The translations under genes and the position numbers were made by a program. The notes under the pieces are model-generated. The model was not told where the DNA came from and ran no database searches. It saw nothing but the letters and a program-made list of their open reading frames with translations. A DNA stretch of 64,000 bases from Hymenobacter glacieicola (lineage in GTDB: Bacteria > Bacteroidota > Bacteroidia > Cytophagales > Hymenobacteraceae). The stretch's first letter is position 1, and the number at the start of each line of letters is the position of its first letter. Where the stretch lies: assembly GCF_014640315.1 (NCBI RefSeq), contig NZ_BMGS01000008.1, positions 124,001 through 188,000 on the forward strand, written 5' to 3'. Below, in pieces: positions 1-64,000 of this stretch.

Positions 1-540
1 GGGGTACCGTTCAACGGCTCGTGGGTAGTAGGCAGTGGCAATATTGTGGCCGATATGTACAGCAACGTGGCGGCCGAAGCTACGGGCCGCACCCTGGCAA
101 CCCGCCTCTGGCACATGACCGACGACGCTGGCATGAAGGATTTCCTGTCCTTCCTAATTGCCCGCGACACCATGCACCAAAACCAGTGGATGGCCGTCAT
201 TGAAGAAAACGGCGGCCTACGCTCCATGCCAGTACCTAACAGCTTCCCGCAGAGCGAAGAAGTGCAGGGCTTCAACTACGCCTTCGTCAGCACCTATATC
301 GGCTCCGATACTACCGAGGGCGGCCGCTGGACCCAGGGCCCCTCGCTCGATGGGAAAGGTGAATTCCACGTGGAAAAAGCTGCTCCGCTGGGCGGCATCC
401 CCAAACTGGCCCCACCCGTGCCGGGCGCTTTCGCCCAGAAAGAGCAGATGACACCTGTTGACTCCCTGATTGGCACTGTCACGAGCAAGATTGAAGGTGC
501 ACTGAGCGGCAGCGGGGGCACCTCCACTACTGACAGCTGA
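1..540 (+). CDS. manganese catalase, C-terminal part (5' truncated by window edge)
   Basis: This is the C-terminal 179 residues of a non-haem dimanganese catalase, which disproportionates hydrogen peroxide to water and oxygen in the cytoplasm. The reading frame is open from base 1 and ends in TGA at 538-540; the real start lies before the window. Family hallmarks are visible: a Glu in AEATGR and a His in TMHQNQW, 33 residues apart, which matches the spacing of the last Glu and His manganese ligands in characterised family members. The FNGSWV and PFSQSEEVQGF-type segments (here NSFPQSEEVQGF) are also typical. The last 30 residues are a low-complexity Gly/Ser/Thr tail. The missing N-terminal third would carry the other three metal ligands. 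A strong hairpin terminator follows 25 bases downstream. Identification is confident; whether the full gene is intact cannot be judged here. Confidence 0.93.
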   Translation, partial: GVPFNGSWVVGSGNIVADMYSNVAAEATGRTLATRLWHMTDDAGMKDFLSFLIARDTMHQNQWMAVIEENGGLRSMPVPNSFPQSEEVQGFNYAFVSTYIGSDTTEGGRWTQGPSLDGKGEFHVEKAAPLGGIPKLAPPVPGAFAQKEQMTPVDSLIGTVTSKIEGALSGSGGTSTTDS

Positions 541-565
541 TAGCAGAAGCCACTTTAGAACAAGA

Positions 566-595
566 AAAAGCCCCGGCCGGTTGGTCGGGGCTTTT
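566..595. terminator. bidirectional intrinsic terminator
   Basis: A GC-rich hairpin with arms AAAAGCCCCGGCC and GGTCGGGGCTTTT, A-rich on one side and T-rich on the other. It lies between the convergent catalase and SnoaL-like genes and can serve both. Confidence 0.85.
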
Positions 596-618
596 GCGTA
601 ATGCTAGCAGGGGCAGGC

Positions 619-1095
619 TTAGTTGCTGACTTTCACGGGCAGGCCCTCGAGCTGCACGTAGCTGAGCTTCCAGGCATTTTTCTTGTTTTTCTTCCAGAGC
701 AGGATAAAGTTGCCCTCGCCTTCGCCGCTGGGCTGGCCGGGGGCCTCGGGCAGTACTTCCGTGGAGAAAGTGCCGGCCTCGTAGGCTGTGTTGGCGTCGG
801 TGCCCGCGCTGGTGCCGTAGAGTTTCAGGTCGGCTATGGTACCCATAGTGGCGCGCACCCACTTATCTGAAACTTCTGACTTGCCATTAAAACGGGTAGC
901 GCCCTGGGCGTACTGCACATCGTCGGCCAGCAGCGTGTCGAGGGCCGCCGTGTTTTTGGCGTTCCAGGCGCCGATGAATTGCTGGTTGAGGCTTTTTACA
1001 TCTACAGCAGCAGCGGCGTCATCTGGCTTAGGCGCCGAGCAGGAGGAGGCCAGCAAAGCGGCACTCCCGAGCAGAAAACCAAAAAAAGGTTTCAT
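619..1095 (-). CDS. SnoaL/DUF4440-like lipoprotein
   Basis: A 158-residue exported protein. It starts with a lipoprotein signal peptide (hydrophobic GFLLGSAALLASSC, lipobox ASSC with Cys at residue 19), so it should be anchored on the periplasmic side of an envelope membrane. The remainder reads as a nuclear transport factor 2 (SnoaL/DUF4440) fold: a helical LNQQFIGAWNAKNTAALDTL start, DDVQY, then alternating strands ending in WKLSYVQLEGLPV. Proteins of this fold bind small ligands or act as accessory domains, and no catalytic role can be assigned here. The ATG is chosen because it opens directly into the signal peptide. The gene is single, convergent with the catalase gene and separated from the next gene by its own terminator. 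The family call rests on overall pattern and length only. Confidence 0.7.
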   Translation of the reverse strand: MKPFFGFLLGSAALLASSCSAPKPDDAAAAVDVKSLNQQFIGAWNAKNTAALDTLLADDVQYAQGATRFNGKSEVSDKWVRATMGTIADLKLYGTSAGTDANTAYEAGTFSTEVLPEAPGQPSGEGEGNFILLWKKNKKNAWKLSYVQLEGLPVKVSN

Positions 1096-1144
1096 GGGAA
1101 CAGAGGTTAGGTGAGGCAGAACGGGGAGAAAAAGAAGGAAACAA

Positions 1145-1172
1145 AACGCCCAGGCCCGGGGGCCTGGGCGTT
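1145..1172 (-). terminator. intrinsic terminator of the glycine-zipper gene
   Basis: Perfect 12-bp inverted repeat AACGCCCAGGCC / GGCCTGGGCGTT with a 4-base loop. Read on the minus strand it is followed by a T-rich run (GTTTTGTTTCC), 23 bases beyond the stop codon of the gene ending at 1195. Confidence 0.85.
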
Positions 1173-1194
1173 GAAGCTACAGGAAAAAGCGGGA

Positions 1195-1746
1195 CTACCA
1201 GCTCTTGCGACGTACTTCCGAGGTAGGATAAGCCGCGTCGCGGGCACCGTAGTTGTTGTTGGGCAGGTAAGCCGAGCTCATGGCCAGCGAGGTAGGAGCA
1301 GCAGCGGCGGCCGGAGCGCCGAAGCTGTTCATCATGGCAGGAGCGGCAGCCGGAGCAGCAGCGGCAGCCGGAGCAGCAGCGGCAGCAGCCAGGGCGGCGT
1401 TGTTGTTAGCGCGGGCTTTGGCTTCGCCGCGGGCAATGCCGGCGCGGTAAGCGGCAGCACGGCGCTGCTCAGCACGGTTGGCGGCCGCTACGCGGGCGGC
1501 CTCGGCGCGGCGCTTGTTGTCGGCGGTCCGGCCGATGCTGTAGCCCAGGCCGGCCCCAGCGGCACCGCCCACGGCGCCACCTACTACGCGGTTACGCTTG
1601 TTAATCAGAGCACCCGCGGCGGCACCGCCCAGGCCACCAATAATGGCACCTTTGGCGCTGGAGCTAACCTTGCGGTCTTGAGCAAAGCTGCTGGCAATGG
1701 TAGTGAAGAACATCACGAGGGCGAGAAGCAAACTTACCTTTTTCAT
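1195..1746 (-). CDS. glycine-zipper domain exported protein with Ala/Pro-rich tail
   Basis: A 183-residue protein with a signal peptide (MKKVSLLLALVMFFTTIASSFAQ). It is followed by a glycine zipper (residues about 33-70: GAIIGGLGGAAAGALI and VVGGAVGGAAGAGLGYSIG), a helix-packing motif found in outer-membrane and periplasmic proteins of the YMGG/Rick_17kDa type. Residues 75-115 are a charged Ala/Arg helix. Residues 115-160 are almost pure Ala/Pro, encoded by a short tandem GC-rich repeat at about 1325-1400, which makes length variation between strains likely. The C-terminus YPTSEVRRKSW is basic. It probably sits in or near a membrane, but the function is unknown. It is monocistronic, with its own terminator downstream. 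Confidence 0.75.
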   Translation of the reverse strand: MKKVSLLLALVMFFTTIASSFAQDRKVSSSAKGAIIGGLGGAAAGALINKRNRVVGGAVGGAAGAGLGYSIGRTADNKRRAEAARVAAANRAEQRRAAAYRAGIARGEAKARANNNAALAAAAAAPAAAAAPAAAPAMMNSFGAPAAAAAPTSLAMSSAYLPNNNYGARDAAYPTSEVRRKSW

Positions 1747-1945
1747 GTCAAGAGAAATTTAGGGTGAGCGGGCCAGTTGATCAGCAGCCCTGAACTCAGT
1801 TTTACAAGCACCATGCCAATACGAACCGAATCTGCCCCGGGTTCAGCCCGGAAACAGGGAAAAGCAGGCGGCTTTTTCTATCCCAGCAGTCAAGTAAAAA
1901 CAGGCTCTAGCTCTCTGCTGTAAAGGTTTTCGCGTACAGTTAGCT

Positions 1946-2251
1946 ATGGAAGAAACGTTACTATTCCGGGTTGATAAAATTTTTTCTCTACCCGGCCTGG
2001 GCCTGTTGCTGCTACCGGCAAACGCGGGCCCCGAACTCCGGGAACTGGCCCTGCACACGGCCCTGCGGCTCACCTTGCGCTACCCCACCGGCCACCAGGA
2101 AACAGCAATAGCCACCGTAGAGGAAATAGCCCGCACCGAAGAGCCGGCCATCCGGGCCCTGCTGCTCACCCAGGAAAGGGCGGGGCCCGTACCCACCGGC
2201 ACCGAGGTATGGTGGAGCGGCGCGGAGGTAGGCTGGGAAGAGCTGCTTTAG
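1946..2251 (+). CDS. hypothetical small protein, possible beta-barrel domain
   Basis: A 101-residue protein with no signal peptide, starting with ATG after a short AT-rich leader. The sequence begins METLLFRVDKIFSLPGLGLLLLPA-like (here MEETLLFRVDKIF) and continues with RLTLRYPTGHQETAIATVEEIAR, LLLTQERAGPVPTGTEVWW and WEELL. The order of short hydrophobic strands with a GP.P.GTEVW turn resembles EF-Tu domain 2-like small proteins seen in other bacteria, but this is only an impression of fold. Its stop codon overlaps the stop of the convergent esterase gene by four bases, so no terminator separates them. GC-rich coding composition and a clear ATG support it as a real gene. Confidence 0.6.
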   Translation: MEETLLFRVDKIFSLPGLGLLLLPANAGPELRELALHTALRLTLRYPTGHQETAIATVEEIARTEEPAIRALLLTQERAGPVPTGTEVWWSGAEVGWEELL

Positions 2252-3162
2252 CGCAGCCAGCCGCCGGCATCCAGCCAGTTTTGGAGGCGGTCCGTCCAGT
2301 TGTCTTTGGTAGTGGGGTTGAGCATGCCGAAGCCGTGGCCGCCGTGCGGGTACAGGTGCATTTCGGCGGGCACTTTATGTTGCAGGCAAGCCTCGTAGAA
2401 AACCAGGCTGTTCTGCACTTTCACCACTTGGTCATCCGCGGCGTGCACCAGGAAGGTAGGCGGGGTCTGGGCAGAAACCTGCAGCTCGTTGGAATACAGT
2501 TGGATTTGCGTGGGAGTCGGTTTTTCGCCGATGAGGTTGGTGCGGGAACCGGCGTGCATGAGTTCCTCGGAAAAGCTGATAACCGGGTAAAGCAGCACCA
2601 GGAAATCAGGCCGCACGGAGGTGTTACCTTGAGGGCCGCTGGCTGGGGTAGCGAAGTGCGTGCCCGCCGTAGCAGCCAGGTGCCCACCGGCCGAAAAGCC
2701 CAGCAGCCCAACCCGGCCCGGGTTCACGCCAAACTCCGTAGCGCGCTGCCGCACCAGCCGCAGGGCCTGCTGGGCATCGAGCAAGGGCACCACGGATTTA
2801 TCGGTTTGGCTTTGGGCATTGGGCAGGCGGTATTTCAGCACGAAAGCCGTAATGCCCATTTCATTCAGGCGCCGGGCCACATCGTAGCCTTCGTGGTCCA
2901 TAGCTAGCAGGCCGTAGCCACCGCCGGGGCAGATAACCACGGCCGTGCCGTTGGCTTTGGCGGGTTTGTACACCGTGAGGGTGGGCTGCACCACCTTGGA
3001 AATTCGGATGCTGCCGCTGGCTTGCTTGTCCACTACCTCTTGCACACTGCTGGGCTTGGCGTTCGGAATGGCGCCGGAATAAAGCGGAAGTACCGGCTGG
3101 TTTTGGGCCTGAGTAAACGTCACGGCAAGAAGGCAGAATAGGAAGGAGAGAAGGTTACGCAT
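2248..3162 (-). CDS. secreted alpha/beta hydrolase (acetyl-xylan/feruloyl esterase-like)
   Basis: A 304-residue serine hydrolase with a signal peptide (MRNLLSFLFCLLAVTFTQAQ). The open frame reaches further upstream, but the ATG at 3162 is preferred because it opens the signal peptide and sits just behind TACCTTGCCGCT, a spacing seen before other genes here. The fold landmarks are in order: the oxyanion loop VICPGGGYG, the nucleophile elbow GFSAG (Ser near residue 170), the acid in HAADDQVV and the base in PHGGHGFG near the C-terminus. The VLPLYSGAIPNAKP opening and WTDRLQNWL ending are typical of BD-FAE/acetylesterase enzymes that de-esterify plant polysaccharides, so export for glycan degradation is plausible. 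The substrate cannot be told from sequence. It is convergent with the preceding small gene, with a 4-base overlap. Confidence 0.85.
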   Translation of the reverse strand: MRNLLSFLFCLLAVTFTQAQNQPVLPLYSGAIPNAKPSSVQEVVDKQASGSIRISKVVQPTLTVYKPAKANGTAVVICPGGGYGLLAMDHEGYDVARRLNEMGITAFVLKYRLPNAQSQTDKSVVPLLDAQQALRLVRQRATEFGVNPGRVGLLGFSAGGHLAATAGTHFATPASGPQGNTSVRPDFLVLLYPVISFSEELMHAGSRTNLIGEKPTPTQIQLYSNELQVSAQTPPTFLVHAADDQVVKVQNSLVFYEACLQHKVPAEMHLYPHGGHGFGMLNPTTKDNWTDRLQNWLDAGGWLR

Positions 3163-3203
3163 AGCGGCAAGGTAGGGGAGAAGCAGGGCATTTAAAGTAA
3201 AAA

Positions 3204-3304
3204 AGAACGTCATGCGGCGCTGGTCGAAGTATCTCTACCGCTTCGTTGTAACGAGTAAGTTACCTACGGTAGAGATGCTTCGACTGCGCTCAGCATGACG
3301 TTCT
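3204..3304. repeat. palindromic repeat, efflux-locus family copy 1
   Basis: A ~100-bp imperfect palindrome whose outer arms are AGAACGTCATGC and GCATGACGTTCT. Inner arms TCGAAGtATCTCTACCG and CGGTAGAGATgCTTCGA enclose a non-palindromic centre CTTCGTTGTAACGAGTAAG. Related copies lie at 6641-6738 and 8039-8125. It sits between the esterase start and the permease stop, where it may also act as a terminator for the efflux operon. Confidence 0.85.
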
Positions 3305-3339
3305 GCTTTTGCTAACTTCCTGCTACCTGTTACCCATAC

Positions 3340-6300
3340 CTAGGCGGGGCTAGGCGCAGGACGTTGGCCCTGGCCGGGGGCGTCAGGGGCGGGGCCGCCG
3401 TGCTCTTCGTCGGGTTGGTAGTTGGCTTCCAGCTCGGCCAGCTTTTCTTTGCCGTAGGCGAAACGGGTAATGAGCACGTAGAGCACCGGCACGATGAAAA
3501 TGGCCAGCACCGTGGCCGAGAGCATGCCGCCGAGCACGGTCCAGCCGATGGTCTGGCGGCTTTGGGCGCCCGCGCCGGAGGCAAACACCAGCGGCAGCAC
3601 GCCCAGGATAAAGGCCAGGGAGGTCATCACAATCGGGCGCAGGCGTAGGCGCACGGCCTCCAGGGTAGCATCCACCAGGGGCATGCCTTTATCGACCCGC
3701 TCCTTGGCGAATTCGATAATCAGAATGGCGTTTTTGGCCGACAAACCAATCAGCGTAATCAGACCAATCTGGGCATACACGTTGTTGGTGAGCTTGGGCA
3801 GGAAGGTCAGGGCCAGAATAGCCCCGAACGCGCCTACCGGCACCGCGAGCAGCACCGAAAACGGCACCGACCAGCTCTCATACAGCGCGGCCAGAAACAA
3901 GAACACAAAAGCCAGCGACAAGGCAAAGATGTACACCGTCTGCCCGCCGGCCAGCAGCTCCTCCCGGGTCAGGCCCGAAAACTCGTAGCCGTAGCCCTGG
4001 GGTAGGGATTGGGCCGCCGTTTCCTGCAGGGCCCGGATGGCGTCGCCGGAGGAGTAGCCGGGGGCCGCGTTGCCGTTGATTTCGGCGGAGCGGAACAGGT
4101 TGTAGTGCGAAATCAGCGGGGCCGATTCGGTGCGCTTATAGCTGGTGAGGGTGCTCAGGGGCACCATGCCGCCCTGGCTGTTGCGCACGTAATACTGGCC
4201 CAGATTGCTGATGTCGCCGCGGTACATGGAGTCGGCCTGGGTCACGACGCGGAAGTTGCGGCCGTACACCGTGAAGTCGTTCACGTAGGCCGAACCCAGG
4301 TAAGTGCGCAAAGCCGTGCCAATGTCGGAGATGGACACGCCCAGCTTCTTGGCTTTCTCCCGGTCAATGGTGAGCTGATAGCCGGGCGTGTTGGCCGTGA
4401 AGAAGGAGAAGGGCGCGGCAATTTCGGGGCGCTTGCGCAGGGCCCCGAGGAAGTTCTGGAGCTGGGCGTCGAAGTTCTTGATGTCGCCGCCGGCCTCGCG
4501 CTCCTGCAGGATAAAGCTGAAGCCGCCGGTGTTGCCCAGGCCCGGAATAGCGGGCGGCGAAATCACCACAATGTTGGCTTCCTTGAGCCGGCTCAGGCGC
4601 TTTTGCACGGTCGCAATCAGGCCCTGCAGCTGCACTTCCTTGTCTTTGCGCTCCTCCCAGGGCTGAAGCTGGCAAAACACCGTGCCGCTGCTCGATTTAG
4701 AGGAGAAGTTCACCGCATTCAACCCACCCAGACCCGCGTAGTGACGGATACCTTTAATCTGGCCCAGCTCCTTCATAATCTCCTTCAGGGTGCTCACCGT
4801 GCGCTCCGTGGAGGAAGCCTCGGGCAAGTTGAACGTCACGATAATCCGGCCCTCATCTTCGGTCGGGATAAAGCTGGAGGGCTTTTTGGCGAACAGCAGA
4901 CCCGTGCCGGCCACAATGCACACCAGAATCACGACCACGAAGCGGGAGTGCTTGATGCCGCGCTGCACGCCGTTGCCGTACTTGCTGGTCACCTTGTCAA
5001 ACCAGGTGTTGAACTTGAAGAACAGCCGGTCGAGGCCACGGGAGTTCTCGTCGCGCTTGTGGGGCTTGAGCAGCAGCACGCACAAGGCCGGCGTGAGCGA
5101 AAGCGCCACGAAGGCCGAAATCAAGACCGAAATGGCAATGGTAATGGCAAACTGCTGGTACAAGCGGCCCGTGATGCCCGGGATAAAGCCCACCGGCACG
5201 AACACGGCCGCCAGAATCAGGGCAATGGCAATAACGGGCGCCGAAATTTCGCGCATGGCCGCCAGGGTAGCGTCCAGGGGGCTCATGTTCCGCTCGTTCA
5301 TGTTGTGCTCCACGGCTTCCACCACCACAATGGCGTCATCGACCACAATGCCAATGGCCAGCACGAAGCCGAACATGGTAAGGGTGTTGATGGTAAAGCC
5401 CAGCGGAATGAACATAATGAAGGTACCGATGATAGACACCGGAATGGCCAGCACCGGAATGAGCGTGGAGCGCCAGCTTTGCAGGAACAGGTACACCACC
5501 ACAATTACCAGCAGCAGGGCCTCCACCAACGTGTGCAGCACTTCCTCAATGGATACTTTTACCACGCTGGCGGCCTCGAACGGCACCACGTAGTTGAGGT
5601 CGGCGGGGAACTGCTTTTTGAGCTGCTCCATGGTGGCATTCACGTTCTCGTAGGTTTCGAGGGCGTTGGCGCCGGGGGCCTGGTACACGAGCAGGTAGGC
5701 GGCGCGCTTGCCGTCCACGAAGGAGTTGTTAGCGTAGTTGAACTTGCCCAGCTCCAGGCGGGCCACGTCCTTGAGGTACACCACGGAGCCGTCCTCGGGG
5801 CGGGTTTTGACGATGACGTTGCCGAATTCCTCGGTGTTGGTGAGGCGGCCTTTTACGAAGACGATGTACTCAAACGTCTGGCCGGTTTGGGCCGGCGGCG
5901 CGCCAATGGAGCCGGCCGCAATCTGGGCGTTCTGCTCCTGAATGGCGGCCGTTACTTCCTGGGCCGTCACGCCCAGTTGGGAAAGTTTATCGGGGTTGAG
6001 CCACACCCGCATGGAGAAGTCATCGGCCCGGCTTACAATGTCGCCTACCCCTTTGGTGCGCAGCAAGGCATCCTTGATGAATACGTTGGCGTAGTTATCC
6101 AGGAAGGTGGTGTTGTGCGAGCCTTTGGGCGCGTACAGGGCCACCAGCATCAGAATGCTGGGGTTTCGTTTGCGCACTACCAGGCCCAGGCGCTGCACTT
6201 CCTGGGGCAGGGTCGGCTGGGCAATGCCCACGCGGTTTTGCACGTCGAGGGCGGCAATGTTGATATCGGTGCCGACCTCGAAGTTCACCGTCATGCTCAT

Positions 6301-6564
6301 CTGCCCGTTGCTGGTGCTGTTGCTTTGCAGGTAGGTCATGCCCGGCGTGCCGTTCACCTGCACCTCCACGGGCGTGGCGACGGTCTGCTCCACGGTCTGG
6401 GCGTCGGCGCCGGTGTAGGTGCCGCTCACCGATACCGTGGGCGGCGTAATTTCCGGATACTGCCCCACGGGCAGATTCAGGATGGCCAGCACCCCCACCA
6501 TCACAATCACCAGGGAGGTGACAATGGCCGTGACGGGGCGCCGGATAAAGGTTTCTGCAATCAT
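3340..6564 (-). CDS. RND efflux transporter permease (HAE-1/AcrB type)
   Basis: A 1074-residue inner-membrane proton/drug antiporter of the resistance-nodulation-division superfamily, the usual length for AcrB/MexB homologues. The ATG at 6564 gives the canonical start MIAETFIRRPVTAIV; nine extra codons upstream are less likely. Twelve transmembrane segments are expected: TM1 near 10-30, two large periplasmic loops, and repeats starting around residues 340 and 880. The proton relay is intact: GIVVDDAIVVVE carries the paired Asp of TM4 and GLSAKNAILIIEFAK carries the Lys of TM10. The motif NLPVGQYPEI and the pore-region segment GITGRLYQQFA are typical. Downstream of the adaptor and TolC genes on the same strand, it completes a tripartite pump for amphiphilic drugs, bile-like compounds or solvents. 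The substrate is not predictable. Confidence 0.96.
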   Translation of the reverse strand: MIAETFIRRPVTAIVTSLVIVMVGVLAILNLPVGQYPEITPPTVSVSGTYTGADAQTVEQTVATPVEVQVNGTPGMTYLQSNSTSNGQMSMTVNFEVGTDINIAALDVQNRVGIAQPTLPQEVQRLGLVVRKRNPSILMLVALYAPKGSHNTTFLDNYANVFIKDALLRTKGVGDIVSRADDFSMRVWLNPDKLSQLGVTAQEVTAAIQEQNAQIAAGSIGAPPAQTGQTFEYIVFVKGRLTNTEEFGNVIVKTRPEDGSVVYLKDVARLELGKFNYANNSFVDGKRAAYLLVYQAPGANALETYENVNATMEQLKKQFPADLNYVVPFEAASVVKVSIEEVLHTLVEALLLVIVVVYLFLQSWRSTLIPVLAIPVSIIGTFIMFIPLGFTINTLTMFGFVLAIGIVVDDAIVVVEAVEHNMNERNMSPLDATLAAMREISAPVIAIALILAAVFVPVGFIPGITGRLYQQFAITIAISVLISAFVALSLTPALCVLLLKPHKRDENSRGLDRLFFKFNTWFDKVTSKYGNGVQRGIKHSRFVVVILVCIVAGTGLLFAKKPSSFIPTEDEGRIIVTFNLPEASSTERTVSTLKEIMKELGQIKGIRHYAGLGGLNAVNFSSKSSSGTVFCQLQPWEERKDKEVQLQGLIATVQKRLSRLKEANIVVISPPAIPGLGNTGGFSFILQEREAGGDIKNFDAQLQNFLGALRKRPEIAAPFSFFTANTPGYQLTIDREKAKKLGVSISDIGTALRTYLGSAYVNDFTVYGRNFRVVTQADSMYRGDISNLGQYYVRNSQGGMVPLSTLTSYKRTESAPLISHYNLFRSAEINGNAAPGYSSGDAIRALQETAAQSLPQGYGYEFSGLTREELLAGGQTVYIFALSLAFVFLFLAALYESWSVPFSVLLAVPVGAFGAILALTFLPKLTNNVYAQIGLITLIGLSAKNAILIIEFAKERVDKGMPLVDATLEAVRLRLRPIVMTSLAFILGVLPLVFASGAGAQSRQTIGWTVLGGMLSATVLAIFIVPVLYVLITRFAYGKEKLAELEANYQPDEEHGGPAPDAPGQGQRPAPSPA

Positions 6565-6640
6565 GTTATGGATAGCTTGGGCTACAGCCAATAGCTGGTA
6601 GCGCGTTGCTGATGGAGCTGAACGCTCATTGGGAAAACAA

Positions 6641-6738
6641 GAACCGTCGTGCTGCGCCCCACCGAAGCGTCTCTACCGCTTCGGTGTAACAAGTAGAGTT
6701 ACTCACGGGAGAGATGCTTCGATCAGCGCGGCCTGACG
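6641..6738. repeat. palindromic repeat, efflux-locus family copy 2
   Basis: Degenerate copy of the element at 3204-3304 and 8039-8125. It retains CCGAAGCGTCTCTACCGCTT, the centre CGGTGTAACAAGTAGAGTTAC and GAGAGATGCTTCGA, with outer arms partly decayed (GTCGTGCTGCGC versus GCGCGGCCTGAC). It lies between the adaptor and permease genes. Confidence 0.8.
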
Positions 6739-6758
6739 CCCCTTGGCCAGGTGTGCGA

Positions 6759-7937
6759 CTACCTGGCACCTCCGCCAGCAGCCGGGGCCCCTGCTCCGCC
6801 ACCCTGGGCCGGGCCGCCGGCCTGGGCGGGCGTGCCGGTCTGGATTTTGCCGCCGTCGCGCAGGCGCTGCAAACCCTCCGTTACTACCTGGTCGCCGGCC
6901 TTGATACCTTCTAGCACCACGATTCGGTCGCGCAGGCGCGGGCCGAGCTGCACTTTGCGCTGGTAGGCCTTGCTGCTGTCACCGGCCACGAAGACGAAGT
7001 TTTCGCCCATTTGCTCCACAATAGCTTTGTAGGGCACCACAATGCGGCGGCCCGACTGGCGGTTAAGCACCCGGAGCACCGTGCTCATGCCGTCCTTTAG
7101 CTCGCGCTTGGGGTTGGGGAACTGCACCCGAACCTGGACGGTGCCGGTGCCCTGGCTCACGCCCCGATCAATGGCCAAGATTTTGCCCGGCTGGTTGTAG
7201 CGCGTGCCATCGGGTAGCTCCAGCAAAAAGGTGGAGTCTGCGGCGCCGGCAGCACTGCGCTGCATCTCCGTGAACAAGCCCAGGTTGGCTTCGCTAATGA
7301 CAAAATCAACGCCCATGGGGTCCTCGCCGCTGATGGTGTTGAGCAGGGTAGAGCCGGGGCTGACCTGGGAGCCCAGGCGCACCTGCGAAATGCCGATGCG
7401 GCCCGTGAAGGGCGCCTTGATCAGGGAATAATCAAGGTCGGTGCGGGCGGCGGCTACCGCGGCCTGAGCCACGGCAATCTGGCTTTGGGTGGTGGCGTAG
7501 TTGGTGCGGGCGTTGTCGACAAGCTGGCGGGCCACGGCGTCCTGCTCCAGCAGCCGCTCGTAGCGGTTCAGGTTTATCTGGGCGTTCTGGGCGGTGGCGC
7601 GGGTAGCGCTCAGGTTGGCCAACGCCTGCTGGTAAGCCGCCTGATACTTGCGCCGGTCGATTTCATAAAGCGGCTTGCCCTTGGTCACTACCTCGCCTTC
7701 CTTGAAGAAGATTTGGGTGATAAAGCCGGCGACCTGGCTGCGCAACTCCACGTTGTTGATGGCCACGGCGGTAGCCGGATACTCGTCGTAGTACACGGCG
7801 TCGGTGGCTTGGGCGGCTACCAGCGTAACGGGCGTGGCGGGCGGCGGGCCGGCCGCTTTTTCCTCTTCTTTTTTGCCGCAACTGGCCCAGCCAAACAGGC
7901 CCGCGGCATAAGAAAGGGCAAGAATTGTTTTTTTCAT
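6759..7937 (-). CDS. RND efflux periplasmic adaptor (membrane fusion protein, lipoprotein)
   Basis: A 392-residue AcrA/MexA-type adaptor that bridges the permease and the outer-membrane channel. The signal sequence MKKTILALSYAAGLFGWASC ends in a lipobox, so Cys20 should be acylated. Order of domains: linker with KKEEEKAAG; first half of the lipoyl domain (VELRSQVAGFITQIFFKEGEVV); alpha-hairpin rich in Ala/Gln (residues about 100-165); second lipoyl half (LDYSLIKAPFTGRIGISQVRLGSQV); beta-barrel; and membrane-proximal domain (VLEGIKAGDQVVTEGLQRLRDG). The C-terminal 25 residues are a Gly/Ala/Pro/Gln low-complexity tail. It lies between the channel gene and the permease gene, in the order channel-adaptor-permease on the minus strand, with palindromic repeats in both gaps. 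Confidence 0.95.
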   Translation of the reverse strand: MKKTILALSYAAGLFGWASCGKKEEEKAAGPPPATPVTLVAAQATDAVYYDEYPATAVAINNVELRSQVAGFITQIFFKEGEVVTKGKPLYEIDRRKYQAAYQQALANLSATRATAQNAQINLNRYERLLEQDAVARQLVDNARTNYATTQSQIAVAQAAVAAARTDLDYSLIKAPFTGRIGISQVRLGSQVSPGSTLLNTISGEDPMGVDFVISEANLGLFTEMQRSAAGAADSTFLLELPDGTRYNQPGKILAIDRGVSQGTGTVQVRVQFPNPKRELKDGMSTVLRVLNRQSGRRIVVPYKAIVEQMGENFVFVAGDSSKAYQRKVQLGPRLRDRIVVLEGIKAGDQVVTEGLQRLRDGGKIQTGTPAQAGGPAQGGGAGAPAAGGGAR

Positions 7938-8038
7938 ATCAGGGTAGCAGGAGCGGCGAAAGGAAGGAGTATCGAAATCAGAGCGGGTTTTGCGGAGCCG
8001 AAGCGTTTCGGTTGGCTGATATTGTCAGACCAGAACGT

Positions 8039-8125
8039 CCTGCTGCGCTTGTCGAAGCATCTCTACCGCTTCGTTCTCACGAATGAGTTAGCCAGCGGTA
8101 GAGACGCTTCGACAAGCGCAGCAGG
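8039..8125. repeat. palindromic repeat, efflux-locus family copy 3 (best preserved)
   Basis: Two 32-bp arms (8039-8070 and 8094-8125) pair with a single mismatch: CCTGCTGCGCTTGTCGAAGC with GCTTCGACAAGCGCAGCAGG on the outside, then TCTCTACCGCT with AGCGGTAGAGA. The 23-base centre TCGTTCTCACGAATGAGTTAG resembles the centres of copies 1 and 2. It lies between the TolC-like and adaptor genes. Confidence 0.9.
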
Positions 8126-8171
8126 TCCCATTTCATTTTGAAGACGCAGGCTAAAGCGTGCATTCTTACTG

Positions 8172-9524
8172 TTAATAGGAGGTAGGCAGGTTGCCCTGGG
8201 CGCGGAGCAGATCAACCTTGCTGCTGAGCACCTGGAATAGGGCGCTGTAGTAGTTGAGCTGGGCCGTGCGCAGGGTGGTCTGGGCCACAATTACATCGAG
8301 GTAGGTTTTGATGCCCTCCCGGTACTGCAGGTTCACTACCGAGTACACTTCCTTGGACAGGGCGAGGTTGCGCTGCCCAAACAGGTAGTCGGTGTAGTAG
8401 CCTTTGTACGTGGCCAGGGCCTGCTCAAACTCGGTGTTGATGCGGTTGCGGGTGGCCAGAATATCCTGGTCGATGCGCTGATCGGTGAGCCGCTCCCGCC
8501 GCAGGTTTTGCAGGCGCCGCATACCCTGGAAGATGGGCAAGCTCAGCTGCAAGCCGACAAAAGAGTTGGGGAAGCGCTGGCCATACAAGTCGCCGAAGTT
8601 GTTGTTCTGGAACACCGCGTTGTAGTTGCCAAAGGCCGACACAGCCGGCAGAAAGCCCCAGCGGTAGTAGCTAATCTGGGCCGACTGCAGGGCCTTCTGG
8701 GTCTGAAGCTGCTGAAACTCGATGCGGTTGGTGGGGTCCAGCGTTACGGTGGTATCCACGAAGGCATCCTGCATTAGCCGCAGCGTATCGTACTGCAGCG
8801 TGAGCGGCTGCTGGCCGGCTACCCCCATCAGCTCCCGCAGGTACGCCGACTTGCCCTTGATGGCTTCAATGGCCTGCTTGCGCGCCACAATAGAGTTGTT
8901 GAGCAGAATCTCGGCCTGCTTGTAGTCGGTTTTGTCCACGATGCCGGCGTCGTAGCGGGCGCGGGCATCCTGGAGGCTGCGCTGGAGCCGCAGAATGTCC
9001 TCGTTGAGCACATCCAACTGGCGCTGGGAAAGCAGCACGTCGTAAAAGGCCTTGCTCACATCCGTCACCACATCGATGCGCACGCCGGTGGTGTTCTGCT
9101 GGTAGAACTGGCGCGAAGGCCGGGCGCTGCGCAGGGCCAGCAGCACGTCGTTGTTGTACAGGGCCTGGGTGCCCGCCAACCCCACGGTAGAAGTGTTTTT
9201 CAGGCCGATTTGGCGCGGCACGCTTATGCCCTCCGCGTTGGGAAATACGGTGTAGGGCAGCTGGAAATAGTGCTGGCCGGTGGCATTCAGGTTGACTTGG
9301 GGTAGCCAGCCGGCCAGCCCGATGCGGATGGTAGCCTCGTTGGTTTCCTCATCGAGGCGGGCCTGCCGCAGCACCGGCTGGTTTTGCAGCGCGTACTGCA
9401 GGCACTGCTCCAGCGTTAGTTGGTTGCTGGGCGGCGGTGGCGTTGTGGGCTGAGCCTGAGCCCACGCGGGGGCAAGCAGGGTAAAGCTGAAAAGCAGCCG
9501 TAGCACCCGTTTTATGTGTTTCAT
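8172..9524 (-). CDS. TolC-family outer-membrane efflux channel
   Basis: A 450-residue outer-membrane factor. A signal peptide (MKHIKRVLRLLFSFTLLAPAWAQAQ) is followed by two tandem TolC halves. Each has a long alpha-helical coiled region (LTLEQCLQYALQNQPVLRQARLDEE at residue 35; ISYYRWGFLPAVSAFGNYN near 290) and beta-strand segments of the barrel. The internal motif ARYDAGIVDKTDYKQAE, repeated as YREGIKTYLDVIVAQTTL in the second half, is the usual pseudo-repeat. No lipobox is present, unlike OprM-type channels. It is the first gene of the channel-adaptor-permease set on the minus strand and would form the exit duct of the pump. The gap to the adaptor is about 230 bases and holds a palindromic repeat, so a separate promoter cannot be excluded. 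Confidence 0.94.
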   Translation of the reverse strand: MKHIKRVLRLLFSFTLLAPAWAQAQPTTPPPPSNQLTLEQCLQYALQNQPVLRQARLDEETNEATIRIGLAGWLPQVNLNATGQHYFQLPYTVFPNAEGISVPRQIGLKNTSTVGLAGTQALYNNDVLLALRSARPSRQFYQQNTTGVRIDVVTDVSKAFYDVLLSQRQLDVLNEDILRLQRSLQDARARYDAGIVDKTDYKQAEILLNNSIVARKQAIEAIKGKSAYLRELMGVAGQQPLTLQYDTLRLMQDAFVDTTVTLDPTNRIEFQQLQTQKALQSAQISYYRWGFLPAVSAFGNYNAVFQNNNFGDLYGQRFPNSFVGLQLSLPIFQGMRRLQNLRRERLTDQRIDQDILATRNRINTEFEQALATYKGYYTDYLFGQRNLALSKEVYSVVNLQYREGIKTYLDVIVAQTTLRTAQLNYYSALFQVLSSKVDLLRAQGNLPTSY

Positions 9525-9889
9525 ATCCTAGTAAAAGCAGCTACCACACCTGGTAGCTAAAGCACCACTGGCTACCCTCTGCATACCAGTCACTAGTTCC
9601 GACCTCAGGCGCAAGGACACGACCCGCTTTGCCCGCGCTGCCTGCTACGCCTGCTATTCGTGAAAAAAATAGGCTGGTTGGTGAGCCATTGTGGGCCCAG
9701 ACAGGAGCATTCAGGCCGAACAATATTCTTCCTGCAGATTCCAAGGCAGGTAAACCGGCTCTCGGCTCAAATGTTAGCGGCGGCGCAAAAGAAAGTTTGT
9801 CATCTGCTCCGTGGGTCCCTCTTCCGCACACCCCTGCGCCCAGGCCCGTCGGGCCAGGTCATTCTTCTTGCCTGGCGTCTGCCGGAGCT
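9525..9889. other. gene-free stretch with repeat-like text
   Basis: About 365 bases without a convincing gene. Short open frames here translate to words such as GLPALES and KAGKPALGS, which look like dispersed intergenic repeat sequence rather than protein. It contains phrases like GGCAGGTAAACCGGCTCTCG that recall GGACTACCAGCTCTTGCGA near 1191. No tRNA or clear hairpin terminator was found. Confidence 0.4.
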
Positions 9890-12337
9890 TTAGTCCAGCT
9901 CCGTGATGGTTACCAGCACGTTGGTATTGCGGCCGTGGTCGTCGGCACAGGAGATTTTGAGCGGCCCAGGTGTGGGCTGAAAAAATACCCGCTCGGTAGC
10001 CGCGGCGGCCCGTAGGAACTGGTCGTTCACGTACCAGTACACTTGCCGCACTTCGCTGGGGGTAGTGCAGCTGAGCAGTAGCTGTTGCTGTTCGCGGCGG
10101 TTGAGTACGTACTCGGTGTTGGGGGTAGGGGAGGTGATGCTGGGCGCCCGCTCGGCATCGGTACGCACTAGCTGGCACTGGGGGTTGTGCGGGGGCAGGC
10201 GGCGGTAGGCAATGCCCCGGGCCTCTTTATATGCCGCTACCTCGGGTAGGAGGTTGGGGTACAGCTCGCGCCGAAACCCCGCCGCCGGTGCGCAGGCCCG
10301 GCAGTAGGTGAAGCCGCCATCGGCAGAAACCAGTACTTCGCGCTGGTGCTGGCAGCGCTGTCCGTTGCTTACGCCGGGCAGGAAATAGTCGATTACCTGG
10401 TTTGGGCAGTTCTCGCCGGGCACCAGGCCGGTTTCGGCGCACACCAAGCGAAAATCCAGGGCAGCAGGCGGGGCAAACCAATCGTTGGGCGAGTTGTAGG
10501 CCAGGGCATTGAACAGGTCAAAAAGCAGGGGAGTGGCCACATCGGCTCCCGTGAGGGCCGGGCTGCCCTGGCCGCTGAAGTTGCCCACCCACACACCAAT
10601 GGTATACTCGCGGTTGTAGCCAATGCTCCAGGCGTCGCGGCGGCCGTAGCTGGTGCCGGTTTTCCAGGCCACCTTGGGCAGACGCAGGCTGCTGGCCGCA
10701 CCCAGCGGTAAATCGGGACGGGTAAGCTGGGCGAGGATGTCGGTAGTAAGGAAGGCCGCAGCGGGGGAAATGAGCTGCTGGCCGGCTGGCTCCCGGCGGG
10801 TGGCCTTATCCTCCCGGTTCCCCTCGGCGGAGAGGGAAAGGAGGGGGCCTGACGATTTTTTAGCGCTGGAAAAACTAGCAGTTAGTTTCTCCTTTACCTC
10901 CGGAGAGGGGGCTTGGGGGCAAGGCGTCGCGGCGGGCGGGGCTACTAACTGCAACCCCTCGTACCGCCCGCCCGCCGCCAGCGTCACGTACAGGTTTGTC
11001 AATTCCTCCAGCGAAGCCCCGCAGCCGCCCAGAATGCTGCTCAGGCCCAGGCGGGTGCGGTTGCGCGTCACACTCTGGAAGCCGGCCTGGTGGAGCTTGT
11101 CGGTGAAGGTGGGCACGCCCAGCTGATTGAGCACGCGCACGGCCGGAATGTTAAGCGAGTAAGCCAGGGCCCGTTCCAGCGTCACTTCGCCGTTGCAGTG
11201 CTTGTCGAAGTTCTCGGGGCGGTAGCCCTGGAAGTTGGTGGGCACATCGGGCAGTAGCAGTTTGGGCGTCACCAGGCCCCGGTCCATGGCCAGGGCGTAC
11301 AGAAACGGCTTGAGCGTGCTGCCCGGCGAGCGAACGGCCACTACCCCGTCGTTCTGGCCCTGGCTGCCGAAGTCGTGGAAATCCGCCGAGCCCACGTAGG
11401 CCTCTACCTGCCGGGTACGGTTGCTGACGACCAGCACGGCGGCCTGGGTAATGCCCAGCTCGTGGAGGCGACGCACGTAGTTACGGGTGAGGTCTTCGGC
11501 CTTGCTTTGCTTGCCGCGCTGCAAGCTGCTGCGGATAATGGCCTGGCGCGGAAACTGCCGTACCAGCCGGCGCGAGAGGTGCGGGGCCAGGGTGGGCGCG
11601 GCGTGGCGCTGCACGTCCAGGGGTTCCAGCAGCGCGTCCTCCACGTCCTGCCGCGGAAACAGGCCCGCCGCCCCGAAGCGCCGCAGCCACCGGTTCCGCT
11701 CCCGCAGCACGGCCGCGTTGTTCTGGCCCAATATCAGCCCGCGCGGGCGGTTCGGGATGATGGCCAGCGTTACGGTTTGAGCCAGGGAGAGGTAGTCGGG
11801 CGTTTGCTGGAAGTAGAGCAGGGCCGCCGACTTCACGCCTTCCACGTTGCCGCCGTAGGGCACCAGGTTCAGGTAAAGCTGCAGAATCTCGTCTTTGCTG
11901 TAGTGCAGTTCCAGCTGCGTGGCGCGCAGCATTTCCAGCAACTTATTGCCCAAGGTGCGCTCTTTGGGTTCCAGTAGCCGGGCCACCTGCATGGGTATGG
12001 TGCTGGCTCCCGTGGTGCGCCCCCGGCCAAACAGGTTGCGCCCCGCCGCCTGCACCAGAGCCACCGGGTTCACCCCAAAATGCCACCGAAACCACCGGTC
12101 TTCCTTCTCGATGATGGCCTTACGCAGCACCGGCGTGATTTCGCGCAGCTCCGTTTTCATCCGCCACTTCTGGGTGGGGTTAAGGTAGGCGTGCAGCACC
12201 GAGCCATCGGCGGCCAGTACCAGGGGCGAGTACTGCGGGGCAGAAGGCAGCGGAAATGCCAGATCGAGGCCGGTGAAGAGCACCAGCAGCACTACCCCCA
12301 AAGCTCCCAGACTACGCAAGACAACACGCCGGTTCAT
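9890..12337 (-). CDS. pbpC: penicillin-binding protein 1C
   Basis: An 815-residue bifunctional class A penicillin-binding protein of the PBP1C type, slightly longer than the E. coli protein. ATG at 12337 (MNRRVVLRSLG) leads into a signal anchor (residues 9-27). The transglycosylase (GT51) domain shows EKEDRWFRWHFGVNP, with the catalytic Glu, and GASTIPMQVARLL. The transpeptidase domain has SPGSTLKPF (active Ser, SxxK), YSLNIPAV (SxN) and WKTGTSYGRRDAW (KTG). The C-terminal 90 residues form the BiPBP_C beta domain (RAPSITSPTPNTEYVL). Oddity: about 45 residues between APPAAT and QLISPAAAF (10800-10935) are a low-complexity, in-frame insert encoded by a hairpin-forming repeat. PBP1C genes usually neighbour an alpha-2-macroglobulin gene; that partner is 5 kb away here. 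Confidence 0.95.
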   Translation of the reverse strand: MNRRVVLRSLGALGVVLLVLFTGLDLAFPLPSAPQYSPLVLAADGSVLHAYLNPTQKWRMKTELREITPVLRKAIIEKEDRWFRWHFGVNPVALVQAAGRNLFGRGRTTGASTIPMQVARLLEPKERTLGNKLLEMLRATQLELHYSKDEILQLYLNLVPYGGNVEGVKSAALLYFQQTPDYLSLAQTVTLAIIPNRPRGLILGQNNAAVLRERNRWLRRFGAAGLFPRQDVEDALLEPLDVQRHAAPTLAPHLSRRLVRQFPRQAIIRSSLQRGKQSKAEDLTRNYVRRLHELGITQAAVLVVSNRTRQVEAYVGSADFHDFGSQGQNDGVVAVRSPGSTLKPFLYALAMDRGLVTPKLLLPDVPTNFQGYRPENFDKHCNGEVTLERALAYSLNIPAVRVLNQLGVPTFTDKLHQAGFQSVTRNRTRLGLSSILGGCGASLEELTNLYVTLAAGGRYEGLQLVAPPAATPCPQAPSPEVKEKLTASFSSAKKSSGPLLSLSAEGNREDKATRREPAGQQLISPAAAFLTTDILAQLTRPDLPLGAASSLRLPKVAWKTGTSYGRRDAWSIGYNREYTIGVWVGNFSGQGSPALTGADVATPLLFDLFNALAYNSPNDWFAPPAALDFRLVCAETGLVPGENCPNQVIDYFLPGVSNGQRCQHQREVLVSADGGFTYCRACAPAAGFRRELYPNLLPEVAAYKEARGIAYRRLPPHNPQCQLVRTDAERAPSITSPTPNTEYVLNRREQQQLLLSCTTPSEVRQVYWYVNDQFLRAAAATERVFFQPTPGPLKISCADDHGRNTNVLVTITELD

Positions 12338-12342
12338 GGCCT

Positions 12343-12350
12343 CAAATATA
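12343..12350 (-). promoter_or_regulatory. Bacteroidota-type -7 box of pbpC
   Basis: On the minus strand TATATTTG matches TAnnTTTG and is followed after only five bases (AGGCC) by the ATG at 12337. Transcription would start at or next to the start codon, giving a leaderless or nearly leaderless message. No good TTG -33 box was found. Confidence 0.5.
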
Positions 12351-12359
12351 CCGGCCACC

Positions 12360-12683
12360 AGATGATTCCACTGCCTGGTCGGGGGCGGTTATGACCTACC
12401 CGGGCTGTGAATCTGCTTTACTGCTGAGTTTTAAGATAATAGCTCATTTGTTGCGTAAATGGCGAAGAATGAATGATATAGCTAATAATTTGATAGATAA
12501 CGGGGTGTATAGTTGAAATAATTTCAAAAAAGGTAAATCTGCATATTGCCGTTGCGCGTAAGTAATCGTGACTGTGCAGCAGGAGTAGCAACAGTCGTGG
12601 GTTGTAGCTGGCCACTCGCTCACTGATAAGTACACTTCGCTGCCGTCGTCGTCCTAATCCTTTCCCTATTTCACAACCTTTAC
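12360..12683. other. AT-rich divergent intergenic region between pbpC and the S8 protease gene
   Basis: About 320 bases with visibly higher AT content than the flanks (12430-12560), no convincing gene and no strong hairpin. It must hold the promoter of the protease gene and possibly upstream control for pbpC, but no clean TTG/TAnnTTTG pair was recognised for the protease. Confidence 0.5.
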
Positions 12684-15431
12684 ATGAAAAGCAAATTTAT
12701 TCTCACGCTGGCGCTGGCGGGCGCTAGCATCAGCGTGTCGTTTGGGCAAGCCACCGTTGACCCCGAGTTGCGGAAGGCGTTGAGCACCAACCCAACGGCT
12801 CAGGTAATTGTCACTTTTAAGGGCAACGGGGCGCCTGGCCTGGCGCAACTAGGGTTGTTGCAGCGGCTGGGCATTACGCGCGGTATTACGCTGCGGGCCC
12901 TGCCAGTAGCCGGCATTATGGCTACCGCGGCGCAGGTAAATGCGCTGGCCCAGAATCCGGAAGTTCGCTCCCTTTACATCAACAAGCGGCTCGACTATTA
13001 CAATTTCGACGATACGCACCTGACGGGCGTCAAGCGCCTGCGCACCGATCAGCAGATGACGGCCCGCAACGGCGGCCTGCCGGTTTCGGGTAAGGGCGTG
13101 GGGGTGCTCATCAACGACAGTGGCGTGGATGGCACCCACGAGGACATCAAGTTTGGCTCTCACCTGGTGCAGAACACGCTGGGCTCCACCAACCTGAACT
13201 CGCTTAGCGCCCTGTTGCCGGTAACGTACCTTGAAGGCGTGCCGAACACGGATACCAACTCGGGGCACGGTACCCACTGCGCCGGCACGGTAGGCGGCAC
13301 CGGGGCCCGCTCCGGCGGGAAGTACGAAGGGGTAGCGCCCGGCGCCTCGTTGCTGGGCTACGGCTCCGGCGGCGCCCTGCTGGTGCTCGATGCTATTGGC
13401 GGCTTTGATTACGCCCTTACCCACCAGTTTCAGTATAACATTCGGGTGATTAGCAACTCCTTCGGGAGCAGCGGCGACTTCGACCCCAACGACCCGATGA
13501 ACGTGGCCACCAAAAAGTGCTACGACCGGGGCATGGTAGTCGTATTCGCGGCTGGTAACGAAGGCCCCGGCGCCGATACGCACAACCCCTACGCCATTGC
13601 GCCCTGGACTATATCGGTGGGCGCCGGTGACCGGAACGGGCTGCTGGCTGATTTCTCCTCGCGCGGCGTGCGGGGTGAGCAGGGCACATTTACCGTAGAC
13701 GGCGAAACCTGGACCTATAAGAACGAACCCGCACTGGTAGCGCCCGGTGTAGATGTGGTTTCGACCCGTGCCATTGCCCCGGTATCGTCGTTGGGTGCCC
13801 AGCAGGACGTGGAAGTGCTGCAGCCCGGCGAGGTTCCGTTTTACACTCACAGCAGCGGCACTTCTATGGCTACGCCCCACGTAGCCGGCATTGTGGCCTT
13901 GTTGCTGGAAGCCAAGCCAACGCTGAACCCGGCCCAGGTGAAGGAGCTGTTGCAGAGAACGGCAACCAACATGCCCGGCCGCGAGTCGTGGGAGGTGGGA
14001 GCTGGCTACGTAAACGCCTACGCCGCCGTAGATCAGGCGTTCCGCTCCACCACGTACGGCTCCACGGTTAACGCCAGCCGCCGCTTTAACAGCAGCGTGA
14101 ATGCGCAAACCACTACGGTGCCCTTTACCATTAACTACAACCCCGCGCTGGCCGCCGGCAACCAGTTTACCTTCCCGGTAAGCGCCGGCACCAATAGCCT
14201 GGAGGTGAAAATTTCCTCCCGGGGCCTGTTGGGTGAAACCGGTAACCCCACCAACCTCATCCTGATTGACCCCAACGGGACGCAGTACCGCTCCGGTACT
14301 CCCGTGACGTTCACGCTCACCACGGACCGCAGCGTGGCAGTGGCCGCGCCGGTAGCCGGCACCTGGACGCTGAAAGTGGACGGCCTGCAGGGAGTAGCCC
14401 TACCCGAAACTGTTACCGGCAACATTTCCGTGCTCACGGCCGCCGGCACCACCAACCTCACCGACATTGTAGGCCATCCGGCCGAGGCCTCCATCAAGCT
14501 GGCCGTAACCAACCGCCTGGTTGATGGCCTGAGCAATGGCTTTCGTCCTGATGCCCCGCTTACCCGCATTCAGCTAGCCGATTACCTGCTCATGGGCCAG
14601 GGTATCCGGCAGTTGCTGCCCTTCAGCGGCGCCCGTTCCTTTTCCGATGTTTCCTCGGCCGCCGAAGTACTCCTGACAGAATCGGTAGTGGCGAAAGGCG
14701 CGGCCCAGCGCGACCGGTTTCACCAGGCTAGCGGTGTGATGCTGCCCACGGCCGCCGGTACCTTCTCGCCTAGTGGCCTCGTAAACCGCGCTTCGCTGGC
14801 CTATTCGCTGGTGCAAAGCCTGGGCTTCGAGCAGCAGGCCCTGGCCCGCAACAGCCAGCCCCTGACGGTGCAGGTAAACGGGCAAACCATTCCGGTGGAA
14901 GATGCCGCCAGCATTCCGGCCGCCCTGAAAGGTTACGTCAGCATTGCCCTGGAGCTGAACCTGATCAATGCCTACTACTCCGTGAAGCAAGGCCCTTACG
15001 ACCTGCAGCCTACCCTGCACGCTACGTTCAAGCCTAGCCAGAATGTTAGCCGGGCTGATTTTGCCGTCATCGTGAGCCGCACCTTCCCGCAGTACGACGC
15101 TGTAACCCAGCCCAGTGCTACCAGCACCAGCGCCGTTACGGCCGCCACCGCTGCCCCGGCTACTGCCGACCTGCTGGACCGCAGCACCGTAGCGTATCCG
15201 AACCCGTTCACTGGCGCAACTACCATCAGCTACCACTTGGCCCAACCCGGCCCGGTGAGTGTGGAGGTGTACAATACGCTGGGCGTGAAAGTGCGCACCC
15301 TGGTAGCCGGCACCGAGGAAGCTGGTTTGCACCAAGTGCGCTTCGAGGCCCAGGAGCTGGCGCGGGGTACCTACCTGTTCAAAGTGAAAAGCGGCGCGGC
15401 CGTCACCACACAACGCCTCGTCTTGCAATAA
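12684..15431 (+). CDS. S8 (subtilisin-like) peptidase with T9SS C-terminal sorting domain
   Basis: A 915-residue exported serine protease. Domains in order: signal peptide 1-22 (ending FGQA); I9-like propeptide about 25-105 (AQVIVTFKGNGAPG, ITLRALPVAGIMATA); and a subtilase catalytic domain about 125-455 with the triad Asp145 (LINDSGVDGTHED), His195 (GHGTHCAG) and Ser394 (GTSMATPHVAG). A beta-sandwich follows at about 470-590, then two SLH-like segments (about 595-640, VDGLSNGFRPDAPLTRIQLAD; about 750-800, FKPSQNVSRADFAVIVS) and a type A T9SS sorting domain at about 835-915 (VAYPNPFTGATTISYHL ... GTYLFKVKSG). It should be secreted by the type IX system and either attached to the surface or released. 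It is transcribed divergently from pbpC and followed by a strong terminator. Substrate unknown; extracellular protein degradation is likely. Confidence 0.94.
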   Translation: MKSKFILTLALAGASISVSFGQATVDPELRKALSTNPTAQVIVTFKGNGAPGLAQLGLLQRLGITRGITLRALPVAGIMATAAQVNALAQNPEVRSLYINKRLDYYNFDDTHLTGVKRLRTDQQMTARNGGLPVSGKGVGVLINDSGVDGTHEDIKFGSHLVQNTLGSTNLNSLSALLPVTYLEGVPNTDTNSGHGTHCAGTVGGTGARSGGKYEGVAPGASLLGYGSGGALLVLDAIGGFDYALTHQFQYNIRVISNSFGSSGDFDPNDPMNVATKKCYDRGMVVVFAAGNEGPGADTHNPYAIAPWTISVGAGDRNGLLADFSSRGVRGEQGTFTVDGETWTYKNEPALVAPGVDVVSTRAIAPVSSLGAQQDVEVLQPGEVPFYTHSSGTSMATPHVAGIVALLLEAKPTLNPAQVKELLQRTATNMPGRESWEVGAGYVNAYAAVDQAFRSTTYGSTVNASRRFNSSVNAQTTTVPFTINYNPALAAGNQFTFPVSAGTNSLEVKISSRGLLGETGNPTNLILIDPNGTQYRSGTPVTFTLTTDRSVAVAAPVAGTWTLKVDGLQGVALPETVTGNISVLTAAGTTNLTDIVGHPAEASIKLAVTNRLVDGLSNGFRPDAPLTRIQLADYLLMGQGIRQLLPFSGARSFSDVSSAAEVLLTESVVAKGAAQRDRFHQASGVMLPTAAGTFSPSGLVNRASLAYSLVQSLGFEQQALARNSQPLTVQVNGQTIPVEDAASIPAALKGYVSIALELNLINAYYSVKQGPYDLQPTLHATFKPSQNVSRADFAVIVSRTFPQYDAVTQPSATSTSAVTAATAAPATADLLDRSTVAYPNPFTGATTISYHLAQPGPVSVEVYNTLGVKVRTLVAGTEEAGLHQVRFEAQELARGTYLFKVKSGAAVTTQRLVLQ

Positions 15432-15454
15432 GTCAGGTTTATCTGGCAATCAAC

Positions 15455-15488
15455 AAAAGGGGCCTGCTCAATCGAGCAGGCCCCTTTT
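15455..15488. terminator. bidirectional intrinsic terminator
   Basis: Perfect 15-bp inverted repeat (AAAAGGGGCCTGCTC / GAGCAGGCCCCTTTT) with a four-base loop, between the convergent protease and chagasin-like genes. Confidence 0.92.
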
Positions 15489-15533
15489 TCGTTGAAGCAA
15501 CTTTGGTAGCTGCGGGGGCATGCTACCTTTTGG

Positions 15534-16307
15534 TTATCTAGGCGGCTCGGGCACTTCCACTTCCAGCTCAAAGTCGCGCTTGGGCGGGGCTTCGTTATTG
15601 GAAGCGTTTCGGTAGAGGAAGCGCAGCGTGGTTTTGCCGGGGTTCAGCGCCTGAAATTGAAACGTTACGTCTTCTTCGCTGCCGGCTTTGGCCTTTTTCT
15701 TCGGCTTCTTTCCGGCCTGAGCGGGCGGAGGCGTCACGAGCTGTATCACGTTATCGGTTATGGGCATTACCTCCCATTGGTACTGGGCGCCGGCGGTGTT
15801 ATCGAGCCGAATCTGCAGCTGGTCACCTTTGTTTACTTTCACGCGGCTGTGGTTGCCGTACTCCGTGACGTTCACGTTTTTGGCTACCCCGGGCTTGTCG
15901 ATGGTCACAAACACGTGAAAGAAGCCGCCCAGCGTAGAGTAGCCCGTGCCCGGTTGCGCCGAAACCAGGGCCAGATCCAGGCCCCCGGTGCCGGTAGCCT
16001 GAAAGTGAATTTCAAACGTGGCCGGTGCCCCCGGCACGCCGCTGCTGATACCCGGCAAGCTGTGCACGGTAGTTGGCGTCAGCTGGCCCGGATACGTCTG
16101 CGTCAGGCGCCACCCGAAGCGCGGCGAAATAGTCGGCAGCCGGATTATCAGCTGGTCGCCCACGTTCAGCTGCACCTGCTTGCCGTTGTCGTTGGCCGTG
16201 AGCGTGACGATGTCGGCGCGGGCGGGAGTGGCTAAGCCAAGCCCACCGCATACCAGAAGCAATACCGCCATTAGGCGCCAGGAGAGGGAGAAGTAGGCCA
16301 GTTTCAT
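15534..16307 (-). CDS. double chagasin-like (I42) exported protein
   Basis: A 257-residue protein with a signal peptide (through about residue 31, ATPARA). It holds two copies of a chagasin-type immunoglobulin-like domain. Copy 1 (about 33-130) reads VTLTANDNGKQVQLNVGDQLIIRLP then FGWRLTQ. Copy 2 (about 143-250) reads VTEYGNHSRVKVNKGDQLQIRLDN then YQWEVMP. The pattern G..v.l..GD.L.i.L....G..W is the signature of inhibitor family I42, which blocks papain-like cysteine proteases with three loops. The second copy has a Lys/Pro-rich insert (AGKKPKKKAKAGSEED). Whether both copies keep inhibitory loops cannot be decided by eye. It is convergent with the S8 protease gene. An inhibitor or beta-sandwich adhesion role are both possible. 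Confidence 0.65.
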   Translation of the reverse strand: MKLAYFSLSWRLMAVLLLVCGGLGLATPARADIVTLTANDNGKQVQLNVGDQLIIRLPTISPRFGWRLTQTYPGQLTPTTVHSLPGISSGVPGAPATFEIHFQATGTGGLDLALVSAQPGTGYSTLGGFFHVFVTIDKPGVAKNVNVTEYGNHSRVKVNKGDQLQIRLDNTAGAQYQWEVMPITDNVIQLVTPPPAQAGKKPKKKAKAGSEEDVTFQFQALNPGKTTLRFLYRNASNNEAPPKRDFELEVEVPEPPR

Positions 16308-16428
16308 AGCGCGGCGCTAGAAGTAGAGTGGATAAACAGCAACGCAGCCGGCCGCTTAGAAAGCGCCGGCTGCGGTAGAAACTCTACGGATGTAAGGGTA
16401 AAAAGCTGCAGCTGAGCTTTCCAGGACG

Positions 16429-16605
16429 TAGAGACGCAATAGTTGGAGTCTCGTCGTTGGTGATGTTGTGTGCTAGGTATCGGTTCTAGGCTAGTCGTTC
16501 AACGACGAGACGCAATAGTCAGAGTCTCGTCGTTGGTGATGTTGTTTTATAGCGCGTGGTATGGGTCGTTCAACGACGAGACGCAAAATATTGCGTCTCT
16601 ACACC
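16429..16605. repeat. left RAYT-flanking palindromic repeat (BIME-like, two modules)
   Basis: A run of REP-like words: GTAGAGACGCAATAG, GAGTCTCGTCGTTGGTGATG, TCGTTCAACGACGAGACGCA and TTGCGTCTCTACACC. Two tandem modules are visible; the second (about 16508-16605) is a near copy, in inverted orientation, of 17176-17277 on the other side of the transposase gene. Its right end is 1 base from the transposase stop codon. Confidence 0.92.
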
Positions 16606-16606
16606 G

Positions 16607-17155
16607 TTAGCGAAACACTCCGTCTGGTTTGCCTTGGTCGGCAGTCCACTGAGAAGGATTGTTTGCGATGTAACGCCGGGCTTTTTCCAGCTCAGCTTCA
16701 TTCCGAATTACCCGATCAAAATAGCCGGCCTGCCACGCAAAAGGCCATTGGTTACGGGTTGCCCAGGACTTCACCCCGACTTTAAAGCCCCGCACCACAG
16801 ACGCCAGGTTCTGGCTTTGCGGCCCAAACGTGTTCTGGCTGGGTGAAGCGGTAGTGGGCCTGTGAAAGAAGATGATACCATGAATATGGTCAGGCATTAC
16901 CACGAATACATCAGGAACAGCAAATGGAAAATGCTGAGGTATTGCTTTCCAACATTCCAGCGCCACCAAGCCTACCTGAGTAGGTAGCAATACCGCTTCT
17001 TCGCCAGGTAATACCCCTTCCTGTATCTGGCCAAAATAATGATGACGGTTTTGCGTGCAGATAGTAATGAAATATACCCCATTCTGGCTGTAATCGTAGC
17101 CCCGCCAGCGAGTTGACGCAACGCGGTATTTGTCCTGATACAATCCGTTATCCAT
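16607..17155 (-). CDS. REP-associated tyrosine transposase (RAYT, Y1/HUH family)
   Basis: A 182-residue single-strand DNA transposase of the IS200/IS605 TnpA-REP clade, domesticated enzymes that process and spread REP palindromes. ATG at 17155 (MDNGLYQDKYRVAS) is preferred, since the upstream codons fall inside the repeat. Features: YDYSQNGVYFITICTQNRHHYFG near the start; the HUH metal site in VVMPDHIHGIIFF (His-Ile-His); and the catalytic Tyr region AGYFDRVIRNEAELEKARRYI followed by NNPSQW. All expected motifs are present, so the enzyme looks intact. It lies precisely between two inverted ~100-bp repeats (16429-16605 and 17176-17277), as expected for its own REP substrate. Its stop codon directly abuts the left repeat. 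Confidence 0.93.
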   Translation of the reverse strand: MDNGLYQDKYRVASTRWRGYDYSQNGVYFITICTQNRHHYFGQIQEGVLPGEEAVLLPTQVGLVALECWKAIPQHFPFAVPDVFVVMPDHIHGIIFFHRPTTASPSQNTFGPQSQNLASVVRGFKVGVKSWATRNQWPFAWQAGYFDRVIRNEAELEKARRYIANNPSQWTADQGKPDGVFR

Positions 17156-17175
17156 GTTATATAATTTGTATAAAT

Positions 17176-17277
17176 GGTGTAGAGACGCAATATCTTGCGT
17201 CTCGTCGTTGAACGACCCGTACCACGCGCTATACACAACATCACCAGCGACGAGACTCCAACTATTGCGTCTCTACC
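17176..17277. repeat. right RAYT-flanking palindromic repeat (inverted copy)
   Basis: A 102-bp element starting GGTGTAGAGACGCAATA and ending ATTGCGTCTCTACC. Read in reverse complement it matches about 16508-16605 with only a handful of differences. Its last bases supply the TAG stop codon (17273-17275) of the alpha-2-macroglobulin gene. Confidence 0.92.
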
Positions 17278-20200
17278 GCACGCGCACCACGCCGCTGCCG
17301 GCGCAGCTGTGGTACTCGGCGTTATACATGGCGTCGGCACTGACGGGGCCGAGCTTGAAGGTGCCTTTGCTCACGGCGCGGCAGAGGTAGTAGAACGACT
17401 TAGGCTGGGGCGTAACGGTCGTGAACAGGTTGATCCGGTCGTCGCGCACGTCAAGGTAGTCGGGTTGGGCGGCGTCCTTGGCCCAGGTCAGGTCGCGGAC
17501 GGCCCCAATGCGGGGATTCTCGATTTCCAGGCCGGCGGGCAGCAGATCCGTAATGGCCACGTTCTTGACTTCGCCCGCGCTTTCCGCTGACTGGATGGTG
17601 ATTTTGACAACTACCAGGTCGTTTTGCTTGAAGGAGGTAGAGCCAACCGGGTCGCCGTTGCGGTCCAGAAACTGGCGGCGGACTTGTAGGTAGGCATCTT
17701 CCTCGCGCACCTGGCCGGTGGGCGAAATGCCTTCCGTTTCCCAGAAGTAGTAGAGGCTGCCCTTGCCGCTGGTGCGCAGGGCCAGCTGGCGGTTAGCCAC
17801 GTTGCTTACCGTGAGGTCCTTGCCTGAGAAGCTGCCAATGGCCTTGCCATCGGCCAAGAGGCTAGCCGTGACAGTGCTGCCAGCGTTTTTCTTCGCCAGC
17901 TTGCCGAGAGCTAGCAGCGCAAACGCCCGTTCCTGAGTGTTAAGCCAGCCGGCCTGTTTTACCTGGCGGCTGAGCTGGCGGGCCAGCACGTTCACCTGGG
18001 CGTTGGCGGGGTCGGCGGCGAGCAGGGCGTTGAGCACCAGGGCCTCGTCGCGGAGGGCGGAGGCGAAGGCGTCGCCGAGCTGGCGGCCGGCCAGGGGCGA
18101 GGTGCCGAAGCGGGTGGGCAGGGCTTCGCGGTAGCTGCGCTGGTTGCCCGAGAGGGCGAAGGCGCAGGCCAGCACCCAGCGCGAATCTTCGGGCAGCAGC
18201 TTGCGGTTGGCCTTGTAGTAATTGAGCCCCACGGCATCGGGGCGGCCGGCCAGGGCCAGCACGTAGAGGGAGTAGGCCACTTCCTTCTTGGCCAGCGTCA
18301 CGGGCTGAATTACGCCGCCGGCCTGGATGATGTTGTAGGTGTCGGTTTCGCGCTTGCGCACCTGGGCCTGCAGGTAGCGCAGTACCCTATCGAGCACGTT
18401 TTTGTTCACATCGAAGCCGGCTTGCTGAGCTTCCAGCAGGAAGTGCGCGGCGTAGGCGGTGGCCCACCAGTTGTCGTAGTCGCCGCCGGGCCAGTAGCTG
18501 AGGGAGCCGTTGTACATCTGCTGGGCTTCCACCTTCCGGATGGCTTCCTGCACGTGGTAGTTGGGGTTGTACTTGTTAGAGCTTAGAGCCGAGAGCTTAG
18601 AACTTAGACCGTTCTTCTGGCCTAGCGTGGCGGCCAAATCGCCGTAGTACAGCTGCGGAAAAGCGGCCGACACAGTTTGCTCCAGGCAGCCGTAGGGGTA
18701 TTGCAGCAGGTAGCGCAGGTCCTTGGCAAATTCCGTCATGGGCGAGCGGCTCACCACCAGCTGGCTCCGCAGCGACGAAGGCAGGAAATCGGTTTTCAGG
18801 TTCAGCTGCTGGGCCGCACCGCCCGCCACTACGCCTGCCCCCGTGCGCTTCTGCAACGGCGAAGCAGGACGGATGGGCAACTCGATGGTTTCGGTGAAGG
18901 TTTCTTTGCTAGGAGAGCTGGTTACAATAATTTTAATGCTTCCGGTACCAATGGAAGGCCTCGCCTTTATGCGGAAGGTTACTCGACGTTCCGTATTTGG
19001 TGGAATCGTAGTGCCATAACTAACAGGCTGCAATTTTACGGGAGCTGATCCATCAGACATGAATGGTTCGGCTGATTCAAGCGGGCCAGTAAGTTCGTTT
19101 TTCGCCATCACAATCATCTTCTGATGCGTCGTGTTCGTCAAAGTCACCGGCACGTCAATCGTGTCGCCGGGGCTGAGGAAGCGGGGGAGGCTGGTGCTGA
19201 TGACTACCGGGTCGGCGACGCGCATGGTGTGCTCGGCGGAACCGAAGGCGTCGTTCTTGTAGGCCACGGCCATGATGCGCACGGCTCCGCTGAACTGGGG
19301 CACTTGCAGCTTGTAGCTAGCCCTTCCGCTGGCATCGGCGGTGAGTACGCCGCTCCATTTGGCGAGCAGCTTCACGCGGCGGTTGGGCACGGGCGTGGTG
19401 CGGCGCGAGAGGTCGTAGCCGTCGCCGCCAGTGCTGCTGGTGCCCAGCTCGGGCAGCAGGAAGGGGTACACATCGTAGGCCTGTACTTCCAGGGCGCGCT
19501 TCTGGTAGAAGTAGCCGTAGGGGTCGGGCGTGCGGTAATCCTTCATCTGCAGAATGCCCTCGTCTACCATGGCCAGCGTTACCTGGGCGCCGGGGGCAGT
19601 GGTCACTTCAATGGTCTGGGCGGTCTGGGAGCGGCTTTGGGCGGGCGCTTTAATGGCTACTTGCAGCCTGGCGCCGGGCTTCTCCACCGTCAGCGGCACG
19701 AAGCCCCGGGCCACGGTAAGGGGTAGGCGGTTGTCCCTGATTTCGCGGATGGCAGTGGCCGTCACGTACACGTTGGGCACGTGGCCCGCGCGAATCGGCA
19801 CGTCCACCTTAGCAGATTTCTCGTCGGTGTTCACGTAGAAGTGGTCGAGCACCCGGTTGCGCTCCACGGTCACGAGCACGCGACCGGGGAAGGGCGTTTT
19901 CAGCAGCAGGTGGGCCACGTCGCCGGGCTCATACTTGGGCTTGTCGGCCTCGATGGTCACCTCGCCCTCGTTATTTACCTCGAAGGAGTTGCTTTGAGTG
20001 TCGCCGTAGCCGTAGGCGTACACGCGCTGGGCCACGTAGGTAACGGCCCCTGGCCTGGAAACCCGGATTTCATACTCGCCGGAGTAGGTGGGCGTGAAGC
20101 CCAGGCCGGCATCGGAGCCGCCGCTGGCTACCGTTACGGTGCGGCTCAAGACCACCTGCTCACGCTTTTGCGAGTTGTAGATATAGCGGCCGCCCTGGCG

Positions 20201-22825
20201 CTCAATCACCGTTTCCCAGAGCAGGCGCACCACGCGCACCGTGGCCTGGGCCGAGGTGGGTGTGCCAGCCGGCGTAAGGGCCACCAGCTGCACCGGCAGG
20301 GCCTGGCGGGTTTGCACCAACTCGTCCAAGTTCTTCACCCCAAACAGCACCGGCTGGGTTTGCACCTCGAAGGTGGCTAGTCGGTTTACGGGGCGGCCGG
20401 TTTCGTCGAATACCGTCGTGAAAGCCGCGCCTTCCAGGATGCCTAGGTCACTGTAATCGGGTACCTCATAGGTAGCGGTGCCGCGGCCGGCGGCGTCGGT
20501 CGTGCCTTCGCGTGCGGTCTTCTCGAAGCGGTCTGAAATAGGCGTGGAAACTTGGTCGCCATAGTTACCGCGCTGCTTGTCGCCGCTGTTTATGGCAAAC
20601 GTAAAATCAGGAAATCTTCCGGTAGAGTATACCTTCTCCTTGAGCGAAAACTCCACCTCAAACTTGCGGTCGGCGGCGGGCGGACCGAACAGATTCTGGG
20701 CCGTAATCTGCGCCTCCACCGTCTGGCCGGGCTTCACGACTGGCCTAGAGGCTTTCACGGTCACTTTCATGCGGTCCGGAATGAACTCCTCCACCGAGAG
20801 CTTTCTCGAAGTCAGCAGCACGTCGTTGCCGGTCAGCACTTCCAAGGTGTAAAGACCTGTCATCACGGCCGGGGGCAGCAGGAAGCGCGCCTCAAAGGAG
20901 CCAGCCGCGTTCAGCGTTTTTTGTAGGCTAGCGTACTCCTTGCCGGTGGGCAGCAGCAGCCTGATCTTCACCGGCAGGCCCTTGGGCGGCGCCTGCCAAT
21001 CCTCGGTGCGCAGCACGGTATTGGTCTGGATGGTGTCGCCGGGGCGGTACAGGTCCCGGTCGCCGTAGAGGAAGGCCTGGTAGCGGGCGGCGTTGCTCTG
21101 GAGGCCCCCCACCTCGAAGCGGGAGGTTTCCACGCGGCTGCGGCTCAGGTCGAGGAAGGTGAAGTCGTTGCCCTGCTGGGCCATCACCATGCCCAGCCGG
21201 AAGCGGCCGTTCTGGGCGGTGCTGTCGAATTTTGCTACCCCGTCACCGTTGGTAAGGCCGGTGCCCATCACCTGGTTGTTGGTGCTGATAAAGCGCATTT
21301 CCACCCCGCTCAGGGCCTTGGCGTTGCGGATGGAGTTGGCAAACACCAGCGTGCTGCCGGCCTTGCCCTGCTTCACAATCAGCCCGATATCCGACACGGC
21401 CACCAGCTTGCTCACCTGCAGCCACTGGCGCTCCGTATCCTGCACCTTGATGATGTAGAGACCCTTCAAACCACCCGCAAATTCCAGGTCCTTGAGGTTC
21501 AGATTCAGCAGCCGCAGCCCCTGCGCCTTCGGCAAGCCCGACACAGTGTAGGTACGCTCCGTGAGCACGTTGCCCAGGTTCTCCACGTCGTAGTACTGGT
21601 AGGAGCGGTCCACGTACTCGCCGTTTTCGTCCTGCTCCTCCTCGCCCCCCGAGTCTTCCCTGTCCGAGCCGGGGTAGCCATACTGGGTGCCGCTGCGCAG
21701 AAGCTGCTGAATGTTGTTGGCGTAGACCTTGGCAATGGTCACTTTCACCTGGCCTACCTCATTGATGCGCACGCCCAGGTTGCGGGAGCCCAGCGCATCG
21801 AGGTACATGGCCTTCTCAGCGCTGGCAAAGCTGATGGTGGGCCGCTCATCGGAGAAGCTCACCGTCTGGGTGAAATCCTCGCCCAAATGCCCTCCTAACC
21901 CACCTCGCAGCCCCTGGCGCAAGCTCACCTGGTAGCTCTTGCCCACCTCGAAACCGCCCTTGAGCCGGAAGCCACTTTCCAGTTCCTCCACCTCGTAGGC
22001 CACCTGCGGCGACACCGACAGGGCATTTCGTAAGTCACCCGTGGTTACCGGCTGGTTGGTCAGGATAGTTATAATAGGGTCAGCGGATTGCAGGGTTCCC
22101 GTGATGGAGCGTATCTCCAGCGCCTCCGGGTCGGGAACCTGCACCTGCTTCTCGTAGTCGGAAGTGGTGGCTTGGTCGCTGCCCTGGGCGCGCAGACCCT
22201 GGCCTAGCGCCACCGTCAGCGGACTGCCGGGGCGCACCTGTTGGTTGAGGCTCACGCGCACCACTTGGCCCGGCTCCCCGCTAACGTCAAAAGCCACGGG
22301 CTGCCCATCCTGTGTCACGCGGAGCAACGGCTTCACGTCGGCGGGCTTCACGGGGTAGTTGAAGGGTAGCTCCACGCGCATTTCGGCCGTGCCTGCCGCC
22401 CGCTCCGAGCGGCCCCAGAATGCCTGAGGCTCCTGCAGCTGCAGGTAGGGCGTGTGGAATTTCTGGCGGTTCTCGGGCAGCTCTACGTTGCGTTTGCCCT
22501 CTGGTAATGCCTCTTTGCGTAGCGTGGCCGTAAAGGCGGTGCTAGGCTTAAAGGGCGTGCTGGGCGAGAAAATCAGTTCTCTATCCGATGTCCACTTGAA
22601 TTTGCCGCGCACGGCGGGCTCGAACTTCACCACCTGCACCGTATCCCACCGGTCCTGCTGCTCGGGTGTAGCCACGGCATCAGTGAACTGAAACACTAGG
22701 TTCTGGTAGGGGTCAATCTCTTCGCCATTCGGGTCCGGGCCCGCATCGGAGCCCGACTTAGAGCAGGCACACAGCAAAGCCAGCAGCACCAGCAGCGGCA
22801 GGCGAGAAAAGGTGCGGAAAAACAT
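17273..22825 (-). CDS. alpha-2-macroglobulin family lipoprotein with thioester
   Basis: An 1850-residue bacterial alpha-2-macroglobulin, a periplasmic protease trap. The lipobox (LVLLALLCAC) places acylated Cys near residue 21. The protein contains serial macroglobulin beta domains, an A2M_N segment with YRPGDTIQTNTVLRTEDW (residues about 585-600), and a bait-like region. The thioester motif is PYGCLEQT with Cys1380, followed by the alpha/alpha toroid and a receptor-binding-like C-terminal domain. The intact CLEQ indicates covalent trapping of proteases that cleave the bait. In many bacteria this gene is next to pbpC, suggesting joint envelope defence and repair; here the pair is separated. 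The stop codon lies inside the RAYT repeat. A stretch at about 18890-19115 is distinctly AT-richer than its flanks, and 18575-18615 encodes a short repeat-like LSSKLSALSSNK. Confidence 0.95.
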   Translation of the reverse strand: MFFRTFSRLPLLVLLALLCACSKSGSDAGPDPNGEEIDPYQNLVFQFTDAVATPEQQDRWDTVQVVKFEPAVRGKFKWTSDRELIFSPSTPFKPSTAFTATLRKEALPEGKRNVELPENRQKFHTPYLQLQEPQAFWGRSERAAGTAEMRVELPFNYPVKPADVKPLLRVTQDGQPVAFDVSGEPGQVVRVSLNQQVRPGSPLTVALGQGLRAQGSDQATTSDYEKQVQVPDPEALEIRSITGTLQSADPIITILTNQPVTTGDLRNALSVSPQVAYEVEELESGFRLKGGFEVGKSYQVSLRQGLRGGLGGHLGEDFTQTVSFSDERPTISFASAEKAMYLDALGSRNLGVRINEVGQVKVTIAKVYANNIQQLLRSGTQYGYPGSDREDSGGEEEQDENGEYVDRSYQYYDVENLGNVLTERTYTVSGLPKAQGLRLLNLNLKDLEFAGGLKGLYIIKVQDTERQWLQVSKLVAVSDIGLIVKQGKAGSTLVFANSIRNAKALSGVEMRFISTNNQVMGTGLTNGDGVAKFDSTAQNGRFRLGMVMAQQGNDFTFLDLSRSRVETSRFEVGGLQSNAARYQAFLYGDRDLYRPGDTIQTNTVLRTEDWQAPPKGLPVKIRLLLPTGKEYASLQKTLNAAGSFEARFLLPPAVMTGLYTLEVLTGNDVLLTSRKLSVEEFIPDRMKVTVKASRPVVKPGQTVEAQITAQNLFGPPAADRKFEVEFSLKEKVYSTGRFPDFTFAINSGDKQRGNYGDQVSTPISDRFEKTAREGTTDAAGRGTATYEVPDYSDLGILEGAAFTTVFDETGRPVNRLATFEVQTQPVLFGVKNLDELVQTRQALPVQLVALTPAGTPTSAQATVRVVRLLWETVIERQGGRYIYNSQKREQVVLSRTVTVASGGSDAGLGFTPTYSGEYEIRVSRPGAVTYVAQRVYAYGYGDTQSNSFEVNNEGEVTIEADKPKYEPGDVAHLLLKTPFPGRVLVTVERNRVLDHFYVNTDEKSAKVDVPIRAGHVPNVYVTATAIREIRDNRLPLTVARGFVPLTVEKPGARLQVAIKAPAQSRSQTAQTIEVTTAPGAQVTLAMVDEGILQMKDYRTPDPYGYFYQKRALEVQAYDVYPFLLPELGTSSTGGDGYDLSRRTTPVPNRRVKLLAKWSGVLTADASGRASYKLQVPQFSGAVRIMAVAYKNDAFGSAEHTMRVADPVVISTSLPRFLSPGDTIDVPVTLTNTTHQKMIVMAKNELTGPLESAEPFMSDGSAPVKLQPVSYGTTIPPNTERRVTFRIKARPSIGTGSIKIIVTSSPSKETFTETIELPIRPASPLQKRTGAGVVAGGAAQQLNLKTDFLPSSLRSQLVVSRSPMTEFAKDLRYLLQYPYGCLEQTVSAAFPQLYYGDLAATLGQKNGLSSKLSALSSNKYNPNYHVQEAIRKVEAQQMYNGSLSYWPGGDYDNWWATAYAAHFLLEAQQAGFDVNKNVLDRVLRYLQAQVRKRETDTYNIIQAGGVIQPVTLAKKEVAYSLYVLALAGRPDAVGLNYYKANRKLLPEDSRWVLACAFALSGNQRSYREALPTRFGTSPLAGRQLGDAFASALRDEALVLNALLAADPANAQVNVLARQLSRQVKQAGWLNTQERAFALLALGKLAKKNAGSTVTASLLADGKAIGSFSGKDLTVSNVANRQLALRTSGKGSLYYFWETEGISPTGQVREEDAYLQVRRQFLDRNGDPVGSTSFKQNDLVVVKITIQSAESAGEVKNVAITDLLPAGLEIENPRIGAVRDLTWAKDAAQPDYLDVRDDRINLFTTVTPQPKSFYYLCRAVSKGTFKLGPVSADAMYNAEYHSCAGSGVVRVR

Positions 22826-23270
22826 GGATAGGGAAGAGCTAGAAAGGACGCCGGAAGGTATAGAAAAACGGCGTTTCTGCTATGTTATGTATAGGTTTGG
22901 GGAAGAGAGATTCGTAATAATTAGTAGTTCAAGAAGTAGGCATATGGACAGATTGATAGCTCTACAGCATTTAATAGGTAATACTTGCTGTAAGATCAGA
23001 CTCAAGGTCTATCATGAGGAATTGGCAACTGAGTGGCGCGGCGGTTTTGGCTTGCCAACTAGAGGCTATATTGAAGTATCAGGTCCTGAGAGGATATCGG
23101 ATATTGAATGGATAGAGCTTGACCCCATTGTGGTGACCTACATAGGCAGACTTGTGCCACCGAAGGTAACTGTAGTTATAGATGAGATTATTCTTGGATT
23201 GAATAACGAAGGTATTGAGTATAAGACGGTGAAAGGTTCAATTAGAGTGTACGGTCAGCAGTTAAGATGA
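22824..23270 (+). CDS. AT-rich orphan protein
   Basis: Up to 148 residues from an ATG whose bases overlap the ATG of the divergent macroglobulin gene. Internal ATG codons at 22887 (MYRFGEERFVIISS) or 22944 (MDRLIALQHLIGN) are at least as likely starts, because the first would leave no promoter room. The protein is mixed alpha/beta without signal peptide or membrane segment. It includes HEELATEWRGGFGLPTRG, YIEVSGPERISDIEWIELDP and a beta-rich end VTVVIDEIILGL. I do not recognise the family. Base composition and codon use are much more AT-rich than both neighbours, which suggests horizontal acquisition; small immunity or antitoxin proteins often look like this, but nothing in the sequence proves it. 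No partner toxin gene is adjacent. Confidence 0.5.
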   Translation: MDREELERTPEGIEKRRFCYVMYRFGEERFVIISSSRSRHMDRLIALQHLIGNTCCKIRLKVYHEELATEWRGGFGLPTRGYIEVSGPERISDIEWIELDPIVVTYIGRLVPPKVTVVIDEIILGLNNEGIEYKTVKGSIRVYGQQLR

Positions 23271-23316
23271 TTTTTGAAGTAATCTGTAATGAATAACAAA
23301 CGAGAAGAAGTTACTG

Positions 23317-23500
23317 CCCCAACTGGCGCGAGTTTAGCGCAGCGTAACTCGTGACCAGCCCATGATGTGGAGGCTGCGCCTCCTCTGCCGCAACGCGGCA
23401 ACCCGGTGTTGCGCCGGGTGGCTTGTTCAAGCGGGCGAGTTGAAAACTCGCGTCATACGCCGGCACGAGTTACGCTGCGCTAAACTCGCGCCAGTTGGGG
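23317..23500. repeat. nested palindrome: 37-bp perfect stem enclosing four hairpins
   Basis: Outer arms 23317-23353 and 23464-23500 are perfect 37-bp inverted repeats (CCCCAACTGGCGCGAGTTTA... / ...TAAACTCGCGCCAGTTGGGG). The 110-base interior holds four further hairpins: GGAGGC-TGC-GCCTCC (23369-23383), TGCCGC-AAC-GCGGCA (23386-23400), ACCCGG-N7-CCGGGT (23401-23419) and GCGAGTT-GAA-AACTCGC (23435-23451). The whole could fold as a five-way cloverleaf in single-stranded DNA or RNA. Confidence 0.93.
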
Positions 23501-23553
23501 GCCAGTTACGGGTCAGTTGCGGCGAAGGCGAAGAAGATGCTGATGAGTAACGG

Positions 23554-24042
23554 CTACACCCCCTCAAACACATCCGTCCACTCAATACCAAACTCCGGCA
23601 GCGTGTGCACTGGAATGAGGCCGGGCGCGTAGAACTCGCCGCGCACTTGATAGCGGCTATCCTGAAGCACGTACACCGTTACGCTTTTCTCGCCGGGCGA
23701 AACAATCCAGTATTCCCCTACCTCATTTTCCTCGTAAAGGTCGAATTTCTCCTTGGTGTCGCGGGCGAGGTTACCGGGGCTCAGGATTTCGATAATCCAG
23801 TCGGGGGCACCCACGCAGCCTTTTTCATCCAGCTTACTGGGGTCGCACACCACGCAGATGTCGGGCTGCACGACGGTGGTAACCTGGGCATCACCGTTGG
23901 CGGAGGTTGTAGTCAGGCGCACATCGAACGGCGCAGAAAAGCCCCAGCAGGACTTGCTGCGCAAGCCGTTGCGCACTGCTGCCGACATGTTAAAGGAAAT
24001 AGTTTGATGCACTACCCGCGGCGCGGGGCTCATGGGGCGCAC
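23554..24042 (-). CDS. Uma2 family (DUF820) endonuclease, start codon unclear
   Basis: A Uma2-type protein of the PD-(D/E)XK nuclease superfamily, a family expanded in Bacteroidota and cyanobacteria and of unknown biological role. The core is present: VVQPDICVVCD (first acidic residue), GAPDWIIEILSPGN (the D..IE site) and DTKEKFDLYEENEVGEYWIVSP. The annotated start is a GTG at 24042. However, the same frame continues upstream without a stop to about 24225 and encodes the family's conserved N-terminus (ITKLSQLDLSKTYTYADYLTW, VELIRGK) up to at least 24141. No ATG, GTG or TTG is available there; an ACG stands at 24160-24162 where an ATG would give MPAVRLSITK. The protein is therefore either started from an unusual codon or is decaying. 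Confidence 0.75.
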   Translation of the reverse strand: MRPMSPAPRVVHQTISFNMSAAVRNGLRSKSCWGFSAPFDVRLTTTSANGDAQVTTVVQPDICVVCDPSKLDEKGCVGAPDWIIEILSPGNLARDTKEKFDLYEENEVGEYWIVSPGEKSVTVYVLQDSRYQVRGEFYAPGLIPVHTLPEFGIEWTDVFEGV

Positions 24043-24289
24043 TTTGCCCCGGATGAGCTCTACCCAATCCGTGAGCTGCCAGGTCAGGTAGTCGGCGTAG
24101 GTGTAGGTTTTGCTCAGGTCGAGCTGGGAAAGCTTGGTAATCGAGAGCCTGACGGCGGGCGTTTTGGGCTCAAATGAAAGGTGCGTAAAGTCCTGATGTT
24201 CGAGTGGATAGACTGTTTTTAGTGAGCCTAATTATTGTATTATGCTGATGTGTAGTAGTAGAAAATATTGACTTTGCCGACCGATTTGC

Positions 24290-24320
24290 TTGCCCAACGG
24301 CCAAGGGCGCACTAGCTTTG
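24290..24320 (+). promoter_or_regulatory. TTG-N20-TAGCTTTG promoter
   Basis: A textbook Bacteroidota promoter: TTG at 24290-24292, a 20-base spacer and TAGCTTTG at 24313-24320. The ATG at 24328 follows after seven bases, so the message is probably leaderless or nearly so. Confidence 0.75.
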
Positions 24321-24327
24321 TGAGCGT

Positions 24328-24759
24328 ATGGCCGCCGCATATCTTCTTCACAACGCCGACGTGCTGGTTTTTGAAAACCAAGCCGGCAAAGTAGTTTATC
24401 ATCCCCTCGGATACCTCCGCCTCGACTGGTACAGTTCCCCGGCTACTGATGCGCAGGTGCAGGCCATATATGAGGCGGCCAGCCAAGGCCTATACCAGTA
24501 CGGTGTAACGGGCATCCTCACCGACCACCGCCACATGCCGCCCCTGTCGCCGGTTATGCAGCAGTGGCTGGTAGAAACCTGGACGCCAAACGCCGTGCAT
24601 GCATGCGGCTACCGCCGGGCCGCCGTGGTGCAGTCGTTTAACGTGTTTGGCCGGCTGGCTACGGCCCGGGTAGTGATGCAGCTCGGGCACTTGCCGTTCA
24701 CGGTGCACTATTTCGATAACGAGCCGGAGGCCGAAAGCTGGCTGCTAGAGGAAGAATAA
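24328..24759 (+). CDS. STAS-like (SpoIIAA-like) protein
   Basis: A 143-residue soluble protein with the strand-helix pattern of STAS/SpoIIAA-like sensory domains: VVYHPLGYLRLDW, ILTDHRHMPPLSPVMQQWL, GYRRAAVVQSFNVFG and YFDNEPEAESWLLEEE at the C-terminus. It is a clear paralogue of the protein at 43546-43947, sharing the L.D.R.M...P..Q.W, GYR..AVV and YF.N...A..WLL positions. That paralogue is coded beside a response regulator and a histidine kinase, which suggests a regulatory role for this one too. There is no signal peptide or membrane span. It has its own promoter immediately upstream. The family call is by pattern; the ligand or partner is unknown. Confidence 0.65.
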   Translation: MAAAYLLHNADVLVFENQAGKVVYHPLGYLRLDWYSSPATDAQVQAIYEAASQGLYQYGVTGILTDHRHMPPLSPVMQQWLVETWTPNAVHACGYRRAAVVQSFNVFGRLATARVVMQLGHLPFTVHYFDNEPEAESWLLEEE

Positions 24760-24881
24760 CCGCCGGCTGTTCTGGGCTAGCTGGCTCCTGGCTGGGCAGT
24801 TGGGCGCCCCGAAAACGGGCTTTTCTAGGCAACGCAAAATTCGACCCCAGCCTTACTTTCGCTGGGCAAGCAGCCAATCGT

Positions 24882-25409
24882 ATGTCCCTGACCATTCTCA
24901 CCGTGCCCGGCCTGGGCAGCTCCGGCCCGGAGCACTGGCAAACCCGCTGGGAGCAGCACTACGGCTACCGGCGCGTAGAGCAGCGCGAGTGGGATAGTCC
25001 GGTTTGCTCAAAATGGGTAGCCGCACTCGAAGCGGCCGTAACGGCGGCGGGCCCTGCTGTGGTGCTGGTCGGGCATAGTTTGGCATGTGCTACCATTGCG
25101 CACTGGGCCAGCACCACCCGGTGCCCCATCCGGGGCGCGCTGCTGGTGGCTCCCGCCGACGTTGACCGGCCCGATTTTCCATCTGAAGCAACGGGCTTTG
25201 CGCCCATGCCGCTGAACGAGCTGCCCTTTCCGAGTATCGTGGTGGCCAGTACCGATGATGCGTACGCAACATGGGAGCGGGCTGAGCAGTTCGCCCGGGC
25301 CTGGGGTAGCCGGTTGGTCAACGTAGGAGCACTCGGCCATATTAATTCGGCCTCCGGGTTGGGGCTGTGGCCGGCGGGGCATAGGTTGCTGCAGGAGTTG
25401 TTAGGCTAG
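24882..25409 (+). CDS. RBBP9/YdeN-family alpha/beta hydrolase
   Basis: A 175-residue serine hydrolase of the short RBBP9/YdeN type. The start MSLTILTVPGLGSSGPEHWQTRWE is the conserved family opening (PG.G.S...HW...WE). The nucleophile lies in VLVGHSLACATIAHW (Ser near residue 67), the acid in VVASTDDAYATWERA and the base in GALGHINSASGLGLWP. The HINS.SGLG.WP ending is diagnostic. The natural substrate of bacterial members is largely unknown. It is co-directional with the STAS-like gene (122-base gap) and precedes an M28 peptidase. TACTTTCG at 24854-24861 is a possible imperfect -7 box. Confidence 0.87.
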   Translation: MSLTILTVPGLGSSGPEHWQTRWEQHYGYRRVEQREWDSPVCSKWVAALEAAVTAAGPAVVLVGHSLACATIAHWASTTRCPIRGALLVAPADVDRPDFPSEATGFAPMPLNELPFPSIVVASTDDAYATWERAEQFARAWGSRLVNVGALGHINSASGLGLWPAGHRLLQELLG

Positions 25410-25605
25410 CGGCTACGCTGAAAAGCGGAGGTGTCGCCTTGGCTGAGCAGGCGGCGGTAGTTACCCGCTGCGTAAATGCGTCCGGAAAGCCAACCCCCTG
25501 GTTTCCAGCCACAGCTCAGGTCCGGCTTCTAGGAAAAAGAATTTCGCCCGGAAGGGCCCCGGCCCGCGTAGTAGTACCCTGTCCGGCTATTTCCGTTCTT
25601 ACTAT

Positions 25606-26601
25606 ATGGCTGCTTGCTGGAACCGCGCTGCTTGTCTGCTGGCCACCTTGGTAGGCCTGGCGGCCTGTGAGCAGGGCCGCAATTCCCAGGGCACTGCCCC
25701 GCCGGTCGTACCCTCCCGTTCTCAACCTACTACTCCCATGGCTGCCGACCAAAACCGCCTCTACGCCGACGTAAAGTTTCTGACTTCCCTGCAGCCCGCC
25801 CGCCACTACCGCAACCTGAAATCGTTGAACGAGGCGGCCGACTACATCAAAACAGAATTTGAAAAGCTGGAAGACGGCCGGGTAGAGGAGCAGCCCTTTC
25901 GCGCCGACGGCCGGCAGTACCGCAACATCATCGTGTCGTTCGGTTCGGCCGCGGCGCCCCGGCTGATTGTGGGCGCGCATTACGATGTGTGCGGCGACAC
26001 GCCCGGTGCCGATGATAACGCCAGCGCCGTGGCCGGGTTGCTGGAAACGGCCCGCCTGCTGCAACAGCTCGGCTCCAACCTCAAGTACCGGATAGATTTG
26101 GTGGCCTACCCCAACGAGGAGCCGCCTTACTTCGCCACTGAGTACATGGGCAGCGCCGTGCACGCCAAGTCGTTGTACACGGCCAAAGTGCCCGTGCGGG
26201 CCATGCTTTGCTACGAAATGATTGGCTACTTCCGCGACGAGCCCGGCTCGCAGCGCTTTCCCAATGAGCAGCTGGCCAAGCTCTACCCCAATACCGGCAA
26301 CTTTATTACGGTGGTAGGCCGCACGGGCCAGGAAGCCTTCACTCAGCAGGTGCAGGAGCTGATGCAAACCAAGGCCGACGTGGATGTGCAGCGCATTAAC
26401 CTGCCCGCCGAAATGGGCCTGGCGGGCCTTTCCGACCACCGCAGCTACTGGAAATACGGCTACGAGGCCCTGATGATCAACGACACGGCCTTCCTGCGCA
26501 ACCCCAACTACCACCTTCCCTCCGATACCATCGACACCCTGGACTTCCGGCGCATGGCCGAGGTAGTAAACGGGGTGTACGCCGTGCTGCTGGGGTTGTA
26601 A
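25606..26601 (+). CDS. M28 family zinc aminopeptidase lipoprotein
   Basis: A 331-residue metallopeptidase. The signal sequence ends in a lipobox (LVGLAAC, Cys near 21), followed by a Pro/Ser/Thr-rich linker to about residue 46. The M28 catalytic domain has the two-zinc site: GAHYDV (His), GADDNASA (bridging Asp), PNEEPP (catalytic Glu pair), and PNYHLPSDT (last His) near residue 305. The AGLSDHRSYWKYGYEALMINDT segment is typical. It should act in the periplasm or on the outer membrane, releasing N-terminal amino acids or processing glutaminyl peptides. The second Met (MAADQNRLYAD) is an internal residue, not the start. It is a single gene on the plus strand. Confidence 0.9.
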   Translation: MAACWNRAACLLATLVGLAACEQGRNSQGTAPPVVPSRSQPTTPMAADQNRLYADVKFLTSLQPARHYRNLKSLNEAADYIKTEFEKLEDGRVEEQPFRADGRQYRNIIVSFGSAAAPRLIVGAHYDVCGDTPGADDNASAVAGLLETARLLQQLGSNLKYRIDLVAYPNEEPPYFATEYMGSAVHAKSLYTAKVPVRAMLCYEMIGYFRDEPGSQRFPNEQLAKLYPNTGNFITVVGRTGQEAFTQQVQELMQTKADVDVQRINLPAEMGLAGLSDHRSYWKYGYEALMINDTAFLRNPNYHLPSDTIDTLDFRRMAEVVNGVYAVLLGL

Positions 26602-26720
26602 CCGGCCAAGTGCCGGCCGCCCAGCCGCCAATTGCGCCCCGCGCTACCCCGTGCTCAGGCCAGGAACATACGGTAGCGCCGGGCCCAAATCGGCGGAAAA
26701 GAGGCGCGGAAAAGTAGGCG

Positions 26721-26847
26721 TTAGCTGAGGCGGTACTGCTGGTACACGCCTTTCAGCAGTTGAAAACGGCCGAAAATAATGGCGCCCCAGGTCACGATAT
26801 ACCCGCCCCCGTCAGAGGCCAAGCCCACAGCGTGAACACCAACAAAA
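26721..26847 (-). pseudogene. remnant of a small membrane protein gene
   Basis: On the minus strand a frame ending in TAA at 26721-26723 reads ASDGGGYIVTWGAIIFGRFQLLKGVYQQYRLS, which looks like the C-terminal membrane helix (GGGTYIV.WGAI.FG..Q...G) of a common class of small bacterial membrane proteins. No start codon or N-terminal half is present. Upstream the frame runs into the terminator of the DUF2339 gene. It appears to be a truncated, non-functional leftover. Confidence 0.5.
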
Positions 26848-26888
26848 CGCCGGGCCCAGAAAAGCAAGCTGCTTTCCTGAACCCGGCG
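26848..26888 (-). terminator. intrinsic terminator of the DUF2339 gene
   Basis: Nested inverted repeat on the minus strand: CGCCGGG...CCCGGCG outside, AGGAAAGCAG/CTGCTTTcCT-type pairing inside, followed by TTTTGTTGG. It lies 26 bases beyond the DUF2339 stop codon. Confidence 0.8.
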
Positions 26889-26914
26889 CGTTTACTAGAG
26901 TATGTAGTTGCCCG

Positions 26915-29900
26915 CTAGCTCAGCGAGTCCGCCACATTTTCTTCGGAGGCGGTGGGTTCCGGCTCCTCATCGGGCGGAAGCGTTGCGAAGCGGCTTTTAA
27001 AGCGCGCATACAAGGCGTTCATGCCCAATAGCAGCACCCCCATCAGGATGAAAACAATGGCGCGGGTGATGGTGCCGTGCTGCTTTAAATCGACCAGTAG
27101 CAGGCGGGCGAAGCACAGGGCCGTGCCGGCCAAGGCTACGTAGCGCAAGTCCTGGCGCCGGAGCAGTAGGCTGCTGATAAAGGCGGCCACTACCTCCAGC
27201 ATCAGCAATACGGTCAGCACCGACCGGTCGAAGGATTGCAGCAGCAGCAGCGTCAGCACCCCAAAGGACGGATACAGCAGCAGCGGAATGAGCACCCGGG
27301 CTGGTAGCCGGCCCAGGGCGGCCAGCGGGGCCAGCAGCCGCGGCCAGGTAGCGGCTTGGTTGCTGGGAAAATGCTGCAGAGCTACCGCCGAGTACGCAAA
27401 CAGCCCGAGGGTGGTAGCCATGGTCGTGAGGCCGGCCAGGGTGAGCAGTTGCCCTTCCTCCAGGCGCGTGAGGGCCACGTAACTGCCCGCCACCACGGCC
27501 GCCCCGAAAAACAGCAGGCCGTACACGCGCAGGCGCCGCAGGCGTAGCGGCAGGTAGCGGCCCGCCAGCGTCAGGGTAAAGGCCGTCGTAATCCAGAGCA
27601 GGGAATGCCATTCCAGCTGCACCTCATACCACACCGTGAAACTGCCGAACAGCAGCACTGCCTCCGCCAGGAGCGGATGCAGGTAGCGCCAGGAAGTGTA
27701 CACCGGAGCCGTAGCGGGCGGGCGGAGGGCAGCCCAGCCGGCTAGCACCAGCAGCAGAGTCCCCGCCGTGAATCGGCGGGCCGGGATGCCCGCCAGCAGG
27801 TCGGCGGAATGCGTTGCCAGCAGCGTGAAGTGCCCCAGCAAAGCCAGGGAAAGCAGCCCGTAAGAGAGGTGAAGCAGAAACCGGTCGGGTGAGCCGGCCC
27901 GGGCAAGGGCGGCGGCGCTGGCAAACCGGCCTCGCACTACCTGCGCCGCTATAGCCAGCCCGGCGGCCAGCAGCGTCCAGGCCAGAATGGGTAATGCCTC
28001 GGTGCGTGGGGCCAGCGCCGCCCAGGCGGCTACCAGCAGCTGAGCGCCGCCCAAATACAGCCAGGGCCAGCGTACGTGCTGTTGCCGGCCTTCCCACCAG
28101 GAGCAGAACAGGCCCGCTACGGGCAAGGCCAGCAAGGGTAGCAAGTAACCAACTATGTGCCCGGGGCGGAACGCAACGCCCGCCGGTAGCACCTGGCTCC
28201 ACTGCAGCACCTGGTACCCAACTGCGGCCACTACCAGCCCCAGCCACAGGCCCGGAACCTTCAGAATCCGCCGCGCCAGCAGCAGAGCGCCGCCTAGTCC
28301 GGCCGCCAGCCACCCAGCCCAGGTATGCTCAACTACCAGTCCACCCGCGGCCAGCAGCTGCCCACCCACCAGCAGGCTCAGCAGGCGCAACCGGTAGATG
28401 GCAACGTAGGAGAGGGGTAGGACGTCGTGGGCCGGAACCTGGCGCCAGCCCAGCAACAGCTGGGTTCCGAGGGTAGCCAGGGCCGCTCCTACTAGCAAGG
28501 CCGCGCGTAACGAACCGGGTAGGTTGCCGGTGTGGTACACGAATACGGGCAAAGTGGCGCCCAGCAGAAGGGCCAGGTACACCAGCCCCCGGTACAGTAC
28601 CGCTTCGGACCGCCACGCCAGCCACAAGGTAAACGCCAGCACTTCCGCGTACAGCAGCGTGCTAACCGCGGGCCATGCTACGCCCGCCTCGTGCAGCCCA
28701 AGAACGGCCACCATCAGCAGCAATTGGCTGAGCAGAAGATGGGCCGACCGGAACCAACCAGCTTTAAGCAGCCACGTTGCCAGGCTACCCAGCATGGCGG
28801 CCGCGCCCACTGTGCCAGCAAGTAGCAGGGCCACGGGTGGTTGCGCCAGCCCGAACAGAGCATGCGTTACGAGCCCGGCCCCCGCCAGGTACACCAGCAC
28901 CGTAAACAGCTGCAAAGCAGTATGTAGCCCCTGCAAGGAAGCGGTAGCCAGCAGCGCGGTGAGGCGGGCCAGCCGCGCCGGCAGGCTAAGCAGTGCGCTA
29001 CTCACTACCCCCAGCAGCAAGAGCAGCAGTAGCCGCTCGTGCAACTCAGGGGCCGGCAGCAGGCGAAACGCGTGGGTAGTGGCAAGCAGAAACCAGCCTC
29101 CTCCAGCCAAGGAAGCTGCGGCTAGCACCCGGTAAAGCAGCAGTCCCCCAATCCAGCCCAGCGCCCCGGCCAGTAGCAGGGTTTCCAGGTAGAGCAGCGC
29201 CGTGGTAGCCGGCCAGCCCAAACCGGCCTTGTGCAACCCAACAATAGCCACCGTAAGGAAGGCCTGCCCGCCAAGGAAGTGCAGGCTGCGGAACCAGCCG
29301 GGAGAGCGGCGCAGCCACCAGGCCACTCCAAACAGGGCCCCCGCGGCCGCCAGGGTCCCGCTCAGCAGGGTCGCTACCGGCGGATGAGGAACCCCAAACA
29401 AGGCCCGCAGCAGCAGCAGGGCCGCTCCCGCGTACAAACCGCCTACCATACCGCCAAAGCCCCGGTGCAATTCCCGGCCGCTGAAGTTGCCCTGCTCATC
29501 GGGGCGGAACTGTTGCCCCACCAGATAGAAATAGCCGGCCCCCAGCAAGCCGGAAAGCAACAGCAAGAAAGCGTTGCGGTGCAGCTCAACGGGCGAATAT
29601 GCCGTGATTTGGCTGATGTTAAGGACCAAAAGGGCCCCCGCCGCCACCAAGGCACCAGCCATAGCTACCTGCGACACAATTCTTTCCTGCTCCCGGGTCA
29701 TGATAAAGGCCACGAGCAGGGTTTCCAGCAGCATAAAGAGCAGAATCAGGCTGCCCGAGGCATGCCAGCCCTGTAGGGAGAAGGCCGCAAACAGCGCCAG
29801 TGTCAGGGAAATAATACTGTCGGTGCGGAAAAGCCACGGAATGCCCAGCTGCCGGGCCCGGCGAGCCACCCCAAACGTCAGCAGGGCACCCAGCCCCAGG

Positions 29901-31348
29901 GGCACGGTCTTCCAGGGTGAGCCGGTGCTGTACTGGTACAGATTAATACCCAGGAAAGTCCAGTTCAGCACGTGGGCCGAAAACAGCAGCCCATCGAACT
30001 GAGCCGTGGCGTACACCTTGCGGTACTGCACCACGGCAGCCGCTACCCCGGCCAGCAGCACCAAGGCCATGGCGCTCAGTCGCAGATTGCTGCTCAGCGG
30101 GCCAGTGGCCGCCAGGGAATAGTGCCAGTACTGGTGGAAAACAAAAAAGCTGAGGATGCTCAGCAGCAACTGATACTTCCAGTGCTGCCGGTAGGTAATG
30201 CCAATACTGAACGCGGTAACGCCTGCCGCGGCCGCCAGGGGTAGCAACGTGGGCGGCAGCACCGCCAGCGCCACCAAGCTCAGTACTCCGTGCAGGGTAG
30301 CCACCGATTCGCGGCTGGCGTCCCAGGCCAGCCACAGGTTGGCCGCAACCCCGGCCAGCAACAGCAGGTAGCCTAGCGGCGGTTCGGCCCACTGCAAGCC
30401 CGGTACGCTCACGGACCCCACACAGGCAAACAGAAACACGGCCGCCGCGCTGCTTTGCAACCACACGTGCAGGCGGGCCGCAAAGGGCTTCGGCCGTAGG
30501 TAGTAATGCAACCCCAGCAGCAGGGCCGCAAAGCCCGTAATCATGCCGAAACGAAGCGGCGCACTAACCCGCAAAGCGGTATAAATTCCCAGGAAGCCTA
30601 TGCCCGTCACGAGCACTACGGCCCCCAGAATACCGGTCCAGTTGTCCAGAATCACTTGTTCGGCCCGGTCCCACCAGGTAGGGCCGCTGGGCTCCGTTTC
30701 CCGGGGCAAAGCGGGCCGCTGCCGGGGAGGAGCCGGCGGATTGGTCGGCGCCGACTTCGGCTGATCAGATGAGGTAAGGGGGGCTGTCGGCGCAGAAGTG
30801 ACCGGTGCAGAAGCGGCCCGTTCGGAAGGTAGATTAGCCGGCTGAGAAAAGGTAGCTGGGGAAGCCGGTGCGGCCGGTGCAGGTATCACTGGGGCGGCTA
30901 CGGGCGGTGATGCTGGCGTTGGGGCGGCAGCCGGCGCCGCCACGGGCGGTAGAATGGGAGCTAGCGGGGGTGCCGCTGGTTCAGGCATGGTTGATGAAAC
31001 TGCCGGTGTTGGTTCTGGGGTAGCGGCCGGCGCTGGGGCCGAGGGCGGTAGGGCCGAGGCAGCCGGCGTAGCGGCCGGAGTTGAAGCACGGTACCACTCC
31101 AGCGGTCTAGGAGGTGCGGCCGGTGCTGGCGGGGCCACTGGTGGTGTAGCGGCCGCCTCGGCTGCGGGCGGCGACGCAGGGCGGGGCTGCTGCAACGCTT
31201 GCCGCAGTTGCTCCACCGTGGCCTGAAGCACTTGGTGCTCGTCCTCGCGCTGCTGCAGGCGTTGGCTAAGCTCCCGCACGCGCTTGGTAAGATTCTGGTA
31301 CAGCATGGCTACCACCACGATGACCAGCATCAACAGGGATGTACCCAT
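26915..31348 (-). CDS. DUF2339 giant polytopic membrane protein
   Basis: A 1477-residue protein of the DUF2339 family. Residues 1-20 form a membrane anchor (MGTSLLMLVIVVVAMLY). Residues about 20-55 form a Gln/Glu/Arg coiled coil (LTKRVRELSQRLQQREDEHQVL). Residues about 60-215 are a low-complexity Ala/Pro/Ser linker. From WWDRAEQVILDNWTGILGAVVLVTGIGFLGIYTALR onwards almost everything is hydrophobic, with roughly forty predicted membrane helices, some in recognisable internal repeats (GVPHPPVATLLSGTLAAAGALFG versus GLAQPPVALLLAGTVGAAAMLG). The C-terminus is acidic (PPDEEPEPTASEENVADS). The family is widespread and its function is not established; envelope assembly or transport has been suggested by architecture only. 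It is a single gene with its own terminator, divergent from the LysR gene. Confidence 0.9.
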   Translation of the reverse strand: MGTSLLMLVIVVVAMLYQNLTKRVRELSQRLQQREDEHQVLQATVEQLRQALQQPRPASPPAAEAAATPPVAPPAPAAPPRPLEWYRASTPAATPAASALPPSAPAPAATPEPTPAVSSTMPEPAAPPLAPILPPVAAPAAAPTPASPPVAAPVIPAPAAPASPATFSQPANLPSERAASAPVTSAPTAPLTSSDQPKSAPTNPPAPPRQRPALPRETEPSGPTWWDRAEQVILDNWTGILGAVVLVTGIGFLGIYTALRVSAPLRFGMITGFAALLLGLHYYLRPKPFAARLHVWLQSSAAAVFLFACVGSVSVPGLQWAEPPLGYLLLLAGVAANLWLAWDASRESVATLHGVLSLVALAVLPPTLLPLAAAAGVTAFSIGITYRQHWKYQLLLSILSFFVFHQYWHYSLAATGPLSSNLRLSAMALVLLAGVAAAVVQYRKVYATAQFDGLLFSAHVLNWTFLGINLYQYSTGSPWKTVPLGLGALLTFGVARRARQLGIPWLFRTDSIISLTLALFAAFSLQGWHASGSLILLFMLLETLLVAFIMTREQERIVSQVAMAGALVAAGALLVLNISQITAYSPVELHRNAFLLLLSGLLGAGYFYLVGQQFRPDEQGNFSGRELHRGFGGMVGGLYAGAALLLLRALFGVPHPPVATLLSGTLAAAGALFGVAWWLRRSPGWFRSLHFLGGQAFLTVAIVGLHKAGLGWPATTALLYLETLLLAGALGWIGGLLLYRVLAAASLAGGGWFLLATTHAFRLLPAPELHERLLLLLLLGVVSSALLSLPARLARLTALLATASLQGLHTALQLFTVLVYLAGAGLVTHALFGLAQPPVALLLAGTVGAAAMLGSLATWLLKAGWFRSAHLLLSQLLLMVAVLGLHEAGVAWPAVSTLLYAEVLAFTLWLAWRSEAVLYRGLVYLALLLGATLPVFVYHTGNLPGSLRAALLVGAALATLGTQLLLGWRQVPAHDVLPLSYVAIYRLRLLSLLVGGQLLAAGGLVVEHTWAGWLAAGLGGALLLARRILKVPGLWLGLVVAAVGYQVLQWSQVLPAGVAFRPGHIVGYLLPLLALPVAGLFCSWWEGRQQHVRWPWLYLGGAQLLVAAWAALAPRTEALPILAWTLLAAGLAIAAQVVRGRFASAAALARAGSPDRFLLHLSYGLLSLALLGHFTLLATHSADLLAGIPARRFTAGTLLLVLAGWAALRPPATAPVYTSWRYLHPLLAEAVLLFGSFTVWYEVQLEWHSLLWITTAFTLTLAGRYLPLRLRRLRVYGLLFFGAAVVAGSYVALTRLEEGQLLTLAGLTTMATTLGLFAYSAVALQHFPSNQAATWPRLLAPLAALGRLPARVLIPLLLYPSFGVLTLLLLQSFDRSVLTVLLMLEVVAAFISSLLLRRQDLRYVALAGTALCFARLLLVDLKQHGTITRAIVFILMGVLLLGMNALYARFKSRFATLPPDEEPEPTASEENVADSLS

Positions 31349-31574
31349 AGAGATGATTGATTAAGTGATAAAACACAACTAGCCGCCGGCGAGCGACCCA
31401 TAAAGGCGTGTGCGGGGCGCGGCGGATAACCCGTAGGCCGCTGCCCCTAGCCCACAGTAGCATAGGGACCGAAACATACCGATTGCTCGGCGGATAATTA
31501 CCAAATGAATGACAAAATTTTACACATATTTTTCTGATTAGCGTTTTTGAGGCCCTGCTGGCCGTTTGGCCGGC

Positions 31575-31603
31575 TTGCCGTAATGGGCGGCCTCGCTACC
31601 TTG
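31575..31603 (+). promoter_or_regulatory. putative promoter of the LysR-type gene
   Basis: TTG at 31575-31577, a 19-base spacer and TACCTTG at 31597-31603, five bases before ATG at 31609. The -7 box lacks one T compared with TAnnTTTG. Confidence 0.5.
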
Positions 31604-31608
31604 CCACT

Positions 31609-32514
31609 ATGCTTTCTCATCCGCACGAAGTATTTCTGGAAGTTGCCCGGCAGCTCAGCTTCACCAAAGCCGCCCAGACGCTGTTCCTGAGTCAGTCGGC
31701 GGTAAGCAAGCAGGTAAAGTCCCTGGAAGAGCACTACAAAACGGGCCTGTTTGAGCGCCTGGGCAACAGCATTCAGCTTACGCCCGCCGGAGAGCTGCTC
31801 TACCAGAAGCTGCTTATTGCCCGTCAGTTACAGCATGAGCTGCACCAGGAGTTCACGGCCCTCAGCCCGGGTTTCTCGCCCCAGGTGCGCATGGTCATTG
31901 GGGCTAGCACTACCATTTCGCTCTACGTTATTCCGCCGGTACTTTCCGCCTACCTCAACCAATACCCGCATACCCAGCTCACGCTCAAAAACCGCAACAG
32001 CGAAAACATCCTGAAGGCTTTGCTGGACCATGAAATTGATTTGGGCATCATCGAGGGCATGCACAAAGTCAGCAACGTTACTTACACGCCCTTGCTCACG
32101 GATGAGGTAGTGGCCGTGTGCTCCGGGCGCAACCCCCTGCACCGGCAGGAGCTGACGGCCCAGGATCTGCGCCGCATCCCGGTAGCCCTGCGCGAAGCGG
32201 GCTCCGGCACGCTGGCCGTGCTGGAAGAAGCCCTGGCCGGGAAAGGAATCCGGCTCACTGACCTACCCGTGAAAGTGCGGCTGGGCGGCACCGAGGCCCT
32301 CAAAAACTTTGTGCGGGTGGATACCTGCCTGGCCTTCCTGCCCCGGCAATCCGTGATGAAGGAGCTGGCCGCCGGCGAGCTGGTAGAAGTGCCCGTGCGC
32401 GACCTGAACCTGGTTCGGCACTTTGATTTTGTACAGCGCAAGGGCACCGAGAACAACATGCCCTACAAGAGCTTTGTGCAGTTTGCCCGGCGTCATTATT
32501 CCAAACCGGAATAG
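31609..32514 (+). CDS. LysR-type transcriptional regulator
   Basis: A 301-residue regulator. The N-terminal winged helix-turn-helix (residues 1-60) reads FLEVARQLSFTKAAQTLFLSQSAVSKQVKSLEEHY then LFERLGNSIQLTPAGELLY, and a linker helix follows. The effector domain (about 90-295) begins VRMVIGASTTISLYVIPPVLSAYLNQYPHTQL, as in the CysB/CbbR-type fold, and includes DLGIIEG and LREAGSGTL, a ligand-loop motif seen in regulators of sulfur, amino acid or carbon metabolism. Its stop codon overlaps a TATTCC/GGAATA dyad (32497-32513) and the next gene on the same strand is a threonine synthase-like enzyme, the most likely target. The inducer is unknown. Confidence 0.93.
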   Translation: MLSHPHEVFLEVARQLSFTKAAQTLFLSQSAVSKQVKSLEEHYKTGLFERLGNSIQLTPAGELLYQKLLIARQLQHELHQEFTALSPGFSPQVRMVIGASTTISLYVIPPVLSAYLNQYPHTQLTLKNRNSENILKALLDHEIDLGIIEGMHKVSNVTYTPLLTDEVVAVCSGRNPLHRQELTAQDLRRIPVALREAGSGTLAVLEEALAGKGIRLTDLPVKVRLGGTEALKNFVRVDTCLAFLPRQSVMKELAAGELVEVPVRDLNLVRHFDFVQRKGTENNMPYKSFVQFARRHYSKPE

Positions 32515-32546
32515 CCTATTCCAAATGGCCGTTTGGGTTCGGAATA
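32497..32546. promoter_or_regulatory. two LysR-type operator dyads
   Basis: TATTCCAAACCGGAATA (32497-32513) is a perfect dyad that contains the T-N11-A LysR box. It is followed by TATTCC (32517-32522) ... GGAATA (32541-32546), and both copies continue as GGAATAGCC. The second overlaps the -33 box of the downstream promoter, so binding could repress or activate it. Confidence 0.6.
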
Positions 32547-32563
32547 GCCAGGGGGGAGTTTTG
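32533..32563 (+). promoter_or_regulatory. putative promoter of the threonine synthase-like gene
   Basis: TTG at 32533-32535, a 20-base spacer and GAGTTTTG at 32556-32563, one mismatch from TAnnTTTG. ATG follows at 32580. The -33 element lies inside the second operator dyad. Confidence 0.5.
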
Positions 32564-32579
32564 CGTTGAACTCTCCACT

Positions 32580-33776
32580 ATGCAAACTCTCCTCGCTACC
32601 GCCTCCCGCCTTCAGCAACTGCACTGCGCCGCCTGCCACGCCCCGCATTCTGCCTTTTCGCTGCAACGGGTTTCCAGTTGCTGCGCCCAGCCCCTCGTCG
32701 CCGATTACGACCTGAGCGCGCCGCTGACCCGCGCCGCCGGCATTCAGGCCACGGAAAACTCCATGTGGCGCTACGCCGCCCTGCTACCCCTGCTCGATGA
32801 GGCCAACCGCGTTAGTCTGGGCGAGGGGTGGACTCCCATGCTGGCCCTGCCCCGGCTGGCGGCCCGCTACGGCTTCCTGGACTTACGGCTCAAGGATGAG
32901 GGCCAAAACCCGACTGGCTCGTTTAAGGCTCGCGGGCTGAGCATGGCCATTTCCAAGGCCAAGGAGCTGGGCGTTACCGGGTGCATCATTCCTACTGCCG
33001 GCAACGCGGGCGTGGCCATGGCCGCCTACTGCGCCCGCGCCGGACTGCGGGCTGTGGTGGTCATGCCGCGCCACACGCCCCAGGCGTTTCGGGAGGAGTG
33101 CTACTGGTACGGGGCCGAGGTGCACCTCGTGGACGGCCTCATCAACGACTGCGCCGCCCGGGTGCGGGAGCTGAACGCGGCCGGAGAGCTGCTCGACGTG
33201 TCCACGTTGAAAGAGCCCTACCGCCTCGAAGGCAAGAAAACCATGGGCTACGAGCTGGCCGAACAATTGGGCTGGCGCCTGCCCGACGTGCTGCTCTACC
33301 CGGCTGGCGGCGGTACCGGCCTGATTGGTATCTGGAAAGCCCTGCGCGAAATGCAGGCCCTGGGCTGGCTGCCCGCCACGGCTCAGCTCCCGCGCATGGT
33401 AGCCGTGCAGGCCGCCAACTGCTGCCCCTTGGTCGAAACCCGCGAAGGCCGCCAGGTTAACTGCCAGGCCTATATGGGCAAGCCCACCATTGCCAACGGC
33501 CTGGCCGTGCCCCGCCCCCTGGGCGAGCCGCTGATGCTGGACGTGCTGGATGAATCCGACGGGCTAGCCTTGGCCATTACCGATGAACAAATGCTGGAAG
33601 GGCTCCGGGAGCTGGGCAAGGAAGAAGGCCTTTTCGTAGCCCCCGAAGGCGCCGCCGTCTGGATGGCTGCCCGCCACCTGCTGCGCACCGGCTGGATTCG
33701 GCCAGAGGAGCAAGTACTGCTGCTCAACACCGGCTCGGCCCAGAAGTACCTCGAAAACATTGTGGGCCTGGCTTAA
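32580..33776 (+). CDS. thrC: threonine synthase-like PLP enzyme
   Basis: A 398-residue fold type II pyridoxal phosphate enzyme. It resembles the plant/archaeal type of threonine synthase, which converts O-phosphohomoserine to threonine. The N-terminus has the family's paired Cys element (LHCAACHAPH ... SSCCAQPLVADYDL). The PLP lysine is in NPTGSFKARGL (Lys near residue 120), the phosphate loop in PAGGGTGLIGIWKAL and a serine/threonine in NTGSAQKY near the C-terminus. It is preceded by a LysR gene with an operator between them, so expression is probably controlled by that regulator. Because thrC usually sits with thrA/thrB, this stand-alone copy might be a paralogue using another beta-eliminated substrate; that is inference. 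Confidence 0.8.
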   Translation: MQTLLATASRLQQLHCAACHAPHSAFSLQRVSSCCAQPLVADYDLSAPLTRAAGIQATENSMWRYAALLPLLDEANRVSLGEGWTPMLALPRLAARYGFLDLRLKDEGQNPTGSFKARGLSMAISKAKELGVTGCIIPTAGNAGVAMAAYCARAGLRAVVVMPRHTPQAFREECYWYGAEVHLVDGLINDCAARVRELNAAGELLDVSTLKEPYRLEGKKTMGYELAEQLGWRLPDVLLYPAGGGTGLIGIWKALREMQALGWLPATAQLPRMVAVQAANCCPLVETREGRQVNCQAYMGKPTIANGLAVPRPLGEPLMLDVLDESDGLALAITDEQMLEGLRELGKEEGLFVAPEGAAVWMAARHLLRTGWIRPEEQVLLLNTGSAQKYLENIVGLA

Positions 33777-33898
33777 GCAGAAGTTCGCCTGAAAAGCCCC
33801 CAGTCTGTTAGGAACAGCGCCGCAGCGGTTGCCCAGTCCCCTATAATCGAGACGTGGCTTTACATGTAGTGTGCAGATAGTAAGGGCTCCAGTTCAAA

Positions 33899-34003
33899 CA
33901 ACGTCCTGCAGGGCCGAAGCCGGACCATCTCGCTCGAATTGGTGGTTTACCCGGGCAACATTACCTAGCGAGATGCCCCGGCTCGAGCTGTGCAGGACGT
34001 TGT
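33899..34003. repeat. palindromic intergenic repeat upstream of amtB (a)
   Basis: Outer arms CAACGTCCTGCA (33899-33910) and TGCAGGACGTTG (33991-34002). Inner arms CCGGACCATCTCGCT and AGCGAGATGCCCCGG enclose about 30 unpaired bases. Part of a 640-base gene-free stretch between thrC and amtB. Confidence 0.85.
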
Positions 34004-34076
34004 TGCTGGCTACTACCTATATCCTAGTGCAGCTGGTCTATTAAGCTGCACCAAAAAACAACCACTACACAACTGT

Positions 34077-34150
34077 CATTCCGAGCGGAGCGAGGAACCT
34101 GGGACCAACCGTTGAATGGCGGATCCAGAATTCCCGCTCCGTTCGGAATG
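34077..34150. repeat. palindromic intergenic repeat upstream of amtB (b)
   Basis: Arms CATTCCGAGCGGAGCGAGG and CCGCTCCGTTCGGAATG pair with one mismatch and one extra base around a ~33-base centre. A second, unrelated palindrome in the same gene-free stretch. The remainder of 34151-34415 is AT-rich and probably holds the amtB promoter. Confidence 0.8.
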
Positions 34151-34415
34151 GTAGTTTAAAACCGTTTATTGCCGCTGCCTGGTGTTAACCGACCGCCTTA
34201 ATCTACCCTCATTCCTACTGCAGGTAGTCAGGATGACTGAGGTGTTCTCACTACTATGTCGAAAAACGCTAGGCTAATATTTGGAAGGGGTATTAGCTAT
34301 AAATATGTTCTATAAAACATATATGGCCTAAAATATAAGGGCGGTTTGTAGAAAAGAGTACAGATATCGAGTATATTGCCATAAGAAATGATGGTAGTAT
34401 TCTGAAATACGCAAT

Positions 34416-35798
34416 ATGACTTCGAAAGTCGCTCCTTTCCATCCGGGCTTCAGCCTGTTCACGCTGGGTGTCCTGCTACTGCTGGCCCTGGTTGCTGCCT
34501 TCGTGGAGGTGCCACACCCCGCCGCTACCCCCGGCTCGCTCAACGGCGCCGACGTGGCCTGGATGCTTACGGCCACGGCCTTCGTGCTGATTATGACGCC
34601 GGGTCTGTCGTTCTTCTACGGGGGCATGGTGCGACCCAAAAACGTTATCAGCACCATGCTCCAGAGCTTTGTGGCCCTGGGCGTTATATCGGTGCTGTTT
34701 TACTTTGTGGGGTTCTCGCTCTGCTACGGCGACTCCTGGCACGGGCTGATTGGTAACCCGTTCACGTTTGCCCTGCTCCGCAACGTGGGCACGGCGCCCA
34801 ATCCGGCCTTCGCCGCCACCATTCCATTTATCCTCTACTTCGCCTTTCAGCTCAAGTTTGCCATTATCACCCCGGCCCTGATTACCGGCTCCTTTGCCGA
34901 ACGGGTCCGCTTTAAGGGGTATCTGGCGTTTATGGTGCTGTTCAGCTTGTTTATTTACTGCCCCCTGGCCCACTGGACCTGGCACCCCGAGGGGTTCCTG
35001 CGCCAGTGGGGCGTGCTTGATTTTGCGGGCGGTACGGTAGTGCACATTTCGGCGGGCGTGGCGGCCTTGGCCGGGGCCATGGTGCTGGGGCGCCGCTCGG
35101 CCAACCTGCGCACGTCCTCGTTTTCCACCCCCAACGTACCCTACGTGCTACTGGGTACGGGCCTGCTGTGGTTTGGCTGGTTTGGCTTTAACGCGGGTTC
35201 CGCCCTGGGCGCCAACGAGCTGGCAGCCCTGTCTTTTGTGAATACCAATCTGGCCTCGGCTGCCGCCCTTATTGCCTGGGTGCTGATTGAGGTAGCCCGC
35301 GGTGGCAAGCCCACGGCCGTGGGCGCCTGCACCGGGGCTGTGGTGGGGCTGGTGGCCATAACTCCGGCTGCTGGCTACATCGGGTACGGGCAGAGTATCC
35401 TGTTTGGGGTGCTGGCCGCCCTCATCAGCCACGCCGCCGTGCACTGGCAAAACTCCCGCACTACCATCGACGATACCCTCGACGTGTTTCCCTGCCACGG
35501 CCTGGGGGGCATTGTAGGCATGCTCCTGACGGGTGTGTTTGCCGATAAAGTGGGGCTGATTCACGGCACCTTTACCACCTTCGGCTACCACTTGCTGGGG
35601 CTGCTGATTGTCATTACCTATTCCTTCGTGGGCGCCTGGATTCTACTGAAAATCACGGACCGAATCTTTGGCTTGCGCGTAAAAATTCAGGAGGAAGAGT
35701 TGGGGCTTGATTTAAGTCAGCACGAGGAATCAACCTACCACATCGACGAGGAATTTGAGCGCACGTACCGGCGGGAGCTGACCCCGGAAAATGCGTAA
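34416..35798 (+). CDS. amtB: ammonium transporter
   Basis: A 460-residue Amt/Mep/Rh family channel for ammonium uptake in the inner membrane. The N-terminal hydrophobic segment (FSLFTLGVLLLLALVAAFVE) precedes the standard core with eleven expected helices. Landmarks: LNGADVAWMLTATAFVLIMTPGLSFFYGGMVRPKNV, the family opening; FALLRN; ITGSFAERVRFK; LAHWTWHPEGFL; DFAGGTVVHISAG (first pore His); WFGFNAGSALG; and FPCHGLGGIVGM (second pore His). The acidic cytoplasmic tail (EEELGLDLSQHEEST) is the expected PII contact region. No glnK/glnB gene is adjacent, unlike the usual arrangement. A 640-base AT-rich, palindrome-bearing leader suggests complex upstream control. Confidence 0.96.
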   Translation: MTSKVAPFHPGFSLFTLGVLLLLALVAAFVEVPHPAATPGSLNGADVAWMLTATAFVLIMTPGLSFFYGGMVRPKNVISTMLQSFVALGVISVLFYFVGFSLCYGDSWHGLIGNPFTFALLRNVGTAPNPAFAATIPFILYFAFQLKFAIITPALITGSFAERVRFKGYLAFMVLFSLFIYCPLAHWTWHPEGFLRQWGVLDFAGGTVVHISAGVAALAGAMVLGRRSANLRTSSFSTPNVPYVLLGTGLLWFGWFGFNAGSALGANELAALSFVNTNLASAAALIAWVLIEVARGGKPTAVGACTGAVVGLVAITPAAGYIGYGQSILFGVLAALISHAAVHWQNSRTTIDDTLDVFPCHGLGGIVGMLLTGVFADKVGLIHGTFTTFGYHLLGLLIVITYSFVGAWILLKITDRIFGLRVKIQEEELGLDLSQHEESTYHIDEEFERTYRRELTPENA

Positions 35799-35887
35799 CG
35801 CAACACCGGCTATTCGTGCTTCGGGCCTGGAAAACCCGGAGCGCCTCTCAGGTGGCAGGTGGGTTTAGAAGGGATGAGAGGCAATAC

Positions 35888-35921
35888 AAAAGGCCACCGG
35901 CGGGGAATCCGGTGGCCTTTT
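35888..35921. terminator. bidirectional intrinsic terminator
   Basis: Perfect 13-bp inverted repeat AAAAGGCCACCGG / CCGGTGGCCTTTT with an eight-base loop and a TATTTTTT run, between the convergent amtB and TPR operon. Confidence 0.9.
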
Positions 35922-35953
35922 ATTTTTTCAGCCGTCTTTTCGGCAGCAAGCCC

Positions 35954-37162
35954 TTACAGCAGGGCCGTAGACCAGAGGTAGGCCAGCCAGGTAATAAATA
36001 GCGCGCCCACAATTCCCTTTTGCAGATTCTCTTCTGGTAAGAATAGGCTGGTACCTAACCCCACTATGCCCAGCCCTACCAGCACCACGGTGGCTGCCAC
36101 GGCCCAGCCGCGGGCTTTGCGGGTGCTATAGGGTCGTAGGGCTACCGTAATCGGGAACAGAGCCGCCAGCAAACTGCCGCCCAGCAGGCCTACCCCCGCC
36201 AGGCCGGCGAAAGTTGCCGTGGTCAGGAGCAGGGTAGCCGCCAGCAGTACGCCCGCAAAGGCCAGGGCCTGCCGCCGCTGGGCTTCTGAAAGGGCGTGCC
36301 GGCCGTAAGGGTTCAGCAGCAGCAAGCCATTAAACATAGGGTCGGAAAACCAGCTCATAAATACCAGCGGCAGGTAAATGGGGAGTAGCACCGGCACAAA
36401 CCGCACCAGCACGTACAGCCCGATAAAAAGCAGGCGCCGCGTAACCCCGCCCAGCTTTTCCGTCCAGACGGTGAAGCGCAGGAAGGCGCGGTACAGCCAG
36501 TACTGGGCCTTCAATGATTCCACCAGGCCTTCGCGGGCGTAGTTGGAGGTAGGTTGCCGGCGCAGGGCGTCGCGGAAGTGGTGCAGGGCCTGTTCATGCC
36601 GGCCCGCTTCCAGGGCTACCCAGCCGGCGTCGGCGTGGGTGCCGGCATCGTCGGGGTCGTGGCGCAGGGCCGTTTCCAGCGAGTCGGCCGCATCCTGGGC
36701 CCGGCCGAGACGGGCCAGGCAGCGCCCCCGCAGCCCCAGGCAGTCGACGTGTTCGGGGTCGTAGGCCAAACCCATTTCGGCGGCCCGCAGCGCCCCTTCC
36801 CACTGCCCCCGCTGAAACCGAATCAGCCCCAGGGTGTGGTGGTAGTTGGGGTCGGTCGGGTCCAAGGCCAGGGCTTGCTCAATGGCCGTCAGGGCTTCGG
36901 GCAGGCGCTGCTGGCGCTGGTGGGCCAAACTCAGCAGGTAGTAAGCAAAGTCAAATTCCGGGGCTAGGCCAATGGCCGTTTCAATGTGGGTCTGGCCTTC
37001 CGGCAGCCGCCCCAGATCCAGCAGGGCCATGCCCAGCCAGGCGTGGGCCAGGGCATCATTAGGCTCCTGCCGCAGAATGCGGCGCAGTTCCTGCTCGGCC
37101 TGCGCTGCCCGGCCCTGGCGCAGTAGCAGTAAAATCCGGTCGGGCCAGTTGGCTTGTTCCAT
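35954..37162 (-). CDS. TPR protein with C-terminal membrane domain (third gene of AAA/TPR operon)
   Basis: A 402-residue protein. Residues 1-205 contain about five tetratricopeptide repeats (NDALAHAWLGMALLDLGRLPEG, PNYHHTLGLIRFQRGQWEGALRA, PDDAGTHADAGWVALEAGRHEQA). The segment SNYAREGLVESLKAQYWLYRAFLRF links to a membrane region of about five helices: LLFIGLYVLVRFVPVLLPIYLPLVF, QALAFAGVLLAATLLLTTATFAGLA, GLLGGSLLAALFPITVAL, WAVAATVVLVGLGIVGLG and GIVGALFITWLAYLW. Its start is 14 bases from the stop of the preceding TPR gene, so the two are co-transcribed. The architecture (soluble TPR scaffold, C-terminal membrane domain) is shared with that neighbour. Its role is unknown; it probably recruits the operon's AAA ATPase to a membrane. 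Confidence 0.85.
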   Translation of the reverse strand: MEQANWPDRILLLLRQGRAAQAEQELRRILRQEPNDALAHAWLGMALLDLGRLPEGQTHIETAIGLAPEFDFAYYLLSLAHQRQQRLPEALTAIEQALALDPTDPNYHHTLGLIRFQRGQWEGALRAAEMGLAYDPEHVDCLGLRGRCLARLGRAQDAADSLETALRHDPDDAGTHADAGWVALEAGRHEQALHHFRDALRRQPTSNYAREGLVESLKAQYWLYRAFLRFTVWTEKLGGVTRRLLFIGLYVLVRFVPVLLPIYLPLVFMSWFSDPMFNGLLLLNPYGRHALSEAQRRQALAFAGVLLAATLLLTTATFAGLAGVGLLGGSLLAALFPITVALRPYSTRKARGWAVAATVVLVGLGIVGLGTSLFLPEENLQKGIVGALFITWLAYLWSTALL

Positions 37163-37176
37163 GTGGCGTGAGGTCG

Positions 37177-38505
37177 TTAAGAAGGCGAAGCCGGGGCGGG
37201 CTGGTGGACGGGGCGAAAGACGTGATACACTAGCAGCAAGCCAGCAAAGATCATCAGAAAGCCAGCCGCTTCGTTTGCCCCGTCAGGGTTAAGCCAGTTG
37301 CCGTGCCCATTAACCAGCGCCATACTGCCTGGACTCAGGAGCAGGGTAGGCCCTAAAGGCCATTTTCGAGTTCCTTGCCGCCACTTCCGGTAACTGTTGC
37401 GTAACGCAAACCCCAGGCCGCCGGCAACTGCAACCCACAAAGCCGGCAACGGAATGGGCGGAAACTGCGCAAGCCCAAGCGTGGCGGCGGCCCACAGGAG
37501 GCCCGCGTAAAACCAGCCATCTTCCAGCAGAGGCACCGGACCAACAACGGCATAACGCACCTGAAAGGCGGTGCGGGCCGCCAAGGCTACAAGCAACGGA
37601 AGAGCTAGCAAAAGAGGCCAGGCCAAACGCTTCAGCAAAGGAACGTTCGTGTCCGCTGAGGAGGTAGCCCGCCAGCACCGCTGCCAGGCAAAAGGCCGTT
37701 GCGACCAATGTTGAAACAGCCCGGCTTCCCAGAGCCGGCGGGTGGCTTCTGGCTGGTTAGGTTCCAGAAGCAGTATGTCCTGGTAAAGTGCAACGGCCCG
37801 CGGCAGATCCTGCCGGTTGAACGCCGATTCGGCCTGCCATTCCAGTACTTCCTGCAACGACTTGCGCGACTGTTCAGCGCCAGGCCGTAACCGCAGGGCC
37901 TCTCTGAAATGTACTTCTGCTGCCGAGAGCTGGTGATTACGCAGTGCCTCTTCGCCCTGTAGCTGATGCGCTACCGGGTGGTTAGGGTGCCAGTACGCCA
38001 GCAGTCGGATTGTGTTGGCCGCCTCGCGCGGCCGGCCCAGTTGGCGCAGAGCGGTAACGCGCTGAAACTGACACTCCAGATGACCGGGGTTGATGGCCAG
38101 CCCGGCAGCCGTGGCTTGCAGAGCTTCCTGCGAGTGACGACGGGCGTTATGAATTACGGCCTGGTAGCCGAAAAAGGTAGCATTGCGCGGGTCAAGCCGT
38201 AGCGCCTCTTCAATTGCCTGCATCGCGGCAAACAGCTGAGAGTCCCGCAGCAGGGCAACGCTATGAAAGTAATGGGCTCTGGCCTGCTGCGGATCCAGCA
38301 CTAAAGCCTCCCGAATGGCCGACAGTCCTTCCGCAGTGCGCCCGCTTTGGTTGAGCAGGGTGAGGGCCAATAATTGATGAGCCGCCGCTTCCTTGGGGTT
38401 GGTAGCCAGCCGCCGCCGCACCAGCTGCTCGGCCTGCTCCGGCCGCTGTACGTCCAGCAGGTGGTGTACCGCTTCCTGCCACCGGGTATGCTCGGCGTGG
38501 TTCAT
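37177..38505 (-). CDS. TPR protein with C-terminal membrane helices (second gene of AAA/TPR operon)
   Basis: A 442-residue protein. The ATG at 38505 (MNHAEHTRWQEAVHHLL) is preferred; the longer open frame upstream lies within the AAA gene. Residues 1-265 hold TPR units (EAAAHQLLALTLLNQSGRTAEGL, ARAHYFHSVALLRDSQLFAAMQA, ATFFGYQAVIHNARRHSQEAL, AEVHFREALRLRPGAEQSRKSL, VALYQDILLLEPNQPEAT). Membrane segments follow near 300 (LAWPLLLALPLLVALAA), 335 (WFYAGLLWAAATLGL), 360 (LPALWVAVAGGLGFAL) and 420 (AGFLMIFAGLLLVYHVF). It lies 17 bases from the end of the AAA gene. It appears to be a diverged paralogue of the third gene. Unrecognised beyond its domains. Confidence 0.85.
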   Translation of the reverse strand: MNHAEHTRWQEAVHHLLDVQRPEQAEQLVRRRLATNPKEAAAHQLLALTLLNQSGRTAEGLSAIREALVLDPQQARAHYFHSVALLRDSQLFAAMQAIEEALRLDPRNATFFGYQAVIHNARRHSQEALQATAAGLAINPGHLECQFQRVTALRQLGRPREAANTIRLLAYWHPNHPVAHQLQGEEALRNHQLSAAEVHFREALRLRPGAEQSRKSLQEVLEWQAESAFNRQDLPRAVALYQDILLLEPNQPEATRRLWEAGLFQHWSQRPFAWQRCWRATSSADTNVPLLKRLAWPLLLALPLLVALAARTAFQVRYAVVGPVPLLEDGWFYAGLLWAAATLGLAQFPPIPLPALWVAVAGGLGFALRNSYRKWRQGTRKWPLGPTLLLSPGSMALVNGHGNWLNPDGANEAAGFLMIFAGLLLVYHVFRPVHQPAPASPS

Positions 38506-38522
38506 GCTGCGGGTGGTTACAG

Positions 38523-39926
38523 CTACGCCGAGGGCTTTTTGATGCCCAAGTACACCAGAATATCGTCGTAGATGCCGCCCTCGTTGGAGTACAGCGCATA
38601 GTTTTTGGCCGTGGCAAACCATTCGCGGGTGCTGGGCTTCACCTTGCCGGTCGCCTCGGCCAGGGTGCGTTGCTCCAGGGGCAGGGGCTTGCCAGCCTTC
38701 ATCGATTCGCGCAGGCAGGCTTCAATGGCAACGTCCACCACGGCCTGCAAGTCGGCCCCGGAGAAGCCTGCGGTTTGCGCGGCCAGCTTGCGCAAATTCA
38801 CGGAAGAGGCTACCGGTTTGCCCTGGAGTAGTACGTTCAGCACGGCTTCCCGGGCCGCCTCATCGGGGGGCGTCACCAGCAGAATCCGGTCGAAGCGGCC
38901 GGGACGGCGGAAGGCGGAATCGAGGTGCCAGGGGGCATTAGTGGCGGCCAGAATCAGCACGCCCTCGTTGGAGCGGGTAGCCCCGTCCAGCTCCGAGAGA
39001 AACTGGTTGATGACGGTGCGGCCCGCGCTCTGGCGCAGGTCGTGGCGGTTGGCGGCCAAGGCGTCCACTTCGTCGAAGAACAGCACGCACGGGGCCTGCA
39101 GGCGGGCTTGCTCGAACAGCTGGTGCAAATTCCGCTCACTGTTGCCCAGCCACATATCCAGAATGTCGTTGATGCCGACGTGAATAAAGCTGGCCTGCAC
39201 CTCGCCGGCCGTAGCTCGCGCCAGGTAGGTTTTGCCGCAGCCGGGCGGGCCGTAGAGCAGCATACCGCCCCCGGCCGCCTTGCCGTAAGCTTTGTACAGA
39301 TCGGGGAATTGCAGCGGATGAATGATTTTCAGCCGGATTTCCTCCTTAATGCTTTCCATGCCGCCCACGTCGGCAAAGGTAATTTTGGGCCGCTCCAGGC
39401 CGCTGAACAGGGTGTGCTCAATGCCGCTGAAGTCGTCGTCATCGTCGGGGGTAGGGCTGCCCGGACCGCTTGGAAAAGGAGTGGGCGAGCCGCCGTGGGC
39501 CGGCTGAGCCGTTTGGCCGCCGCGAAGGCGGCGGGCTAGCTCAGCGTCTTCCAGAGTAGGATTGTAGGTAAGGGCCGTGGAATAGGCTTCGCGGGCGGCA
39601 GGCAGCTGGTCGGCGGCCAGCAGCAGGCGGGCGTGGAGCAGGTGGGCGCGGGCGTGCTCGGGGTGGGTGCCCAGCAGCTCCTCTACCACCACAAAGGCGG
39701 CCGACGATTTGCCCAGCTCGGCGTACGTTTCGGCCAGGCCCAGCTGCAGCTCAGCATCGTCGGGGGCTTGGCGCAGACCAGTGCGGTACAGTTCTTCGGC
39801 TTCGGCAAAGCGTCCGGCCTGGGTGAGCAGGCCAGCCACGTGCTTGCGCAGGGCAAGGTTATCGGGCGAAAAGGATAAGGCTTCCAGTAGCGGTTCAATA
39901 GCAGACGAGTTGGGCGTAGCGGGCAT
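38523..39926 (-). CDS. TPR-AAA ATPase (first gene of AAA/TPR operon)
   Basis: A 467-residue ATPase. ATG at 39926 (MPATPNSSAIEPLLEAL). Residues 10-140 form TPR repeats (LALRKHVAGLLTQAGRFAEAEELY, DDAELQLGLAETYAELGKSSAAF). Residues 145-180 form a Pro/Gly/Asp linker. Residues 190-430 form a classic AAA module of the Cdc48/Vps4/FtsH clade: FADVGGMESIKEEIR; Walker A GPPGCGKT (Lys232); the pore loop area ILDMWLGNSERN; Walker B VLFFDEVDAL; the second region of homology with ATNAPWHLDSAFRRPGRFDR (two arginine fingers); and the sensor 2 helix AGFSGADLQAVVDVAIEA. No protease domain follows, so remodelling or disassembly of protein complexes is likely. It is the first gene of a compact operon with two membrane TPR proteins. 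Confidence 0.92.
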   Translation of the reverse strand: MPATPNSSAIEPLLEALSFSPDNLALRKHVAGLLTQAGRFAEAEELYRTGLRQAPDDAELQLGLAETYAELGKSSAAFVVVEELLGTHPEHARAHLLHARLLLAADQLPAAREAYSTALTYNPTLEDAELARRLRGGQTAQPAHGGSPTPFPSGPGSPTPDDDDDFSGIEHTLFSGLERPKITFADVGGMESIKEEIRLKIIHPLQFPDLYKAYGKAAGGGMLLYGPPGCGKTYLARATAGEVQASFIHVGINDILDMWLGNSERNLHQLFEQARLQAPCVLFFDEVDALAANRHDLRQSAGRTVINQFLSELDGATRSNEGVLILAATNAPWHLDSAFRRPGRFDRILLVTPPDEAAREAVLNVLLQGKPVASSVNLRKLAAQTAGFSGADLQAVVDVAIEACLRESMKAGKPLPLEQRTLAEATGKVKPSTREWFATAKNYALYSNEGGIYDDILVYLGIKKPSA

Positions 39927-40018
39927 AAGCAAGCAGATAAGTCGGTAGCTGCAAGCTACGCAGATTTAACTCGCGCCGCAGGTAGTCAGGCCGTGATTCT
40001 TACCCGAAGAGCCCGCCG

Positions 40019-40819
40019 CTACCCGCCTATTTTGCTGAGAACAAACGATACCAAAAAGCCAACTACGGTAATGAGACCCGTGAAATTGTGGGCCACCTCA
40101 AACGCCTCCGGAATCATGGTGTCGGCAATCATGGCCAGCACCGCCCCCGCCGCTATGGCCGTGGTGGCGGCCACTACCTCCGCCGAAAAGCCGCTAAACA
40201 AGGAGTAGCCAGCCAAGGACGCCAGCCCCGATATCAGGGCAATGCCCGCCCAGAGGCTCAGCACGTAAGTGGGCGTGCGGCCGGCCTTGCGCATGCCGGC
40301 GGCGCTGCTCAGGCCCTCGGGCAGGTTGCTCATGAAAATGGCCACCACCGCCGCCACACTCACGCCGCCGCCCGCCAGCATACTCAGCCCAATAACAATG
40401 CTTTCCGGGATGCCATCCAGCAGGGCCCCAATGGCCAGGGCCATGCCGTTGTCGTCGCCGGCGGTGCTGGCTTCTTTCTGGCCCTGTTGCACGGCGGTGC
40501 GCTCCTGACTTTGGTGCTTACCGGAGCGTTTGCGGTGCTTGGCCCCGTGGCGGGCCAGCAGCCAGTTGGCCAGCGTGTACACGGCCGCCCCGCCCACAAA
40601 CCCAATGGCCGTGGAATCGAAGCCGCCTTTTTCGTAAGCCTCCTCCATTAGCTCGAAGGAAAGAGTAGAAATCAGGACGCCGCTGCCAAAGGCCATAACG
40701 GCGGCAATCAGCCGTTGCGGAACGTGGCTGAAGTAGCCTACGGCGGCGCCCAGCAGCAAGGCCGAGCCCGACACCAGCCCCCAGAAACCGGCCACGGCCC
40801 AGGTAGGAAAATCTATCAT
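40019..40819 (-). CDS. ZIP family metal transporter
   Basis: A 266-residue ZIP (ZRT/IRT-like) divalent metal permease with about eight helices. The binuclear metal site is in helices 4 and 5: GALLDGIPESIVIG and AIFMSNLPEGLSSA, bearing the Asp/Glu and Asn/Glu ligands in place of the commoner HN.PEG. The loop before helix 4 (about 95-125) is His/Lys/Gln-rich (RHGAKHRKRSGKHQSQ), a typical cytoplasmic metal-sensing loop. The C-terminus includes AGAVLAMIADTMIPEAFE, another conserved site. Zinc, iron or manganese are possible substrates and sequence alone cannot choose. It stands alone between the AAA/TPR operon and a DUF167 gene, both on the same strand. Confidence 0.88.
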   Translation of the reverse strand: MIDFPTWAVAGFWGLVSGSALLLGAAVGYFSHVPQRLIAAVMAFGSGVLISTLSFELMEEAYEKGGFDSTAIGFVGGAAVYTLANWLLARHGAKHRKRSGKHQSQERTAVQQGQKEASTAGDDNGMALAIGALLDGIPESIVIGLSMLAGGGVSVAAVVAIFMSNLPEGLSSAAGMRKAGRTPTYVLSLWAGIALISGLASLAGYSLFSGFSAEVVAATTAIAAGAVLAMIADTMIPEAFEVAHNFTGLITVVGFLVSFVLSKIGG

Positions 40820-40921
40820 GAGAAGGAAAAGAAAGAAAAACAGCCTGACCCTGGTTGAACTCCGGGGCTAGGCTGCTCAACGCAAACCGCCGTTTAAGGA
40901 TGTGCTTGCCTGCTTTCAGTG

Positions 40922-41200
40922 CTACTCCCCAGTGGCCCGGAACCGCTCCAATACGGCCTGGAACTCCTGAGCAGTAAGGCCAGCCACCGCTACTTTTTTA
41001 TGGGGACCCGTGTGCCCACTTACCAGCGTCAGGCTGGATTTAGCTACCCCAAACACTTCGGCCAGGTAGCTGAGCAGGCAGGCGTTGGCCCTGCCGTCCT
41101 GGGCGGGCGCGTTCAGCCGGACCGTTACGCTGCCGTCGGGTGCTATTTCCAGCTGATTGCGGCGGCCATTGGGCTTGGCTTTCAGATGCAGAACAGGCAC
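40922..41200 (-). CDS. DUF167 (YggU) family protein
   Basis: A 92-residue protein of the YggU/DUF167 family, small conserved proteins of unknown function. The motif sequence is complete: HLKAKPNGRRNQLE, VTVRLNAPAQDGRANACLLSYLAEVFGV and LVSGHTGPHKKVAVAGL. The start is GTG at 41200 (no ATG available), three bases behind the stop codon of the upstream small membrane protein gene (TAAACTGTG), which suggests translational coupling. The pair are probably one transcript. Family members bind nucleic acids according to structural resemblance, but this has not been shown generally. Confidence 0.88.
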   Translation of the reverse strand: MPVLHLKAKPNGRRNQLEIAPDGSVTVRLNAPAQDGRANACLLSYLAEVFGVAKSSLTLVSGHTGPHKKVAVAGLTAQEFQAVLERFRATGE

Positions 41201-41203
41201 AGT

Positions 41204-41404
41204 TTAGGCGGGGTCGTTGTAGGCGTCGTACACGTTCCAGGCCCAGATGAGGAAGGGCACTACCAACGTCCAGGCCAGCAAAAAGCCCACCACGCCACCC
41301 AGGGCCCAAATCAGGATGGCCTTCAGAATCTGGCCTTTCACGAGCTGTCCTAAGCCGGGTACAAAGACTGATAGCAAAGCGGGCAAACCATACGTCGTTT
41401 TCAT
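41204..41404 (-). CDS. small membrane protein
   Basis: A 66-residue protein, MKTTYGLPALLSVFVPGLGQLVKGQ followed by KAILIWALGGVVGFLLAWTLVVPFLIWAWNVYDAYN. Two membrane helices are clear. The FVPGLGQL..G opening and WNVYDAYN ending are typical of short TM2-like bacterial membrane proteins. The ATG at 41404 is preferred over upstream codons, which overlap the endonuclease gene's 3' flank without any protein-like sequence. It is coupled to the DUF167 gene. Function unknown. Confidence 0.75.
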   Translation of the reverse strand: MKTTYGLPALLSVFVPGLGQLVKGQILKAILIWALGGVVGFLLAWTLVVPFLIWAWNVYDAYNDPA

Positions 41405-41486
41405 GGCAAAGCAGTAAGTAAAGGTTGGCTGGCAAGATGGCAAAAAGTGCTTACACAACGCTCCACCTTTGCCCCGGCAGGCGCAG

Positions 41487-42227
41487 TTACCCCGCACCTT
41501 TGCCCACGCGGGCTTGTCCGAAGGGGCACCGCGCCAGCACTACGCACCGCCCGCAGGCCGGCGTGTGGAAGTAGCAGCATTTCTGGCCGTGAAACATCAG
41601 GGCCTCGTGGTGGTCGTACACCTGCTGGGCGTCCCAGCCGGGCGGTAGCAGGTCTTCCAGCAAGGCATGGGCCGCCGCTTCGCCCACCTTCGGCCCGATC
41701 AAGCCCAGGCGTTGGGCTACGCGGTGGTGGTGGCTGTCGACGGGCATGGCCGGGCGGCGCAGGGTACTGAATAAGAGCACGGCGGCGCTGGTTTTGCGGC
41801 CTACCCCGGGCAATTGCTCCAACCAGGCCCGGGCCTCGGGAATCGGCATGTCGGCCAGAAACGCCAGGTCGCAGGGGCCGCCGCAGCGCTGGCTTACTTC
41901 CTGCAGCACCTGCTGGAGGCGCGGGGCTTTCTGCTCGGGCCAGGTGCAGGGGCTGATGGCCGCTTCCACTTCGGCGGTAGGCGCCTCGCGCACTTGGTCC
42001 CAGGTCGGGAAGCGGGCCCGCAGCTGCTGGTAGGCCCGGTGCGAATCCTGGTTGCGGGTGCGGTGGGAAAGCATGGAGCTGATCAGCTCGCTGAGCGGGT
42101 CTTTGGAGCTGAAAAACGGAAACGGGGCCCCGTATTCAGCGCAAAGCCGCTCGTGCGCCCATAAGGCCAGTTCCCGGCGGGCAGCGAGGTTGGAGTCGGG
42201 AGCAGGAGGTAGGAGGGAAGAAGTCAC
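41487..42227 (-). CDS. endonuclease III-like HhH-GPD DNA glycosylase with [4Fe-4S] cluster
   Basis: A 246-residue base-excision enzyme. The helix-hairpin-helix LPGVGRKTSAAVLLF carries the catalytic Lys, and MPVDSHHHRVAQRLGL carries the catalytic Asp. The iron-sulfur loop is complete: C-X6-C-X2-C-X5-C in CYFHTPACGRCVVLARC. The N-terminal part (LSELISSMLSHRTRNQDSHRAYQQL) corresponds to the LLS.QT.D segment of Nth, with SHRTRNQD replacing SAQATD, so substrate range may differ from canonical endonuclease III. A paralogue rather than the primary Nth is therefore possible. The start is GTG at 42227; no ATG fits. It is followed at 41404 by an independent small gene. Confidence 0.88.
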   Translation of the reverse strand: MTSSLLPPAPDSNLAARRELALWAHERLCAEYGAPFPFFSSKDPLSELISSMLSHRTRNQDSHRAYQQLRARFPTWDQVREAPTAEVEAAISPCTWPEQKAPRLQQVLQEVSQRCGGPCDLAFLADMPIPEARAWLEQLPGVGRKTSAAVLLFSTLRRPAMPVDSHHHRVAQRLGLIGPKVGEAAAHALLEDLLPPGWDAQQVYDHHEALMFHGQKCCYFHTPACGRCVVLARCPFGQARVGKGAG

Positions 42228-42275
42228 GCCTACGCCTACGCAACTTGCCGCTGCCGAGGTTAAGTAGGGCCACGA

Positions 42276-42306
42276 AAAAGCCCCAACCAGTCCGGTCGGG
42301 GCTTTT
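42276..42306 (-). terminator. intrinsic terminator
   Basis: Hairpin AAAAGCCCCAACC / GGTCGGGGCTTTT (one mismatch, five-base loop), just downstream of the gene ending at 42330 on the minus strand. Confidence 0.85.
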
Positions 42307-42329
42307 CAGGGCGGAAGCTACGCCCCGGG

Positions 42330-43283
42330 CTACTGCCCGCGGTTGTAGAGCAAAATGGCTTGCTTGATGTTGTTCTGCTGCTTGCCCCCAATCACCAACG
42401 GCACGATGGCCAGGGGAATGGCGGCGTACATCAGCGGCGAGACGGAAAAGCTGCTGTTGCCACTGAAGCTGGACAGCACCCCGGCCAGCAGCAGGCCCCC
42501 GGCGCCCACGTAGCTCAGCGTGGTGTAGGTCTGGTAGCGGCGGGCGTTGGCCAGGAGCTGCTGCGCCCCCGGATTATCGGTCGTGGCCAGCTGCAGATTG
42601 CGGATGCTCAGGTCCTCAATAGGGCCATTGTCCTTGCTGAAATATTCCTGGCGCACCGTACGGTAGCCACCAAACCCACCGTAGCCGCCGTACGGATAGC
42701 CCATGCCATAGCGGCCCATGCCGTAGGGGCTGTAGCCATAAGGGCTGTTCACGTACTGCTGATTGGTGATGGAGTAAAGGCTGATGCGGCCCACCCGGTC
42801 GCGGCGCAGGGTGCTTTCGCGCTTGGAGCGGCCGGGCAGGGTAGTGCGCACGTAAAAGCCGGTTTCGTCTTCGTAATACCGAACGTCGTTCAGTTCAAAG
42901 CGCTGCTGCCCATCTACCAGCACAAAGGTGCGGCCCAGCAGGGGTTGTTTGAGCTCTACATCGTAGCCGCGGACCACCTGGCCGCTTTTTAGGCCCACGG
43001 CGTAGCGGGTGGTGTTGGCTGGCGGCAGCTGGGCTTGTACCGGCCGCCGCCGAGCAGAGTCGGGAACGGCAGGCGGGGCGGCCAGGGCGCTGGGGGCGCG
43101 CCGGGTGGTATCGGCAACAGTGGCGGGCGCTACCGCGGCCGGGGCGGGGGTAGCGGTGCGGGTGGGTGCCGACGTAGGAGCGGGGGCTCCGGGCAGGGTA
43201 TTCAGCTCCCGCGGCGTTTGTTGGGCCAGACTGGTAGCAGCTACCGCGCAAAGTAGAAACAGGGAGAGAGAACGAAACAGCAT
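42330..43283 (-). CDS. hypothetical exported protein with Pro/Ala linker and C-terminal membrane helices
   Basis: A 317-residue protein. ATG at 43283 opens a signal peptide (MLFRSLSLFLLCAVAATSLAQQ). Residues 25-90 are Ala/Pro/Thr-rich. Residues 95-175 form a beta-rich domain (YAVGLKSGQVVRGYDVELKQPLLGRTFVLVDGQQRFELNDVRYYED) typical of Bacteroidota proteins that read as small SH3-like barrels. Residues about 180-205 are a Gly/Tyr repeat (SPYGYSPYGMGRYGMGYPYGGYGGFGGY). Two hydrophobic helices follow (LSYVGAGGLLLAGVLSSFSG, SPLMYAAIPLAIVPLVIGG). The family is not recognised. It could be an envelope-anchored protein; the Tyr/Gly repeat may be an adhesive or flexible linker. It has its own terminator. 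Confidence 0.7.
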   Translation of the reverse strand: MLFRSLSLFLLCAVAATSLAQQTPRELNTLPGAPAPTSAPTRTATPAPAAVAPATVADTTRRAPSALAAPPAVPDSARRRPVQAQLPPANTTRYAVGLKSGQVVRGYDVELKQPLLGRTFVLVDGQQRFELNDVRYYEDETGFYVRTTLPGRSKRESTLRRDRVGRISLYSITNQQYVNSPYGYSPYGMGRYGMGYPYGGYGGFGGYRTVRQEYFSKDNGPIEDLSIRNLQLATTDNPGAQQLLANARRYQTYTTLSYVGAGGLLLAGVLSSFSGNSSFSVSPLMYAAIPLAIVPLVIGGKQQNNIKQAILLYNRGQ

Positions 43284-43545
43284 ATAGGCTAGTAAAGCGG
43301 AGTGGTCGGGAATAGTAGCTCCGAAGCGTGAGCAGGCCATAAAAAGCTGACCTCCGCGCCGGGTAACGCCCGGATTCTCCAACAGGTAAAACGCCCTGAA
43401 GGTGCCCGGCCTGCTAAGCAAACGAAATAATCCGTTTTGCCCGTATAGCCCGGCTTCGGGCCGCCGCCCAAACGGGACAGCCGCCCGCTGCTACGGTAGA
43501 TTCCGGCCGCCTTGTTTTGGTTGCACGGCGCTGGCCGCCCAGGGA

Positions 43546-43947
43546 CTAGTGCGCCTTGAGCAGCCAGGCCCGGGCCATTTCCGGATTGCCGAAATACTCG
43601 GCCGTTAGGGTATTTTCTTCGGCCAGCGGGGCCAGAATGTTCTGCACGGATATCTGGTTGAACATGTCGGCGGAAAGCACAACGGCCACCAGCCGGTAGC
43701 CCAGCGCCCGGGCCCGCGGCAGAAAACTATCGGCAATCCAGCGCTGGTCGGCGGGCGGAATTACGCGCATAAGCCGGGTATCGGCCAGTACTTTCTCAAC
43801 CCGGTACTGCTGAAGCAGCCGGAGCGTGGCCTCGTGAGCTTCCCGCAGGGGCTCCCCCGCCACGAAACCCTCCCAGATCTGAACCAGCATGGGGCCGGCC
43901 GGGTCAAAATAGATGTGGCAGTAGGAGTTTTCAAAGGCTAGTTCCAT
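43546..43947 (-). CDS. STAS-like protein of a signalling module
   Basis: A 133-residue soluble protein homologous to the STAS-like protein at 24328-24759 (see VLADTRLMRVIPPADQRWI, GYRLVAVVLSADMF and YFGNPEMARAWLL). It begins MELAFENSYCHIYFDPAGPMLVQIWEGFVAG, a beta-strand opening. Proteins of this type read as SpoIIAA/STAS regulators. It follows 28 bases after the stop of a single-domain response regulator on the same strand, with a histidine kinase further upstream, so it is a plausible output or partner of that phosphorelay. There is no obvious phosphorylatable Ser in the STAS position that I can identify with certainty. Confidence 0.65.
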   Translation of the reverse strand: MELAFENSYCHIYFDPAGPMLVQIWEGFVAGEPLREAHEATLRLLQQYRVEKVLADTRLMRVIPPADQRWIADSFLPRARALGYRLVAVVLSADMFNQISVQNILAPLAEENTLTAEYFGNPEMARAWLLKAH

Positions 43948-43975
43948 GCATGCACTAAGCAGGGGTAGTAGAATA

Positions 43976-44386
43976 TTAACGCAAAAGCTTCTCCAGCAGG
44001 TTCATGCTGTCCACCATATCCGGGCTGGTTTCAAAGTCCAGGGGTTTGAGAATATAGCCGCTCACGCCCAAATGCTGGGCATTCAGCCGGTCCACATCCA
44101 TGCCCGAGGTGGTGGTGATGAACACGGGAATAGCCCGTAGCTCAGCATGATGCTGAATTTCCGCCAGAAATTCGTGGCCGTTCATCTTGGGCATGTTCAA
44201 ATCCAGCAGAATCACCTCGGGTAGCGGCCGAATCGGTTCTACCCCATTGGTGCCCAGCAGCAGATCCAGCGCCTCCAACCCATTGAAAGCCGTGTAGAGC
44301 TTGTGCGGGACGCTGAATTTCTCGAAGGCTTTCTGGGCCGTCATTGTATCAAAAAAATCATCTTCAACCAGAAGTACAGAACGCAT
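43976..44386 (-). CDS. single-domain response regulator
   Basis: A 136-residue CheY-type receiver without an output domain. ATG at 44386 (MRSVLLVEDD). The acidic pocket is VEDDFFD, the phospho-acceptor is Asp62 in VILLDLNMPKMNGHEFL, the switch Thr is in PVFITTTSG and the conserved Lys is in GYILKPLDF. The long loop NGVEPIRPLPEV before the Asp strand is typical of the Rcp1-like receivers that pair with bacteriophytochrome-style kinases. It sits between the kinase gene (253-base gap) and the STAS-like gene (28-base gap), all on the minus strand. Confidence 0.94.
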   Translation of the reverse strand: MRSVLLVEDDFFDTMTAQKAFEKFSVPHKLYTAFNGLEALDLLLGTNGVEPIRPLPEVILLDLNMPKMNGHEFLAEIQHHAELRAIPVFITTTSGMDVDRLNAQHLGVSGYILKPLDFETSPDMVDSMNLLEKLLR

Positions 44387-44639
44387 TGGCAGGGTAGTGA
44401 AGTGGTGGAGTGGAGCAGATGGTGAAGCAGTGCGCTGGTAAGTTGGTGAGTTTTGTCGTGGCGAGAGGCGAAGCTCTCCGCCCAAGCCAACGTGCGGCTC
44501 CCGCTATAAGTGACATTCAAGTAACTCCGTGCTGGCAGTAAGGTCCTGTCAGGTTAGCGGGCTGGTCACCGAGAAGAGGACGGGTTGTCTCGCTCACTAG
44601 CCATGCCACGCTTCCTAAACTCAGCATGTTGCTACCTTG

Positions 44640-46133
44640 CTACCTTGCCTGCTTGGGCCAGGTGAAGATGAAGGCGGCCCCTTTGCCTTCCTCAGAGTCA
44701 ATGTGAATGGTGCCTGTCTTCTCTTCGACAATGCGCTTTACGATGCTTAGTCCAATACCGGTGCTCTCCGCCGAATTTCGGTCGCGCAGGGTCTGGAACA
44801 TCAGGAATACCTTCTGGTGGAATTGGGGCGCAATGCCGGGCCCATCATCCTGCACCCGAAACTCATAGCACTCGCCCAGGTCGCGGCAGCTGATGCGCAG
44901 CAAACCGTCGGGGCGGTTGTGGTACTTGGCGGCGTTGCCCATCAGGTTCGTGAACACCTGCTGCAAGCTCAGACGGTCGGTAACAAAGGTGGGCAGGAGG
45001 GTAGGGGTTTCCACCCGGAACGTGGGCGGAATAACCAGCTCCGTGATTTCCTGCACCAGCTGGCTTACTGACACCTCTTCCAGCTTCTGCTCGGTGCGGC
45101 CGGCGCGGGCGTAGGCCAGCAGGCCATTAATCAGGTCTTCGAGGCGGCTGAGCCGGCCTTTTATCATTTCCAGGTACTGGCGCATCTGGGGGCTAAGCTC
45201 CTGGCTGAGTTCATCCTCAATCCATTTTACCACGGTGACTACCCCACGCAGAGGGGCTTTTAAGTCGTGGGAAGCCACGTAGGCAAACTGATCCAGCTCC
45301 CGGTTGCGGTTTTCCAGGGCCGTGAAGCTGGTATCCAGGGTTTGGGTCATGTGGTTAAGCGCCGTGGCCAGGTTGCCCAAACTGTCCTGCTCCTGGTCTG
45401 AGATTTTAACCGTGTAGTCGCCTTGTACTACCTTGTTGGCCAAGGATTCAATGATGCGGATGCGGTGGGCTACCTGCTCGTTGTTGTAGGCCAGCTCGCG
45501 CTGCAACTCCTCGTTGGCGCGTACTTCCCGGGTAATTTTGGTGAACAGCCACAGCACAATAATGGCCGCCAGCACCGCCGATACCACAATGGCAGCGGGA
45601 GTAGTAGTTTCAAAGAAATCCTGGCGCCGCCGCCGCTCCAGCAGCAGCGCTTCTTCCTCCTGGCGCACCCGCTCCAGCAGGGCCCGCACTTGCAGCTGCC
45701 GGTTCCGGTCGCCGCGCACCAGCTCTCGCACCGCTTCACTGCTGGGCGTGCGCTTGGTCCAGTTTCGGAGGTAGGCAATTTCATCCTCTATAGCCAGCTC
45801 CAGCGTATCGAGCCGGCTTTGCTGGTTCAGATTGTCTACGGTAAGCCGCCGCAGCAGCTCGAAGTTGTTGTGGGCTTCGGGCAGGGTCTTGCGGAAGCTG
45901 GTTAGGGCGGCCGTATCGGTCAGCAGCAGGTAGCTGCGGATGTGGCTTTGCGCGTCGCGGATGTTGGAGCGCATGTTGGCCGTGCCCTGTAGCACCTGGT
46001 ACGTATGCTCTACGCGCTGGGTGTAGTAAGCCAGCTGCTGAATACAGTACCAGGAGGCAGCAGAGGTGAGCAGCAGCACGCCCACGGCAATGATAAAGCC
46101 CAGAACAATTTTGGTGTTTAGCTTAAGCCTCAT
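44640..46133 (-). CDS. CHASE3-HAMP sensor histidine kinase
   Basis: A 497-residue membrane kinase. TM1 (about 8-28, IVLGFIIAVGVLLLTSAASWY) is followed by a periplasmic helical CHASE3-type domain (AQSHIRSYLLLTDTAALTSFRKTLPEAHNNF, residues 30-175) and TM2 (about 180-200). A HAMP-like segment (VVQGDYTVKISDQEQDSLGNLATALNHM) leads to the phosphoacceptor helix with His289 in YVASHDLKAPLRGV. The ATP-binding domain has N (NLMGNAAKYHN), G1 (VQDDGPGIAP), F (VFLMFQTLRDR) and G2 (GIGLSIVKRIV) boxes. The sequence around His and the QTLRDR F-box are typical of the bacteriophytochrome-like kinase group. It precedes a single-domain receiver gene, its likely partner. The stimulus is unknown. Confidence 0.94.
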   Translation of the reverse strand: MRLKLNTKIVLGFIIAVGVLLLTSAASWYCIQQLAYYTQRVEHTYQVLQGTANMRSNIRDAQSHIRSYLLLTDTAALTSFRKTLPEAHNNFELLRRLTVDNLNQQSRLDTLELAIEDEIAYLRNWTKRTPSSEAVRELVRGDRNRQLQVRALLERVRQEEEALLLERRRRQDFFETTTPAAIVVSAVLAAIIVLWLFTKITREVRANEELQRELAYNNEQVAHRIRIIESLANKVVQGDYTVKISDQEQDSLGNLATALNHMTQTLDTSFTALENRNRELDQFAYVASHDLKAPLRGVVTVVKWIEDELSQELSPQMRQYLEMIKGRLSRLEDLINGLLAYARAGRTEQKLEEVSVSQLVQEITELVIPPTFRVETPTLLPTFVTDRLSLQQVFTNLMGNAAKYHNRPDGLLRISCRDLGECYEFRVQDDGPGIAPQFHQKVFLMFQTLRDRNSAESTGIGLSIVKRIVEEKTGTIHIDSEEGKGAAFIFTWPKQAR

Positions 46134-46294
46134 AAAGACTACTATCGGCGGAAGGGGTAGGGGCTTGCAAGGTACGGGCTCTGCCGGTACGGGGCACTAG
46201 CTTGCGGCGGGGTGGGCGGGTTCGGTGCGTATCTTCGCGGCGAAAGACTGGCTTACCAGCGGGCCCGTTTTCCGCTCGCCCTTACCCTGCACCC

Positions 46295-47101
46295 ATGCCC
46301 GACCACATTACCAGCCCCCAGAATCCGCGCATCAAAAACCTGCTTAAGCTTCAGCAAAAGTCTTCTGAGCGGCGCGCCCAGGGGCTGACCATTATTGAAG
46401 GCCTGCGGGAGCTGACCATTGCCCACGGAGCGGGGGTAGCAGTGCCCGCGCTGTTTGTGTGCCCGGAACTAGCCGGCGCCGGGCGGCAGCAAGAGCTGCG
46501 GGCGCTGTTCGGGGGCGGGGCCACAGAGTGGTTTGAGGTGTCGAAGACTGTGTTTGAAAAGGTTGCCTACCGCGAAGGTTCCGACGGCGTGCTGGCCCTG
46601 GCCGTGCCCCCGCGCCTGACCCTGGAGGAGCTACCCCTGCCCACCGCGCCCCTGCTGCTAGTGCTGGAGGCGGTGGAAAAACCGGGCAACCTGGGCGCCA
46701 TTCTGCGCACCGCCGACGCGGCCCATGCTACCGCCGTTATCGTCTGCGACCCGCGCACGGACCTGTTCAACCCCAACGCTATTCGCAGCAGCATCGGGTG
46801 TTCCTTCACGGTGCCCACCATTGCCACCACCCGCGACGAGCTGCTGCGCTGGTGCCGCCACCACGGCATCCGGACGTATGCCGCCGCCCTCACTGAGCGG
46901 GCCGTGGCCTACACCACCTGCAACTTCCGGGGCCCCACCGCGCTGGTCATGGGTACGGAGGCCGATGGGCTGACCCCCGACCTGATGCAGGCCTGCGACC
47001 AGACCATTATCATTCCCATGCGCGGCGCCATTGATTCACTGAACGTGAGCACGGCCACGGCCATTCTTACTTTTGAGGCGGTACGGCAACGGGAGGCGTA
47101 A
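46295..47101 (+). CDS. TrmH/SpoU-family RNA 2'-O-methyltransferase
   Basis: A 268-residue SPOUT methyltransferase. ATG at 46295 (MPDHITSPQNPRIKNLLKLQQKS) matches the usual start of this family, while the longer open frame upstream has no family sequence. An RNA-binding N-terminal domain (about 1-95: ITSPQNPRIK, LTIIEGLRELTIAHGAG) precedes the catalytic knot. The knot shows motif 1 (EAVEKPGNLGAILRTADAA), motif 2 (ALVMGTEADGL) and motif 3 (IIPMRGAIDSLNVSTATAI), which bind S-adenosylmethionine and supply Asn/Arg/Ser catalytic residues. The RNA target (rRNA or tRNA) cannot be assigned. Its 3' end overlaps the convergent hypothetical gene by 35 bases. Confidence 0.93.
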   Translation: MPDHITSPQNPRIKNLLKLQQKSSERRAQGLTIIEGLRELTIAHGAGVAVPALFVCPELAGAGRQQELRALFGGGATEWFEVSKTVFEKVAYREGSDGVLALAVPPRLTLEELPLPTAPLLLVLEAVEKPGNLGAILRTADAAHATAVIVCDPRTDLFNPNAIRSSIGCSFTVPTIATTRDELLRWCRHHGIRTYAAALTERAVAYTTCNFRGPTALVMGTEADGLTPDLMQACDQTIIIPMRGAIDSLNVSTATAILTFEAVRQREA

Positions 47102-47633
47102 GGCGGCGGTTGTCCTCTTCCGCAACGGCCCGCAGGTAGGGGGCAAGCATAGCGGGCGTCACCTGTGTGGGTAGCTGCCGGCTGGTCCGGTACTGACGAA
47201 TGGTGTGGTAGAGTTGCTTACGGTTCCAGATGGTGGCCTTCACTAGCCCGAAAGCCGATACGCCCAGCAGGCTGTAGGCTACAGGGGCTACCCAGGGGTC
47301 GTAGTAGTAAGAGCTGTAGTTGGGGGCCACGCCGCCCGTGCGCGGATCGGGGTTGTAGTGCTTGCCCAGCGCACTAACGATGGGCACTGGCGCGCCGGCA
47401 AACTGCATAATCTGGCGGCCGGTTTTCCACTTAGCGTAGTAAAGCCGGATAACTGCTCGGGCTGTGTCGTTGAAGCCGAAGGTTTCCTCGAAACCTAACT
47501 CCGAAAGCCGATACTCATACTGACCGGGTTTGTCCGTCATGGCGGCGGCCATAGTGGCGGCGTCCTGGGCGCGAGCGGCCGTTAGGCTGGTCAGCAAGCT
47601 CAGGGTAACAATAGCGAGTACACGTTTTAGCAC
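47067..47633 (-). CDS. hypothetical exported/membrane protein
   Basis: About 188 residues. A GTG at 47633 begins the signal peptide LKRVLAIVTLSLLTSLTAARAQ; a TTG two codons earlier is also possible. The body includes TDKPGQYEYRLSELGFEETFGFNDTARAVIRLYYAKWKTGRQI, then YNPDPRTGGVAPNYSSYYYDPWVAP and one hydrophobic helix (APVAYSLLGVSAFGLV). The family is not recognised. The helix in mid-protein suggests membrane association after export. The 3' end overlaps the methyltransferase gene by 35 bases in opposite direction, so no terminator separates them. Confidence 0.65.
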   Translation of the reverse strand: MLKRVLAIVTLSLLTSLTAARAQDAATMAAAMTDKPGQYEYRLSELGFEETFGFNDTARAVIRLYYAKWKTGRQIMQFAGAPVPIVSALGKHYNPDPRTGGVAPNYSSYYYDPWVAPVAYSLLGVSAFGLVKATIWNRKQLYHTIRQYRTSRQLPTQVTPAMLAPYLRAVAEEDNRRLTPPVAVPPQK

Positions 47634-47887
47634 TAGCAATTTGGAATAAAGTAATAAGAGTGTTCAGCCAGCTTCCGCACGGATTGCCGAACCAGACTCT
47701 TCCTTCAAAAGTACCAGGCTGCTTGTTGCTGTGCAAAATGGCATGCCGTTCAGAAGGCTACCTATTGGCCAAGCAACGGCATGTGGAATACGCCAACTTA
47801 TAAGCCACAGAAACGGGGTAGGGGCGAGAAATAAAAGAAACTAGAGCAATAGTAGCCAGCTGAGTTTCCGCGCAAGCAAGCCGGCGG

Positions 47888-49018
47888 TTAGTGGCTTTTC
47901 GAGTGCCAGACTAACTCCCCAGCCCGAGCCGTAGCCACTGGGGCCAATTGCTCGTCAAACAGCCAAAAATCAGCCGTGTAACCGGTTTCCAGATACCCTA
48001 GTTGGTCATCGAGGCCCAGCACCCGGGCGGGGTAGAGGGAGGCCATGCGCAGGGCTTCGGCCAGAGGCAGGCCTACGTGCTCTACGCAGTTGCGCACGGC
48101 CTGGGGCAGGGTCAGGGCCGAGCCCGCCAGCGTACCCTGCTCGTCCACGAAATGGTTGTCTTGTCGCCGGAACCGGTAGGCTCCCTGCTGACTTTCCGTT
48201 ACGGCATCCGTAATTAGGAACAGCCGTTCCGCCAGCATCTTTTTACTGATGCGCACGGCGGCAAAACTGCAGTGCACGCCATCGGCAATAATGCTGGCCT
48301 GGGCCGCCGGGTCATCGTACACCGCGCCCACCAGGCCCGGCTCGCGCCCCTGCAGCGCCGACATGGCATTAAACAGATGGGTTGCGGCCGCGAAGCCCCC
48401 GCGAAAACCTTCTGCCGCCTGCGAGTAGGTAGCGTTGGAGTGCCCCGCTGATAACACTACTCCGGCCTCGCGCAGCCGCGCTACTACGGCAGGCGTGGCC
48501 ACCTCCGGGGCAAGAGTCATCATTTTCAACACCCCGCCGGCTACCTCAAGCAGGGCGTCAATCTCCGCTACGGAGGGTGCGTGAATAAACTCCTGCTGGT
48601 GGGCCCCTTTCTTGACGGGGTTGATGTACGGGCCTTCCAGGTGAATGCCCAGCAGGCCCGGCCGCTGCCGCTGAAACTCCCGACCTACTTTCAGAGCGGC
48701 CCGCATCATATCCAGGGAGTTCGTGGGCATGGTGGCCAGCACGCCCGTAGTGCCCTGCTCAAAGGCGTGCTCCGTTAGGGTTTGGAGAGCTTCCAGGCTG
48801 GGCTCCACTGAAAATAGCTGGCCGGCGGCCCCATACACCTGCAAATCCAGCAGCCCCGGCGCCACGTTCAGCCCCAGCCCATCAACCATCGGCACATCAC
48901 TGGGGGCAACAACCTCGGGAACAACGGCTTCAATTCGGCCGTCGGCCACTAGTAGCGCATGATGGTGCAACAACGTAAGACCGGTATGGAGGGTGCAGTT
49001 GCGGAGCAGGTAACGCAC
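47888..49018 (-). CDS. nagA: N-acetylglucosamine-6-phosphate deacetylase
   Basis: A 376-residue amidohydrolase that removes the acetyl group of GlcNAc-6-phosphate in amino-sugar catabolism and cell-wall recycling. Metal and active-site motifs are in order: the HLEGPYINPVKKGAHQ loop (metal Glu), SAGHSNATYSQA (His), ATHLFNAMSALQGREPG (His) and IADGVHCS; the catalytic Asp is in FLITDAV. The C-terminal beta region (YLETGYTADFWLFDEQL) is typical. The start is GTG at 49018 (VRYLLRNCTLHTG), as no ATG aligns with the family's beginning. No nagB or transporter gene is adjacent, so this gene is isolated from a nag operon. Confidence 0.94.
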   Translation of the reverse strand: MRYLLRNCTLHTGLTLLHHHALLVADGRIEAVVPEVVAPSDVPMVDGLGLNVAPGLLDLQVYGAAGQLFSVEPSLEALQTLTEHAFEQGTTGVLATMPTNSLDMMRAALKVGREFQRQRPGLLGIHLEGPYINPVKKGAHQQEFIHAPSVAEIDALLEVAGGVLKMMTLAPEVATPAVVARLREAGVVLSAGHSNATYSQAAEGFRGGFAAATHLFNAMSALQGREPGLVGAVYDDPAAQASIIADGVHCSFAAVRISKKMLAERLFLITDAVTESQQGAYRFRRQDNHFVDEQGTLAGSALTLPQAVRNCVEHVGLPLAEALRMASLYPARVLGLDDQLGYLETGYTADFWLFDEQLAPVATARAGELVWHSKSH

Positions 49019-49327
49019 AAGGAAGGGGAAAATAAGGCCTAAGGGGACGCTAAGTTACGGTAGCCGGCCCGCCCAGGGTGGTTGCGTCGGTTCGTATTCG
49101 TCCGTTCATTGCCGCCCAAACGTCTTGGGCTATACTCATCGGGTTCAGCCACCGAACGGTTTGCCCACCCCAGATTGAGGGCTAGCTCGTACGGCCAACC
49201 CGGTGGTAGTAGGTAGAGCAAACGGCCGCGCGCAACGACTACCCCAACCGGGCGTATGCATAAGCCTGGTTCGGGCTGCCTGCCCGCCCCCGGGTTTGCG
49301 ACCAAAATACTTAAACCCCGTTGTGCC
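49019..49327. other. divergent intergenic region between nagA and acylphosphatase
   Basis: About 310 bases with no convincing gene and no strong hairpin. It must contain the promoters of nagA and the acylphosphatase gene; no clean TTG/TAnnTTTG pair was recognised. Confidence 0.5.
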
Positions 49328-49609
49328 ATGTCAACTGTCGAACACCGTATTTTTCGCATTTCCGGCGTGGTGCAGGGCGTTTTTTACCGCCAAAGCACCC
49401 GCACCGAAGCCCGCCGCCTGGGCCTTGTGGGCTACGCCCGTAACAACGAAGACGGGACGGTAACCATTGAGGCCGAAGGATCCGTTGCCGCCCTCGACGC
49501 GCTGGAAGCATGGTGCCGGCAGGGGCCGCCCGCCGCCCGAGTAGAGCAGGTAACAGTCAGTTCCGGACCCGTGCAAGGTTATCCGGAGTTTGCCATTCAA
49601 CGCTTATAG
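49328..49609 (+). CDS. acyP: acylphosphatase
   Basis: A 93-residue enzyme that hydrolyses acyl phosphates. The signature is complete: [46 protein letters not shown], with the substrate-binding Arg in VFYRQS and the catalytic Asn in [12 protein letters not shown] at 49328 (MSTVEHR) is preferred because it starts the family domain. The final [10 protein letters not shown] replaces the usual G..F.I. ending. The next gene starts three bases after its stop codon, so the two are co-transcribed with a small multidrug resistance transporter. Confidence 0.95.
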
Positions 49610-49611
49610 CT

Positions 49612-49944
49612 ATGAAATACTGGGGGTTTCTGTTGCTGGCCATCCTGGCCGAAACGGCGGCTACCACGGCGCTGAAAGCCTCGGCTCAGTTCACAAAGCT
49701 GGGGCCGAGCGTGGTAGTGGTGGTAGGCTATGGAGCCGCTTTCTATTTTCTGAGCCTGACGCTGAAAAGCATTCCAGTAGGCGTTGCCTACGCCGTGTGG
49801 TCGGGTATTGGCATCCTCTTGATTACCCTGGCCGGAGCCGTATTCTACAAGCAGATTCCGGATGCGCCCGCCCTGCTTGGACTTGCGCTGATCTTGGCCG
49901 GCGTTATCATAATCAACCTTTTCTCCAAAACCTCGGCGCACTAG
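49612..49944 (+). CDS. small multidrug resistance (SMR) transporter
   Basis: A 110-residue EmrE/SugE-type antiporter with four membrane helices. ATG at 49612 (MKYWGFLLLAILAETAATTALKASAQF). The essential Glu is in LAETAATTALK at residue 13/14, and the signature GVAYAVWSGIGILLITL is in helix 3. It probably works as a dual-topology dimer exporting cationic compounds or guanidinium. The presence of W-S-G-I is compatible with both the EmrE and the SugE/Gdx branch, and I cannot separate them by eye. It is translationally linked to the acylphosphatase gene by a 2-base gap. Confidence 0.92.
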   Translation: MKYWGFLLLAILAETAATTALKASAQFTKLGPSVVVVVGYGAAFYFLSLTLKSIPVGVAYAVWSGIGILLITLAGAVFYKQIPDAPALLGLALILAGVIIINLFSKTSAH

Positions 49945-50072
49945 CTCTATTGCTCCCTACCACATCGGGCGCCTAGCAGTTCAGCATTACTTATTACTCG
50001 GTACTGGCTAACAGCACAAAGGCGCCGCTTGCGCCGCGCCTTGCTCATTGAATCCGGTAAGTATTCCTCTAG

Positions 50073-50404
50073 CTATTTGTTGGATACCACCTTTTCCAGG
50101 TTTTCCAGCCGCTGCCGCACCTCCCGCACCTCCGCCTCCTGATTGCCCTGCGTGGTCTATACTTTATCGTAACGGTCGGTCTGCCGGTTCATGGCATCCA
50201 GCACGGCCGTCGTCATGTTATTACCAGCGCTTTCCATGCGCGTGAAGCCGTGGTTCATCTCCTGGCGCAAGCCGCCTGCTTCCTGGCGCAGGCCTTGGAG
50301 TTCCTGCTCCATGCTGTTTTGTCGGTTTCCATCTTGTCCAGCGTAATCAGGATGTCGGCTACTACTTCGGGTAAGTCGCGCTTGTTGCGGTTTTCGGAAT
50401 CCAT
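50073..50404 (-). pseudogene. broken coiled-coil protein gene (frameshift plus in-frame stop)
   Basis: Minus-strand relic of a ~110-residue helical protein. The first frame from ATG at 50404 reads MDSENRNKRDLPEVVADILI and TLDKMETDK. The homologous continuation, in another frame, is MEQELQGLRQEAGGLRQEMN and HGFTRMESAGNNMTTAVLDA. After YDKV a TAG stops it, yet the same frame goes on to read TTQGNQEAEVREVRQRLENL and EKVVSNK before a final stop at 50073. Thus one frameshift near 50310-50330 and one nonsense codon separate three coding pieces. The heptad-like Leu/Glu/Gln pattern resembles small coiled-coil proteins common in Hymenobacter-like genomes. Function unknown, presumed lost. Confidence 0.75.
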
Positions 50405-50471
50405 AGGAGGTAGATAGATAGTCAGCTAGCGGAGATACGAACCGGCTTAGCATTCGATGAGGCCCAAAAGC

Positions 50472-50503
50472 AAAAAGGCGCGACCCTGGGGCCGCGCCTT
50501 TTT
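50472..50503 (-). terminator. intrinsic terminator of typA
   Basis: AAAAAGGCGCG / CGCGCCTTTTT hairpin, about 65 bases downstream of the typA stop codon on the minus strand. Confidence 0.88.
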
Positions 50504-50567
50504 ACGTACGTGATTCAACAAATAGCTGCCGTTTTATGCGGCAAGCCATCCGCCAGCATCAACGGGT

Positions 50568-52376
50568 TTAGTCTACTTTCTTGGCCGAACGCAGACGCTC
50601 GTTTTCGTCGAGCAGAATCTTGCGCATGCGCACCGATTTCGGGGTTACTTCCAGGTATTCATCCTTCTGGATGTATTCCATGGCTTCCTCCAGCGAGAAC
50701 TGACGCTTGGGCACAATCTTCACGTTTTCATCCGAGCCGGAAGCGCGCATGTTCGTGAGCTTCTTGCCTTTCTGGATGTTGATGGTCAGGTCGTTGGGGC
50801 GGGTATGTTCGCCGATAACCTGGCCAGCGTACACTTCCTCGCCCGGATCAACGAAGAACTCGCCACGGTCCTGCATCTTGTCGATGGTGTACGCGGTGCC
50901 GGCACCAGTATCCATCGAAATCAGCGAACCAGAAATACGGCCCGGAATTACGCCTTTGTAGGGCTCGTAAGCCGAGAAGCGGTGGTTCATGATGGCCTCA
51001 CCAGCGGTAGCCGTCAGTACGTTGTTGCGCAGGCCAATCAGGCCGCGGGCCGGGATGTTGAACTCCAGGTGCTGCAGGTCGCCCTTGGGCTCCATGATGG
51101 TCAGCTCGCCCTTGCGCATGGTCACCAGCTCGATAACCTTGCCGGCAGTTTCCTCCGGTACGTCCACTACTAAGTGCTCGATAGGCTCCAGACGGTTGCC
51201 GTTCTCATCCTCGCGGAACAGCACCTGGGGCTGGCCTACCTGCAGCTCGAAGCCTTCGCGACGCATGGTCTCGATGAGGACCGACAAGTGCAGAATGCCG
51301 CGGCCGTACACCAGGAAGGTGTCTTCACGGTCGGTTTCCTTTACGCGCAGAGCCAGGTTTTTCTCGGTTTCCTTGAACAGACGGTCCCGCAGGTGGCGCG
51401 AGGTCACGAACTTGCCTTCCTTACCGAAGAAAGGCGAGTTGTTGATGGTGAACAGCATGTTCATCGTCGGCTCGTCGATGCTGATGGTCGCCAGCGCTTC
51501 GGGGTTTTCGGCGTCGGCGAGGGTGTCGCCGATGTCGAAGCCTTCGATGCCGGTTACGGCGCAGATTTCGCCCGAGCTAACCTCCGAAACCTTGTTTTTG
51601 CCCAGGCCTTCGAACACCTGCAGCTCCTTGATCTTCACTTTCTTGATGGTGCCGTCGCGCTTGATCAGGCTCATGTTCGCGCCTTCCTTCAGCGTACCGC
51701 GGTGCACGCGGCCGATGGCGATACGGCCCACGAACGAGGAGTAGTCAAGCGAGGTAACCTGCATCTGCGGGGTGCCCTCCAGCTGGGGCGCCGCCGGAAT
51801 AGAGGCTACCACGGCGTCGAGCAGCGGGATGATGCTGTCGGTTTTCACTTTCCAGTCGGTGCTCATCCAGCCCTGCTTCGAGGAGCCGTACAGGGTCACG
51901 AAGTCCAGCTGGTCTTCCGAAGCACCGAGGTTGAACATGAGGTCGAACACCTGCTCGTGCACCTCATCGGGGCGGCAGTTTTCCTTATCGACCTTGTTTA
52001 CTACCACGATGGGCTTCAGGCCCAGGTCAATGGCTTTGCCCAGTACGAAGCGGGTTTGGGGCATGGCCCCTTCGAAGGCGTCAACGAGCAGCAATACGCC
52101 GTCGGCCATCTTCAGTACCCGCTCCACCTCGCCACCGAAGTCGGCGTGACCAGGCGTGTCGATGATGTTGATTTTTACGTCCTTGTAACGTACGGATACG
52201 TTCTTGGAAACGATAGTAATGCCCCGCTCACGCTCCAGATCATTGTTGTCGAGGATCAGGTCGTCGAACTGCTGGTGCTCGTCGAAAAGCTTCGAGGCGT
52301 GAATGATCTTGTCCACGAGCGTAGTTTTGCCGTGGTCAACGTGCGCGATGATGGCGATATTCCGAATGTTCTGCAT
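50568..52376 (-). CDS. typA: ribosome-associated GTPase TypA/BipA
   Basis: A 602-residue translational GTPase that binds ribosomes and influences assembly and stress adaptation. ATG at 52376 (MQNIRNIAIIAHVDHGKTT). GTP-binding motifs: G1 AHVDHGKTT, G2 RERGITI, G3 DTPGHADFGGEVERV, G4 NKVDKE. Domain II follows (TSLDYSSFVGRIAIGRVHRGTL), then the EF-G-like domains III and V (GRGILHLSVLIETMRREGFEL; EPKGDLQHLEFNIPARGLIGLRNN) and the TypA-specific C-terminal domain (NMRASGSDENVKIVPKRQFSLEEAMEYI). Length and motifs are full. It is a single gene with its own promoter and terminator. Confidence 0.97.
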   Translation of the reverse strand: MQNIRNIAIIAHVDHGKTTLVDKIIHASKLFDEHQQFDDLILDNNDLERERGITIVSKNVSVRYKDVKINIIDTPGHADFGGEVERVLKMADGVLLLVDAFEGAMPQTRFVLGKAIDLGLKPIVVVNKVDKENCRPDEVHEQVFDLMFNLGASEDQLDFVTLYGSSKQGWMSTDWKVKTDSIIPLLDAVVASIPAAPQLEGTPQMQVTSLDYSSFVGRIAIGRVHRGTLKEGANMSLIKRDGTIKKVKIKELQVFEGLGKNKVSEVSSGEICAVTGIEGFDIGDTLADAENPEALATISIDEPTMNMLFTINNSPFFGKEGKFVTSRHLRDRLFKETEKNLALRVKETDREDTFLVYGRGILHLSVLIETMRREGFELQVGQPQVLFREDENGNRLEPIEHLVVDVPEETAGKVIELVTMRKGELTIMEPKGDLQHLEFNIPARGLIGLRNNVLTATAGEAIMNHRFSAYEPYKGVIPGRISGSLISMDTGAGTAYTIDKMQDRGEFFVDPGEEVYAGQVIGEHTRPNDLTINIQKGKKLTNMRASGSDENVKIVPKRQFSLEEAMEYIQKDEYLEVTPKSVRMRKILLDENERLRSAKKVD

Positions 52377-52395
52377 ACAAAGGTTTTTCCGGGCG

Positions 52396-52403
52396 CAAAG
52401 GTA
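52396..52403 (-). promoter_or_regulatory. -7 box of typA
   Basis: TACCTTTG on the minus strand, a perfect TAnnTTTG, 19 bases before the start codon. A TTG lies only 14 bases further upstream, a shorter spacing than at other promoters in this window. Confidence 0.55.
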
Positions 52404-52628
52404 CGGAATGTTTAGCGCAAAAAACTGACAGTAATTAATTGTTACTGAGAGGGGAAGAAACAGGTGGTGAGAAGATAGACAACTCCTTGGGCTGCTGAGG
52501 TTCCGCGCCGGCCCACTTCCTGAGCTCAACCAAGCCGTAAGACCGAACTGTAGGGTAGCTGCGTATGTTGTGTGGTCAGCCTGCCCAGGGGGGTAGGTGG
52601 CCTATGTACTCCTCATCCCGTTTCACGA

Positions 52629-53201
52629 ATGCGCTCCTCCTTTCTAATCGTGCTGTTATCCATCCTGACGCTGAACTCGGCCTGTTCCCAGAAAAAAAGC
52701 CGCGACGCGAAAATGGATCTGGCCGACTCGTCCCGGCCCGTTGCTACGGCTTCTGTCGCTGGAAAGTCCTACCCCAAGCCCCGGCTCGTAACCGGCAAAC
52801 CCGACGAGTTTCCGATTCGGAAAACGGATGCGCAGTGGAAAGCCCAGCTCACGCCAGCCCAATACTTTATTCTGCGCCAGCAGGGCACGGAACGGCCGTT
52901 TGTAAACAAGTATGCCAACAACCACGAGAAAGGCAACTACTACTGCGCCGCCGACCACAACCTGCTGTTCTCATCCGAAACCAAGTTTGAGTCGGGCACG
53001 GGCTGGCCGAGCTTCTGGGCCCCGGCCACCGAAAACAGCCTGAAAGTAACCGCCGATAATAGCTTGGGCATGAGCCGCGACGAGCTGGTATGCGCCAAGT
53101 GTGGCGGGCACCTGGGTCACGTTTTCGATGACGGGCCCAAGCCTACCGGCCTGCGCTACTGCATGGACTCCGACGGTATGGTGTTCGAAAAGACGAAGTA
53201 G
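52629..53201 (+). CDS. msrB: methionine-R-sulfoxide reductase, lipoprotein form
   Basis: A 190-residue MsrB, which repairs methionine-R-sulfoxide in proteins. ATG at 52629 opens a lipoprotein signal ([15 protein letters not shown], lipobox NSAC), so this copy is exported and works in the periplasm. The MsrB domain starts near residue 65 ([28 protein letters not shown]) and has the landmarks [38 protein letters not shown], with catalytic Cys in RYCMDSD. The first CxxC of the structural zinc site is CAADHN here and the second CAKC remains, so zinc binding is uncertain. It stands alone, with a strong terminator about 95 bases downstream. Confidence 0.94.
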
Positions 53202-53296
53202 AGAAGCTGGGTTGTGGGTAGTAGTGGTCGATTGTTGCATTTTAACAACCGGAAGCTGACTACCGACAACTAGACTGCTGCCTCTAGTATTTTTGC

Positions 53297-53333
53297 AAAC
53301 GGCCCGCTGGCAATCCAAGCCAGCGGGCCGTTT
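53297..53333 (+). terminator. intrinsic terminator of msrB
   Basis: Perfect 14-bp inverted repeat AAACGGCCCGCTGG / CCAGCGGGCCGTTT with a nine-base loop and following CGTTTGTT. Confidence 0.9.
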
Positions 53334-53387
53334 CGTTTGTTCGTGCTTCGGAGTGCAAGCTCCACCGTACTTCTTACCACTTGCTTT

Positions 53388-54182
53388 ATGATAACCCAAG
53401 TTCATCCTGACCCAATTGCTGATCTGCAGCAGACCCTGGCTCCGGCTCGCGAGCAGTTGGTTGCGCATGGCGTTTACCAGTCACTGCATTCCCTACCCGA
53501 CTTGCGCGTGTTCATGCAGCACCACGTGTTTGCCGTGTGGGATTTTATGTCGTTGCTAAAGGCCCTGCAGCGGGAGCTTACCTGCGTGCAGGTGCCGTGG
53601 GTGCCGCGTGGCAACCCTGCTACCCGTCGCCTTATCAACGACATTGTACTGGAAGAAGAAACCGACGTGGACCCGGAGGGCAACCCTGCCAGCCACTTTG
53701 AGCTGTACCTGCGCTCCATGCGCGAGTGTGGCGCCGATACGGCCCCGATTGAGCGGCTGCTGGCAGCCCTGGCCCAGGGCGCTACCGTGGCCGCGGCCCT
53801 GGAGCAGGCCCAGGCGCCGGCTTCCGTCCGGAAGTTTGTGCTGGAAACGTTTCGCATCATTGATTCCGGCCAGCCCCACGCCGTAGCTGCGGCCTTTACC
53901 TTTGGCCGCGAGGACGTCATTCCGGATATGTTCCGCCATTTGGTGCATGATTTACGCCAGCGCTTCCCCGGCCAGCTCGATACCTTCACGTACTACCTCG
54001 ACCGCCACATTCAACTGGACGAGGAAGTGCACACCCCGCTGGCCCAGCAAATGGTTCGGGAGCTGTGTGGCGATGATGCCCACCGCTGGGCGGACAGTGC
54101 AGCGGTAGCCGCGCGCTGCATGCAGGCCCGAGTGGCCCTCTGGGACGGTATTCAGGCTGAGCTGTCCGCAGTCCGGCAGTAA
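53388..54182 (+). CDS. DUF3050 family protein (haem oxygenase-like fold)
   Basis: A 264-residue protein of the DUF3050 family. ATG at 53388 (MITQVHPDPIADLQQTLAPAREQLVAHGVYQSL). Conserved blocks: LRVFMQHHVFAVWDFMSLLKALQ with paired His, EETDVDPEGNPASHFELYLRSM, and FGREDVIPDMFRHLVHDL with TYYLDRHIQLDEEVHTPLAQQMV. The repeated His/Glu pattern (HHVFAVWDF, EE.D, H...Y, H..DE.H) suits a di-iron or haem oxygenase-like helical fold, so an oxidative role is plausible, though the family has no established reaction. It lies just after the msrB terminator and before a small lipoprotein gene. Confidence 0.85.
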   Translation: MITQVHPDPIADLQQTLAPAREQLVAHGVYQSLHSLPDLRVFMQHHVFAVWDFMSLLKALQRELTCVQVPWVPRGNPATRRLINDIVLEEETDVDPEGNPASHFELYLRSMRECGADTAPIERLLAALAQGATVAAALEQAQAPASVRKFVLETFRIIDSGQPHAVAAAFTFGREDVIPDMFRHLVHDLRQRFPGQLDTFTYYLDRHIQLDEEVHTPLAQQMVRELCGDDAHRWADSAAVAARCMQARVALWDGIQAELSAVRQ

Positions 54183-54212
54183 TAGGTCAACTTCCCGGCC
54201 GTTAGTTCGTTA

Positions 54213-54249
54213 GCAAAGAAGCCAGCCTAGGTTAGGCTAGCTTCTTTGC
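54213..54249. terminator. intrinsic terminator or hairpin upstream of lipoprotein gene
   Basis: Inverted repeat GCAAAGAAGCcAGCCTA / TAGGCTaGCTTCTTTGC (one mismatch, 3-base loop). It follows the DUF3050 gene and ends nine bases before the ATG of the lipoprotein gene, so it could also affect that gene's translation. Confidence 0.75.
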
Positions 54250-54257
54250 TTTTCCTT

Positions 54258-54611
54258 ATGAACCTGCCTGCTTCGACCCGCTATGTGCTGCTACCCCTGC
54301 TGACCTTGTTGATGGCTTGCACTGCCTCCCAGGAAACCACCGGCGAGGAAAGTGCCGTGCAGCGGCCGCCTACCCGGATTGTAACCGACGCTGACCGCCA
54401 GGCCGCTTACAACAGCAACGCCGGTTACGGGGGCTCCGTACCCGATGCTACCCCTGGCCGCGTAGCCATCCGGGAGCAAGCCAGCGGCATTAATTCGCGC
54501 AAGCGCCCCGAAAGCCTTAATACCAACGATAACAACACAACCCCGCCGGAAACCCGGCTGCGCCGCCTCAACGGTGCCCCGGCCGACACCCTGCGCCTGC
54601 CCCGGCAGTGA
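54258..54611 (+). CDS. small hypothetical lipoprotein
   Basis: A 117-residue exported protein. ATG at 54258 gives MNLPASTRYVLLPLLTLLMACTASQE with a lipobox (LLMAC). The mature part is polar and disordered: VQRPPTRIVTDADRQ, AAYNSNAGYGGSVPD, NTNDNNTTPPETRLRR and TLRLPRQ. No domain is recognised. It is probably a small envelope lipoprotein, and low complexity prevents further assignment. A strong hairpin lies directly before the start and a perfect 15-bp bidirectional terminator follows. Confidence 0.65.
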   Translation: MNLPASTRYVLLPLLTLLMACTASQETTGEESAVQRPPTRIVTDADRQAAYNSNAGYGGSVPDATPGRVAIREQASGINSRKRPESLNTNDNNTTPPETRLRRLNGAPADTLRLPRQ

Positions 54612-54642
54612 GCCGGCAATAGGTTTAGTAAAACCGCCAAAC

Positions 54643-54685
54643 AGACAATGCCCTGCAACTCAACTGAAGCTGCAGGGCATTGTCT
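54643..54685. terminator. bidirectional intrinsic terminator
   Basis: Perfect 15-bp inverted repeat AGACAATGCCCTGCA / TGCAGGGCATTGTCT with a 13-base loop, between the convergent lipoprotein gene and the basic coiled-coil gene. Confidence 0.85.
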
Positions 54686-54718
54686 ATTTGGCAGGGAAGC
54701 TCTATCAGCGGCTCAGTT

Positions 54719-55324
54719 CTAGAGGCTGGTTCCGTTGGAATTCACGTCGGAGCCGGGGGCGGAAGTAGCGTTGGGTGCGTCCTTCTTCACGGCTGGGCGC
54801 GGACGGTTAGAAGCTGGTCGTGCGGCCGCTACTTTGGTAGTAGGGCGCGCGGCCGCTACACTGGGCCGCGGACGCGGCGCAGCCGTGCGGGCTCCGGGCG
54901 TTGCTGGGGTGGCAGGGGCAGCTGGCGAGAGGGTTTCCGAGAAAGTAGAAACGCTGTCGGAAGCGGCGAGTGTGCCACCCTCATGATGACGTACGATGGT
55001 ATGCAAGGCTTGCTCAAACAGCTGCTCCATGTCGACATCCAGCCGCCGAGTAGCATCCTGAACTACCTCTTTGAGCTTGGCTTTCGTTTCCTTGCGGATA
55101 CGCTTTACTACCTCATCAATGCGGCTGTCAAGCTGTTTTTGGAGTTGCTTAGCAGCAATTTTGAGGGCTTTTTTCTGAGTTGCCTTCTTGCTGGGGCGCG
55201 CATCAGTAATAACCGAAGTGGCCGTCGACTTGGCGGCTTTGGCCTCTTTGCGCTGGGCTTTCTCAGTGGGCACTTTTTCCTTTTTAGCCTTTTTGGCGGG
55301 CTGTTCCTGATCGGAGTTTTTCAT
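54719..55324 (-). CDS. Lys/Ala-rich basic protein, possible nucleoid or cytoskeletal role
   Basis: A 201-residue protein, MKNSDQEQPAKKAKKEKVPTEK then a helical stretch IAAKQLQKQLDSRIDEVVKRIRKETKAKLKEVVQDATRRL, followed by a Pro/Ala/Arg-rich tail. The basic N-terminus (KKAKKEK, RKEAKAAK) and the AAARPTTKVAAARPASNRPRPAVKK tail resemble histone H1-like DNA-binding proteins of bacteria. The middle segment (residues about 50-115) is a charged amphipathic helix that may form a coiled coil. No family is certain. It is single and convergent with the small lipoprotein gene. Confidence 0.6.
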   Translation of the reverse strand: MKNSDQEQPAKKAKKEKVPTEKAQRKEAKAAKSTATSVITDARPSKKATQKKALKIAAKQLQKQLDSRIDEVVKRIRKETKAKLKEVVQDATRRLDVDMEQLFEQALHTIVRHHEGGTLAASDSVSTFSETLSPAAPATPATPGARTAAPRPRPSVAAARPTTKVAAARPASNRPRPAVKKDAPNATSAPGSDVNSNGTSL

Positions 55325-55624
55325 GGCTGCAAAAATAGGGAGAGTACTAGCTCAAATACGGTGAAACGCCACAGTAGGTAGCTTAAATATAGAAGGATTT
55401 ATAGCCTAACTTGTTTACTGAAAAGAAGACTCCGCTGTTATTTCGGTGGTTGCGCCCAGATTTTAAGGCTTCATAACCGGCTTGCCTGTGTCGAGCTCTT
55501 ATAGTTCTATGCCCAAGGAATGACGCTGCCACAGCATCTTTCCTCATTTTACTTGTTCCTTTGCACTCCTCTTGCCCGGTAGGCTGTACCGGGCCCTTCC
55601 TGAAAAACAGTTTTTTTGCTCGAT
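55325..55624. other. divergent promoter region upstream of metG
   Basis: About 300 gene-free bases, AT-richer than the surroundings in 55325-55560. TTCCTTTG at 55556-55563 resembles the -7 box (TAnnTTTG with one mismatch) upstream of metG. No hairpin or RNA gene was recognised. Confidence 0.4.
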
Positions 55625-57670
55625 ATGCCCTCTGCTCCCCAACGCTACACCGTTACGGCCGCGCTACCCTACGCCAACGGCCCGGTACACATCGGCCACT
55701 TGGCTGGCGTGTACATTCCGGCCGATATCTACGCCCGCTACCTGCGCGCCCAACAGCGCGACGTCAAGTTTATTTGCGGTTCCGATGAGCACGGCGTGCC
55801 CATTACCATTCGGGCTCAGAAGGAAGGCGTGACGCCCCAGCAGGTGGTGGATAAGTACCACGCCATCATCCGCGACTCGTTTCAGGACTTTGGTATTTCC
55901 TTCGATATCTACTCCCGCACCTCTTCCCAAACCCACGCCGAGGTAGCCAGCGGCTTTTTCAAGAAGCTCTACGAGGAAGGTAAATTCATTGAACAGACCT
56001 CGCAGCAATACTATGATGAGAAGGCCGACCAGTTTCTGGCCGACCGCTACATCGTAGGCACCTGCCCGAACTGCGGCAACGACAACGCCTACGGCGACCA
56101 GTGCGAGAAGTGCGGCACCTCGCTCAGTCCTACGGAGCTGATTAACCCCCGCTCCATGCTTTCGGGCAACCAGCCCGTGTTGCGCGAAACCAAGCACTGG
56201 TACCTGCCCCTGGACCAGTACGAGCCTTGGCTGCGCGAGTGGATTGTGGAAGGCCACAAGCAGGACTGGAAAACCAACGTGTACGGTCAGTGTAAATCCT
56301 GGATTGACCAGGGCCTGCAGCCCCGCGCCGTTACCCGCGACCTGGACTGGGGCGTGCCCGTACCGGTGGAAGGCGCCGAGGGCAAAGTGCTCTACGTGTG
56401 GTTTGACGCGCCCATTGGCTACATCTCGGCCACCAAAGACCTGCTACCCGACACCTGGGAAACCTACTGGAAAGACCAAGGCACGCAGCTGGTGCACTTC
56501 ATCGGTAAGGACAACATTGTATTCCACTGCATCATCTTCCCGGCGATGCTCAAGGCGCACGGCGACTACATCCTGCCGACCAACGTGCCCGCCAACGAAT
56601 TCCTGAACCTGGAGGGCGACAAAATCAGCACGAGCCGCAACTGGGCCGTGTGGCTGCACGAGTACCTGCAGGATTTCCCCGGCCAGGCCGACGTGCTGCG
56701 CTACGTGCTCTGCGCCAACGCCCCCGAAAACAAGGACAACGACTTCACCTGGAAAGACTTCCAGGCTCGCAACAACAACGAGCTGGTAGCCAACCTGGGC
56801 AACTTCGTGAACCGGGCCGTGGTGCTCACTCATAAGTTTTTCGAGGGCAAAGTGCCCGCCGCCGTGGGCTTTACCACCGAAGACGAGGACGTGTTGCGCC
56901 AGCTCCAGGAATTCCCGCAGCGCATCGGGGAGCTAATCGACAACTACCGCTTCCGCGACGCGCTGAACGAGCTGATGAACCTCACGCGCCTGGGCAACAA
57001 GTACCTGGCCGACATGGAACCCTGGAAGCTCATCAAGTCGGACGAGGCGCGCACGGGCACGGTGCTGCACGTGGCCCTGCAGCTGGCCGCCAGCTTGGTA
57101 ACGCTGCTGGAGCCCTTCCTGCCCACGGCCGCCGGACGCCTCGGTACCATGCTCAACCTCGAGAAGGGCACCTGGCAGCAAGCTGGCCGCCCCGATAACT
57201 TAGCGGCCGGGCATCAACTGGCCGAAGCCACTTTGCTGTTCACCAAAATTGAAGACGCCACCGTGGAAGCCCAGGTGCAAAAGCTGCTCGACACCAAGAA
57301 AGCCAACGAGCTGGCCGCAGCCGTATCAGCCCCCGCTAAGGACGACGTGAGCTTTGAGCAGTTCCAGACCATGGACCTGCGCATTGGTACCATTGTGGCC
57401 GCCGAGAAAGTTGCTAAAACCAAGAAGCTGCTCAAGCTCAGCGTGGACCTCGGATTCGAGGAGCCGCGCACCATTGTGTCGGGCATTGCCGAGCACTTCC
57501 TGCCCGAAGCGCTGGTAGGCCAGCAGGTACAGGTGCTGCTCAACCTGGCGCCTCGCGAAATCAAGGGCATCCAAAGCCAGGGCATGCTCTTGATGGCCGA
57601 AAACGCCGATGGCTCCCTGAGCCTGATGCAGCCCAGCAGCCACGTACGCCCCGGTTCGGGAGTAGCGTAA
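55625..57670 (+). CDS. metG: methionyl-tRNA synthetase
   Basis: A 681-residue class I aminoacyl-tRNA synthetase charging initiator and elongator tRNA-Met. ATG at 55625 ([30 protein letters not shown]); an alternative TTG three codons upstream is unnecessary. HIGH motif in PVHIGHLAG; zinc knuckle [23 protein letters not shown] counterpart GDKISTSRN; anticodon-binding helical domain about 390-545 ([17 protein letters not shown]). The C-terminal tRNA-binding OB fold (about 575-680: [31 protein letters not shown]) supports dimerisation and tRNA capture. All motifs are intact. It is monocistronic, ending ten bases before a large palindrome. Confidence 0.97.
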
Positions 57671-57680
57671 GCTAGCAATA

Positions 57681-57745
57681 GCCCAAGGTAAAACCGCCGG
57701 TCATCCTGAGCCTAGCTCAGGATGACCGGCGGTTTTACCTTGGGC
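57681..57745. repeat. perfect 31-bp palindrome with 3-base loop (bidirectional terminator)
   Basis: Arms 57681-57711 and 57715-57745 match without any mismatch (GCCCAAGGTAAAACCGCCGG ... CCGGCGGTTTTACCTTGGGC) around CTA. It lies between the convergent metG and pth genes, 10 and 6 bases from their stop codons. The TCATCCTGAGC core is of a kind widely scattered in intergenic palindromes. Confidence 0.95.
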
Positions 57746-57751
57746 TAAAAT

Positions 57752-58321
57752 CTACTTTACATTCACCACATTCATGGCGCGCTCCAGGCCTACCGTACCG
57801 AACAGGAGCACGGCTTCGGCGGCTTTTTCCAGCCGACCTTCCAAGTCAATTTGCTCGTCGGCAGAGAACGGGCTGAGCACGTAATCTACCTGCCGGCCTT
57901 TGCTGAAGCTGGAGTCGATGCCGAAGCGCAGGCGGGCGTACTCGTCGGTGCCCAGGGTTTCCTGGATGTGCTTCAGGCCGTTCTGTCCGCCGGCAGAGCC
58001 TTTGCCTTTCAGCCGAAGCTTGCCAAAGGGGAGGGCCAGATCATCCGTCACGACCACCATCTGCTCCTTGGAAAGCTTGAGGGCACTAAGCCAATGGGCG
58101 GCCGCCTTGCCGCTCAGATTCATGTAGGTAGTGGGCTTCACCAGCACGAAGGTGTGGCCCTTGTGCTTGATTTCGGTAGTAAAAGCGTGCCGGCCCAGCG
58201 TCCACGGCGCGGCCTCGTGCTTGCGGGCCAGGTAGTCGCCTACCATAAACCCCACGTTGTGGCGGGTGTCGGCGTATTCAGGCCCGATGTTGCCCAGGCA
58301 CAGCACAAGAAACTTGCTCAC
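57752..58321 (-). CDS. pth: peptidyl-tRNA hydrolase
   Basis: A 189-residue Pth1-type enzyme that releases peptides from prematurely dropped peptidyl-tRNA. The start is GTG at 58321 (VSKFLVLCLGNIGPEYADTRHNVGFMVGDYLA). Catalytic His in DTRHNVG; Asn and Asp in VKPTTYMNLSGKA and VVTDDLALPFGKLRLKGKGSAGGQNGLKHI; the GGxNG motif is complete. Near the C-terminus come ERAMNVVN and ARLRFGIDS. The downstream palindrome likely terminates both pth and metG. The next upstream gene is rplY, and the order pth-rplY is common in bacteria. Confidence 0.96.
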   Translation of the reverse strand: MSKFLVLCLGNIGPEYADTRHNVGFMVGDYLARKHEAAPWTLGRHAFTTEIKHKGHTFVLVKPTTYMNLSGKAAAHWLSALKLSKEQMVVVTDDLALPFGKLRLKGKGSAGGQNGLKHIQETLGTDEYARLRFGIDSSFSKGRQVDYVLSPFSADEQIDLEGRLEKAAEAVLLFGTVGLERAMNVVNVK

Positions 58322-58425
58322 AGTTTGTCGCGGATTAAAGGTCGGATTAACACAGGATGCAGCCGAAAGATAGGCGGCTAAGGTTACTCAAGGCCCTACC
58401 AGTAGGGTAGAGAACTACTCATAAA

Positions 58426-58457
58426 AAAAGCCGCCCTGCAAGCAGGACGGCTTTTTC
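58426..58457 (-). terminator. intrinsic terminator of rplY
   Basis: AAAAAGCCGcCCTGC / GCAGGaCGGCTTTTT hairpin between rplY and pth on the minus strand, about 60 bases beyond the rplY stop codon. Placement suggests that pth is read from its own promoter. Confidence 0.85.
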
Positions 58458-58519
58458 GGTAGGCGGTATTACTCAGCACGAAATCCGTGTAAGCCGAGAA
58501 ATCCCTCTGAATCCGTGAC

Positions 58520-59092
58520 TTATTTGTCAGCCTGCAGGGTGCCTTTCAGCGCACGCGGGATGGTTACGGTAGCAATGGGAGCCAGCGGGTTGGTCAGGAT
58601 AGAGTAGCCCTTGGGCTCTACCTTGTTTACCTTGATGGATTTGCCCAGGCCCAGGTCCGAAATGTCAACCTCCACGTAGTCGGGCAGGTTTTCCGGCGAA
58701 GCTTTCACGCGAATCTTGCGCAGCTTGCTCACTAGCTTACCACCGGCCAGTACGCCCGGCGATACGCCCACGTACTTCACGGGAACGTCCATCTTCACTT
58801 CTTTGCCTTCCTGCAGCTCCAGGAAGTCAACGTGCAGCAGCATTTCGTTCACGGGGTGAAACTGCGAGTCCTGCACGATAGCGCGACGGATGTCGCCTTC
58901 GATATTCAGCTCCACGATGTGCACCTCAGGGGTATACAGCAACTCGCGGAACAGGATGGCCGGGGCCGAAAAATGCACTTGGTCACCAGCGCCGTACAGT
59001 ACGCACGGTACGTAGGACTCCAGGCGCAGGGCCTTGGCATCCTTCTTACCGAGATTCGCTCTTTTAAACCCTACAATCTCGAGGCTTTTCAT
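58520..59092 (-). CDS. rplY: 50S ribosomal protein L25/general stress protein Ctc
   Basis: A 190-residue L25/Ctc protein that binds 5S rRNA in the large ribosomal subunit. The N-terminal L25 domain (MKSLEIVGFKRANLGKKDAKALRLESYVPCVLYG) covers residues 1-95. A C-terminal TL5-type beta domain (VDMDVPVKYVGVSPGVLAGG-like, here VKMDVPVKYVGVSPGVLAGG, and PDYVEVDISDLGLGKSIKVNKV) makes it the longer Ctc form. ATG at 59092. It neighbours pth and prs, the usual ctc/pth/prs cluster of many bacteria. Confidence 0.96.
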   Translation of the reverse strand: MKSLEIVGFKRANLGKKDAKALRLESYVPCVLYGAGDQVHFSAPAILFRELLYTPEVHIVELNIEGDIRRAIVQDSQFHPVNEMLLHVDFLELQEGKEVKMDVPVKYVGVSPGVLAGGKLVSKLRKIRVKASPENLPDYVEVDISDLGLGKSIKVNKVEPKGYSILTNPLAPIATVTIPRALKGTLQADK

Positions 59093-59225
59093 AAACGTGT
59101 TCTTTTGAAGAAAAAACGCTTACCCACAGCAGGTAAACGGGCCGCAAAGATATGATGTTATCATAGATTTTCTACCTGCCTTGCACCAATAAAAGTAAAG
59201 GCGCGGACCAGCAACTGTAATTGAC

Positions 59226-59432
59226 TTACCAATTATACCATATCACCAAGCCAATTATTGACCAATAGAAGGCGCCACAAATCACGGCAAGAATAAGTAG
59301 CCGTCGACCCAGTTCCCGAAGGGAAGTGACTGCGCTCAGCCAACGTAAGGCTAGGAACCCTGCTACTGCTAGAATACCCAGGATGAAGGGGTAAAAGATG
59401 ATAAGAGGCGACACACCATATAGTAATATCAT
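59226..59432 (-). CDS. small membrane protein
   Basis: A 68-residue protein. ATG at 59432 opens MILLYGVSPLIIFYPFILGILAVAGFLALRWL; a basic loop (SLRELGRRL) is followed by LILAVICGAFYWSIIGLVIWYNW. Two to three membrane helices fill nearly the whole protein. Codon use is less GC-biased than neighbouring rplY and prs. The family is not recognised. It lies between prs and rplY, on their strand, and may simply be a small orphan; no function is proposed. Confidence 0.6.
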   Translation of the reverse strand: MILLYGVSPLIIFYPFILGILAVAGFLALRWLSAVTSLRELGRRLLILAVICGAFYWSIIGLVIWYNW

Positions 59433-59464
59433 ATAATCAGGAATAACGAAACAGGCTCTGGCTT

Positions 59465-60394
59465 TTACACAAATAGCGAGCTGATGGACTCGTGCGTTAC
59501 CACGTTGCGGATGGCCTGGGCAAACAGGCCGGCCACGGAAATTACCTTGATTTTGGGGTTCTCTTCCTTCAGAGGCATCGTGTCGGTAATGACCAACTCT
59601 TCCAGCACTGAATTGCGAATTCGCTCGTGGGCTGGGCCGCTGAGTACGCCGTGGGTAATAACGGCCCGTACCGACTTGGCCCCGCGCTCCATGAGCAGCT
59701 CCGCCGCCTTGCAGATGGTGCCCGCCGTATCTACGATGTCATCCACAAGCACCACGTTCATGCCGGCCACGTCGCCGATAACCTGCATGGAGGCAATTTC
59801 GTTGGCCCGCAGACGCATCTTGTCGCAGACCACAATTTCCGCCCCGAACTTCTTGGCAAACGCCCGCGTGCGTACTACCCCGCCCACGTCGGGGGAAGCG
59901 AAAATCAGGTTGTCCAGGTTTAGAGACTGGATGTAAGGTGCCGTGACCGTGGCCCCATCCAGATGATCCACCGGAATATCGAAGAAGCCCTGAATCTGGC
60001 CGGCGTGTAGGTCGCAGGTCATCATACGGTCAGCGCCCACGCTCTGAATCATGTTAGCTACCACTTTGGCGCCAATGCTCACGCGTGGCTTGTCCTTGCG
60101 GTCCTGGCGGGCGTAGCCCATGTAGGGCATCACAATATTGACTTTGTAGGCCGAGGCCCGCTTGGCCGCGTCCACCATCAGGGCTAGTTCCATCAGGTTT
60201 TCGGCGGGCGGATTGGTGCTCTGGATTAGAAACACGGCGCAGCCCCGGATGCTTTCGTTGAAGCTAGGTCCCAGCTCCGTATCGGCGAAACGCTGAATGC
60301 TCAGGTCGCCGAGGGGAGTGCCGTAGGCGGCCGCAATCTGTTCACCCAACTCTCGGGAAGCATTACCCGCAAAAATCTTTACCTGCTGTGACAT
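59465..60394 (-). CDS. prs: ribose-phosphate pyrophosphokinase
   Basis: A 309-residue class I PRPP synthetase, which makes phosphoribosyl pyrophosphate from ribose-5-phosphate and ATP for nucleotide, His and Trp synthesis. ATG at 60394 (MSQQVKIFAGNASRELGEQIAAAYG); codons upstream overlap the tRNA terminator region and are not conserved. Motifs: the flexible loop region YMGYARQDRKDKPRVSIGAKVVAN; the cation-binding DLHAGQIQGFFDIPVDHLDG; the PRPP loop VVLVDDIVDTAGTICKAAELL; and the catalytic Lys/Arg pair near DKMR. It is the standard length. Clustered with rplY and pth. Confidence 0.97.
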   Translation of the reverse strand: MSQQVKIFAGNASRELGEQIAAAYGTPLGDLSIQRFADTELGPSFNESIRGCAVFLIQSTNPPAENLMELALMVDAAKRASAYKVNIVMPYMGYARQDRKDKPRVSIGAKVVANMIQSVGADRMMTCDLHAGQIQGFFDIPVDHLDGATVTAPYIQSLNLDNLIFASPDVGGVVRTRAFAKKFGAEIVVCDKMRLRANEIASMQVIGDVAGMNVVLVDDIVDTAGTICKAAELLMERGAKSVRAVITHGVLSGPAHERIRNSVLEELVITDTMPLKEENPKIKVISVAGLFAQAIRNVVTHESISSLFV

Positions 60395-60425
60395 GACGGA
60401 AAGGGAAGAGGGAGGAAATAGAAAA

Positions 60426-60473
60426 GCGAAAGGCGCTGACTCTTCCTGCATTGGAAGAATCAGCGCCTTTCGC
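60426..60473 (-). terminator. intrinsic terminator of tRNA-Gln
   Basis: Long inverted repeat GCGAAAGGCGCTGA-c-TCTTCC / GGAAGA-a-TCAGCGCCTTTCGC around a six-base loop, followed on the minus strand by TTTTCTATTT. It lies between the tRNA gene and prs. Confidence 0.85.
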
Positions 60474-60487
60474 GTTGTGGTTGTCGG

Positions 60488-60560
60488 TTGTCCGACCAGG
60501 GCTCGAACCTGGACTTTCTTGAATCAAAATCAAGCGTGTTGCCAGTTACACCATCGGACA
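60488..60560 (-). tRNA. tRNA-Gln (anticodon TTG)
   Basis: A 73-nt tRNA on the minus strand. Acceptor stem TGTCCGA/TCGGACA; D-arm TGGTGTAACTGGC; anticodon arm CTTGA-TTTTGAT-TCAAG with anticodon TTG reading CAA/CAG; T-arm with GGTTCGAGCC. No CCA is encoded after the discriminator. A strong terminator follows. Confidence 0.93.
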
Positions 60561-60748
60561 ATTTCCAAGCGGTAACCGGTGTGGGTGTGCCGTTTGGTTG
60601 TGCAAATGTACAGCAGCTTTTATTCAAGGCAAATTTTTGCTAGAAAATTTTTCTGCTGTTGAGCGCGAGATTAGGGTAGGAGTGGGGTTTTTAGGCTGAT
60701 TTTCAGCTGTTCAGAGCCGGAAAAAAAAGTTGGCAAACCAGGGCGTAA

Positions 60749-62332
<1,584 letters not shown>

Positions 62333-62336
62333 TTTC

Positions 62337-62437
62337 TTCTAATGTGGGGAATGTGCTGATGTGAGAAATGTGGAGATGCTTCGGCACCACCCTCTCATCA
62401 GCACATTCATCACATTTCCACCTTTCTCACATTAGAA
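62337..62437. repeat. imperfect inverted repeat between atpD and atpC
   Basis: Outer arms TTCTAATGTG (62337-62346) and CACATTAGAA (62428-62437); inner arms GAATGTGCTGATG (62449-62461 shifted to 62349-62361) and CATCAGCACATTC (62396-62408). The element is built from recurring ATGTG words. It fills nearly the whole 108-base gap inside the atpDC pair and could modulate transcript ends. Confidence 0.8.
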
Positions 62438-62440
62438 AAG

Positions 62441-62680
62441 ATGCATTTGGAAATTATCACGCCGGACCGGAAAGTGTTTGAAGGCGAGGTTACGTCGGCC
62501 CGGTTTCCCGGTGCCGATGGCCTGTTTGAGGTTCTCAACAACCATGCCCCGCTTATCTCGGCCCTGCAGCCCGGCGACATCGTGCTGAATGGCGGCGCTA
62601 CTACTTTCCGCATTGAAGGTGGGGTAGTAGAAGTGCTGCGCAATAACGTAATCGTGCTGGCCGAAGGCGCTTCGGCGTAA
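62441..62680 (+). CDS. atpC: ATP synthase F1 subunit epsilon (short form)
   Basis: A 79-residue epsilon subunit, MHLEIITPDRKVFEGEVTSARFPGADGLFEVLNNHAPLIS then ALQPGDIVLNGG. Only the N-terminal beta-sandwich is present; the C-terminal two-helix inhibitory domain of the usual ~135-residue protein is absent, as is common in this phylum. Epsilon would link the gamma stalk to the c-ring but lack the ATP-hydrolysis brake. It follows atpD on the same strand, 108 bases away, and is followed by a terminator. Confidence 0.94.
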   Translation: MHLEIITPDRKVFEGEVTSARFPGADGLFEVLNNHAPLISALQPGDIVLNGGATTFRIEGGVVEVLRNNVIVLAEGASA

Positions 62681-62699
62681 CGCTGGCAAACTCCTCTAG

Positions 62700-62731
62700 A
62701 AAAAGCCTTTCCTTTGCGGGAGAGGCTTTTT
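62700..62731 (+). terminator. intrinsic terminator of atpDC
   Basis: AAAAAGCCTtTCC / GGAgAGGCTTTTT hairpin followed by CTTTTTCGC, 20 bases beyond the atpC stop codon. Confidence 0.85.
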
Positions 62732-62791
62732 CTTTTTCGCTATTTCCATCCCACCTCCATTTCTTCACGGCCCGCCCCGCCCGCTTCCTCC

Positions 62792-63913
62792 ATGCACATC
62801 CACCCCAAAATCACCCCAATCTACCAAACCTCCGTGTTCAAGTTCGAGGATCTGAACGAGCTGGAACAGTACTTTGGGGAGCCGGGGAGCCGGTACATGT
62901 ACTCGCGCAATGGTAACCCCAACTCCGATGAGCTAGCGGAGGCGGTAAACCAGTGGGAGGGTGGGGCCGGGGCCATTGCAACCGGCTCCGGAATGGCCGC
63001 TATTTTCGCTGCCATAGCCGCGTGCTGCCAGGCCGGCGACCATGTGTTATGCGCCGCAGATATTTACGGGGGCTCCTCCTCGCTGCTAAATCAGGAGTTG
63101 AGCCGCATGGGCATTGCCGTGACCTACGTGCCGTTCGAGCAGCTGTATGAGCTAGGGCAGTTTGTGCAGCCTACGACGCGGGTAGTACTGGCCGAAACCA
63201 TGAGCAACCCGCTGCTGCGGGTGGCCGATTTGCAGCGGCTCGCCACCGAGTGCCATCAGCAGGGCCTAAAACTAATTGTTGACAATACGTTTGCTTCGCC
63301 AGTACTGACCCGCCCCCTGGCCCTCGGCGCCGACCTGGTAATGCACAGCGTGACCAAATACATTGCCGGCCATTCTGATGTAACAGCCGGGATAGTGGTA
63401 GCCGCTGACCCGGAGCTGGCCGCGCGACTAAAGCAAATCAGCATACTTTACGGCCTGACTCTGAGCCCGATGGAGAGCTGGTTGGCGGTACGAGGGCTGA
63501 AAACCCTGCGCTTGCGCATGCGTGAACATAGCCACAATGCCCTCGCCATTGCCCGGTTTCTGCAGCAACAGCCAGCAGTGCGAGCTGTCTACTATCCCGG
63601 GCTGGCCGACCACCCGCAGCACGCGCTGGCTCAGGCTCAGGGCGGCGGATTGTTTGGGGGTATGCTCTCCCTACTGCTGACTGATGAGGCCGCGGTAGTA
63701 AACCGCTTCATGCATCAAAGCCAGCGCTTCCCCTTCGCGCCCTCCCTGGCCGGCGTCGACTCGTCCATGTCTTACCCGCTGGGAACTTCGCATCGCTACC
63801 TCACCCCCGAGCAACAAGAGCAGCTGGGTATCAGCACGGGGCTGGTGCGGTTGTCGGTGGGCATTGAGCCCGTAGAGGAGCTGCTGGCTGATTTGGAGCA
63901 GGCGTTGAGGTAG
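62792..63913 (+). CDS. Cys/Met metabolism PLP-dependent enzyme (gamma-synthase/lyase family)
   Basis: A 373-residue fold type I enzyme of the cystathionine gamma-synthase/beta-lyase/methionine gamma-lyase family. ATG at 62792 (MHIHPKITPIYQTSVFKF). The opening PIYQTSVF, the second-subunit motif RYMYSRNGNPNSDELAEAV, the PLP phosphate site ATGSGMAAIFAAI, and the Schiff-base Lys in LVMHSVTKYIAGHSDVTAG are present. Further on, LTLSPMESWLAVRGLKTLRLRM and the C-terminal GLVRLSVGIEPVEELL are typical. Substrate specificity (transsulfuration or methionine degradation) cannot be set by eye, so no symbol is given. Confidence 0.93.
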   Translation: MHIHPKITPIYQTSVFKFEDLNELEQYFGEPGSRYMYSRNGNPNSDELAEAVNQWEGGAGAIATGSGMAAIFAAIAACCQAGDHVLCAADIYGGSSSLLNQELSRMGIAVTYVPFEQLYELGQFVQPTTRVVLAETMSNPLLRVADLQRLATECHQQGLKLIVDNTFASPVLTRPLALGADLVMHSVTKYIAGHSDVTAGIVVAADPELAARLKQISILYGLTLSPMESWLAVRGLKTLRLRMREHSHNALAIARFLQQQPAVRAVYYPGLADHPQHALAQAQGGGLFGGMLSLLLTDEAAVVNRFMHQSQRFPFAPSLAGVDSSMSYPLGTSHRYLTPEQQEQLGISTGLVRLSVGIEPVEELLADLEQALR

Positions 63914-63961
63914 TTAAGAGGTTATCAGAGGTCAGTTATAGATTGATTATTAGGCTAGATC

Positions 63962-64000
63962 ATGAACGTGCTGCTCTTGGCGGGGCTGTTGTTCCTGCTG
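63962..64000 (+). CDS. start of a membrane or exported protein (3' truncated by window edge)
   Basis: The last 39 bases read MNVLLLAGLLFLL from an ATG at 63962, a hydrophobic start typical of a signal peptide or first membrane helix. The remainder lies outside the window, so the gene and its product are unknown. Confidence 0.5.
   Translation, partial: MNVLLLAGLLFLL

Follow-up and report, generated by a model that had tools for sequence, protein, structure and literature searches.

A TPR-AAA ATPase paired with a TPR membrane protein in Hymenobacter glacieicola and in several bacterial phyla: a candidate membrane-docked protein-unfolding machine

The window analysed here, a stretch of 64,000 nucleotides from Hymenobacter glacieicola (contig NZ_BMGS01000008.1, positions 124,001 to 188,000), carries a compact set of genes for an AAA ATPase and two TPR-containing membrane proteins. 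The question raised by this locus is whether these genes form a conserved unit and, if so, what such a unit could do at the membrane. An earlier note, made from the sequence alone, regarded them as a three-gene system without a name. As to the name, the open-access literature searched agrees, since no other account, name or experiment for the pair was found in it beyond one sentence of Ravi et al. 2024 (PMC11237479, section 18), in which a bacterial VPS4-like AAA ATPase is mentioned beside a TPR-6TM gene with ACB74714.1 as example; to that extent the combination had already been noticed. Section 18 of that paper gives the pair neither a name nor a test, and the passages of PMC10936438, PMC9950537 and PMC11357015 that were consulted do not mention it. 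Judging from the description, the pair of Ravi et al. is very probably the present family. The module is real, deeply conserved and, as far as the literature searched extends, uncharacterised; what is new here is its breadth, the near-perfect co-occurrence of the ATPase with the membrane domain, the reduced versions, the separate position among the classical AAA ATPases compared and the resolution of the trio into a pair and a duplicate.

The three genes and their products

The locus consists of three ORFs on the minus strand with intergenic gaps of 17 and 14 bases, and the ORF coordinates confirm the arrangement and spacing described in the earlier note:

38523..39926, minus strand: TPR-AAA ATPase gene (gene 1), 467 aa, ATG start
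37177..38505, minus strand: gene 2, second TPR-membrane protein, a divergent paralog in a Hymenobacter-only group, 442 aa, ATG start
35954..37162, minus strand: gene 3, TPR-6TM partner, ortholog of the cross-phylum partner, 402 aa, ATG start

The frame of gene 2 is open to 38622, and the start chosen is the one beside the stop of the AAA gene. The operon is flanked by genes for an ammonium transporter (34416-35798) and a ZIP-like transporter (40019-40819), the latter with a Pfam score under its cut-off, and fills the interval separating them; a transporter, a DNA-repair protein and similar genes are its neighbours in the window. By the cut used, the ZIP-like gene is present in 13 of 26 Hymenobacter genomes. 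The operon is absent from eight of these 13, and in all eight the genes for DUF167, the ZIP-like protein and the ammonium transporter follow one another directly; in three operon-bearing genomes (G002, G003 and G006) the ZIP-like gene likewise adjoins the ammonium transporter gene, and the operon is found on the far side of the latter. This synteny with and without the operon indicates that it was gained or lost as one unit.

The product of gene 1 matches AAA (137.5 bits), AAA_lid_3 and TPR in Pfam. Its predicted structure (pLDDT 85.9) begins with an N-terminal TPR arm, from which a low-confidence linker (residues 138-173) leads to a single classical AAA module, and ends in a helical tail. Conservation was assessed in a 61-row alignment (A2) of the window ATPase and 60 of the 80 ortholog loci described below, from which seven loci with coordinates past a stop codon and 13 more, mostly near-identical, were left out; loci L135-L137 and L186-L190 likewise have no part in the results given here. 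The features of the protein are the following:

39522..39908, minus strand: N-terminal TPR arm, residues 7-135, from Pfam and the model; missing in five cyanobacterial homologs
39228..39251, minus strand: Walker A GPPGCGKT, residues 226-233; G226-T233 invariant in A2
39057..39086, minus strand: Walker B VLFFDEVDAL, residues 281-290; D285 and E286 invariant in A2
38886..38912, minus strand: arginine-finger region FRRPGRFDR, residues 339-347; R341 and R344 invariant, R347 at least 90% conserved in A2
38547..38633, minus strand: post-lid C-terminal helices, residues 432-460, a family signature in A2

The motifs given in the earlier note are thus present, beginning at residues 226, 281 and 339. 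Among the ortholog ATPases the Walker A pattern is found in 80 of 80, the Walker B pattern in 77 of 80 and RPGR[FL]D[RQ] in 76 of 80, and in the C-terminal helices E435, W436, F437, A440, N442, A444, N448, G451, Y453 and D454 are invariant in A2. HExxH occurs in none of the three window proteins and none of the 80 ortholog ATPases; with one AAA domain in the protein, the absence of a protease or second AAA domain stated in the note is likewise upheld. A hydropathy scan detected no membrane segment in the window ATPase. Judged by its sequence the ATPase should be active, the classical AAA motifs being intact.

Genes 2 and 3 both encode TPR proteins by Pfam. In the model of gene 3 (pLDDT 95.6; 65-row alignment) seven TPR hairpins run directly into six long C-terminal helices:

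36449..37156, minus strand: partner TPR superhelix, seven helix pairs, residues 3-238, from model secondary structure
35960..36448, minus strand: partner membrane domain, six helices, residues 239-401, from model and conservation

The two proteins are related in their membrane halves as well (hhalign 99.2%, E 2.7e-19), in accordance with the paralogy previously proposed. The four to five C-terminal helices ascribed to each were not recovered, as gene 3 has six in its model and gene 2 has three membrane segments by the hydropathy cut. The partner membrane half fits no Pfam or NCBIfam model (best Pfam E 0.0027, best NCBIfam E 0.022, with 44 membrane halves), and searches with the whole gene 3 model by Foldseek and a second aligner gave TPR matches among the 50 rows listed for each.

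The charge distribution of the partner suggests that its TPR domain is cytoplasmic, on the basis of a bias of Lys/Arg over Asp/Glu just before helix 1 (2.5 vs 0.1) and in the h2-h3 loop (2.9 vs 1.6). The turns h3-h4 and h5-h6 contain few basic residues, but a slight basic excess (1.54 vs 0.72) is seen in the h1-h2 turn too, which fits poorly with a simple three-hairpin topology. Over 50 non-Hymenobacter rows, conservation of the concave TPR face increases towards the membrane (relative entropy 1.6, 1.5, 2.1, 1.6, 2.3, 2.9 and 3.1 for repeats 1-7), a trend without counterpart at the TPR scaffold positions (2.8, 3.0, 2.7, 2.5, 2.8, 3.4 and 2.7). W271, P275, L281, G287 and L291, located in the last part of h2 and the loop after it, are 88-98% conserved.

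Conservation of the ATPase and its partner

Genome contigs were scanned with the ATPase, and the best 80 of 450 relatives comprised 22 Hymenobacter loci and 58 others, which by record title belong to Bacteroidota, Cyanobacteria, Planctomycetota, Verrucomicrobiota, Chloroflexi and Calditrichia, with one labelled Klebsiella. Within these best 80 the closest match is that of Hymenobacter sp. HSC-4F20 (87% identity), and the orthologs outside Hymenobacter share 52-60% identity over nearly the full length. A gene 3 homolog lies within four ORFs past the ATPase in 74 of the 80 loci, and the count rises to 76 with L083 and L074, both of which have the partner downstream, truncated in L074 by the contig end. 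Among the remaining four, the contig of L085 stops just past the ATPase; L085 and L099 have the membrane domain at another site in their genomes, as does, with a weak score (70.5 bits), L095, and the profile search detected no partner membrane domain in the genome of L058. Where the partner is the first ORF, it overlaps the ATPase by one base in 17 loci and by four in 11, counts that are approximate because partner starts were picked by nearness to the preceding stop. Since ATPase orthologs of 52-60% identity keep the partner gene in six phyla, the arrangement is not due to chance.

It was found that the conserved unit is the ATPase together with the TPR-6TM partner, and that gene 2 is a fast-evolving, lineage-specific duplicate. 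In the partner tree gene 3 of the window clusters with 21 other Hymenobacter genes (100/99), and gene 2 sits apart from them in a long-branched group confined to Hymenobacter (98/97 within 99/96). The trio was accordingly rejected as the conserved unit; of the three-gene system suggested earlier, the pairing of an ATPase with a TPR-membrane protein stands and extends far past Cytophagales. Hymenobacter loci have one to four TPR-membrane genes in tandem. Second TPR-membrane copies are found elsewhere too, at L042, L045 and L089. Among 757 neighbouring ORFs within 6 kb no third gene family shared across phyla was found beyond generic ones, by a survey with simple ORF calling, which can miss or invent genes; a single neighbour cluster extends over four taxon groups, and 14 of its 21 loci are from Hymenobacter.

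The co-occurrence of the two genes was determined in 756 whole genomes, in four sets each named after the phylum of its centre genome, the centre genomes being counted. The ATPase was called with profile A2 at E <=1e-110 and the membrane half of the partner alone with profile A3 (the window and 43 further sequences) at E <=1e-6; as A3 holds the membrane half only, TPR repeats cannot produce the match. Such searches score the best first-look candidates, so that weak second copies may escape. ATPase and membrane domain were found in an identical set of seven of 296 genomes in Bacteroidota and of fourteen of 194 in Verrucomicrobiota. In Planctomycetota the ATPase was present in 29 of 149 genomes and the membrane domain in 22, all inside the 29, and the corresponding figures for Cyanobacteria were 13 and 8 of 117, again with all 8 inside the 13. 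Altogether the ATPase occurs in 63, the membrane domain in 51 and both in 51 of the 756 genomes, none of which has the membrane domain without the ATPase. Fisher's test for Bacteroidota, Planctomycetota and Cyanobacteria gave 8e-48, with relatedness ignored. The patchy spread, as in 7 of 296 Bacteroidota, implies that the pair is dispensable or conditional.

The two genes are adjacent in 49 of the 51 genomes that have both, with the paralog in between in the window. The other two (G268 and G581) retain both genes on a single contig but over 3 Mb from each other, and near the ATPase no further copy of the partner was found. Had the AAA gene commonly stood apart from TPR genes, the proposal of a linked system would have been refuted; 61 of 63 genomes have a TPR or TPR-membrane gene next to the ATPase, and in the remaining two it is located at another place in the genome. 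Three Verrucomicrobiota (G673, G794 and G797) carry a second ATPase copy with a low score (448-455 bits), and no TPR-membrane gene was found within about 4 kb of that copy, which counts against strict pairing. On these sequence data the pairing of ATPase and TPR-membrane protein is well supported; the function discussed below is inferred.

The 12 genomes with the ATPase and no A3 match all have a same-strand TPR gene directly beside it. Against A1, a profile of the whole partner in which the window sequence and 64 of 72 usable partners are aligned, these neighbours reach 62-167 bits, and 11 of the 12 have predicted membrane helices near the C-terminus, the twelfth being cut by the contig end; as TPR genes are common, this evidence is weaker than that from A3. 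Five of the genomes, cyanobacterial and of 1.9-2.1 Mb, have a short ATPase (296-345 aa as called) lacking the TPR arm, and a partner of 262-293 aa follows downstream after 1-4 bases. The seven planctomycetes, whose ATPases score low throughout (380-497 bits), have the TPR partner directly upstream; it is upstream in G407 and G450 as well. Actinobacteria are represented by three records, of which two are plasmids and the third, of 11.85 Mb, is listed as one. Here the gene after the ATPase encodes a TPR protein for which three to four membrane helices are predicted, and in the two annotated records it overlaps the ATPase gene by four bases. Profile A3 did not reach the Streptomyces partner. Plasmid copies of the ATPase occur in Streptomyces and Actinomyces, and of the 268 records matched in the whole plasmid collection a single one reaches 80% coverage of the ATPase query. 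With the six phyla of the contig scan and Actinomycetota, the pair occurs in at least seven phyla. The TPR arm of the ATPase, the full set of six helices and the order of the genes thus all vary more than the presence of a TPR-membrane neighbour. As armless ATPases keep the TPR neighbour, docking must be possible without the arm, and the TPR-TPR contact imagined in the earlier note is doubtful as a general mode.

Position among AAA ATPases and possible function

The domain most similar to the ATPase is p97 D2, which is the top match both in sequence (206-208 bits for that domain) and in structure (Z 28.9, 3.2 A over 281 residues), followed in structure by Vps4 of yeast (Z 26.7) and of Metallosphaera (Z 26.6). 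In a 50-row tree all family members group together (100/99) on a long stem, separated from yeast Vps4, spastin and Msp1 in one direction and from Cdc48 D1/D2, PAN and FtsH in the opposite one; the tree is unrooted, was built without archaeal CdvC, and its bootstrap had not settled. The placement in a Cdc48/Vps4 clade made in the earlier note was right only in a broad sense, as the family stands in a clade of its own in this tree. The family signature shares TN.PW.LD with yeast Vps4 and RPGRFDR with PAN. Ravi et al. (PMC11237479) read the bacterial ATPase as a transfer of Vps4 from archaea, which the present tree neither shows nor excludes. None of the 25 NCBIfam models listed reaches its cut-off on the ATPase, and membership was rejected for CdvC (NF041006, 177.6 bits vs cut-off 650), Cdc48 (TIGR01243, 223.9 vs 802.65; one AAA domain, two in tandem in Cdc48), FtsH (TIGR01241, 214.6 vs 600; no HExxH) and IetA of the IetAS defence system (NF042959, 122.5 vs 510). 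Residues 7-135 are TPR repeats, and no MIT domain as in Vps4/CdvC was present among the 25 of 34 Pfam matches listed.

The catalytic motifs, the lack of a protease motif and the co-inheritance with a membrane protein lead us to infer an unfoldase at the membrane. The most likely reading, with a probability of about one half, is that the two genes encode a protein-unfolding machine docked at the cytoplasmic membrane, which would pull proteins out of this membrane or dismantle complexes on it. The TPR-6TM protein would recruit clients and the hexamer as a receptor on the cytoplasmic side of the membrane, and the client, the hexamer or both would be bound by its conserved loops and by the part of the TPR groove nearest the membrane. 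The hexamer would then thread a client segment through its pore, and this threading could extract membrane proteins or take apart inner-membrane complexes, the released clients being left to refold or to be degraded by others; the duplicated TPR-6TM proteins of Hymenobacter may broaden the range of clients. Extraction, disassembly and assembly are indistinguishable from sequence, and an assembly chaperone leaves the same traces. It is tempting, and clearly more tentative, to speculate that this is a widespread bacterial system for extracting membrane proteins, with a mechanism comparable to that of Msp1, or of Cdc48 and its ER receptors: a six-helix TPR-groove protein would select clients for a protease-free, single-ring unfoldase of a lineage apart from Vps4, Cdc48 and FtsH.

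An ATPase that disassembles in the manner of Vps4, with the partner replacing ESCRT-III as membrane adaptor or substrate and the ATPase recycling the partner or a membrane polymer, for example of the PspA type, seems rather unlikely. It would agree with the term VPS4-like in section 18 of PMC11237479 for an ATPase next to a TPR-6TM gene, with TN.PW.LD preceding the arginine fingers and with Vps4 structures matching almost as well as p97; the position outside the yeast Vps4/spastin/Msp1 group, the PAN-like arginine-finger stretch and the lack of a third gene family next to the pair across phyla argue against it, the last concerning neighbouring ORFs and not PspA or ESCRT-III encoded elsewhere. 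This alternative comes near to the reading given in the cited section of Ravi et al. 2024 (PMC11237479).

The ATPase may instead remodel or insert subunits of one envelope complex that is assembled on the TPR-6TM protein as a platform. TPR membrane proteins often act in assembly, and no protease accompanies the pair. However, among the neighbours (25 of 115 Pfam families listed) no envelope complex was found repeatedly in different phyla, and we regard such a chaperone as an outside candidate of similar standing to the Vps4-like one. An anti-phage or other conflict module appears improbable. The patchy distribution of the pair, sometimes on plasmids, the PADLOC match to IetA (124.3 bits) and the presence or absence of the operon at one syntenic Hymenobacter site would suit it, but the NCBIfam model of IetA remains far under its cut-off, the partner genes encode TPR-membrane proteins and not a protease, no PADLOC model was found in more than two of the 84 neighbour proteins scanned (108 listed), and the neighbours in the window are of the transporter and DNA-repair kind.

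Relation to known systems

Bacteria are generally described as handling bad membrane proteins mainly via degradation by FtsH. If the membrane-docked unfolding machine is correct, the pair would be a second bacterial route to act on membrane proteins, parallel to the membrane work of Msp1 and Cdc48 in eukaryotes. The pair is small, active by sequence and present in culturable or engineerable groups (Hymenobacter, Nostocales and Streptomyces), and it is therefore directly testable.

The AAA domain is related to that of FtsH, with 41% identity over the AAA part to the FtsH-like match of the same genome, whereas the window ATPase has neither HExxH nor a membrane helix of its own. Msp1 bears its own membrane anchor; here the anchor would be a separate TPR-6TM protein, the window ATPase is without an N-terminal membrane helix, and the family is a separate clade. 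What the family shares with Msp1/ATAD1 would be, by analogy, a single classical AAA ring at the membrane that is free of a protease (compare PMC7018516). Cdc48/p97 provides in its D2 domain the best match in both sequence and structure, and differs from the present ATPase in that the latter has a single AAA domain and a TPR arm in place of the N domain.

Genomic site of the operon in Hymenobacter

The minus-strand operon encoding the TPR-AAA ATPase and two TPR-membrane proteins is flanked by two transporter genes:

34416-35798, +, ammonium transporter gene
40019-40819, -, ZIP-like transporter gene

These two genes directly adjoin each other in eight Hymenobacter genomes devoid of the operon, and in three other Hymenobacter genomes the ammonium transporter gene stands between the operon and the ZIP-like gene, the operon being located on the far side. 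The position of the operon beyond the ammonium transporter in the latter three, together with the contiguous flanks in the eight operon-less genomes, shows that the site itself has been rearranged.

Large open reading frames elsewhere in the window

17273-22825, -, 1850-aa bacterial alpha-2-macroglobulin with a bait region and MG2, bMG3, bMG5, bMG6 and bMG10 domains
26915-31348, -, ORF for a large protein of 1477 aa

The Pfam search of the 1477-aa ORF gave no match at E 1e-6.

Gene arrangement in other lineages

Planctomycete loci L158-L164, L170 and L171 carry the TPR-membrane gene upstream of the ATPase gene and not downstream, and several consecutive TPR-membrane frames were found at L158. 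Five small cyanobacterial genomes (L165-L169) have a reduced form of the pair, with an ATPase that lacks the TPR arm and, directly downstream, a TPR protein of less than 300 aa, one of which is cut by the contig end.

L069, a contig labelled as a Klebsiella pneumoniae MAG, encodes a TPR-AAA ATPase with 58% identity to that of the window, and its assembly is probably mis-binned or mislabelled. The Nonomuraea record L106 (NZ_LT559118.1), of 11.85 Mb, is listed as a plasmid and looks like a mislabelled chromosome.

On two actinobacterial plasmids (L107, 4653-6994; L108, 4473-6940) the ATPase and TPR-membrane genes overlap by four bases; the existing annotation describes this pair merely as an ATP-binding/AAA protein and a TPR protein.
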